Positions 1-30,574 of a stretch of DNA of 30,574 nt are shown here, in pieces. The notes under the pieces are model-generated. The model had not been told where the DNA came from and did no database searches. It saw nothing but the letters and a program-made list of their open reading frames with translations. The DNA lies in IMG/VR virus record IMGVR_UViG_3300043437_000592, positions 1 to 30,574 of that record; one strand, given 5' to 3'. Position 1 is the first letter of the stretch. Every line of letters starts with the position of its first letter. This DNA is from a virus. Both the position numbers and the translations under genes were made by a program.

Positions 1-1971
1 GAGAGCGTGATCAATGCAGGCACGACTAACTTCGACAGCACGAACAATGCGCCCTTGTTTTTTCTGCGTGCTGGTGACCAGTTTCGTGTTGCCTATCAGA
101 CAACCGTTTCGGGCGTGACACTTTTAGACGGCTCATCATATACGGACGGCACAGGTCTTGAGCTCATCGACATCGATTTTATGGACGGGGCAACTCTTGA
201 CTGGGCTGCAAATAGCCCAGACGAGACACAAGCAGACTTTGTGCGTGATGTGTTAAACATGCACTGCTGTGTTTTAGTTCCGGATCGTGTAGTGGCAAAC
301 AGGCTCATCATCACGCCTATCAAAGACTATCTTGAGACTGGTGCAAACCGCGACTGGAGTTCGAAGCTCGACATCTCAAAAGACATCACACTGAGCAACA
401 CAAGCGACTTCCAGAGTCGTCGTTTGAAATTTACGTATAGTGAAGGTGAGGACATGTTTTCTCAAATTTACAAAAGTCTCGGTCGAATCTATGGAGACTA
501 TGAGATTGACGCGTACACGGTAAGTGAGAATGATGTGCCGAATGACTTTGCATCTAACTCCGAGCAGACCATTCAGCTCACCACACAATCAACACCAGTA
601 AATTATATTGATGGCACCAGCATACCCATACCCAAGTTCGTGGACGATGAGGGCAATTTTGTAAGCCCGAAGCTCCGGTGCTTATTTCATGCTGGTGACT
701 ACGAGATGGTGCTGTATGACTTTGCAACCTCCTTAGCAGAAAAGTATGTGGTGCCAGTTCTGAATCACTACGAACTGATCCAACCCGTGTTCACTTCTCT
801 CGATTTGAACTGGGCGCCTGAGGTGCCGCTATACATTCAAGGCATCAATCCGCTGGACAACCTGTTCAATGTTTACTGGCGTGATTATCTTAATCAGTTG
901 TATTCACCGAGCGCTCGAATCATGGAGGCTTACTTTGCTTTGAATCTGACCGACATCTTGAGCTTCTCCTTTGCTGATCGGATTTGGGTTAAAGACGCAT
1001 GGTGGAGAATACTTGAGGTCAACGATTATAAAGTGGGCGAATCGGAAACCACACGCGTTACACTGATGAAGTTAATTGATGCAGTGCCTGAAGTGTCTGC
1101 TCGCCCGAATGCGGTGACCGATGGTGGTGTGATTGAGTTTGTCGATGGCGCTGGTGATCCGGTGTCACCGACGCAAGAGTCTTGCGAGCGATTTGGGTAC
1201 ACATGGGACCCGGTGAGTAAATCCTGCTACGCATCTACAGCAAAGCCTCAGAACACGAATGCGGCAATCGCTACGAAGGTGACTGGTCGAAGCACCAAAG
1301 AGGTCCAGAATGCTTCGAATACTATTGTCATGGCTGACGAGCTCGACAATCATACGAGCAACTTATACACTGTAGCTGTGGGCACAAAGATTACACTGGG
1401 TGCGCAGAACTCGCAGAGCATCGCAGTGGGTGAGTTACTTACGAAGGGAGGATTTGGTCGCGTGGCTATGTTCGGCACAAACGTCTACACAAAGCAGAGC
1501 GGGTTCCACATTGGCGGCGGCTATCGTGACGGCAATCCTGCAAACTCGAGTTATATAGGGTGGGCTCAGAGTGGAATCATTGTGATGCACACAAAAAAGA
1601 CATGGGCTGCTTCAGGCGACACATATAATCTTGAGGTTGAAGGTGTCCCGGACAACTATCTCAACCTTCCCGATGAGACTCTCTGGAGTGTTCTTATGAA
1701 CGTCACGATTATGGACACGCTTGCAGCTGGCAACTACCACACAGGACAATACGGCTTTGCCTTGACAAAGCAGTCTGGGATAGCACAAAGCTCCAGCGTA
1801 CAGACCATACAAGACACTGGTGGCTTTGGTAGCTATGTCTTTACTTTTGGCATTGACACGGTAACAAGCAGCGATGAGCACCGCATATATTTAGAGGTGA
1901 CCGGTGCAGGAACCTATCCTCAAGAGTTTATCGTCACCGCGTCACTTATATACCAACAAGGCAAAATATGA
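1..1971 (+). CDS. Phage tail protein (baseplate/tail-hub-like), 5'-truncated by window edge
   Basis: The reading frame is open from base 1, so the GTG at base 7 need not be the true start and the gene probably begins upstream. About 656 residues are visible. The first 370 or so form a mixed alpha/beta structural region containing a segment like NVYWRDYLNQLYSPSARIM, which I associate with minor tail or baseplate proteins of Bacteroidota phages. Two cysteines about 15 residues apart (near residues 396-411) lead into a Gly/Ser/Thr-rich C-terminal third that looks like a beta-rich exposed domain. The stop overlaps the next small gene by ATGA, and the tape measure follows, which supports a tail role. 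The function is inferred from position and style; no catalytic motif is seen. It could instead be a tail spike or adaptor. Confidence 0.65.
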   Translation, partial: ESVINAGTTNFDSTNNAPLFFLRAGDQFRVAYQTTVSGVTLLDGSSYTDGTGLELIDIDFMDGATLDWAANSPDETQADFVRDVLNMHCCVLVPDRVVANRLIITPIKDYLETGANRDWSSKLDISKDITLSNTSDFQSRRLKFTYSEGEDMFSQIYKSLGRIYGDYEIDAYTVSENDVPNDFASNSEQTIQLTTQSTPVNYIDGTSIPIPKFVDDEGNFVSPKLRCLFHAGDYEMVLYDFATSLAEKYVVPVLNHYELIQPVFTSLDLNWAPEVPLYIQGINPLDNLFNVYWRDYLNQLYSPSARIMEAYFALNLTDILSFSFADRIWVKDAWWRILEVNDYKVGESETTRVTLMKLIDAVPEVSARPNAVTDGGVIEFVDGAGDPVSPTQESCERFGYTWDPVSKSCYASTAKPQNTNAAIATKVTGRSTKEVQNASNTIVMADELDNHTSNLYTVAVGTKITLGAQNSQSIAVGELLTKGGFGRVAMFGTNVYTKQSGFHIGGGYRDGNPANSSYIGWAQSGIIVMHTKKTWAASGDTYNLEVEGVPDNYLNLPDETLWSVLMNVTIMDTLAAGNYHTGQYGFALTKQSGIAQSSSVQTIQDTGGFGSYVFTFGIDTVTSSDEHRIYLEVTGAGTYPQEFIVTASLIYQQGKI

Positions 1972-2144
1972 ATCAGAACACAATAACTCCACTGCTTGCG
2001 ATATTGCGAGAGGGCTACAAGACTAAAACAGGACGCTACCACTTAAGAGGCTGGCGTCGATTATTATACTACGTCGTGAAGTACGGAATCGTGGCTCTCC
2101 CGTGGTCTATTATTATACTACTCCTCACCTTATACTTTAGCTAA
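1968..2144 (+). CDS. Small membrane protein between tail gene and tape measure (58 aa)
   Basis: A 58-residue ORF starts with ATG inside the stop of the upstream tail gene (ATGA) and ends in a TAATG overlap with the tape-measure start, so its three-gene coupling is exact. The N-terminal half is basic (RGWRRLLYYVVKYG). The C-terminal 20 residues are strongly hydrophobic (VALPWSIIILLLTLYF), which predicts one transmembrane helix near residues 39-57. I do not recognise a family. Possible roles are a tail-tip or infection-related membrane peptide, or a small lysis accessory; neither is demonstrated. The tight coupling is the main argument that it is real. Confidence 0.65.
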   Translation: MNQNTITPLLAILREGYKTKTGRYHLRGWRRLLYYVVKYGIVALPWSIIILLLTLYFS

Positions 2145-4645
2145 TGGCAAAAAAGATAGTTCTCGAGCTCGAGACAAAAGCAGACGGTACGATTGGCACG
2201 CTGGATCAGATAGCTGCAGGTCTCGACCGTGTAGCTGCATCGGAAAAAAAGGTCTCAGACAATACTCAAGACGTCACCGAGCAGCTCGCAAAGTTGCGCG
2301 AGCAAATCCAGCAAACAGATGTTAACAGCGACCAGTATAAAGAACTGACAGAGCAGTACAAAAAACTGGGTGGTTCGCTCACCGACTTGGTGCCAAAGAC
2401 TGCGAACCTTAAACAGGAACAGCGTGAACTTCGCAAGGCACTCCTTGCAGGTCAAGAAGCACTTGGCACGGAGAAGTACACCCAGCTCACGCAGCGACTG
2501 GGTGAGGTCAACGACCAGCTGAAGGACATTGCAGAGAGCGCAGGTCAAAACGCAGGACCGCCACTTGAGAACTTGCAGTTGATTACCGGTGGACTTGGAG
2601 ACAGGCTCAAGAACCTTGACTTCGACGGCTTGAATCAAGACATCCGCAACCTTGCAGGTAACGTCAAGAACTTTTCATTCAAAGCACTGATTGATGGTGT
2701 CAAAGGACTTAAGGCTGGATTTCAAGGTTTAGGACAAGCGCTAAAAGCAAATCCAATCTTTGCCATTGCTGCTGCCATTATAGCCATCGGTCTGGCTGTT
2801 AAAGCATTTATTGACTCGGAACGGGAGAATGTTCAAAAGCTCAACGAAGATATAGACAAAGGCGCAACACGCCGCAAAGATGCCGAGCGTCTATCATTTG
2901 CGCAGGCCGCAAATAACTCTCAGAAACTAACAGAACTACGACTGCAGTCAAATGCAAAGGACCTCAACGATACACGCACAAAGATTAACAATCTTGTGAA
3001 CCTACAGCGCAGTTACGTGGGGCTCAGCGAAGATCAAGAAAAGGAGTTAGCAGATCTGCGTGAGAAATACCGGTCGCAGGAAATCGACCGTGAAATTATA
3101 AAGATCGAAACACTTAACGCACTCAATGCGCAACGTATTGATTTGCAGACCCAGTTCGAACAACGTAACCTTGACGATCGTGCACTCGCTGAGGCTCAGT
3201 TGACGAATGAGTTCATCAAGCAGAAAGACGAGCTGGAAAAGTTAGGAGCCACAGCTGAGGACTTTGAGAAGCTGGACGAGGTCTTTGCGACTCGCTTCCA
3301 GAAACTACGTAAGGGCTTTGCTGATACCGACAAGGCAGCGGCCCAGTCTCGTGCTGATGCAGCAAAGGCAAGACAAGACGCATTTATTGAACAGCAAAAG
3401 GCTGCAGGAGAAGCAATACAAGCAGCACAAAAAGAATTTGAATCACGTAACAAGACAGCACAACAGAATGAGCTGGACGCGGTTGCTGAGAAGTATAAAA
3501 ATCTTAAAGAGCAGGCTGAGAAGGCAAAGGTCGACACTACTCAGATTGTCGAACTGCAAGGCAAGGAGGAGCAGGCCATCCGGGACAAGTATGCTAAGCA
3601 GACACTCGACCTTATTAAGCAAGCGAACGAGGAGCAGAAAGCGGTTCTGGATGCCTTAGCACTTGAAAACGAAACAGCACAGAAAGGAGCGAAGCAGGCC
3701 GAACTTGACGCACTTGGAGAAGAATACTTTGAGAAGATAACGCTCCTTGAGGATGCCGAAATGGATGCCACAGCACTGCGCGAGGAGTGGGAGAAGAAGC
3801 GCCAAGAGATTACAAACAAGTATGCTGAAGCAGACAAGGAAAAAGAAAAGGAACGTCAGCAGGCGATCTTGATTGCGCAGAATGCTGGTCAAACCGCCAG
3901 AGCACAAGCGCTAAACAATGAACTGGCTGCACTCAAGGCAGACTATGACGCACGCATAGCACTGGCGAAAAAATACGGGCAGGACGTGTCAGCACTTGAG
4001 GCAGAGTATACTGATGCTGTTAAGATAAAAAGAACTCAAGCGGCAGCCGAGACGATTCAAATGTGGGCCGATACAGCCAATCAAGTAATCAATGCTTTGG
4101 CCGCTGTCAATGAGGCCAAGGCCGAGGAGCTTGGCAAGAAGCTAACGGACATCGACAAGGAGATTGAAAACGCACGAACTAAAGAACAACGTGCTGAACT
4201 TATCAAGCGTCGAAAAGCACTAGAACAAGAGCAGCGTGCGGTATTCGAAAAAAATAAAAGAGCACAAGTCGCCGCCACTATTGTGACCACAATCGCATCA
4301 GCAACAACGGCATTTGCCTCGCAGTTAATACCGGGAGACCCTACCTCACCAATTCGTGGTGCGGTGGCTGCTGCTGCTGCTTTAGCTGCTGGTTATGCAA
4401 ATGTGAGAAAAATAGAGCAGACTCAATTTGAAGCATCTCAGCCACCATCAAGTTCTGGCATACCTGATTTTAATGGAGGAGGTGGTGATAATGGAGAAAG
4501 CACTGCGCCTCAGTTTAATCCTCTTGTGCTGGACTTTCTTAAAAACAGACCGGATCAGCAAACGCCTCGCGCTTATGTGCTCGCTGGTGACGTTGAGAAG
4601 GCGACGCAGGCACGTGACCGGGTTGAGGAGCTGGCTCGATTATAA
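2144..4645 (+). CDS. Tail tape measure protein
   Basis: The product has 833 residues. This is the longest complete gene in the window, as expected for the protein that sets siphovirus tail length. The N-terminal 200 residues are helical. A hydrophobic segment lies near residues 204-223 (NPIFAIAAAIIAIGLAVK). A very long Lys/Glu/Gln/Ala-rich coiled coil runs from about 230 to 700, and a second Ala-rich hydrophobic stretch lies near 705-750. The C-terminus contains the PRAYVLAGDVEKA segment that I recall as typical of tape measures in Bacteroidota phages. The gene overlaps the upstream 58-residue gene by TAATG. Identification rests on length, helix and coiled-coil architecture and neighbours. 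Long ORFs in other frames here are by-products of the repetitive Lys/Glu codons. Confidence 0.88.
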   Translation: MAKKIVLELETKADGTIGTLDQIAAGLDRVAASEKKVSDNTQDVTEQLAKLREQIQQTDVNSDQYKELTEQYKKLGGSLTDLVPKTANLKQEQRELRKALLAGQEALGTEKYTQLTQRLGEVNDQLKDIAESAGQNAGPPLENLQLITGGLGDRLKNLDFDGLNQDIRNLAGNVKNFSFKALIDGVKGLKAGFQGLGQALKANPIFAIAAAIIAIGLAVKAFIDSERENVQKLNEDIDKGATRRKDAERLSFAQAANNSQKLTELRLQSNAKDLNDTRTKINNLVNLQRSYVGLSEDQEKELADLREKYRSQEIDREIIKIETLNALNAQRIDLQTQFEQRNLDDRALAEAQLTNEFIKQKDELEKLGATAEDFEKLDEVFATRFQKLRKGFADTDKAAAQSRADAAKARQDAFIEQQKAAGEAIQAAQKEFESRNKTAQQNELDAVAEKYKNLKEQAEKAKVDTTQIVELQGKEEQAIRDKYAKQTLDLIKQANEEQKAVLDALALENETAQKGAKQAELDALGEEYFEKITLLEDAEMDATALREEWEKKRQEITNKYAEADKEKEKERQQAILIAQNAGQTARAQALNNELAALKADYDARIALAKKYGQDVSALEAEYTDAVKIKRTQAAAETIQMWADTANQVINALAAVNEAKAEELGKKLTDIDKEIENARTKEQRAELIKRRKALEQEQRAVFEKNKRAQVAATIVTTIASATTAFASQLIPGDPTSPIRGAVAAAAALAAGYANVRKIEQTQFEASQPPSSSGIPDFNGGGGDNGESTAPQFNPLVLDFLKNRPDQQTPRAYVLAGDVEKATQARDRVEELARL

Positions 4646-4654
4646 AAAGAGAGA

Positions 4655-4676
4655 GGTGTCCCACGTTTGCGACACC
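4655..4676 (+). promoter_or_regulatory. Hairpin/dyad enclosing a putative -33 element
   Basis: GGTGTC (4655-4660) and GACACC (4671-4676) are perfect inverted arms around a 10-base loop that contains TTTG. No T-run follows, so it is a poor terminator. The TTTG lies 21 bases upstream of a TATGATTG box, so the dyad could be an operator overlapping the -33 element. Hairpin formation in the tape-measure mRNA is the alternative. Confidence 0.4.
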
Positions 4677-4698
4677 CCTACAATAAACGCTATGATTG
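4665..4698 (+). promoter_or_regulatory. Putative Bacteroidota-type promoter for the XkdF-like protease gene
   Basis: TTTG at 4665-4668, a 21-base spacer, then TATGATTG at 4691-4698 give one mismatch to the TAnnTTTG -7 consensus of Bacteroidota sigma-ABfr promoters. The start codon lies 33 bases downstream of the box. The gap is otherwise non-coding. Confidence 0.4.
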
Positions 4699-4731
4699 CA
4701 TTAACCAGTACTAAAATAATACAATGAAACC

Positions 4732-5310
4732 ATGAAAAAACCGAATGGAAAGAAAGTTATGAAATGCACCATTGACGATAACATGAAACTTGGCGTGCAG
4801 GCAATTTCGCTTGTGGAGTTTCCTGCTATCGAGGAGAATTTCATTGCATTGTCAAACGTTAAGCTCAGCGCAGTTGATGCTGAACGCCGTATGTTATATG
4901 GTCCTGCTTTAATACCGGACAAGTATATCTTGCGCATTGATCCTAAAACAAAAGAGGAGTATTACATCTACTTCGAAAAGGAAACGGTGTACAAGTGCGC
5001 ACACAAATTCATGATGGAGAACCTCCAGCACAAGCACACGATGGAGCACAAGTATGACTTGACCGGTTGCACTCTTGTTGAGTCGTGGCTCGTAGAAGGC
5101 GAGAATGATAAAAGCAGACATCTTGGTATTGACGTGCCAGTGGGAACGTGGATGGCTGGCACCTACGTGCAAGACGACGAGGTCTGGGACCGTGTTAAAG
5201 ACGGCAGTGTGCGTGGCTTCTCAATCGAGGGAGTATTCGATAACGTCAGCACTGATTTAAGCAAGGAAGACGTCTTTGTCGAGGCTCTCATAGCTGCGTT
5301 GAGTGAATAA
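4732..5310 (+). CDS. XkdF-like prohead maturation protease (S78-type)
   Basis: This is a 192-residue protein that matches the pattern I know for XkdF-type putative phage serine proteases. A GPALIPDK segment near residues 57-64 is followed by a histidine cluster (HKHTMEH, about 100-106), then VESWLVEG with a candidate nucleophilic Ser near 118, and then GWxx/VRGFSIEG-like sequence near 160-167. In head assembly such enzymes cleave scaffold and capsid precursors inside the prohead. It lies upstream of the scaffold-like and capsid genes, as expected, but an inverted cassette separates it from them. A promoter-like element precedes it and a strong hairpin terminator follows directly. The exact catalytic residues are inferred by analogy with HK97-type proteases. 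Confidence 0.82.
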   Translation: MKKPNGKKVMKCTIDDNMKLGVQAISLVEFPAIEENFIALSNVKLSAVDAERRMLYGPALIPDKYILRIDPKTKEEYYIYFEKETVYKCAHKFMMENLQHKHTMEHKYDLTGCTLVESWLVEGENDKSRHLGIDVPVGTWMAGTYVQDDEVWDRVKDGSVRGFSIEGVFDNVSTDLSKEDVFVEALIAALSE

Positions 5311-5338
5311 AAAAAGGGAGCACGTTTGCTCCCTTTTT
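5311..5338. terminator. Bidirectional rho-independent terminator
   Basis: A perfect 12-base stem (A5 GGGAGCA paired with TGCTCCC T5) closes a CGTT loop. The T-run follows on the plus strand and the A-run gives a T-run on the minus strand, so it can end both the rightward XkdF-like gene and the leftward protease/DUF1508 cassette that converge on it. It begins at the last base of the XkdF-like gene. Confidence 0.88.
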
Positions 5339-5355
5339 ACACACTAAACACTACA

Positions 5356-5532
5356 CTACAAGGAGCGATCGTCGACTTTGCTTTCGGCAGCGTGCTCCAT
5401 GATTCGTTTGATGGCTGAGGTGCAGCTTTGCTTTTTTTTCATCGTCTCACTGGTCAGCATTATTTGACCATTGCGGCTGCTTACTACATAATAGTACTGG
5501 CCGTCATCTGATTTGTAGATTGTGAACTTCAT
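5356..5532 (-). CDS. DUF1508/YegP-like small protein (58 aa)
   Basis: The gene starts at an ATG overlapping the stop of the protease gene (ATGA) and encodes 58 residues. The sequence has the signature of the DUF1508 (YegP) domain: an N-terminal FTIYKSDDGQYYYVV strand pair, then NGQIMLTSE, then a helix containing a Ser/Thr-Ala-Ile turn, and a final SKVDD. DUF1508 proteins are small alpha/beta proteins of unknown biochemical function, often found in tandem copies; here there is one copy. Its coupling to a subtilisin-like protease is the only functional hint. It might be a chaperone, substrate or modulator of the protease, but this is speculation. It stops just before the shared terminator. Confidence 0.75.
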   Translation of the reverse strand: MKFTIYKSDDGQYYYVVSSRNGQIMLTSETMKKKQSCTSAIKRIMEHAAESKVDDRSL

Positions 5533-7592
5533 GATATTAATATTGAGGCTTCGTTGTTTGCTGCGTTGGTATCAGTTGCACCGTTGACCTGCGTTATCTT
5601 GATCCGGAAGGTGTTCGGTAAAGTTCCCCACATGCTTGACGGAAACACTGAACTCATCGCTCGCTCTTGATTTGGCAAATACGTCTCTGACCTGCTCCAT
5701 GTAAGTTGACTGCGACCATCAAATCCGACGAGAGCCTTGAGGCTTGTCACGTTTACATTTCCCACGTTTTTGAAGGCATAGTTCACGCGCACGCGAGTGG
5801 CATCAAGGAAAGTATAGCCAGTGATGCGAACGCTCAGGTCAGCCGTGCTCGATGGAGGTGCAACCTGCACGACATTGATTGGAGTCTGTGCATAGTTGTC
5901 GAACTCATTCCCTTCAGCGATTTGATTACTTAAGTCAATGTTCATGATGTACTCACACATGCCACTGATATTATTAGGCAGCACGTGGGTCGTGGTCATC
6001 GTTGTGATTTTCGTGCCTGCTTTGATAATCACCTCGCCAGTGTAGAAGTCATTGAGCGTTCCGTTCGATGCCTTAAAGCGCAGGAGCACTGGCACCTTTG
6101 TATCGATAGTCGGTGCGTTGTCCATGTTGACCGTATATGTGACGGTCACGCTGGCTCCTTGATTAGCTTGTGCAGGCGTGCTGATAACTCCGTAAAAATT
6201 AATCACCGGAGCAGGTGGCGGTGGTGGGTCGATAGGGTCTGTGCCTCCGGATTGTAAAACCGCTGCATACATGTCAACAACACCAAATCCGAGCTCCGCG
6301 CTTTTGCCATTGGCATCGTATACGTAGCCGCCTGTCTTTCGTGCCGAGTTCTTGAGTATTTCGCGAAGTTGTGGCTCGGTAAGTTCGGGGTTTTTCACCA
6401 GTACAGCTGCCGCGATTGCTGCCATCACCGGGCACGCTGCTGATGTTCCGGAGAAGTTGGTGTAGCTGCTTGTCGCATTATATCCAGACGCCCCAGTACG
6501 GTCAACCGTTGGGCATGATGTTCCGGGTGTTGCAGCGAAGAGCTTCGTGCCGTAGTTGCTGAATGGTGCGCGAGTGTTTGATGGTGTGCTGGCACCGACT
6601 GCGATGACTGAGTCGTAGATGGCTGGGTAGATGCCTATGCTGGACGAGTAGTTGTTACCACTTGAAGCGAACAGAGGCATACCCTTTCCACCGCGTGCGC
6701 TTACACGTGCTGCGTTGAGCGCGTTGAGGAAGTTCGTGTACCCTGTACCCGTGCCGCCCCATGACATGCTCACCGCTACGCATCGAGGGTTTTCGACTGC
6801 CTTGTTAATGGCACGCGTCACAATGGTGTCAGACGTTTGAAAGCTGCCACCAGAAGAGCTGTTATATCCGATGTGTAAAAATTGCACCTTCACGCGATTG
6901 CATCCTAAACCTGTTACTCCGACTCCATTATTTGCTGTTGCGCAAATCAGACCTGAGCAAGGTGTACCATGTTTTTCATTTTCAGAAATCGGACGGACAT
7001 CAGCGGCATTGGTGACGCAGTTCCAACTGGCAGAGCTTATCATTCCTGTGAGGTCTTCATGGTCAACCTCGCAGGCAATATCAAGCACAGCAACGTCGGC
7101 AGCATAACCATCCGGAAGTAGTGACCATGCTTCGGCTGCTTTCAAGTTTCCGAGATGCCATTGTTGTTCGTAGGTGTACCCATCAGCATTCGTCTCCACT
7201 TTCTGAATGAAGTCAGGCTCGATTGACTGGAAGGCTGGCTTGTATATCATGAGCATGTCGTACATGTCATCGAAGCTCTGACCGTCTGGGAGCTGTGCGA
7301 TAATTGTGCGCGATTGCTCGAACTTGTCAACGATGGGCATGTTCATTTTTTTGAGAGTGTCCTGCGCGAGTTTCCAATCATTCGCAATGCAGATGACCAG
7401 ACCCGTGCTGATGGAGTCAAGTGTTGCGTCGATTGTGTTGACGTGTGAGACCTTTTTCTTGTCCACCGGTACTGGCTGCTCATCTGCAAAGACGATAATA
7501 CCAAATGGCTCATGTACTTCGACCACGTTTGCCTTGACCTTGTTTTTGTCAAAGCTCGCTCGATCCTTGAATTTTACGGAGTTGAGTTTCAT
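5529..7592 (-). CDS. Subtilisin-like (S8) serine protease with C-terminal CARDB-like domains
   Basis: The product has 687 residues. After an N-terminal region of about 150 residues with no evident signal peptide, possibly a propeptide, the S8 catalytic domain spans about 160-445. Its triad is visible: Asp171 (VAVLDIACEVDHEDL), His208 (EKHGTPCSG) and Ser384 (SGTSAACPV), with oxyanion Asn near 313 (SSGNN). A Pro-rich linker (DPIDPPPPPAP, about 452-462) joins two Ig-like repeats at about 463-575 and 584-687. These resemble CARDB adhesion modules and end in characteristic Asn-rich strands (EGNEFDNYA; TNAANNEAS). All catalytic residues are intact. The gene runs against its structural-gene neighbours from its own promoter, so it looks like an acquired cargo gene (moron). 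It could cut host surface proteins, a capsid component or competing phage proteins. Confidence 0.9.
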   Translation of the reverse strand: MKLNSVKFKDRASFDKNKVKANVVEVHEPFGIIVFADEQPVPVDKKKVSHVNTIDATLDSISTGLVICIANDWKLAQDTLKKMNMPIVDKFEQSRTIIAQLPDGQSFDDMYDMLMIYKPAFQSIEPDFIQKVETNADGYTYEQQWHLGNLKAAEAWSLLPDGYAADVAVLDIACEVDHEDLTGMISSASWNCVTNAADVRPISENEKHGTPCSGLICATANNGVGVTGLGCNRVKVQFLHIGYNSSSGGSFQTSDTIVTRAINKAVENPRCVAVSMSWGGTGTGYTNFLNALNAARVSARGGKGMPLFASSGNNYSSSIGIYPAIYDSVIAVGASTPSNTRAPFSNYGTKLFAATPGTSCPTVDRTGASGYNATSSYTNFSGTSAACPVMAAIAAAVLVKNPELTEPQLREILKNSARKTGGYVYDANGKSAELGFGVVDMYAAVLQSGGTDPIDPPPPPAPVINFYGVISTPAQANQGASVTVTYTVNMDNAPTIDTKVPVLLRFKASNGTLNDFYTGEVIIKAGTKITTMTTTHVLPNNISGMCEYIMNIDLSNQIAEGNEFDNYAQTPINVVQVAPPSSTADLSVRITGYTFLDATRVRVNYAFKNVGNVNVTSLKALVGFDGRSQLTWSRSETYLPNQERAMSSVFPSSMWGTLPNTFRIKITQVNGATDTNAANNEASILIS

Positions 7593-7622
7593 GTGTGTAA
7601 ATTTAGAGCACGAACTTCGTCA

Positions 7623-7654
7623 CAAATTTACCACGTTTGGGGGAATGTTTTCAA
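7623..7654 (-). promoter_or_regulatory. Promoter for the leftward protease/DUF1508 cassette
   Basis: On the minus strand TTG (7654-7652), a 21-base spacer and TAAATTTG (7630-7623) match the Bacteroidota -33/-7 consensus exactly at the conserved positions. The protease ATG is about 30 bases downstream. Confidence 0.65.
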
Positions 7655-7683
7655 CATAGAGTCTTTTCTGCAAACATCAAAAC

Positions 7684-8313
7684 ATGAAAGGACAGATTGC
7701 ACAAAAAGTGCGCGACATCTTCCAGTCATTCAATATTAACCCGAAAGACATCTTCCTTGAAGAGGAGGAGGTTCAAATGGAGATTGAAGGCAAGCTCGCC
7801 GACGGTACCGTTATCTTCTCGAGTGCTACTGAATGGGCTGCAAGTGCTGACGTGTACACAAAAGACGAAACCGGTAACGCGGTGCCAGTTCCAGCAGGAG
7901 ACTATACTCTCGAAGATGGTCGCCTCGTTGTAATTGGAGAAGATTCAAAGATTGTAGAAATCAAAGAAGGCGAAGCTGAGGTTGAAGATGAGATGCCGCA
8001 AGACATGTCGAGCGACGATCTTCTAAAGACCATCGAGAGCTTGGGTGCTCGCGTTTCTGCTCTTGAGAATCAAAACAATGAACTGCTTAGCCAGCTCAGT
8101 GCAGCAAAAGGTGAAAGTGCTAACAAGGACGTGGAGTTGTCTTCTGTAAAAAAGGAACTTCAAGCCATCAAGCAGTCACCAGCAGTGGACAGCATCAAAT
8201 CAAAGCGAACTGAGGTAGCTCTTTCTCGCGACAACAAAGAAATCAAAGAAAAAACGTACTCTGCCATGACCGTGCAGGAGCGCGTGAATCAATACCTATC
8301 AAAAATAAAGTAA
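7684..8313 (+). CDS. Scaffold-like acidic head-assembly protein
   Basis: The product has 209 residues. It is strongly acidic in the middle (runs such as LEEEEVQMEIEG and EAEVEDEMPQDM), with a predicted coiled coil at about 115-165 (LESLGARVSALENQNNELL type heptads) and a basic, charged C-terminus. The gene lies 4 bases upstream of the major capsid gene, the usual site of scaffold or capsid-delta-domain genes, and follows the maturation-protease region. Together these suggest a scaffolding protein that would be removed by the XkdF-like protease. The N-terminal 100 residues look like a compact beta domain, which is not typical of simple scaffolds, so a decoration or head-fibre role cannot be excluded. 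Confidence 0.6.
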   Translation: MKGQIAQKVRDIFQSFNINPKDIFLEEEEVQMEIEGKLADGTVIFSSATEWAASADVYTKDETGNAVPVPAGDYTLEDGRLVVIGEDSKIVEIKEGEAEVEDEMPQDMSSDDLLKTIESLGARVSALENQNNELLSQLSAAKGESANKDVELSSVKKELQAIKQSPAVDSIKSKRTEVALSRDNKEIKEKTYSAMTVQERVNQYLSKIK

Positions 8314-8317
8314 AGAC

Positions 8318-9223
8318 ATGGCAACAACCGTAGACAACACAACAAACTACTCGGGTAAATTCGCCGGGGAGTACATCAAAGCTGCGTTTTATGCAAACGA
8401 AAGCTTGCAGGCAATCACCGTTAAAGAAAACATCGAGTACCGCGCAGTGGTGAAGAAGATCGTGGACAACGTGACCTTCGCAGACGCAACTTGTGCTTTC
8501 TCACCTACTGGTGAAATCACAATTAACGAGCGCTACTTGACGCTAAAGAAGCTGCAGTTCCAGCAAGAAGTCTGCAAGAATGAGTTCTTGAATGACTACA
8601 TCGCTAAGGACATCCAGAACGGATCACTTGGTAGCGCTTTGAATGATGCAATCATGAGCACCATGCTTGCTGGAATCTCTCAGAACAATGAAAACTTGCT
8701 CTGGACAGGTAATGGTGCAAACGCTGGCGAGTACGACGGACTTCTCCAGTTGATTGGTGCAGACGCTGACAACGACATCAACTTCGTTGCAACTCCAGTA
8801 GCTATCACAAGCGCAAACGTTGTATCGAAAGTTCAAGCGCTTATTGCTGCTACTCCTCTTGCAGTTAAGAAAGCATCTGAGAAGCCAGTAATCTTTATGA
8901 GCTACGACGTTTGGGAGAACTACATGTACGCACAGCTCGGCACTGGCTACGCTACGTATTTGACAACTGGACCAGAAGTTCAAAAGACCTTCATGGGCTT
9001 GTTCAAAATCGCAGTTTGTCCGGGCATGCCTGCCAGCACAATGCTGATGGCGCAGCCTTCGAACTTGTGGTTCGGTACTAACCTAGTGAGCGACTGGAAT
9101 AACGTGCAGGTCGTAGACATGGGTCAGTGGGCTGAGGACAACGTTCGCTTCAGTGCGAAGTTCTTCGCTGGCACTCAGTATGGCATCGGTGCAGACATCG
9201 CAGCCTACTCAACTTGGTTCTAA
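8318..9223 (+). CDS. Major capsid protein
   Basis: The product has 301 residues, a normal length for an HK97-fold shell protein without a delta domain. The helix-rich start (FAGEYIKAAFYANESL), the central EVCKNEFLNDYIAKD region, and the Gly/Ala/Asn-rich segment followed by long strands fit capsid proteins of Bacteroidota phages as I know them. Supporting context: the scaffold-like gene lies 4 bases upstream, the portal and connector lie downstream, and a GC-rich hairpin with a TTCG loop follows directly, as is common after genes that need high expression. Codon choice is notably uniform (AAC, GAC, AAG, GCA), in keeping with strong translation. The fold assignment is by context and general resemblance, not by a diagnostic motif. 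Confidence 0.8.
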   Translation: MATTVDNTTNYSGKFAGEYIKAAFYANESLQAITVKENIEYRAVVKKIVDNVTFADATCAFSPTGEITINERYLTLKKLQFQQEVCKNEFLNDYIAKDIQNGSLGSALNDAIMSTMLAGISQNNENLLWTGNGANAGEYDGLLQLIGADADNDINFVATPVAITSANVVSKVQALIAATPLAVKKASEKPVIFMSYDVWENYMYAQLGTGYATYLTTGPEVQKTFMGLFKIAVCPGMPASTMLMAQPSNLWFGTNLVSDWNNVQVVDMGQWAEDNVRFSAKFFAGTQYGIGADIAAYSTWF

Positions 9224-9230
9224 TTATTCG

Positions 9231-9251
9231 GGAGGGGCTTCGGCCCCTTCC
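9231..9251 (+). terminator. GC-rich TTCG hairpin after the capsid gene
   Basis: GGAGGGGC pairs with GCCCCTTCC around a TTCG tetraloop, with one bulged T. Only a short T-rich stretch follows, so it is probably a partial terminator or an mRNA-stabilising 3' end that separates capsid transcript levels from those of the downstream genes. Confidence 0.65.
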
Positions 9252-9280
9252 TTTACTAACTCTTTAATACTCAAATAGTT

Positions 9281-9844
9281 ATGGCATGTGTCCTCAGTAC
9301 CGGATTTTTGCTCGATTGTAACGAGGGGGTCGGTGGAGTAAAGGAAATCTTTATTGCACCGTGGAACTCATTTGCAGCAGGAGTAACTCAAGATGTGGAT
9401 GGCATTATTACTGGCTTCACGGTAACTTCACCTGTGACCGTTTATCGCTATCAACCTAACCGTAACACCGGAGCGGTTACAATTACACCAACAGCGTCGC
9501 TTGAAAATGGCACGCTGTATTTCGTGCAAGCTGTCGAGCTTACTCTCGGCAAACTTGAGAACGAAAAGCGCAAGGAACTCGAGAACCTCTCGAAGGCGAA
9601 AGTAGCCGTGTTCGTGCGTTTGTATGACGATCAGATAATGATGTGTGGAACTACCGACGGATGCTTCTTAACTGCTGGTACTTATCAGTCAGGCAAGGCG
9701 AAGGGTGACCTTAATGGTTACACCTTGACCTTGACAGCTGAAGAGCCAACACAACCGCTCTTCCTTGAGGCATACGCTGCTGGAGACACACCATTCTCTA
9801 ACTTCACACCAGACATCGTGGTCGATCCTGCCTACCCAGCATAA
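9281..9844 (+). CDS. Putative major tail (tail-tube-like) protein
   Basis: The product has 187 residues and appears beta-rich. It has an early Cys pair (MACVLSTGFLLDCNEG), a helix at about 85-110 (LGKLENEKRKELENLSKAK), and then alternating Gly/Thr strands (GTYQSGKAKGDLNGYTLTL). Its size and strand-helix-strand pattern fit tail-tube proteins, and it is the second gene in the high-expression head block, between hairpin terminators on both sides. I have seen similar short proteins starting with MACxxxGF after capsid genes in Bacteroidota phages, annotated as structural. A capsid decoration protein is the main alternative. No enzymatic motif is present. Confidence 0.5.
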   Translation: MACVLSTGFLLDCNEGVGGVKEIFIAPWNSFAAGVTQDVDGIITGFTVTSPVTVYRYQPNRNTGAVTITPTASLENGTLYFVQAVELTLGKLENEKRKELENLSKAKVAVFVRLYDDQIMMCGTTDGCFLTAGTYQSGKAKGDLNGYTLTLTAEEPTQPLFLEAYAAGDTPFSNFTPDIVVDPAYPA

Positions 9845-9878
9845 GACCGCTCATTGATTGTTTTTGTTAAATTGGATG

Positions 9879-9914
9879 CACGGCGTGGCTCTCTGGGTCG
9901 CGCCGTGTTTTTTT
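9879..9914 (+). terminator. Rho-independent terminator
   Basis: CACGGCG (9879-9885) pairs perfectly with CGCCGTG (9901-9907) around a 15-base loop and is followed by seven T. It ends the capsid/tail-tube block before the small structural gene and portal. Confidence 0.85.
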
Positions 9915-9924
9915 AAGCTCGAAC

Positions 9925-10323
9925 ATGATTTACCTGCAAGCCAACACACCAAACCAGTCGCTATATTTGACACTGGACGAGGCACGTCAGTACTTCTCTA
10001 CAGCCTTCACGCACTACTTGTTAATAGTTACGCATGAGGAAAATAGTGCAGTCGGTGTATCTTTGGCTCAAGTGCTCGACGTGGTGAGCGAATCACAACG
10101 GGTGACCCATGTGCTGGTTGACACAACAGGATTGACTCAGGTCGGACGTTATCGATACGCAGTGTATGGTCAGAACTCGAGCACGAATGTGAACCCATCG
10201 AATGCTTCTGTTGTGGGAGAATGCGAGCAGGGTTTGTGCACAATAACCGACGGCACCCAGTATTATGATGTGCCGAACATAAACATTGACGACGATGTCA
10301 TCTACAACGGACAAGGCGATTAA
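9925..10323 (+). CDS. Hypothetical structural protein upstream of portal (132 aa)
   Basis: A 132-residue protein predicted to be mostly beta strands, with a start like MIYLQANTPNQSLYLTLDEARQ and a strand-rich middle that ends YRYAVYGQNSS. This resembles small Ig-like or fibronectin-like virion proteins. The acidic end (NINIDDDVIYNGQGD) overlaps the portal start in a different frame. It follows a strong terminator, so it needs its own promoter or read-through. I do not recognise a family; head-fibre, decoration or neck protein are plausible from position only. Confidence 0.6.
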   Translation: MIYLQANTPNQSLYLTLDEARQYFSTAFTHYLLIVTHEENSAVGVSLAQVLDVVSESQRVTHVLVDTTGLTQVGRYRYAVYGQNSSTNVNPSNASVVGECEQGLCTITDGTQYYDVPNINIDDDVIYNGQGD

Positions 10324-12109
10324 GATAGACCTCAGCCAGTACACCCCAGTGAGCACTGCCGAAAAGGTGGACCGCTCCGGATGGGTTAACTTTGGTGCTG
10401 ACAACCTGCTACCTGTATATATTACAGAACTTGCGCAGAGCTCTCCCATTCACGGGGCACTTTGCATTTCAATTAGCGACATGATTGCAGGAAAGGGTCT
10501 GCAGGCAGGTCAATATCAAAACCGCGTGGATGCGCTCAACGTATATGCAGCGTTTGAAGGATGTGCTCGTGACTTGAAATTATATGGCGGCTTCTACTTG
10601 GAGGTTATATATTCAGTTGATCGTAAGACGCTGGCCAAGATGAACCACATTCCATTTGAAGAGTGCCGAATTGCTGTTACCGGTGAAGATGAAGATCAAG
10701 TAGGCGTGTATCATAGTGCAGACTGGTCCCAGACGCGCAAGAAGAAGAACAAACCTCTCTTTATACCGAAGTTTAACGCCAACACAGCCATCGACGAGCC
10801 TCGTCAGGTATATTGGTGCTTTGATTATACCGGTTCACAAACATACCCAAAGCCTGACTACTGGAGCGCGGTCAATTATATCGAGCTCAGCCGCCAGATA
10901 GGTATATTTCACGTGTCGAACATCCTCAACGGCATGTTCCCATCGACAATTATCTCTTTCTTTAACGGAGAGCAGGACGCGGACTCGATTCGTAAACTGC
11001 GCAATGATTACAACACACACCTTGGCGCCGCCCATAACAGCGGTAAGACCCTGTTTTTATTTAACGAACCGGGCGCACAGCCTCCGAAAGTTGAAGCATA
11101 CCCACTCAGTGATGCCGACAAGCAGTATGAATACCTCACAAATACCTCCAGAACCGAGGTCATGTTGGCTCATCGTGTGACCACTCCGCTTATTTTTGGC
11201 ATCCGGGGCGAGGGTGGTGGCTTTGGATCCAACAAAGATGAGATGGTAATCGGTTTGGAAATCTTCACAAAGCAGGTAATTGAGCCCAAACAGCGCAAAC
11301 TTTCCACTGGATTTGAGGAGGTTTTGGCTTATGAAATGGAAGGTATCGAACTAAAAGTGATACCAAACACCCCAATTACTACCGATAACGGCACGACAGC
11401 AACCCCGGTAGAGCCCCAAATAGCTGCAGAAACGCCCCAAGAAGCGCCTGTTTCGGTTCCGATGGCTCATGCCTTCGAAAAAAAAAAGCATGAACATTCT
11501 GATGCGGTAGACATGACCGCAGAGGATGCGAAGTATTGGCTTGAACGCCTGCAAGGTGCTGGGGAAGTAATCGATTTAGAAGAATGGGAGCTGGTCCACG
11601 AGGCTGAGGCCTTACGAGATAGTGCAGTTGAGCGCCAATTTTGCGAGAACCTGAAGGAGTACGAGCTGGCTTCACTTGATAGTTATGCCGAGGAGGATAA
11701 GAAAAGCGCGTGGGGTGACCGTGGTATGTACAAGTTGCGCTACGCATACAGCCAGAACTTAACGGAAAACTCGCGAGAGTTCTGCGTTGACATGGTTCAG
11801 CTTTCCAAGAATGGCACCGTTTATCGCTACGAGGATATCCAAGCGATGAGTGATGCTGGGGAGAACGGGCAGTTTGCACCTGCAGGCCAGTCCAGTTACG
11901 ACATTTTCCGCTGGGTTGGGGGGTGTTTTTGCCATCACCATTGGAAACGTCAGATTTACTTTAGAAAACGCCAGAAAGGGAAGTTTCTCCCCAATAAAGG
12001 CCTCGACAATGATTTCCGCGTGGGCAACGTCCCCTACGTGAAGAAGAAAGGTGTCGAGGGAACGGCGCCCATCGATAGACCCGGACGTGGATCACTAAAA
12101 TACAGCTAA
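10295..12109 (+). CDS. Portal protein with Cys/His-rich C-terminal extension
   Basis: The frame is open further upstream with a TTG at 10286, but the first ATG, at 10295, is the better start and gives 604 residues. The N-terminal 360 residues have portal character: WVNFGADNLLPVYI near the start, the SSPIHGALCISISDMIAGKGL region (about 50-70), and RTEVMLAHRVTTPLIFGI (about 286-303), which lies where portals of this kind bind DNA. After a Pro/Thr/Gln linker (about 365-390), the last 210 residues form a second module. It ends in a short FRWVGGCFCHHHWKR motif and a basic tail, like the small head-morphogenesis domains fused or adjacent to portals in Bacteroidota phages. The connector gene starts 1 base after its stop. 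Confidence 0.85.
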   Translation: MSSTTDKAIKIDLSQYTPVSTAEKVDRSGWVNFGADNLLPVYITELAQSSPIHGALCISISDMIAGKGLQAGQYQNRVDALNVYAAFEGCARDLKLYGGFYLEVIYSVDRKTLAKMNHIPFEECRIAVTGEDEDQVGVYHSADWSQTRKKKNKPLFIPKFNANTAIDEPRQVYWCFDYTGSQTYPKPDYWSAVNYIELSRQIGIFHVSNILNGMFPSTIISFFNGEQDADSIRKLRNDYNTHLGAAHNSGKTLFLFNEPGAQPPKVEAYPLSDADKQYEYLTNTSRTEVMLAHRVTTPLIFGIRGEGGGFGSNKDEMVIGLEIFTKQVIEPKQRKLSTGFEEVLAYEMEGIELKVIPNTPITTDNGTTATPVEPQIAAETPQEAPVSVPMAHAFEKKKHEHSDAVDMTAEDAKYWLERLQGAGEVIDLEEWELVHEAEALRDSAVERQFCENLKEYELASLDSYAEEDKKSAWGDRGMYKLRYAYSQNLTENSREFCVDMVQLSKNGTVYRYEDIQAMSDAGENGQFAPAGQSSYDIFRWVGGCFCHHHWKRQIYFRKRQKGKFLPNKGLDNDFRVGNVPYVKKKGVEGTAPIDRPGRGSLKYS

Positions 12110-12110
12110 C

Positions 12111-12671
12111 ATGGCAGAGGTACTTTTCATTTCAGACGTGTACATCAAGAAGTACACACAGGTTAACGGAGCAGTGGACTCGAATCTTTTGTATCCGAGC
12201 GTCTATTTAGCGCAGGACAAGTATCTGAGCCCATGGTTAGGTGCTAACCTATATACAAAACTTAAGGACGACATCGCAAACAACACTCTCACCGGTGCTT
12301 ATCAAATCCTTGTGGACGATTATTGTCGCAAGGTTGTACTCTGGTGGACAATGGTGGAGGCGCTTCCCTCACTTGTTTACAAACTGGACAACGGAACCTA
12401 CGTACAGCGGACCTCTGAAGATTCGTCTCCAATGAGTGGAGAGGTGATGAAGGACATGATTGTCCGCGCTCGCAGTAATGCGGAATATTATACTGGCTTG
12501 CTCTTCGATTATTTGTGCGCAAACAGCACAGACTTTCCGGAGTATTCGACAAACGTATGGCCTCAACGTCCTCCACTTCAGAGGCGTCAGCCATTTGGCT
12601 ATGATTTCAGTTTTAACAATGGCGTCAACGGACCAGCACCTGAACCGCGTCCTCTAAATTTCATACCATGA
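12111..12671 (+). CDS. Head-tail connector-like protein
   Basis: The product has 186 residues and begins with a region resembling DUF6712-type phage proteins: a FISDVYIKKYTQVNG start, then YPSVYLAQDKYLSPWLG (about 29-45) and LVDDYCRKVVLWWTMVEALP (about 66-85). It is helix-rich up to about residue 135, and the C-terminal 45 residues are Pro/Asn-rich and probably flexible. Proteins of this type follow portals and are taken as the adaptor or head-completion protein between portal and tail. Position after the portal supports this. Its end overlaps the next small gene by ATGA. Confidence 0.65.
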   Translation: MAEVLFISDVYIKKYTQVNGAVDSNLLYPSVYLAQDKYLSPWLGANLYTKLKDDIANNTLTGAYQILVDDYCRKVVLWWTMVEALPSLVYKLDNGTYVQRTSEDSSPMSGEVMKDMIVRARSNAEYYTGLLFDYLCANSTDFPEYSTNVWPQRPPLQRRQPFGYDFSFNNGVNGPAPEPRPLNFIP

Positions 12672-12772
12672 ACAAGGAGCACAACGAAAAAAGAGTCTAT
12701 TTGGAAAAGCTCAAGCAGTATGAAAAGCGTCTGCTGGAGAAGGTAAAACCAAAAACTGAACGCAAAAAATGA
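12668..12772 (+). CDS. Tiny basic coiled-coil protein (34 aa)
   Basis: This ORF encodes 34 residues and is joined by ATGA overlaps both to the connector gene upstream and to the holin-like gene downstream. The protein is almost wholly charged and helical (KRVYLEKLKQYEKRLLEKV), with Leu/Tyr at heptad spacing. No family is recognised. It may be a small structural peptide or a translational coupler for the lysis genes. The two exact overlaps make it more likely real than chance. Confidence 0.55.
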   Translation: MNKEHNEKRVYLEKLKQYEKRLLEKVKPKTERKK

Positions 12773-13095
12773 AGACGATCTGGATTGAAGCGAGAGAGCT
12801 ATTGAATCACACGAGCACCTACGTCATCGGCGTGGGTGTCGGCCTTGTTGCGAAAATATCCTACGACATATATATGAAACGAACACTCTCATTCATGCAA
12901 TGGTGCGCAGTCATCTCGCTTAGCGTGTTCTGCGGTTATATCACCAGCGCCTACTGCATTAGTTCAGGCCATGCAGACCTTTCTCAGGTACTTGTGCCGC
13001 TGGCGACACTCTTTGGCGAAAAGGTGATTGTCTACTTTATGGAGAATTATAAACAGATACTGGGCGGCATCATTGCTATCTTCAAGCGCAAATGA
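12769..13095 (+). CDS. Holin-like membrane protein
   Basis: The product has 108 residues and three hydrophobic segments: about 17-35 (TYVIGVGVGLVAKISYDIY), 45-64 (WCAVISLSVFCGYITSAYC) and 74-91. A short basic C-terminus ends FKRK. Size, topology and position three genes before an endolysin fit a holin, the protein that forms the timed membrane lesion at lysis, and the sequence resembles LydA-type holins. It overlaps the next membrane-protein gene by ATGA. With two candidate holins here, one may act as holin and the other as antiholin or as a spanin-like partner. Confidence 0.7.
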   Translation: MKTIWIEARELLNHTSTYVIGVGVGLVAKISYDIYMKRTLSFMQWCAVISLSVFCGYITSAYCISSGHADLSQVLVPLATLFGEKVIVYFMENYKQILGGIIAIFKRK

Positions 13096-13679
13096 GTCAA
13101 GACACCGACAAGCCAGAAAAGAGGCGCCTTGGCGAACGCATCCGGGAGTCGAACTTTGGAAAGTTCGTCCGCGATCGTGTCAAGCCAGTGGCTGGTGACA
13201 TTCTTGAGGTGGTTGGAGACGTGACTGGCATACAAGCGATCGAGACCGTCGGCGCTCTTATCAATGGTCGCAAGGATCAGAATGACGAGTACAAAAAGCT
13301 ATGGCTGGACTTCGAGCGCTATCGTCTGGAATGGACGCTTGAGATGCACAAGATTGATATTCAAGCCGAGCTCGACTCTTATAAATCAGAAGTCGAGGAC
13401 AGGGTCAGCGCTCGTATACGTGAGGCCGACTTCGTTAAGGCTACAGGAAAGAGGGACTGGCTCATGGGCGCAGTGGTTATTACCGGTCTGGTCCTGCTTG
13501 TGGGTACAGTCCTCTCTCTTATTTTTATTACCATACCAACCGAGAACCAGCGTCTTGCCGACATGTGCTTCGGTGCGATCATGTCGATCGGTGCGAGCAT
13601 CTTCTCGTACTACGTCGGAAGCAGTCGTGGCTCTATGGTCAAGGATCAAACAATTCAAGCATTAAGCGGTGGCGAGTAG
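13092..13679 (+). CDS. Second holin-like membrane protein (3TM/GTA-holin type)
   Basis: The product has 195 residues. The N-terminal 110 are soluble and charged, with an amphipathic region (about 30-60, VAGDILEVVGDVTGIQAIE) and a helical stretch rich in Glu/Lys/Arg. Two transmembrane helices follow at about 122-146 and 156-178, and the end has the motif SYYVGSSRGSMVKD. That architecture and ending match the family annotated as three-TM holins for gene-transfer-agent release. It starts in an ATGA overlap with the first holin-like gene and overlaps the endolysin start by 11 bases, so the three lysis genes form one coupled unit. Confidence 0.65.
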   Translation: MSQDTDKPEKRRLGERIRESNFGKFVRDRVKPVAGDILEVVGDVTGIQAIETVGALINGRKDQNDEYKKLWLDFERYRLEWTLEMHKIDIQAELDSYKSEVEDRVSARIREADFVKATGKRDWLMGAVVITGLVLLVGTVLSLIFITIPTENQRLADMCFGAIMSIGASIFSYYVGSSRGSMVKDQTIQALSGGE

Positions 13680-14052
13680 AACAATCACCGACTGCCACTG
13701 GAAGCTCCGCCGCGTGTGGATGAACTGCTCTCGTATTTGGGAGGAGAAGTATCCCGCCGGTCCGACCGTGTTTCTGACCTGCACCTACCGGTCAAACGAG
13801 GAGCAAGCAGAACTTTATGCACGTGGGAGGACGTCACCCGGAAAGATAGTAACCTACATCAAGGCGAACGGCAAGCACAACGTGTATCCTGCGCTGGCGT
13901 TCGACATAGCTTTCAAGGACAAGAAGGGTGTTGCTCTATGGGACGGGGTCTACTTTAAGCGTTTCGCTGCCATCGTCAAGGAGCAGTATAAGGATGTCAC
14001 ATGGGGCGGTGACTGGGAGAAGCTGCGCGACATGCCGCATTTTGAAATATAA
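13669..14052 (+). CDS. M15-family endolysin (peptidoglycan peptidase)
   Basis: The product has 127 residues and starts at GTG, 11 bases inside the preceding gene. It is a compact zinc peptidase of the VanY/L-Ala-D-Glu type. The substrate-groove motif TCTYRSNEEQAELYARGR lies at about 37-54, the first zinc His is near 70 and the Asp near 79 (GKHNVYPALAFDIAF), and the final DMPHFE carries the third ligand His near 124 with Asp121 alongside. All ligands are present. It would cleave the stem peptide of peptidoglycan once the holins open the membrane. There is no signal peptide, as expected for a holin-dependent endolysin. The short N-terminus means there is no separate cell-wall-binding domain. 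Confidence 0.9.
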   Translation: MASRTITDCHWKLRRVWMNCSRIWEEKYPAGPTVFLTCTYRSNEEQAELYARGRTSPGKIVTYIKANGKHNVYPALAFDIAFKDKKGVALWDGVYFKRFAAIVKEQYKDVTWGGDWEKLRDMPHFEI

Positions 14053-14063
14053 AAAACAAAACC

Positions 14064-14303
14064 ATGGGACTCAAGCCAACAAATAAGTTAGATGACTTCT
14101 ACAACTACACTATCCAAGAGCTGAATGTTTTAATCAAAAAAACTCCAGCTGTTAAGAAGATAGCGATAAAGTATAAAACCCCAGACTACGTTACATATTC
14201 TCGTGACGAATGGGAGACAAAAGCATTCCCGAAATTATTATTGGTAACAGGCGTTTTCAAGATTGACTGGAACTCTGGAACAGGTCTCTTGAAGATAGGA
14301 TAA
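14064..14303 (+). CDS. Hypothetical protein (79 aa), last gene of rightward unit
   Basis: A 79-residue protein with a helical start (LDDFYNYTIQELNVLIKKTP) and a beta-rich second half. The DNA is clearly richer in A and T than in the lysis genes just upstream, so it may be a separate acquisition. It starts 11 bases after the endolysin and ends against the bidirectional terminator. No family is recognised and there is no membrane segment. It might be an accessory late protein. Confidence 0.6.
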   Translation: MGLKPTNKLDDFYNYTIQELNVLIKKTPAVKKIAIKYKTPDYVTYSRDEWETKAFPKLLLVTGVFKIDWNSGTGLLKIG

Positions 14304-14330
14304 AAAAAAAGGGCCCTAAGGCCCATTTTT
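14302..14330. terminator. Bidirectional terminator between converging units
   Basis: GGGCC (14311-14315) and GGCCC (14320-14324) close a CTAA loop, flanked by nine A on the left and ATTTTT on the right. It therefore has a T-run in either direction and can stop the rightward lysis transcript and the long leftward early transcript. Confidence 0.88.
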
Positions 14331-14331
14331 A

Positions 14332-14679
14332 TTACCACTGGAACTTGATGCGTTTGTGGCGGCGAGAAACGTGCTCCACAACCACACCGCCTCGTTCTTC
14401 TAAAATATAGATGAGCTGGTACGGATCTTCAATGTGGTGTTGATGGCGTAGGTTCCTGAACAGGTCGCTTGACGTGTCAATCCAATTGTTGCCATAGGTA
14501 CTTCGGAGTTCATCCAAAAACTTGATTGTGTTCTCTCGAAATCTTTTGTAGATATCTGTCGAGATTGGTTTCGGCTCCGGAAAGAGCTCAGCTTGTTTAC
14601 TTGCCTTGAGGATAACCGTGACCTCATCAGCGGAGATGTGAAGGCAGACACCGCCTTCTGAATCGCTTGTGATTTTCAT
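14332..14679 (-). CDS. Hypothetical protein (115 aa), distal leftward gene
   Basis: A 115-residue soluble protein at the far end of the leftward unit, joined to the preceding 50-residue gene by an ATGA overlap. The first half contains a short beta region (GGVCLHISADEVTVIL). The second half is helical with several His and Arg (LRHQHHIEDPYQLIYILEE; HVSRRHKRIKFQW), giving a basic C-terminus suited to nucleic-acid contact. No known family is recognised. Confidence 0.65.
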   Translation of the reverse strand: MKITSDSEGGVCLHISADEVTVILKASKQAELFPEPKPISTDIYKRFRENTIKFLDELRSTYGNNWIDTSSDLFRNLRHQHHIEDPYQLIYILEERGGVVVEHVSRRHKRIKFQW

Positions 14680-14828
14680 TTGTATATTGGATTTTGAGTT
14701 AACTGATGTAGGCGCTTGTTGATGCGCTGCATGCGTGGGTGGTAGTTGACTATCGGAGAGCGGAGTAGGTCGTGACGCTCTTGTCGAAGTGTGAGGATTT
14801 CCTGCACTTGTTCTGGTGTGTAGCTCAT
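14676..14828 (-). CDS. Small helical protein (50 aa)
   Basis: This 50-residue ORF is linked by ATGA overlaps at both ends to its neighbours. The product is a charged helix-turn-helix-like peptide: YTPEQVQEILTLRQERHDLL, then a Pro/Asn break, then MQRINKRLHQLTQNP. Such short Gln/Arg/Glu-rich proteins are common among early genes of phages, but no function is known. The overlapping start/stop architecture is the main evidence that it is expressed. Confidence 0.65.
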   Translation of the reverse strand: MSYTPEQVQEILTLRQERHDLLRSPIVNYHPRMQRINKRLHQLTQNPIYK

Positions 14829-15043
14829 GGGTTTAATGTGTTTAGTTCGTTTTCGATTTCCTGCCAGTATTGTATGAACTCCGGAGAGCAGTGCTCCTGC
14901 ATCTGTTTAGCAAAGATCAAAGCGCATAGGAGCGAAGCCTCAACTCTTCGGCGTCGGCCTTGAAGTGTGAAGTCGTTTGTGAGGTCTGCAAGCATGTCGT
15001 AGTATTCCTCAAAGATGGTTCGTGCGTGGTCTTGTGTTCTCAT
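14825..15043 (-). CDS. Hypothetical helical protein (72 aa)
   Basis: A 72-residue protein, probably all alpha-helical, with three amphipathic segments (HARTIFEEYYDMLADLTND; RRRRVEASLLCALIFAKQM; PEFIQYWQEIENEL). It ends in an ATGA overlap with the 50-residue gene and starts in an ATGA overlap with the upstream 70-residue gene. No known family and no catalytic signature are seen. The size and arrangement are typical of phage host-takeover or accessory genes. Confidence 0.65.
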   Translation of the reverse strand: MRTQDHARTIFEEYYDMLADLTNDFTLQGRRRRVEASLLCALIFAKQMQEHCSPEFIQYWQEIENELNTLNP

Positions 15044-15252
15044 TTGTCACCTCCTTTGTTTTCCATTAGTTCAATTATCCACCATTTTGGTTCTATTACT
15101 TGACCATTTAGAGATGCATCCATTTCACCATTCCATATGATATTAGTAATTTGATATTTAAGCGGATTCAATTGTGTTACTATTCCTTCAAAATAAGCAT
15201 CGCCATCTTCTACATCTCTTATTTTACTTCCAATTTTTATATCATTTCCCAT
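15040..15252 (-). CDS. Hypothetical beta-rich protein (70 aa)
   Basis: A 70-residue protein with a beginning that resembles small SH3-like or KOW-like barrels: an IGSKIRDVEDGDAYFEGIV strand-turn-strand, then short strands to WWIIELMEN. The DNA is AT-rich like that of the adjoining PAPS-reductase-family gene (gap 15 bases), and the two probably came together. It is not identified further. Small beta-barrels of this kind often modulate nucleic-acid-binding partners, but that is inference only. Confidence 0.6.
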   Translation of the reverse strand: MGNDIKIGSKIRDVEDGDAYFEGIVTQLNPLKYQITNIIWNGEMDASLNGQVIEPKWWIIELMENKGGDK

Positions 15253-15267
15253 TTGTCTCCTCCTTTA

Positions 15268-16086
15268 TTAATCCGTGCAAAATCCTGCCTGGCATCCTGA
15301 ACCTGTTCCGAATGTAAAGTCTTGCTGTAATCCAATTTTTTTAACGTTATCATAGGACATTTCTTTTTTAAATTTTCTTTTCATTTTAGTTTCCATTTCA
15401 GAAAACCACTTCATTTTTTGTGGTTCATCCTCCCAGTTTCTTCTTAGCTGTTGGAGTGGCTTCCAAAAGCACCCTACACAATTGCTATCTGGTGGAAATA
15501 TTAGATTAGTACTTTTCACCCAGCTAATCACTTGTGGATACATAACTTGGTCCTCAATCATCGGATACTTTAATTCTCGCCAGTAAACTTCACCCCATTT
15601 ATTTCTTCCGTTTGTGCTTTTTCCAACGATCGTTTTAAATTGTGTGTTTTCTTTATTGGCTCGTTCTTTTTCGTCGTATCTGAAGCCAATCTGCATTGTA
15701 ACAATATCTTGTATTTGATTTTGACAATAATCAAATATTGGTTTCATTTTCATTTCCGTTGTGCAGAACCTCCACATTTTATTTGGCAGCGCCTTCTTTT
15801 TGGAAATCACTTTTTCGAAGCTATCTCCAGTAGTCCATATTATATTTTTACCGATAACCTGCTCCAAATCACGTAGTACATAAAGTGTGGTATCACTTTC
15901 TGCAGTGGCTATAAAATCTAACCCAAGTTTGTCGCTTACATATTTAACGATGCTGGCGTCCTTTGGTTTGCAGTACAAAGCCTCTATCCTTACCAAGGAG
16001 AAAATATTGTAGTCTGCAGGATAGTGTGCGGCCATATATGACGATGTTTTGCCGCCAGAAAGAGAGTTCACAATTATTTGGCTCAT
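15268..16086 (-). CDS. PAPS-reductase-family (N-type ATP-pyrophosphatase) protein
   Basis: The start is taken at the ATG overlapping the stop of the upstream gene (ATGA), giving 272 residues; an in-frame ATG ten codons earlier is less likely. The N-terminal SLSGGKTSSYMA (about 8-19) is the PP-loop (SGGxxS) of adenylate-activating enzymes related to CysH, CysD and DndC. Further on, MWRFCTTEMKMKPI (about 104-117) matches the RxCT-K-P element of this family. Cys pairs near the end (NCVGCFW; GSGCQAGFC) could bind a metal or an iron-sulfur cluster. The family joins ATP-dependent activation to sulfur or nucleotide chemistry; the phage role is unknown. No dnd partner genes are present. Base composition is more AT-rich than the surroundings, suggesting recent transfer. 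Confidence 0.85.
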   Translation of the reverse strand: MSQIIVNSLSGGKTSSYMAAHYPADYNIFSLVRIEALYCKPKDASIVKYVSDKLGLDFIATAESDTTLYVLRDLEQVIGKNIIWTTGDSFEKVISKKKALPNKMWRFCTTEMKMKPIFDYCQNQIQDIVTMQIGFRYDEKERANKENTQFKTIVGKSTNGRNKWGEVYWRELKYPMIEDQVMYPQVISWVKSTNLIFPPDSNCVGCFWKPLQQLRRNWEDEPQKMKWFSEMETKMKRKFKKEMSYDNVKKIGLQQDFTFGTGSGCQAGFCTD

Positions 16087-16355
16087 GGCTTCGTCTCCTT
16101 CTCTTGTGGGGTCCACTTGACCTGCTCCTTCTTTAGATTTGCTATGACGGTTTGAATAATTAGCTCTTCGAGCACGTCAGAAAGTGGCTCTTCATTTGCC
16201 TCGTAGATTAGTGCTACGTCAAAAGTCACGCTTCCATTTGTCGTTCGCATTAGCTCAAACTTCCAGTTGGTGCGGTCGGTGAGAGGTAGCGCCATTGTAA
16301 TGCTTCCACAGAAGTACTCCGTGCGCTTGTGTGGTTTGGTGTCGATGTTTATCAT
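16083..16355 (-). CDS. Hypothetical protein (90 aa)
   Basis: A 90-residue protein between the NinG-like gene and the PAPS-reductase-family gene, with ATGA-type overlaps on both sides. Predicted strands at the start (RTEYFCGSITMALPL; WKFELMRTTNGSVTFDVALIY) are followed by one helix (LSDVLEELIIQTVIANLKKE). No family is recognised. Its base composition matches the surrounding early genes rather than the AT-rich block on its other side, so the composition boundary lies at its end, near 16086. Confidence 0.6.
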   Translation of the reverse strand: MINIDTKPHKRTEYFCGSITMALPLTDRTNWKFELMRTTNGSVTFDVALIYEANEEPLSDVLEELIIQTVIANLKKEQVKWTPQEKETKP

Positions 16356-16885
16356 GTGTGTTTAATTTTCTGCTTGTAGATTTTGATCATTTCCTTCATC
16401 TGGTCGACGCTTAGGCGCAGTGGCTGTATGCGGCGTGCGTATAAGTTGTCATAGGCTGGACCTCCGATTCTTTTCAGGAGGTGCTCACCGTACTCGATAA
16501 GATTCCCGTGCTTATGTTGGTTGCACTCGACGCACTGGCCGTGGACGTTATCTTCATCAAAGCGCAAGTTTGGGTAGCTGCCCACGCTGAAGTAGTGCCC
16601 AGCGTCGTACTTTCCGGTTAAAGGTTTACCGCAACTAATACATGGGGACATTTTGTCCCTCTCTCGAATGAACTTGTTGAATACCTGCTGTAGTTCCTTC
16701 CGGTAATCGCTTAAGGTCTTGATCTTCTCGCGCATGCGCTTGATTTCTTCACTAGCTTCTTTTGCCTTTTTGCGCTTCGAATATTGCAGCACACAACTTA
16801 TCTTGGTGCAGGTGGCTTGCAGTGTGCTCAAGGTTGGCACAAAGCGCTCCCTGCAGACCTTGCATGTCTTTGGTTTGTTTTTCAT
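16352..16885 (-). CDS. ninG: NinG-like recombination/HNH-type protein
   Basis: The product has 177 residues and the full pattern of the lambda NinG (Rap) family. An N-terminal zinc knuckle (KTCKVCRERF, then CTKISC) is followed by a Lys/Glu coiled segment and then a second Cys/His domain: PCISCGKPLTGKYDAGHYF, then HGQCVECNQHKHGN near residues 112-126, an HNH-like metal site. Rap cuts branched DNA during recombination. This phage also encodes a Rad52-like annealing protein and a YqaJ exonuclease upstream in the same transcript, so NinG fits as the resolving nuclease of the same pathway. Key Cys/His residues appear intact. Confidence 0.88.
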   Translation of the reverse strand: MKNKPKTCKVCRERFVPTLSTLQATCTKISCVLQYSKRKKAKEASEEIKRMREKIKTLSDYRKELQQVFNKFIRERDKMSPCISCGKPLTGKYDAGHYFSVGSYPNLRFDEDNVHGQCVECNQHKHGNLIEYGEHLLKRIGGPAYDNLYARRIQPLRLSVDQMKEMIKIYKQKIKHT

Positions 16886-17064
16886 TTCTCGATAATATCG
16901 AACAGGTTCATGATGTGCTTCGGTATTCGGCGCAGCGGTGCGTGGTTATGTTTCCACTTGTCGGTTACGTGCCCGACCTTTTTTGGGGCGTAAACGATGT
17001 GGAAGAGTTCGTTTTTGCTGTTGAGGACGTCGTAGCTGCCGTCTGGGTTTTTATATACTCTCAT
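16882..17064 (-). CDS. Hypothetical small protein (60 aa)
   Basis: The frame is open further upstream, but that part overlaps the end of the DnaB gene out of frame. The ATG at 17064, 4 bases after the helicase stop, is the natural start and leaves 60 residues. The product has a strand-rich start (MRVYKNPDGSYDVLNSKNE), a basic Lys/His/Arg middle and a helical end (KHIMNLFDIIEK), and its stop overlaps the ninG start. No known family is recognised. Position between dnaB and ninG suggests an early DNA-metabolism accessory. Confidence 0.6.
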   Translation of the reverse strand: MRVYKNPDGSYDVLNSKNELFHIVYAPKKVGHVTDKWKHNHAPLRRIPKHIMNLFDIIEK

Positions 17065-17068
17065 AGGA

Positions 17069-18427
17069 TTAAAAAGGAACTTGTGAATTTCTTGATGGGT
17101 CTGTATAGCGCATGATATTTGGGTGGAAGCGCATGGGGGCGATACCTGTCGATCCGTTGCGCTGCTTGGCGACGATATATTCTCCAATGCCAGTCAGATC
17201 GTTACCTGCTTCGTCTCTGGTGATGCCATAGTATTCCGGGCGAAAAAGGAAAACCACTACGTCGGCGTCCTGCTCCAGCGATCCACTCTCACGAAGGTCG
17301 GAAAGCATAGGGCGCTTCTCCGCTCTGGATTCTACTGCCCTTGATAGCTGGCTTAAGGCAATCACCGAGATGTCGCACTCCTTTGCAATCAACTTCAGGT
17401 TGCGGCTTATAACGCTAAGCTCCTGTTCTCGGTTCTGGCCTTGGCGTCGGAGCTGGACCCCAGAGCTCATGAGCTGGACGTAGTCGATGAACACAGCCTC
17501 GACCTTGTGCTTCTCGACCATGTGCTTGACGCGTGCCCGAAGGTCAAAAACCGAAAGGCCAGCGGTGTCGTCAATGTAAATGGGCAGGGCGTTTATAATG
17601 TCCCGGTAGTGGTAAAAGCTCTGCATCTCTTCCTTTGTGAGTCTGTACTTCATCAGCCTGCCGCCATCGATGCCGCTTATCATGGAGATTAGGCGCAGCA
17701 CTATCTGGGTGCTGGACATCTCCAAGGAGAAAAGTGCAACCGGTGTGTTTTTAAGGGCCATGTTCAGCATTTCGGTAAGGGCCATGGCTGTTTTACCCAT
17801 CGAAGGTCTGCCTGCCATGTAAAGGAGGTCGCTTTTCTGGTGGCCTCCGATAAGCAGGTCAACCGATGAGATACCGGAGCTCAGTCCTGTAACGCCGCTT
17901 TCGCAAGTTTCACGTGCAACAACCACCTCGGTGACCTTTCCGGTGAGCTCTGCGATGTGCGAGATGTTTGTCTTCACCGACGTGTTAAAGGTTGAGGTCA
18001 TCTGGCTCATAAAGCGGTCGTGAATCTCAAAGACGTCGGCGGTCGAATCATATGAGAACTCGTTCACTTGTGCGCTTATCCGGGCGAACTCTCGCTTCAT
18101 GTAGTGCTCATTCAGGATTGAGCACCAGTGCTCGAGGTTAGCGGTGGAGGCCACCCGGTTGGTGAGCTTTGCGATAAAAGCTGCTCCTCCGCACTGATCC
18201 AGAAAACCTTTTCTGCGAGCCTGCTGGGTCACGGTTAGGAGGTCGATTGGCTTGTTCTCGACATACAGCTCAACGATACGTTCGTAAATTGAGGCCATAC
18301 GCCCGTCATAAAACCGCTCGGGAGTGATGAGTGGCATCACAATACCAACAGCTGCACTATCGAGCAATATTGCGCCTAAAACGAGCTCCTCGAGTTCGGT
18401 GTCGTGGGGTGGGACTCTGTTAATCAT
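17069..18427 (-). CDS. dnaB: Replicative DNA helicase (DnaB family)
   Basis: The product has 452 residues, normal for DnaB. The N-terminal helical domain (PHDTELEELVLGAILLD, about 7-23) is followed by the RecA-like motor domain. Walker A is GRPSMGKT (206-213), Walker B is VFIDYVQLM (312-320), the sensor-like SQLSRAVESR is near 359-368, and KQRNGSTG (421-428) carries the arginine-finger/lysine region. The hexamer unwinds DNA ahead of the fork. The gene overlaps the preceding loader-like gene by ATGA, the normal loader-helicase arrangement. No primase or DNA polymerase gene is visible in the window, so the phage probably relies on host enzymes or encodes them elsewhere. Confidence 0.96.
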   Translation of the reverse strand: MINRVPPHDTELEELVLGAILLDSAAVGIVMPLITPERFYDGRMASIYERIVELYVENKPIDLLTVTQQARRKGFLDQCGGAAFIAKLTNRVASTANLEHWCSILNEHYMKREFARISAQVNEFSYDSTADVFEIHDRFMSQMTSTFNTSVKTNISHIAELTGKVTEVVVARETCESGVTGLSSGISSVDLLIGGHQKSDLLYMAGRPSMGKTAMALTEMLNMALKNTPVALFSLEMSSTQIVLRLISMISGIDGGRLMKYRLTKEEMQSFYHYRDIINALPIYIDDTAGLSVFDLRARVKHMVEKHKVEAVFIDYVQLMSSGVQLRRQGQNREQELSVISRNLKLIAKECDISVIALSQLSRAVESRAEKRPMLSDLRESGSLEQDADVVVFLFRPEYYGITRDEAGNDLTGIGEYIVAKQRNGSTGIAPMRFHPNIMRYTDPSRNSQVPF

Positions 18428-19032
18428 GCGGGTCGATATTGTGAAGGTGGGGTGTAGATGGCTTTGGGCGGTTCGTTTCTTGCCGCTTGTGCCTGTGGTT
18501 TGTGCTCATCTCGAAACCAAACGCCGCGCATCTTCTGCTTCCAGTTCTTTACGGTCTGGCCTCGGCTATCTCGCCAGCCTGCTTCGTGATAATAGTTGAA
18601 TGCTTTTGTGGCGGCGTCGGTTGTGTATCCGTTCTCGGTAAAGAACTGCTTCACATCGTCAAGGGTGGGTGCGGAGAAGCGTTGCTTCTTAATACTCTCA
18701 CTCTCCTTCTCACTCTCACTCTCACTCTCCCTCTCGGCTTTTTTGGGTTCGCTTGGGTTCTTCTGGGTTTCCAAAAAACCAACTGGGTTCTTTGGTCTTC
18801 CTCCTTTCATGCCGTTGGCCCGGTTTCGATCACAAACCTTCTCAAATTTCACGAGGTCGCGCTTCCACTGGCTCAAGAACGGCATCAAAGCAAGCTTTAT
18901 CACGCTGTCTTCGGGCATGGCACCCGTGAGGTGGTATTCTCGCATGGCCACAAGCAGCTGTCCGCATTGCTCCGGATTGAGCGCGTCAAGCACGTCGAGG
19001 CTGTCCAGATGTAAAACGAAGGATGTTTTCAT
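18424..19032 (-). CDS. Replication initiator/helicase-loader-like protein
   Basis: The product has 202 residues. The first 95 resemble DUF6291-type proteins found in phages of Firmicutes and Bacteroidota: KTSFVLHLDSLDVLDAL, then EQCGQLLVAMREYHLTG, and RNRANGMKGGRPKNP. A low-complexity Glu/Ser run (ESESESEKESES, about 102-115) links to a C-terminal winged-helix-like domain (PTLDDVKQFFTENGYTTDAA, about 122-141; YYHEAGWRDSRGQTVKNWK, about 147-165). The latter is like the DnaD/DnaT/replisome-organiser modules that place helicase on DNA. Direct overlap with dnaB supports a helicase-loading role; the origin and DNA site are unknown. Confidence 0.7.
   Translation of the reverse strand: MKTSFVLHLDSLDVLDALNPEQCGQLLVAMREYHLTGAMPEDSVIKLALMPFLSQWKRDLVKFEKVCDRNRANGMKGGRPKNPVGFLETQKNPSEPKKAERESESESEKESESIKKQRFSAPTLDDVKQFFTENGYTTDAATKAFNYYHEAGWRDSRGQTVKNWKQKMRGVWFRDEHKPQAQAARNEPPKAIYTPPSQYRPA
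18694..18735. repeat. CTCTCA-type microsatellite inside loader-like gene
   Basis: Six to seven imperfect copies of the hexamer actctc/ctctca encode the Glu/Ser linker of the loader-like protein on the minus strand. In-frame hexamer gain or loss would change linker length by two residues without breaking the gene. Confidence 0.8.
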
Positions 19033-19146
19033 TTGAAAAATACGACCACCGCTCGCAATGGCGACCCCTTGCTCGAATGAGCTCTGGCAAAGCGGCGGCG
19101 GTCTGTATTAATATTTTCATAAGGAGTCGCAGTGCAAGTATAGGAT
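19033..19146 (-). other. Non-coding or leader gap between loader-like gene and YqaJ gene
   Basis: This is the only gap over 100 bases inside this part of the leftward unit. A TATACTTG box on the minus strand (19142-19135) is one mismatch from the -7 consensus but has no good TTG partner. An ATG at 19120 opens a 44-codon frame running into the loader-like gene; codon use does not persuade me that it is coding. The gap may hold an internal promoter for the loader and dnaB genes. Confidence 0.3.
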
Positions 19147-19881
19147 TTATCTGCTCGGGTACTCGTTCCAGTTATTAACAATGCGGTCGAGTTCTGCACG
19201 GCCTCTTTCCATACGCTGGCACAAATCGTCAAGCACCTCAATATCTACCTCAATCCTGCACCAGCTCAGACGACGGTGCTCAGGTTGCCGTGGATCGTAG
19301 CTGGCGAAGATGCCAGCGGTGCACCCATGTACGAGGCAGTTCATCTGGATTTGATAGTAGTAGTCGCTGTTGACTTCAATCAAGTCCGGACCGCATTCGA
19401 CCGTGCTATGCAGGTAGTGATTGACAGAGTTGAAGGGGCACTTCATCTCGACAACCATAAGCACGTCGCCACTTTTGTTTTTAATCAATGCGTCCGAGGA
19501 AGCGCCGCTGTATTCATTAAATGTCTTAAAGGGCGGCTTGTGCTCAATCACAAAGCTCGACATGTCCAGTGTTCCTGCCAGTGCCTTCTCTAGTTCTCCA
19601 AGAGCATGTGCTTCCCATTCGTTACCCCAGTCGATGGCACGCCCATAAGCGTCCTCCTGTGATTCTCCGGTGAGTATCTCCATGGCCTTCTGGACAACAT
19701 ACTTGTGGGCAGTCTGAGATAGCTTGCCTGCTTCCTTGTCGGCCTTGGAGCGTGGGTCGCTCATGAGGTTGTGAATGGTTGAGGCTGTGAATTTACCAAG
19801 GCGTACCTTGTCCCATGCCTCTGACTGCTGCGCTGCGTACTTAAGCACGTCAAGCGTGTATTTATTCTGAATCGGTTCCAT
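19147..19881 (-). CDS. YqaJ-like PD-(D/E)xK exonuclease
   Basis: The product has 244 residues. The YqaJ/lambda-exonuclease signature is visible: the N-terminal RLGKFTASTIHNLM (about 27-40), the acidic SGASSDALI with Asp130, the VVEMKCPF motif with Glu145 and Lys147, and YYYQIQMNCLV with Gln177. All catalytic residues are present. Such enzymes degrade one strand of a DNA end to expose single strands for annealing. The overlapping upstream gene encodes a Rad52-like annealing protein, so the two form a Red-type recombination pair. Confidence 0.92.
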   Translation of the reverse strand: MEPIQNKYTLDVLKYAAQQSEAWDKVRLGKFTASTIHNLMSDPRSKADKEAGKLSQTAHKYVVQKAMEILTGESQEDAYGRAIDWGNEWEAHALGELEKALAGTLDMSSFVIEHKPPFKTFNEYSGASSDALIKNKSGDVLMVVEMKCPFNSVNHYLHSTVECGPDLIEVNSDYYYQIQMNCLVHGCTAGIFASYDPRQPEHRRLSWCRIEVDIEVLDDLCQRMERGRAELDRIVNNWNEYPSR

Positions 19882-20551
19882 ACTTCGAAAATAGTGAGTT
19901 TATGTGATTGCGTTGTTCTTCTGTTATAAGATCGCCGAGTTGATCCATGGCTTGACGTATTTCAAACTCGTCCTCGCCTCGCACAATAGCGCTCTCGATC
20001 ATCTTCATGGTGCTTTCCGGGAGGGCATTCACCGTGACGTCCTTCTGTGTTATCTTGTAGGGCTTGTAGGTGTCCTTGTTCTTGCGATTAAGGTCACGCC
20101 CGAACACCTTCCCAAGGGACTGCGCTGCGTTCTTGAGACACTCAGCCTTTAGCTTCGGGAAGGCCATGTCCAGTGCGTTTGCCTTCTTGTTGCTGGGGTT
20201 AAGCGCCCACTGATTACGTTCGACTCCAATAACACCGTCCGGAACGCGGTCCACCATGATAACGATAGAGGCAGCGCCAGTGCGCCGTATCTCCATGCCC
20301 GTCACTGGATGAATAACAACCAGCTCAAGTGATCCTTGTACCTCGTTGGCTATAGCGTTCCATTTGAAGTTCTCGGTTGACCACTGCCCGAAGAAGAGCG
20401 TGTCGAGGGTCATCTCGATGTGGCTGATGACGACCGTGCTCGCTTTCTTGTCTGGCGTTGACTCGACACTTTCCTGCCTCGGCTCTGCATTGAGCCTGCT
20501 TTGGAACTTTTGCAGGCTATCAATGTTCTCGGGGTTCATAGGGTACCTCAT
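19862..20551 (-). CDS. Rad52-like single-strand annealing protein
   Basis: The product has 229 residues and starts in an ATGA overlap with the upstream gene; an internal ATG four codons later is less likely. It has the core Rad52/Sak-like pattern: THIEMTLDTLFFG-type sequence around 45-55, GQWSTENFKWNAIANEVQGS (about 55-75), AASIVIMVDRVP and KAECLKNAAQSLGKVFGRDLN (about 135-155). The C-terminal 60 residues are charged and helical and may contact the exonuclease, whose gene it overlaps by 20 bases. It anneals complementary single strands during phage recombination. ERF or DUF1071-type annealers are the alternatives, but the KAE/A-x-SLG-FG motif favours Rad52. Confidence 0.85.
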   Translation of the reverse strand: MRYPMNPENIDSLQKFQSRLNAEPRQESVESTPDKKASTVVISHIEMTLDTLFFGQWSTENFKWNAIANEVQGSLELVVIHPVTGMEIRRTGAASIVIMVDRVPDGVIGVERNQWALNPSNKKANALDMAFPKLKAECLKNAAQSLGKVFGRDLNRKNKDTYKPYKITQKDVTVNALPESTMKMIESAIVRGEDEFEIRQAMDQLGDLITEEQRNHINSLFSKYGTDSE

Positions 20552-20871
20552 GTCGTCTTAAGATTTAAGAGTTGAGTCATGAGGTCGTCCTGCATTGCTT
20601 CCACGTGTTGGAAAAACTGCGCCTTAGTAATTTCCTTGTAGTCGGTCTCAAGTAAAGCACGAGCAGCTGTTGTGGTCATCAGCATCGCTTGCTTTTTGTC
20701 AACCGGCTCGATATCCATGCGTGTGGTCATGGTACCGTCCATCCATGTGATGCGAGTCACTGCAATCGTGACGTCTTCCAAAATAGCCACCGCCTTGATG
20801 TCATTGGCTCGGTAGGCGGGTGTGTCAAAGTTGAGCTCTTGCTCGACCGTTGTTTTAAGTGTGATTTTCAT
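20548..20871 (-). CDS. Hypothetical protein upstream of recombinase (107 aa)
   Basis: A 107-residue protein with an N-terminal beta region (KITLKTTVEQELNFDTPAY; AVAILEDVTIAVTRITW) and a helical C-terminus (KKQAMLMTTTAARALLETD; AQFFQHVEAMQDDLMTQLL). It overlaps the annealing-protein start by ATGA. No family is recognised. Tight coupling to the recombination pair suggests a helper in that pathway, but no motif confirms it. Confidence 0.65.
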   Translation of the reverse strand: MKITLKTTVEQELNFDTPAYRANDIKAVAILEDVTIAVTRITWMDGTMTTRMDIEPVDKKQAMLMTTTAARALLETDYKEITKAQFFQHVEAMQDDLMTQLLNLKTT

Positions 20872-20889
20872 ATTTATGAATTTATGGGG

Positions 20890-21186
20890 TTACTTGATAG
20901 GGGTTGAAGTGCGCTCTGGCATTTTTCTGAATAGGGTAATCACGTTCTGTTGGATCAGTTCAACACGAAAGTCATGACCGACTCCACCAGCTCTGCGAAT
21001 AATTTCGTCGCCATCACCTTCCTCGTTATTTAATCCGAAGTCATCACAGCGCTCAAGAAAGTAGTGCACCGCTTCATCGAAGTAGATGAATGTCTTGAGC
21101 TCGTGTGTTTTGGGAGCGCCTTGCAGCTGTTCAGTAATAACCGAGTAGGTTTTGTGACCTGTAGGTCGAATGATTTCTTTTTTCAT
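20890..21186 (-). CDS. Hypothetical protein (98 aa)
   Basis: A 98-residue mixed alpha/beta protein (HKTYSVITEQLQGAPKTHE; FIYFDEAVHYFLERCDDFGL) with an acidic loop (NNEEGDGDEIIRR) and a strand-rich end. It overlaps the 62-residue gene upstream by ATGA and is 18 bases from the next gene. No family is recognised and no metal or nucleotide motif is seen. Confidence 0.6.
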   Translation of the reverse strand: MKKEIIRPTGHKTYSVITEQLQGAPKTHELKTFIYFDEAVHYFLERCDDFGLNNEEGDGDEIIRRAGGVGHDFRVELIQQNVITLFRKMPERTSTPIK

Positions 21187-21371
21187 ATATGTGTGGTTTT
21201 ATTTAATTTATTAATAGCTGTGTCAATCAAGGTGATGTATCCGTTTAGGCGAGTGGCTTCTTTGTCTCCGATAGTCAAGAGCTCAAACATATCTTGTAAA
21301 ATGCTCTCTCGTAGGTGAATCAGATATTGCAGGTCCTTGCCTTTCAGATTTTTACGAAAATCAAATTTCAT
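21183..21371 (-). CDS. Small helical protein (62 aa)
   Basis: A 62-residue, all-helical, charged protein (KGKDLQYLIHLRESILQDM; KEATRLNGYITLIDTAINK). The DNA is AT-richer than the recombination genes. The 60-base gap upstream has a repetitive ACACACACACAAC leader just before the ATG and no convincing promoter. Function unknown. Confidence 0.55.
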   Translation of the reverse strand: MKFDFRKNLKGKDLQYLIHLRESILQDMFELLTIGDKEATRLNGYITLIDTAINKLNKTTHI

Positions 21372-21431
21372 GTTGTGTGTGTGTGTTGGTTTTAAATATG
21401 CGCGTTGGTCAGCCGCGCCCCTGAAGTTAGT

Positions 21432-21680
21432 TTACTTTGCTTTATTGGTTTTGACGATCATTTTCACAACCATTTTCTCCAGTTGATCAATTACTTTAAC
21501 TGGAATATTTGATCCGTTTTTTGCGGTCCATTGTAACGGCGCGGACAAACCGTTCAAAATTGCGATGCGTTGACCTTTGTACATTACGTCGTAAAAACCT
21601 GCGTACATTGATGGGACGCGGACAAATTTGAATGTGTTGTTATCACTTACGAATTCGGGGTTGATTGCTAAATTTTTCAT
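21432..21680 (-). CDS. Hypothetical protein after an internal promoter (82 aa)
   Basis: An 82-residue protein, beta-rich at the start (FKFVRVPSMYAGFYDVMYK) with a helical, Lys-rich end (VIDQLEKMVVKMIVKTNK). Base composition is AT-rich. It is the first gene after the internal leftward promoter at 21701-21708, so it heads a sub-operon that includes the recombination and replication genes. Its position suggests an early regulator or takeover protein, but there is no recognised domain. Confidence 0.6.
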   Translation of the reverse strand: MKNLAINPEFVSDNNTFKFVRVPSMYAGFYDVMYKGQRIAILNGLSAPLQWTAKNGSNIPVKVIDQLEKMVVKMIVKTNKAK

Positions 21681-21700
21681 GGCTTTTTTGTTTTGTTTGA

Positions 21701-21708
21701 CAAATATA
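21701..21708 (-). promoter_or_regulatory. Internal leftward promoter, -7 box TATATTTG
   Basis: TATATTTG on the minus strand matches TAnnTTTG exactly, 20 bases before the ATG of the 82-residue gene, leaving a leader of about 15 bases. No clear TTG is seen at -33. It lies in the only sizeable gap between terL and the recombination genes. Confidence 0.6.
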
Positions 21709-21793
21709 CGTCACTTTTTTGCGACTTCTATAAAAAAGTTTAGAGAGTGCCTTTTTTGGTTGTGCATAACCGACGCAACCTGCGCTAAATCAA

Positions 21794-21816
21794 ATAGTTA
21801 GATTGCTAATAACTAT
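21794..21816. other. Inverted repeat at the end of terL
   Basis: ATAGTTA and TAACTAT, 7-base arms around a 9-base centre, overlap the terL stop. There is no T-run on the minus strand, so it is at best a weak terminator or an mRNA-end structure; an operator is also possible. Confidence 0.3.
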
Positions 21817-23114
21817 CCGAACTGGTACTTGCCGTAGTTGGGACGTAGCTCGAAAAACATGCGCATCATGATAGCGTCGGCGTAGTCGGGCGAAACACCG
21901 TGCATCCTGCTAATCTCTTCCTTTGAGGTTACAGCCAGCTTTCCGTCGGCTTCTGGGCGTCGTCGCTTAATCATGTCCAGCTCCCTTGATATTATGTCCC
22001 TATGGCTTCTGGGCAGCACGATAGCCCTCTTCTCGATAATCTCGGCGAGCTTATAATAACACTCGCTCTTGAGATGCACGAACCTGTCTGGATGTATTGC
22101 GCGTGATCCGTTCATGAACTCTCTGCAGCGCAGCACGTCGCACAGGCCACCTCCAACCCCGTCGGCGTCGGCTATCACTTGGCCCATCTTGATTGTATGC
22201 TTTGCAGCCAGCTCCCGGATAACCCGAACCACCTCGTCCACACGCTGCTTGCGCAGTTCATGTATCTCAATGCACTGAAGTCCTCGCCAGACCGCAATCA
22301 CGGTCCTGTCCTTTCCAAGGCGAGCAACGTCGCAGGTCATGTACATGTCCCCGGTCATTTGCTCGTCCCGGAAGCAGGCGCTGACATCGTCGTACTTAAA
22401 CAAGGCGTCGTCACTTTCGTCATACTCCCAAACGCCCTGAAGCAGACGCTGGCGGTCGACTTCGTTGAGGGCATCCAATGTTGCGACGTAGCTTTCCGGG
22501 AGATGTGGGTTGTCATAGGCAAGGGACTGCACAAAGGCACGCTCCTTTGGCATGGTCTGATCACGCCACGGCAGGTAGAACTCATGGTAGAGCCAGCCCT
22601 TGTGTGGGTTACATGTGAGCAGGATCTTCGGCGGCAGGTCATACTCTCGCATCTTATATCGCAAGCAGCTGTACAATATCTCGACCGCCCTGCGAGATAC
22701 CTGTGCTGCCTCGTCAACCCACGCATCTGTCAACTCCAGACCCTGCAGCTGCTGGAACTCAGGGTCCGATGGGTATGTAAACAAATCCTTCAGAAGTATC
22801 TCGCTGCCGTTATTGAAAGTGATGACGTTGAGCTGGGCATTGAAGGTGAAGTGCTTGTCGGCCTGCAACCCATAAAGAGTGGCGACCTCAAAGAAAGTCT
22901 TGAGGGTTGTTTTCTTCAGGGTGTCAAGTTTACTCCTTCCAATCAAGCCTCTGGTACCGGGGTACTTCAGGCGCCTTTGGATTTGCCAAACACAACCGGT
23001 GAATGACTTCGCACCGCCACGACCTCCTCCGAACAGCACCCACTTCGCAGGGCTGTCGATAGTTAGAGCTTTGAAGCATTCGTACTGCTTCGGAAGGAAG
23101 TCGATGCGTGCCAT
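21813..23114 (-). CDS. terL: Terminase large subunit
   Basis: The product has 433 residues. The ATPase domain has Walker A FGGGRGGAKS (28-37) and Walker B AWVDEAAQ (131-138) preceded by a QQLQGLELTDA adenine-side region. The RNase-H-like nuclease domain has the three acidic clusters TCDVARLG (Asp262), VIADADGVGGG (Asp316/318) and SPDYADAIM (Asp413). All appear intact. The enzyme packages DNA into the prohead through the portal and cuts it. Unusually it is transcribed leftward with early replication genes, after the SSB-like gene and well away from both the portal and the small-terminase-like gene. It is preceded by a 2-base gap. Confidence 0.95.
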   Translation of the reverse strand: MARIDFLPKQYECFKALTIDSPAKWVLFGGGRGGAKSFTGCVWQIQRRLKYPGTRGLIGRSKLDTLKKTTLKTFFEVATLYGLQADKHFTFNAQLNVITFNNGSEILLKDLFTYPSDPEFQQLQGLELTDAWVDEAAQVSRRAVEILYSCLRYKMREYDLPPKILLTCNPHKGWLYHEFYLPWRDQTMPKERAFVQSLAYDNPHLPESYVATLDALNEVDRQRLLQGVWEYDESDDALFKYDDVSACFRDEQMTGDMYMTCDVARLGKDRTVIAVWRGLQCIEIHELRKQRVDEVVRVIRELAAKHTIKMGQVIADADGVGGGLCDVLRCREFMNGSRAIHPDRFVHLKSECYYKLAEIIEKRAIVLPRSHRDIISRELDMIKRRRPEADGKLAVTSKEEISRMHGVSPDYADAIMMRMFFELRPNYGKYQFG

Positions 23115-23116
23115 TT

Positions 23117-23371
23117 TTAAAAAGGAAGGCCGTCGCCACCGTCTGGAGGCGTGACTGGCTGAGGTGTGGTCTGTGTGTTGCGATTTAACTCGATTTCACT
23201 GATCACAAGCGACAGGAAGCGTCCGCTCTTACCTTCCTTTGCCCATGCTGCGATCCTCATCTGCTTGTCGCCAATCAAGATCGTGCCGTCCATGTCTGGG
23301 TGTTTTTCGCTGGTCTTCTTCGTGTTCTTAAAGAGGGTGCCTGTGTTAGGCTTTGGGGTGTATGTACTCAT
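23117..23371 (-). CDS. SSB-like small protein
   Basis: An 84-residue protein. The central segment (TLFKNTKKTSEKHPDMDG, then GDKQMRIAAWAKEGKSGRF, then LSLVIS) resembles small phage OB-like single-strand DNA-binding proteins with a GTLFKN-HPD-W signature. The C-terminus is Pro/Gly-rich and ends DGGDGLPF, like the acidic DxxPF tail that bacterial SSB uses to bind partner proteins. It overlaps the DnaA-like gene by ATGA and is followed 2 bases later by terL. It may bind single strands during replication or recombination; the tail could contact host SSB partners. Confidence 0.55.
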   Translation of the reverse strand: MSTYTPKPNTGTLFKNTKKTSEKHPDMDGTILIGDKQMRIAAWAKEGKSGRFLSLVISEIELNRNTQTTPQPVTPPDGGDGLPF

Positions 23372-23832
23372 CTTATAATATTGATTTTTTCGAGTTGATA
23401 GGTGCAGCGCTCATAACCATAAGCTGCGAGCATTTGAGCAAGGTGCTTAAACATCTCACGCGTGTCGTGATCAACAGCAAGCAGGTCGTCGACGGCTCTC
23501 TTGGCGTGCACGATAGTGGCGTGATTGAATGAATGAGTGAACAACTGGCCAAGTTCGACGTATGTAATCACTCCGCGCATCTCGGCAAGCATGATCCAAA
23601 TAACATATTGACGTGCACGAGATATATGTCTAAGGCGTGTCTTGCTGGTCTTGATATTATTAACTCCGGTGACTACACCCACGCATTCGCAGACAGTATC
23701 GAATACCTCACGTGATGACTTGCTGGACCGTGGTTGAGTCAGCGCTTGTGTAAACTCATCACGATGCTCGTCGCGTAGACAAGGAATCAACACCATTATG
23801 AGCGAGCGGGACCTTTCTGGGGTTAACGTCAT
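23368..23832 (-). CDS. DnaA domain-IV-like DNA-binding protein
   Basis: The frame has several possible starts. ATG at 23832 gives 154 residues (it overlaps the regulator gene by 73 bases); ATG at 23796 or 23880 are alternatives. The C-terminal half matches the DnaA domain IV helix-turn-helix: SRARQYVIWIMLAEM (about 71-85), YVELGQLFTHSFNHATIVHA (about 91-110) and KRAVDDLLAVD. The HATIVHA segment corresponds to the DHTTVIHA signature that contacts DnaA boxes. No AAA+ ATPase motif is present, and the N-terminal 65 residues are unrelated. It may recognise the phage origin or host DnaA boxes, recruiting or blocking initiation. It precedes the SSB-like gene, consistent with a replication role. Confidence 0.7.
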   Translation of the reverse strand: MTLTPERSRSLIMVLIPCLRDEHRDEFTQALTQPRSSKSSREVFDTVCECVGVVTGVNNIKTSKTRLRHISRARQYVIWIMLAEMRGVITYVELGQLFTHSFNHATIVHAKRAVDDLLAVDHDTREMFKHLAQMLAAYGYERCTYQLEKINIIR

Positions 23833-24037
23833 TATTTCGCTGAGAGCGCGGTGCGCAGAGGTCGAGGAGAGTGTAGACATCGGTTTGAGTTATTTGTGCA
23901 AGGGTGTAGATGTATTTAATCTGGATGCCTTCGGGTCGAGCAAGCCACCGGTAGATTGTATAGCGAGAAATCTTGAGCCTGCGAGCGGCCAGTTCCTTTG
24001 TGCCGAAGTGTTCAAGAATGAATTCCTCAAGAGTCAT
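23759..24037 (-). CDS. XRE-like regulator (short HTH protein)
   Basis: The start is at ATG 24037; an in-frame ATG upstream would overlap the sigma gene and promoter and is rejected. The 92-residue product carries a helix-turn-helix near 10-55: EEFILEHFGTKELAARRLKI, then SRYTIYRWLARPEGIQIKY and a third helix ending TDVYTLLDL. This resembles phage Cro/CI-type DNA-binding domains without a protease or dimer domain. It is the first leftward gene from the divergent promoter region, so it may control both directions. The C-terminal 35 residues are basic and Asn/Ser-rich and are partly read over the start of the DnaA-like gene. Confidence 0.7.
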   Translation of the reverse strand: MTLEEFILEHFGTKELAARRLKISRYTIYRWLARPEGIQIKYIYTLAQITQTDVYTLLDLCAPRSQRNNDVNPRKVPLAHNGVDSLSTRRAS

Positions 24038-24085
24038 GTTCAAAAGTTTGGATGTATTGTAAACGATACAACTCTTGCTGTACCC

Positions 24086-24101
24086 TAACTTCGCAAATAT
24101 A
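24086..24101. promoter_or_regulatory. Back-to-back divergent -7 promoter boxes
   Basis: TAACTTCG (24086-24093, plus strand, one mismatch from TAnnTTTG) directly abuts TATATTTG on the minus strand (24101-24094, exact match). The rightward box lies 18 bases before the GTG of the sigma-like gene; the leftward box is about 57 bases before the regulator ATG. A leftward TTG partner is present about 16 bases upstream of its box (short spacing); no rightward partner is obvious. Confidence 0.6.
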
Positions 24102-24111
24102 TGACACAAAA

Positions 24112-24660
24112 GTGCAACAAGGTGACGAACTGGATCTTGAAGTAGCGAAAAGATACGCACACTGGCGCAAGTTGGCAATAGGCCTCGAGCGTGATGTGGT
24201 GCGTGGTGAGGACTTGCTGAGCGAGACGCTGCTCAAGATCTTCGACCGTCACCGGGAGGCTGCGCTGGATGTGGCAAGGAGGGGTAAGCTGGACGAGTAC
24301 GTCCGTCGCTCGATGTATCTCATGAAGATAGGCAAGTACACGAAGTATGCGATAAAGTACAAGCGCTTCGCTTTGATGTGGTCCTGCGAGGTGAGTGCGG
24401 ACAATATAGAGCCAGAGGTACCTTTTATGGGCGCAAGGCTGGACAATGAGTATGTCGACGCATACATTAGTATGATGCCCGAACTGGATGCCACCGTCCT
24501 AAGGTTATATGCGATGCCCGACTTTAAATACGATGTGGTTGCAGCGGAGACAGGTATACCAAAAGTAGTGTTATACAAACTGGTCGAGAAGGCCATCAAA
24601 AAGATACGAGACAATGTTCAAGCTAAACGTCCCAGCACGGGTGAAGGCGCAGAGGATTAA
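24112..24660 (+). CDS. Sigma-factor-like (ECF-type) protein
   Basis: The frame is open from an earlier ATG at 24052, but that part lies over the promoter. The GTG at 24112 gives 182 residues. A region-2-like helix set (ERDVVRGEDLLSETLLKIF, about 26-44) is followed by a basic linker (YTKYAIKYKRFALMW) and a region-4-like helix-turn-helix (MPELDATVLRLYAMPDF, then YDVVAAETGIPKVVLYKLV, about 122-158). This is the architecture of small sigma70-family factors, often encoded by Bacteroidota phages. It could direct host RNA polymerase to phage promoters. The region-4 loop is short and the -10-reading residues are not obvious, so an anti-sigma or sigma-derived regulator cannot be excluded. Confidence 0.65.
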   Translation: MQQGDELDLEVAKRYAHWRKLAIGLERDVVRGEDLLSETLLKIFDRHREAALDVARRGKLDEYVRRSMYLMKIGKYTKYAIKYKRFALMWSCEVSADNIEPEVPFMGARLDNEYVDAYISMMPELDATVLRLYAMPDFKYDVVAAETGIPKVVLYKLVEKAIKKIRDNVQAKRPSTGEGAED

Positions 24661-25108
24661 CACCTGCAGCCAGTGTAAGTTCTTTAAGGAGGAGACCATG
24701 AGTTGCGGCACGGTGATGTCGCTCAAAGGTTTAGTCACAGGTACTCACGGCGGCCTTGTGGATCCGTCCGAAGTCGCAGAGGATAACGTCAACAACGTGA
24801 AGTATTACAAGAAGAAGGTCCGCTTGTGTGGCTGCTACGTCATGGAGAAAACAAAGTATGCATTCGAGTCTTGTCCTATTGGCAAGTGGGGTAAGTATCG
24901 ATTGACAGACGAGGAGACACAATTGTTGACGGAGTTTGTGCAGTCGCTACCAAAGACCGGTAAGCTCTCAAACGAACAGGTCAACGCGGTTATGCAGTGG
25001 TTCGAGAAGATGACTGGCCACCCAGTGAAACGCTGCGACAACTGCATTCGCCACATAATCAAAGAACTACAACTACAAACAGCACACGCAGAATGGGTAC
25101 AGATATGA
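24614..25108 (+). CDS. Cys-rich, zinc-ribbon-like protein
   Basis: The product has 164 residues and begins 47 bases inside the sigma-like gene. An N-terminal CSQCKFFKEETMSCG (about 18-32) and a second cluster LCGCYVMEKTKYAFESCPIG (about 72-91) look like two halves of a zinc site; a CDNCIRHI pair lies near 141-148. This arrangement recurs near sigma-like genes in Bacteroidota phages as I recall, without known function. The middle third is helical. It overlaps the next gene by ATGA. It may bind nucleic acid or the transcription machinery; this is inferred from the metal-binding residues and neighbours. Confidence 0.6.
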   Translation: MFKLNVPARVKAQRINTCSQCKFFKEETMSCGTVMSLKGLVTGTHGGLVDPSEVAEDNVNNVKYYKKKVRLCGCYVMEKTKYAFESCPIGKWGKYRLTDEETQLLTEFVQSLPKTGKLSNEQVNAVMQWFEKMTGHPVKRCDNCIRHIIKELQLQTAHAEWVQI

Positions 25109-25389
25109 ACGGCCACCATTGCTACGTGGAGAACAACGTCCTGTATGCAAGAGCCATTATAACGGTGGAACATAACAGCGATTACGACGAGCTAACAGAG
25201 AACGTACTTAGAGAACTAAACTTACCCACCAGTCGCAAGAAGCGCGTCGACATTCGAGTGCCGCTGTCCTCGATTGAGTGCTGGTACGAAGAGATACCCG
25301 GACAGACACTGCTTGGTTTAATTTCAGGCCTTGCCTACCGTCTTGACGTGGACATCCGATATATCGATGCAATTGTAATTTATCCTTAG
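25105..25389 (+). CDS. Hypothetical protein (94 aa)
   Basis: The longest open frame extends back to 24997, but the ATG at 25105 overlaps the preceding stop as ATGA and gives 94 residues; ATG 25093 is possible. The product has strands at the start (MNGHHCYVENNVLYARAII) and a helix-strand end (LGLISGLAYRLDVDIRYID), with a Lys/Arg-rich loop (LPTSRKKRVDIRV). No family is recognised. Position between the Cys-rich protein and the methyltransferase suggests an accessory to DNA modification or transcription. Confidence 0.6.
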   Translation: MNGHHCYVENNVLYARAIITVEHNSDYDELTENVLRELNLPTSRKKRVDIRVPLSSIECWYEEIPGQTLLGLISGLAYRLDVDIRYIDAIVIYP

Positions 25390-25391
25390 CC

Positions 25392-25535
25392 ATGCCTATA
25401 CCAAAACCCAAACCCAACGAGCAGCGCGACGAGTATATCGGACGCTGTATGTCTGACCCTAAAATGATGACAGAGTACACAGACTCAAAACAGCGCTACG
25501 CCATTTGCATCAACACATACCAAGAACAAAAATGA
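25392..25535 (+). CDS. Small Pro/Gln/Met-rich protein (47 aa)
   Basis: This ORF encodes 47 residues. It starts 2 bases after the preceding stop and overlaps the methyltransferase start by ATGA. Pro/Lys repeats at the start (PIPKPKPNEQRDEYIG) lead to a short Cys/Met helix and RYAICINTYQEQ, a segment I associate with tiny proteins placed before protease or portal genes in phages. Function unknown. Its exact fit between two genes supports its reality. Confidence 0.65.
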   Translation: MPIPKPKPNEQRDEYIGRCMSDPKMMTEYTDSKQRYAICINTYQEQK

Positions 25536-26710
25536 ACAGCACTCTGACCCCTCTGGCCCAGATCAAGGCAAACCCAAACAACCCGAGAACCATCAAGGAC
25601 GTCAAGTTCAAGAAGCTCGTCGAATCCATCCGGACCTTTCCAAAGATGCTGGAACTGCGTCCCATAGTCGTCAACGATGACATGGTTGTCCTCGGAGGCA
25701 ACATGCGCCTGAAGGCATGCAAGGAGGCAGGCATCAAAGAGGTACCGGTTATCAAGGCCAGCGACCTTACCGAAGATGAACAGCGCCAGTTCATTATAAA
25801 GGACAACGTCGGCTTCGGCGACTGGGACTGGGACATGCTCGCAAACGAATGGGACGTCGCCGAGCTTGACGAATGGGGCATGGAGCTTCCCAAGGACATG
25901 TTCGGCACGGATAACGAGGTGGTCGAAGATGAGGTTCCCGAGATACCCGAGGAGCCAGTCACCAAGCCCGGTGACCTTTGGATCCTTGGAAACCATCGTC
26001 TGCTGTGCGGTGATTCCACAAACACCCAGCACGTCGATCGCTTGATGAATAAAGAGCAGGCGGACCTGATCTTCACGGACCCACCTTGGAACGTGAACTA
26101 TGGCGCCGTCGAAAAGAACAACGCACAAGGATACAAGCCTCGAACCATTCTCAATGACCACATGGACGACGACGAGTGGGACGAGTTCGTCGCAGGGTTT
26201 TGTGCCAGCTTCTTTATTGCATCCAAGCCCGGTGCACCCATCTACGTGGTGATGTCAGCACAAGAGTGGCCATCGCTCCAGTTCAATCTTCTCAAATCCG
26301 GATTCCACTGGTCCTCGACGATTATTTGGAAGAAGGACCGCCTCGTGATGTCGCGCAAGGATTACCACACTCAGTATGAACCTATTTGGTATGGGTGGAA
26401 CGACAAGGCGCCTCGCTTAGTTCAAGTCGAAGATCGCAAGCAGTCCGACGTATGGGAGGTGGCACGTCCGAGCGTATCGGAGCTACACCCAACCACGAAG
26501 CCAGTCGAACTGGTCGCCAGAGCCTTGAACAACTCCTCCAAGGCAGGCGGCCTCGTCCTTGACCTGTTCGGCGGTTCCGGGTCCACCATGATTGCCTGCG
26601 AGCAAACGGGGCGCAGGAACTGCAGCATGGAGTTGGATCCTAAGTACTGCGACGTCATCGTCAAGCGTTGGGAGAACCTCACGGGCCAGAAAGCCATCCT
26701 TGAAAAATAG
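25532..26710 (+). CDS. ParB-domain/DNA adenine-or-cytosine methyltransferase fusion
   Basis: The start is the ATG overlapping the previous stop (ATGA), giving 392 residues. The N-terminal 90 residues form a ParB-type nuclease/CTPase-like domain (LAQIKANPNNPRT at 8-20; PIVVNDDMVVLGGNMRLKA at about 44-62). A linker rich in Asp/Glu (about 123-145) leads to a beta-class N4/N6 methyltransferase: DPPW (183-186) as catalytic motif IV, then the cofactor motif DLFGGSGST (344-352) and NCSMELDPKYCD. Motif order IV before I marks the beta class. No restriction enzyme gene adjoins it, so it most likely protects phage DNA or alters gene expression. The ParB-like part may locate the enzyme on DNA. The substrate base and site are unknown. 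Confidence 0.9.
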   Translation: MNSTLTPLAQIKANPNNPRTIKDVKFKKLVESIRTFPKMLELRPIVVNDDMVVLGGNMRLKACKEAGIKEVPVIKASDLTEDEQRQFIIKDNVGFGDWDWDMLANEWDVAELDEWGMELPKDMFGTDNEVVEDEVPEIPEEPVTKPGDLWILGNHRLLCGDSTNTQHVDRLMNKEQADLIFTDPPWNVNYGAVEKNNAQGYKPRTILNDHMDDDEWDEFVAGFCASFFIASKPGAPIYVVMSAQEWPSLQFNLLKSGFHWSSTIIWKKDRLVMSRKDYHTQYEPIWYGWNDKAPRLVQVEDRKQSDVWEVARPSVSELHPTTKPVELVARALNNSSKAGGLVLDLFGGSGSTMIACEQTGRRNCSMELDPKYCDVIVKRWENLTGQKAILEK

Positions 26711-26722
26711 ATGAGAATTCAC

Positions 26723-26753
26723 TTGCGGGGGTGGTAAAAACGTGTCATATTTG
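26723..26753 (+). promoter_or_regulatory. Promoter for the AT-rich pair before terS
   Basis: TTG (26723-26725), a 20-base spacer and CATATTTG (26746-26753), one mismatch from TAnnTTTG, lie 23 bases before the ATG at 26777. The gap after the methyltransferase is otherwise free of genes. Confidence 0.6.
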
Positions 26754-26776
26754 GTCTATTATATAAAGCACACGGA

Positions 26777-27406
26777 ATGAAAACAAATCAGGAAATTGTT
26801 CAGCTGCTGACATCTGAATTTAATGTAAATAAAGTTTGGGACTTTATAGAGTCTAAACCTTTTTACAATAAGTCTTACATGCCCATGTTTTCAACTGCTG
26901 AAGAAATCTGGAAAGAGTGGAGTGCGCAGGATAAAAGTCTGTATGCCAAGTTTAAATGGAAAGACAAGTATGGTGGCAAGTTACACCCTCGTGAAAAAGA
27001 TGTGATACAAAAGAGACGTAAAATGAACACGTTATCAAAAGTCAAAAACCCCATGAAAACGAACAAAGAGATTGTTGCGCTGCTCAGCGATGAAGTTAAC
27101 CTTGCTGCCAAGTACGGCAAGGATTACACTATTGCTGTGGGAAGCGATTATGCAAGGCTCACAATTAACGTGTCTGATTGGGCTGCTTGGATTACTGATG
27201 CTAATGACGACAGGATTTTTAAGCTAATGGAATCAGGCAAAGAAAGAGCAAGAGTCACATGGAGGTCTGGAAGCATAGCAGATTTAGCAAAATTGCTGTA
27301 CAGCCAAAATGACAAAGCCAGTGGTGAGCAACAAGGATTAAAGGTGCAGGACTACATCAAAATAATCGAGGAGTATCAAAAAGACAAAAAACAAGCGCAA
27401 AAATAA
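26777..27406 (+). CDS. Hypothetical protein with duplicated MKTNxEIVxLL motif (209 aa)
   Basis: A 209-residue AT-rich gene. The N-terminal MKTNQEIVQLLTSEF recurs as MKTNKEIVALLSDEV starting at an internal ATG (27053, residue 93), and the two DNA copies are similar too. The first 90 residues look helical and basic (Lys/Trp/Tyr-rich, KFKWKDKYGGKLHPREKD); the second part is mixed alpha/beta. This looks like two adjacent genes joined in frame, or one gene with a functional internal start that would yield a 117-residue second product. The next gene starts with a related MKTTREVITEL. No known family is recognised. Confidence 0.55.
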   Translation: MKTNQEIVQLLTSEFNVNKVWDFIESKPFYNKSYMPMFSTAEEIWKEWSAQDKSLYAKFKWKDKYGGKLHPREKDVIQKRRKMNTLSKVKNPMKTNKEIVALLSDEVNLAAKYGKDYTIAVGSDYARLTINVSDWAAWITDANDDRIFKLMESGKERARVTWRSGSIADLAKLLYSQNDKASGEQQGLKVQDYIKIIEEYQKDKKQAQK

Positions 27407-27410
27407 AACC

Positions 27411-27692
27411 ATGAAAACAACACGCGAAGTCATAACCGAACTTTCCAAGAAGGTTCAAGAGATACAACTCAAGGTCGTAGAGCTTCCAAAAAAGGTGAAA
27501 ACCTTAGAAGGTGAGATTGCTAGAGCGATTGAATACAATGAAAGTTTCGTTATTGTCGATACGAAATTAGGAAAAGTGCGTTATCATCCCACGAAAGTAT
27601 TCGACCCCAAGGATGGACGTTCTATTGCCACAATTCAAAAAGAGAGAAAGGACGCGGGTCTACCATACGAAGGCAAGCCCGGATTAAAATAG
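27411..27692 (+). CDS. Hypothetical coiled-coil-start protein (93 aa)
   Basis: A 93-residue gene 4 bases after its predecessor. The N-terminal 40 residues are a helical coiled coil (TREVITELSKKVQEIQLKV), and the rest a small beta region (FVIVDTKLGKVRYHPTKVF). Its MKTxxEVIxxL beginning resembles the repeat in the upstream gene, so they may derive from one ancestral element. It overlaps the terS-like gene by one base. No family is recognised. Confidence 0.6.
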   Translation: MKTTREVITELSKKVQEIQLKVVELPKKVKTLEGEIARAIEYNESFVIVDTKLGKVRYHPTKVFDPKDGRSIATIQKERKDAGLPYEGKPGLK

Positions 27693-28033
27693 TGAACAAG
27701 GTCGACATACCGACATACAAGAAAACGATGCTCGAGAACCTCGAAAAGGCTCTCGGCGTCGTTACTGTCGCTGCACACAATACTGGCATCCATAGGGACA
27801 CCCACTACAACTGGATGCAAACCGATGAGGAGTACAAGGCCAAGGTCTCTTTGCTCAAGGAGGTCACAATCGACTTCGCCGAGGCTCAGTTGCACAAACT
27901 GATCAAGGAAGGCAACGTCGCCGCCACAATCTTCTTCCTAAAGACTCAAGGCAAGCAGCGCGGCTATATCGAGCGCCAAGAAGTCACCGGGGCCGACGGG
28001 GCACCCATCATTGAGATAATAGGAAACATCTAA
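27692..28033 (+). CDS. Terminase small subunit-like protein
   Basis: The product has 113 residues, starting at GTG that shares its G with the preceding TAG. An N-terminal helix-turn-helix (LENLEKALGVVTVAAHNTGI, then HRDTHYNWMQTDEEYKAKV, about 14-52) and a helix that ends AATIFFLKTQGKQRGYI (about 77-93) match the phBC6A51-type small terminase subunits, which bind the packaging site and recruit TerL. The C-terminal tail is Gly/Ala/Ile-rich. It lies about 4.6 kb from terL and on the opposite strand, which is unusual. An unrelated HTH regulator is the alternative. Confidence 0.7.
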   Translation: MNKVDIPTYKKTMLENLEKALGVVTVAAHNTGIHRDTHYNWMQTDEEYKAKVSLLKEVTIDFAEAQLHKLIKEGNVAATIFFLKTQGKQRGYIERQEVTGADGAPIIEIIGNI

Positions 28034-28058
28034 CCCAAAAGAGTCAATTCTTTAGCAC

Positions 28059-28643
28059 ATGAAGTTACGCGTCCACATACCCGAGACGCTTGACGACGTG
28101 ACCCTTGGCACGTTCATCAAGTATCAAAACGCACGCACCGACTTGGAGCGCATCTGCGCATATACCGGGTTGAAGAAGAATCTGGTAGAGAACTGGACCT
28201 ACGACGCCGTGAACAAAGCACTGGAGTTGATAGGCCACAGCGTAAACAGCTGCACGCCAATTCACCTACCGAAGTTCCGGATTGATGGTAAGCTCTATGG
28301 ATTCGTGCCAGACATGGACCTGCTCACGATGAGGGAGCACGTTGACGCAGAGGCTTGGGCCAGCGAGATATGGAAGGCCGACGGCATGAACTGGACGCGC
28401 ATGCCCGAACTGATGGGGGTGCTCTTTCGTCCCATCACTGCGCAACTGGGTCAGTACTATGACATCGAGAAGTACAGCATGGAGTCAGCGAAGCGATACA
28501 ACGAAAGCCTAAAGCAAATGACTATGAGCCAAGTGCAAGGGGCACTGGTTTTTTTTTCGACTATCGCAAGAGAATCAATACTCGATACGCTGGAGGAGGA
28601 GCTGACGATGGAGCTGATGAGGATGCAAACGAAGTCGGAGTAA
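28059..28643 (+). CDS. Tail assembly chaperone, zero-frame product
   Basis: The product has 194 residues and is helical (LDDVTLGTFIKYQNARTDLE near the start; KRYNESLKQMTMSQVQGALVFF near 148-168). It precedes the fibre gene and lies on a run of nine T (28549-28557) just before its C-terminus. Many siphoviruses make two chaperone forms from one gene by -1 slippage (lambda gpG/gpGT). The zero-frame version ends 29 residues after the slippery run. Chaperones bind the tape measure during tail building. Here the tape measure lies elsewhere (2144-4645), perhaps near in a circular genome. Confidence 0.7.
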   Translation: MKLRVHIPETLDDVTLGTFIKYQNARTDLERICAYTGLKKNLVENWTYDAVNKALELIGHSVNSCTPIHLPKFRIDGKLYGFVPDMDLLTMREHVDAEAWASEIWKADGMNWTRMPELMGVLFRPITAQLGQYYDIEKYSMESAKRYNESLKQMTMSQVQGALVFFSTIARESILDTLEEELTMELMRMQTKSE

Positions 28644-28831
28644 CTCCCGAAGGTTTGGCCCGCTATGGCTGGCTGCATGTGCTTGAGATACTGAGTGGAA
28701 ACGATGTGACGAAGTTCGACCACGTACTTGACCGGAACATCTACGAGATATATACACACATGAGCTATCTGCGAGACTACAACGCAATGAAGCTCAGAGA
28801 ACTAAAACGCATACAACGAGCACATGTTTAA
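28548..28831 (+). CDS. Tail assembly chaperone, -1 frameshift extension (GT-like)
   Basis: After slipping back one base on the T run, the frame continues for about 91 codons to a stop at 28829-28831. The full fusion from 28059 would have 257 residues. It adds a Gly/Asp/Glu-rich hinge (RYAGGGADDGADEDANEV), then a helical domain (ARYGWLHVLEILSGNDVTKF, then DHVLDRNIYEIYTHMSYL) and ends with a basic helix. That sequence is clearly protein-like with no start codon of its own in a sensible place. This is the classic G/GT layout. The fibre gene ATG (28824) overlaps its end. Confidence 0.8.
28549..28557 (+). other. Slippery run for programmed -1 frameshift
   Basis: Nine consecutive T, read in the zero frame as GTT TTT TTT TCG, contain the heptamer T TTT TTT in the correct phase for tandem -1 slippage. 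A short inverted repeat (TATCG 28562-28566, CGATA 28583-28587) follows at 4 bases and might act as a weak stimulator. Confidence 0.75.
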
Positions 28832-30574
28832 TCAAATCAGCTACAACGTCGTCATCGAGCGCTTCAAGGTCTTCGCGGACGGCCACTTCATGATTCGCCG
28901 CTTCTCGCACGGGCAGGTTGACGTCACCGATATAGACAAGGACCAGCTGTTCCCGTGGATGCACGTCACACCGGTGGACGTTCGCCTCGATGCTGGGGCT
29001 CGTGTTTACTCCTTCGACGTGATCTTCGCAGACATGCCAAGAGATAAGGAGGACGCCACCGACTACCAGCGCGAGGTGATTAGTGACTGCGTTCGGTTGT
29101 GCGAGGACCTTGTGAACGAGATTGCCAACGGTCTCGTTGTCTTTGGTGAGGATGTCGAACTGGAGGATGGCAGCACCATCACTCCTTTCATCGCTGAGTA
29201 CACTCACACCCTTTGCGGTGCCACTCTTGCCATCAGCATTTCCGTTCCAAACGATTACAGCGCCTGCGATATACCTGCAGACTGGAGCATCGGTGGCGGT
29301 GGATCAGCTACGCCACCATCACCTGCTGTTTCTCTTGTGCTCAAGGTCAATGGGGTCGACAACGTGGTGCAAAACGTGCTGGACTTAGAAGAAGGCACCA
29401 ATATGACTATCACGGACCTTGGTGACGGTCGCGTTCGGTTTGAAAGTACTGGAGGAGGCGGCATAAGCGAACTGCTGTGCACGGAGTTCAATGTCAACCA
29501 CCTCGCAGCTACAGGCAACCCATACATGGTGGGCGACCGGGTATTCTACAACGGCAACGTCTACCGGTGCATCGCTCAGAATGACGCTATATTACCAACG
29601 AACGCATCCTACTGGACGCTCGTTGGTGTGGGCTTCCGTATACGCCAAGCGCCTGTCGACTGGAATGCAACGAGCGGTGACTATCAAATCTTGAACAAGC
29701 CAACCATACCAAAAGGTTTGCAAGATGTGATTATTCAAGATGCTGTATTAACTCAAAACAATACTATTGATGCCAATGGCACTTTCTTAGTCTTAGATAA
29801 TCTCACTTCGCATTTTATAAATTTAAATGGCAAGTATGCTGTAACGGCAGAAGAAACAGACGATAAGACCGAAATAACTGCAGATTCAACTAATATAGAA
29901 TTACGCTATGAGGATAAATTAAATGCACATCAGGCTATCATAAGCGTGAGCGGAGATAGTAGTATTGAAAACAGCGTAGCGGGTTTATACGCAGTTAATC
30001 AATTTGGTTCGGTAGGCATTTCGGTTGGTGTCGATTCATCAGTTTTTCCTTCAATAGAAAATGAAGTCATTATAAAAACACCCGCCGTAGATGCAGGCAC
30101 CGCAACTAGTGGGCAAGTATTAACGCTAACGGATGCGGCAACAGGTCAAGTAGAATATACAACGGTAGGCGGTGGCACGGTCACATCGGTAGGCCTCACG
30201 ATGCCGAGCGCCTTCTCAGTGAGTGGCTCACCAGTTACCACTGCAGGAACACTTGCTATCACAGGCGCAGGACTTGCAACGCAATACGTGCGTGGTGATG
30301 GGCAACTCGCTAACTTTCCAACCACAAGTGGCGGCGGTTCATCGGTTAGTTACTATTTAAACGGCTCAATTAATCAAGGTACAATAGGCGGCAGCACGTA
30401 CTACCAAATGAGCAAAACAGCTGTATTTGGTGCGGGCACGGATTTCACTCGAACGAATGCAGCGGGCAATGGATTGATTGCACAATTTATTACGGATGCT
30501 AATGATCCAAATGTGTTATTAGTACCGGGTGGAAACTTTAACCTTGAACTTTATTTTAGCGCGTCATCGAGTGG
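28824..30574 (+). CDS. Tail fibre / receptor-binding protein, truncated by right window edge
   Basis: The frame is open from ATG 28824 to the last base, so 583 residues are visible and the stop lies outside the window. The first 160 residues are alpha/beta and acidic, possibly a tail-attachment part. Near 222-262 a segment of the form GDRVFYNGNVYRCI followed by a Trp resembles CBM5/12-type carbohydrate-binding modules. After about residue 293 the DNA becomes much more AT-rich and codon use shifts. A repeat-like segment near 453-500 (SVGLTMPSAFSVSGSPV; GTLAITGAGLATQYV) is of the type common in trimeric fibres. It would bind host surface glycans or proteins. The start overlaps the chaperone extension by 8 bases. 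Confidence 0.82.
   Translation, partial: MFNQISYNVVIERFKVFADGHFMIRRFSHGQVDVTDIDKDQLFPWMHVTPVDVRLDAGARVYSFDVIFADMPRDKEDATDYQREVISDCVRLCEDLVNEIANGLVVFGEDVELEDGSTITPFIAEYTHTLCGATLAISISVPNDYSACDIPADWSIGGGGSATPPSPAVSLVLKVNGVDNVVQNVLDLEEGTNMTITDLGDGRVRFESTGGGGISELLCTEFNVNHLAATGNPYMVGDRVFYNGNVYRCIAQNDAILPTNASYWTLVGVGFRIRQAPVDWNATSGDYQILNKPTIPKGLQDVIIQDAVLTQNNTIDANGTFLVLDNLTSHFINLNGKYAVTAEETDDKTEITADSTNIELRYEDKLNAHQAIISVSGDSSIENSVAGLYAVNQFGSVGISVGVDSSVFPSIENEVIIKTPAVDAGTATSGQVLTLTDAATGQVEYTTVGGGTVTSVGLTMPSAFSVSGSPVTTAGTLAITGAGLATQYVRGDGQLANFPTTSGGGSSVSYYLNGSINQGTIGGSTYYQMSKTAVFGAGTDFTRTNAAGNGLIAQFITDANDPNVLLVPGGNFNLELYFSASSS

Follow-up and report, generated by a model that had tools for sequence, protein, structure and literature searches.

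The window analyzed here is the entire IMG/VR virus record IMGVR_UViG_3300043437_000592, a stretch of 30,574 nt. It contains a plus-strand block of tape-measure-like, XkdF, scaffold-like, capsid, and portal genes. As originally predicted, two coupled minus-strand genes, encoding an S8 subtilase and a DUF1508 protein, lie between the XkdF-like protease gene and the scaffold-like gene. The features of this locus, including the parts of the S8 protein, are the following:

4732-5310, plus strand: XkdF-like head maturation protease (Peptidase_S78_2; PF14550, E 2e-18), left of the slot
5311-5338, both strands: bidirectional intrinsic terminator, common to the XkdF operon (plus) and the cassette (minus), from folding
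5356-5532, minus strand: DUF1508 protein (YegP/UPF0339-type), 58 aa, single repeat (PF07411, E 1e-10)
5529-7592, minus strand: S8 subtilase, 687 aa (PF00082, E 4e-36)
5529-6201, minus strand: S8 aa 463-687, two predicted beta-sandwich (CARDB-like) domains past a Pro linker at aa 451-462 (structure model)
6243-7158, minus strand: S8 aa 145-450, subtilisin catalytic domain with D171/H208/N313/S384 (profile, PDB search, and model)
7203-7412, minus strand: S8 aa 61-130, putative I9-like prodomain, beta-alpha-beta-beta-alpha-beta (secondary structure of the model)
7428-7592, minus strand: S8 aa 1-55, conserved domain at the N-terminus (majority identity of ~90% in aa 1-20)
7604-7683, no strand assigned: leader/promoter region of the scaffold operon, part of the backbone and retained in occupied and empty slots (alignment of sister flanks)
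7684-8313, plus strand: scaffold-like coiled-coil protein, right of the slot (second half of phrog_24921; present in all sisters)
8318-9223, plus strand: probable major capsid protein, used as backbone marker (phrog_1623, virion structural protein, E 2e-7)

The S8 and DUF1508 open reading frames overlap by 4 bp (ATGA) at the S8 stop codon. At the left end of the cassette, the proposed shared terminator was confirmed as a hairpin that folds on each strand (-17.4 and -17.8 kcal/mol, z ~ -6); it belongs to the phage backbone and is present in several sister phages with and without cargo. On the right, the exchanged segment ends immediately left of the leader region of the scaffold operon. The two genes flanking the slot correspond to the first (XkdF) and second (scaffold-like) parts of PHROG 24921. 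They thus resemble a protease-scaffold unit in split form, and the insert divides what some phages have as one protein. The base composition of the S8 gene does not deviate from that of its surroundings (GC of 0.502 compared to 0.484 for the window).

The exact-match promoter reported upstream of the S8 gene was not recovered. The site there (7654-7625, minus strand) matches the sigma-70 consensus at only 9 of 12 positions, and the sole match at 11/12 is internal to the S8 gene. Promoters of the Bacteroidota type follow the consensus TTTG-N17-23-TAnnTTTG. An exact match to this motif does not occur in the window. As the promoter of the cassette was not confirmed, expression in the window's clade could be early. 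Additional genes were observed elsewhere in the window. A minus-strand gene at 15268-16116 matches phrog_424 (phosphoadenosine phosphosulfate reductase) and is likely a recent arrival (GC of 0.38 compared to 0.484 for the window), an N6/N4 DNA methyltransferase fused to a ParB-like N-terminal domain is encoded at 25505-26710 (plus strand), and a 127-aa protein that reads as M15-type peptidase-like is encoded at 13669-14052 (plus strand). The latter is perhaps the endolysin of the phage; the CHAP-like endolysin of S8 relatives is absent from the window.

In order to compare the slot among close relatives, we gathered the window's clade by searches with the capsid and XkdF proteins; some of the records are near-copies (L058/L071 and L066/L067 were grouped), and slot counts are therefore not all independent. 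The slot is empty, with 73-180 bp between the flanking genes, in L056, L059-L062, L065, L068, L069, and L074-L079. A different minus-strand gene, encoding a protein of ~355 aa (P355), occupies it in L058, L063, L066, L067, L071, L072, and L080, and in L064 a shorter form of P355 is followed by DUF1508, again on the minus strand. The most direct comparison is provided by L058, the backbone of which is very near that of the window (90% identity for XkdF and 93% for the major capsid protein). In a right-flank stretch of some 88 bases that reaches ~7604, the two sequences are ~90% identical, and the cargo of L058 is P355 (6202-7275, minus strand), not S8. None of the 24 sister records, which may be fragments, carries S8, P355 is absent from the window, and the two do not co-occur in the window and its sisters. 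For P355, the usual occupant of the slot in these sisters, searches of Pfam, PHROGs, NCBIfam, PDB, and named phages returned nothing, and its structure model is poor (pLDDT of 50). As the slot is either empty or holds alternative cargo, and S8 and P355 are never found together, it takes exchangeable cargo. The comparison thus supports the gap between XkdF and scaffold as a cargo site of the close sisters with four states: empty, P355, P355 with DUF1508, and S8 with DUF1508. A misassembly of the cassette is unlikely, because a minus-strand cargo gene with DUF1508 was found independently in the L064 slot and the sister contigs match both flanks of the window.

The S8 assignment is supported by a PF00082 score of 125 bits (cut-off of 21.8). 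The catalytic residues D171, H208, and S384, which had been described as an intact triad, are all present together with the oxyanion residue N313. Among the homologues that cover these sites, D, H, and S are invariant and N313 differs in one, so degradation of the triad was not observed. Purifying selection on S8 appears strong, with a median dN/dS of 0.079 over 103 pairs, a value obtained with the simple NG86 method from pairs that are not independent. These data support S8 as an accessory protease with an intact active site, and the original proposal of a cargo protease stands, given an accessory gene, intact catalytic residues, and a slot that exchanges cargo in sisters.

The predicted domains around the catalytic core were taken mainly from the AlphaFold model (pLDDT of 82, pTM of 0.51); at this pTM the relative placement of the domains is unsure. 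Solved subtilisins superimpose on the model with a TM-score of ~0.86 (target-normalized) and an rmsd of ~3.3. The prodomain region has no Pfam I9 hit and would be assigned to this family by its modeled fold. Past the Pro linker, the model contains two beta-sandwiches (~465-575 and 585-686), in agreement with the two modules originally described, but their CARDB identity is less certain: CARDB (PF07705) was detected in one stretch only (E 0.008, 16.8 bits), under the Pfam cut-off of 22.7. We thus treat both the I9 and the CARDB identities as inferences from structure. No signal peptide was recognized when the sequence was read by eye, the N-terminus MKLNSVKFKDRASFDKNK being without a hydrophobic core. 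In a scan with the N-terminal domain only, an S8 domain always follows, except at contig ends, and the domain was not found on other enzymes.

S8 belongs to an uncharacterized, phage-specific subtilase family. A search covering 84,980 bacterial and archaeal species, each represented by a single genome, revealed no close homologue, the best match having 27% identity. The S8 protein of an uncultured Caudovirales phage (BFVD A0A6J5R7S5) is plainly a member of the same family (52% identity over the full length), the entry being named by domain only and without described function. PHROG 3677 (“protease”) and S8 proteins known from other phages, such as those of Bacillus phage vB_BcoS-136, Synechococcus ACG-2014e, Lactococcus AM4, and Moorella MTATph1, likewise contain a subtilase domain but differ in their N- and C-terminal parts and are only 12-32% identical. 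Within the limits of its wording and coverage, a search of the open-access literature found no paper on this S8 family. By sequence profile, the nearest PDB entry is mirolase (8ehe), whereas the top fold match is fervidolysin (1r6v), which has the same order of prodomain, S8 domain, and two C-terminal beta-sandwiches. Compared to fervidolysin, with which it shares 19% identity, the window S8 is phage-encoded, has no recognizable signal peptide, and carries an additional conserved N-terminal domain of ~55 aa.

Members of the S8 family were also found in more distant phages. In a lineage with a capsid protein ~42% identical, S8 likewise resides in the gap between XkdF and scaffold, but on the sense strand in 59 of 59 distinct loci, and it overlaps XkdF by ATGA in 53 of the 54 loci with a readable XkdF. 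The inverted orientation emphasized in the original prediction therefore does not extend to these relatives, while it does apply to the cargo of the window's clade; placement on the opposite strand is typical of that clade's slot, not of the protease. A NikA-like ribbon-helix-helix gene of 43-60 aa, possibly a local regulator, follows the sense S8 on the minus strand in 58 of the 59 head-slot loci (for example L003:10175-10306). In eleven further loci, S8 either has tail-fibre-like genes on one side and a holin-like gene with a putative endolysin gene on the other, or is located just past the endolysin; these neighbours were named by reading and by homology among the loci rather than by family hits. 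Tandem arrays were observed as well, with six S8 paralogues in L233:694-14017, between tail-fibre-like genes and holin-like and putative endolysin genes, and five in L234:186-11408, between tail-fibre-like genes and a putative endolysin gene. Both arrays directly precede the putative lysis genes. The array paralogues comprise 683-838 aa, and D/H/N/S are intact in 11 of 11. In L218:2488-4555, S8 is in two pieces (2488-3828 and 3857-4555), which may reflect a frameshift, a genuine break in the gene, or an error of sequencing. The coupling to XkdF and the tail-fibre, holin, and endolysin neighbours in these relatives suggest late expression.

In a careful tree built after thinning, one clade (support 100/99) unites 20 of the 21 head-slot S8 proteins and excludes the window S8, which falls outside on a long branch with a low support of 73/41 for its position. 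Additionally, the S8 of L029 (4008-6047) has a head-slot position but groups with S8 proteins of lysis modules, and a monophyly constraint on all head-slot S8 proteins was rejected (AU test, p 0.005). The grouping of L029 and the rejected constraint indicate that S8 moved between contexts. The slot occupants may still share descent, with a later inversion in the window, but given its sisters an independent arrival of the window S8 in the slot is the simpler explanation. An in-place inversion of a sense-strand copy was not adopted, as the head-slot clade excludes the window S8, the position of which is poorly supported, and the sisters hold minus-strand cargo or nothing. The host of the window phage is probably a member of the Bacteroidota, since the nearest named phages are phages of Flavobacteriia: Nonlabens phage P12024L by capsid (30%) and Flavobacterium phage 11b and Cellulophaga phage phi10:1 by terminase (44%).

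What the protease might do is best accounted for, in our view with roughly even confidence, by a phage pro-subtilisin in a swappable slot that is produced late as a zymogen and acts outside the cytoplasm on surface proteins. The gene, the slot, and the exchange of cargo are established by the comparisons above; according to this model, a phage-specific pro-subtilisin would have entered, in minus-strand orientation, an exchangeable slot that already existed between head protease and scaffold. The enzyme would be made late in infection, its putative prodomain keeping it inactive in the cell. Sec export would not be needed for it to reach its substrates, as it could be set free at lysis or travel attached to the virion. 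The beta-sandwich domains might then hold it to surface material, and the S8 domain might trim surface proteins, whether on host cells or on cell debris, thereby aiding release, spreading, or adsorption. DUF1508 would be a small passenger of the slot and no partner of the protease.

A more specific version, in which the N-terminal domain anchors the enzyme to the head or tail of the virion and host surface proteins are digested at adsorption, appears possible but is the less probable reading. The private N-terminal domain is conserved like the active site, the distant relatives couple S8 translationally to XkdF, and tail-fibre-like genes are among the neighbours; however, the N-terminal part may just be a propeptide, and the S8 gene is dispensable in sisters.

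It is improbable that the cassette is a lysogenic moron that alters the surface of the lysogen, for example in superinfection exclusion. Similarly to phage morons, it is a sporadic gene in sister phages, is carried on its own strand with a terminator at its end, and is flanked by genes that are adjacent in sisters. In contrast to morons, its GC content is backbone-like and several cargoes use the one slot; as to a promoter of its own, the sequence offers the 9/12 sigma-70-like site. Furthermore, the absence of a close homologue from the bacterial and archaeal genomes searched means that no prophage carrier is known, and S8 has no recognizable signal peptide that would carry it to the cell surface while the lysogen is alive.

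An accessory role in capsid maturation, with S8 assisting XkdF in the processing of scaffold or head proteins, would agree with the protease-scaffold position in two lineages and with the ATGA coupling to XkdF. We nevertheless regard it as very unlikely, because the catalytic-type residues H106/E117/S164 of XkdF are retained in 105 of 105 homologues, whether S8 is present or absent, and sisters with the same backbone are without S8. Moreover, elsewhere S8 accompanies lysis and tail-fibre genes and occurs in arrays, and the prodomain and beta-sandwiches would better fit an extracellular enzyme. A replacement of XkdF function by S8 was rejected on the basis of the same intact XkdF residues.

The original prediction had drawn attention to the pairing of S8 with DUF1508, and this part did not hold. 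The DUF1508 assignment itself is sound (PF07411, 41.7 bits, cut-off of 22), with YegP (2k8e), 2k49, 2k7i, and 3bid as PDB relatives. YegP consists of two repeats, and the UPF0339/DUF1508 family is without known function; the window protein differs from YegP in being a single 58-aa repeat. None of the 25 other S8-bearing records screened contains DUF1508, and among 44 related records screened it was found in L064 only, which lacks S8 and in which it is coupled to P355. The 58-aa query retrieved nothing from viral contigs. The pairing was thus seen once and is incidental. That the two form a functional pair, e.g. a protease with its inhibitor or chaperone, is most improbable despite the 4-bp overlap in the window, as DUF1508 is missing from all 25 other S8-bearing records and the clade's other copy adjoins P355.

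The main finding is the slot together with the protease family. Phage subtilases and moron-like cargo are known kinds of elements, and the arrays add interest. The slot is a clear example of one site, between head protease and scaffold, at which different cargo genes replace one another. Phage tail enzymes are known to attack polysaccharide coats, and proteases aimed at surface proteins are far less studied. We tentatively entertain the broader idea that S8 represents a dedicated family of late subtilases, widespread among Bacteroidota phages as a means of infection or release, whose N-terminal domain perhaps docks to the virion and which moves between head slot and tail-fibre/lysis positions, with arrays in some phages. 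If this were true, the arrays of five or six different intact proteases would look as if they covered different surface proteins, and their diversification would parallel that of tail fibres for receptors. Overall, the intact catalytic sites, strong constraint, repeated amplification, and late or lysis-associated positions of the S8 family make its role directly testable.
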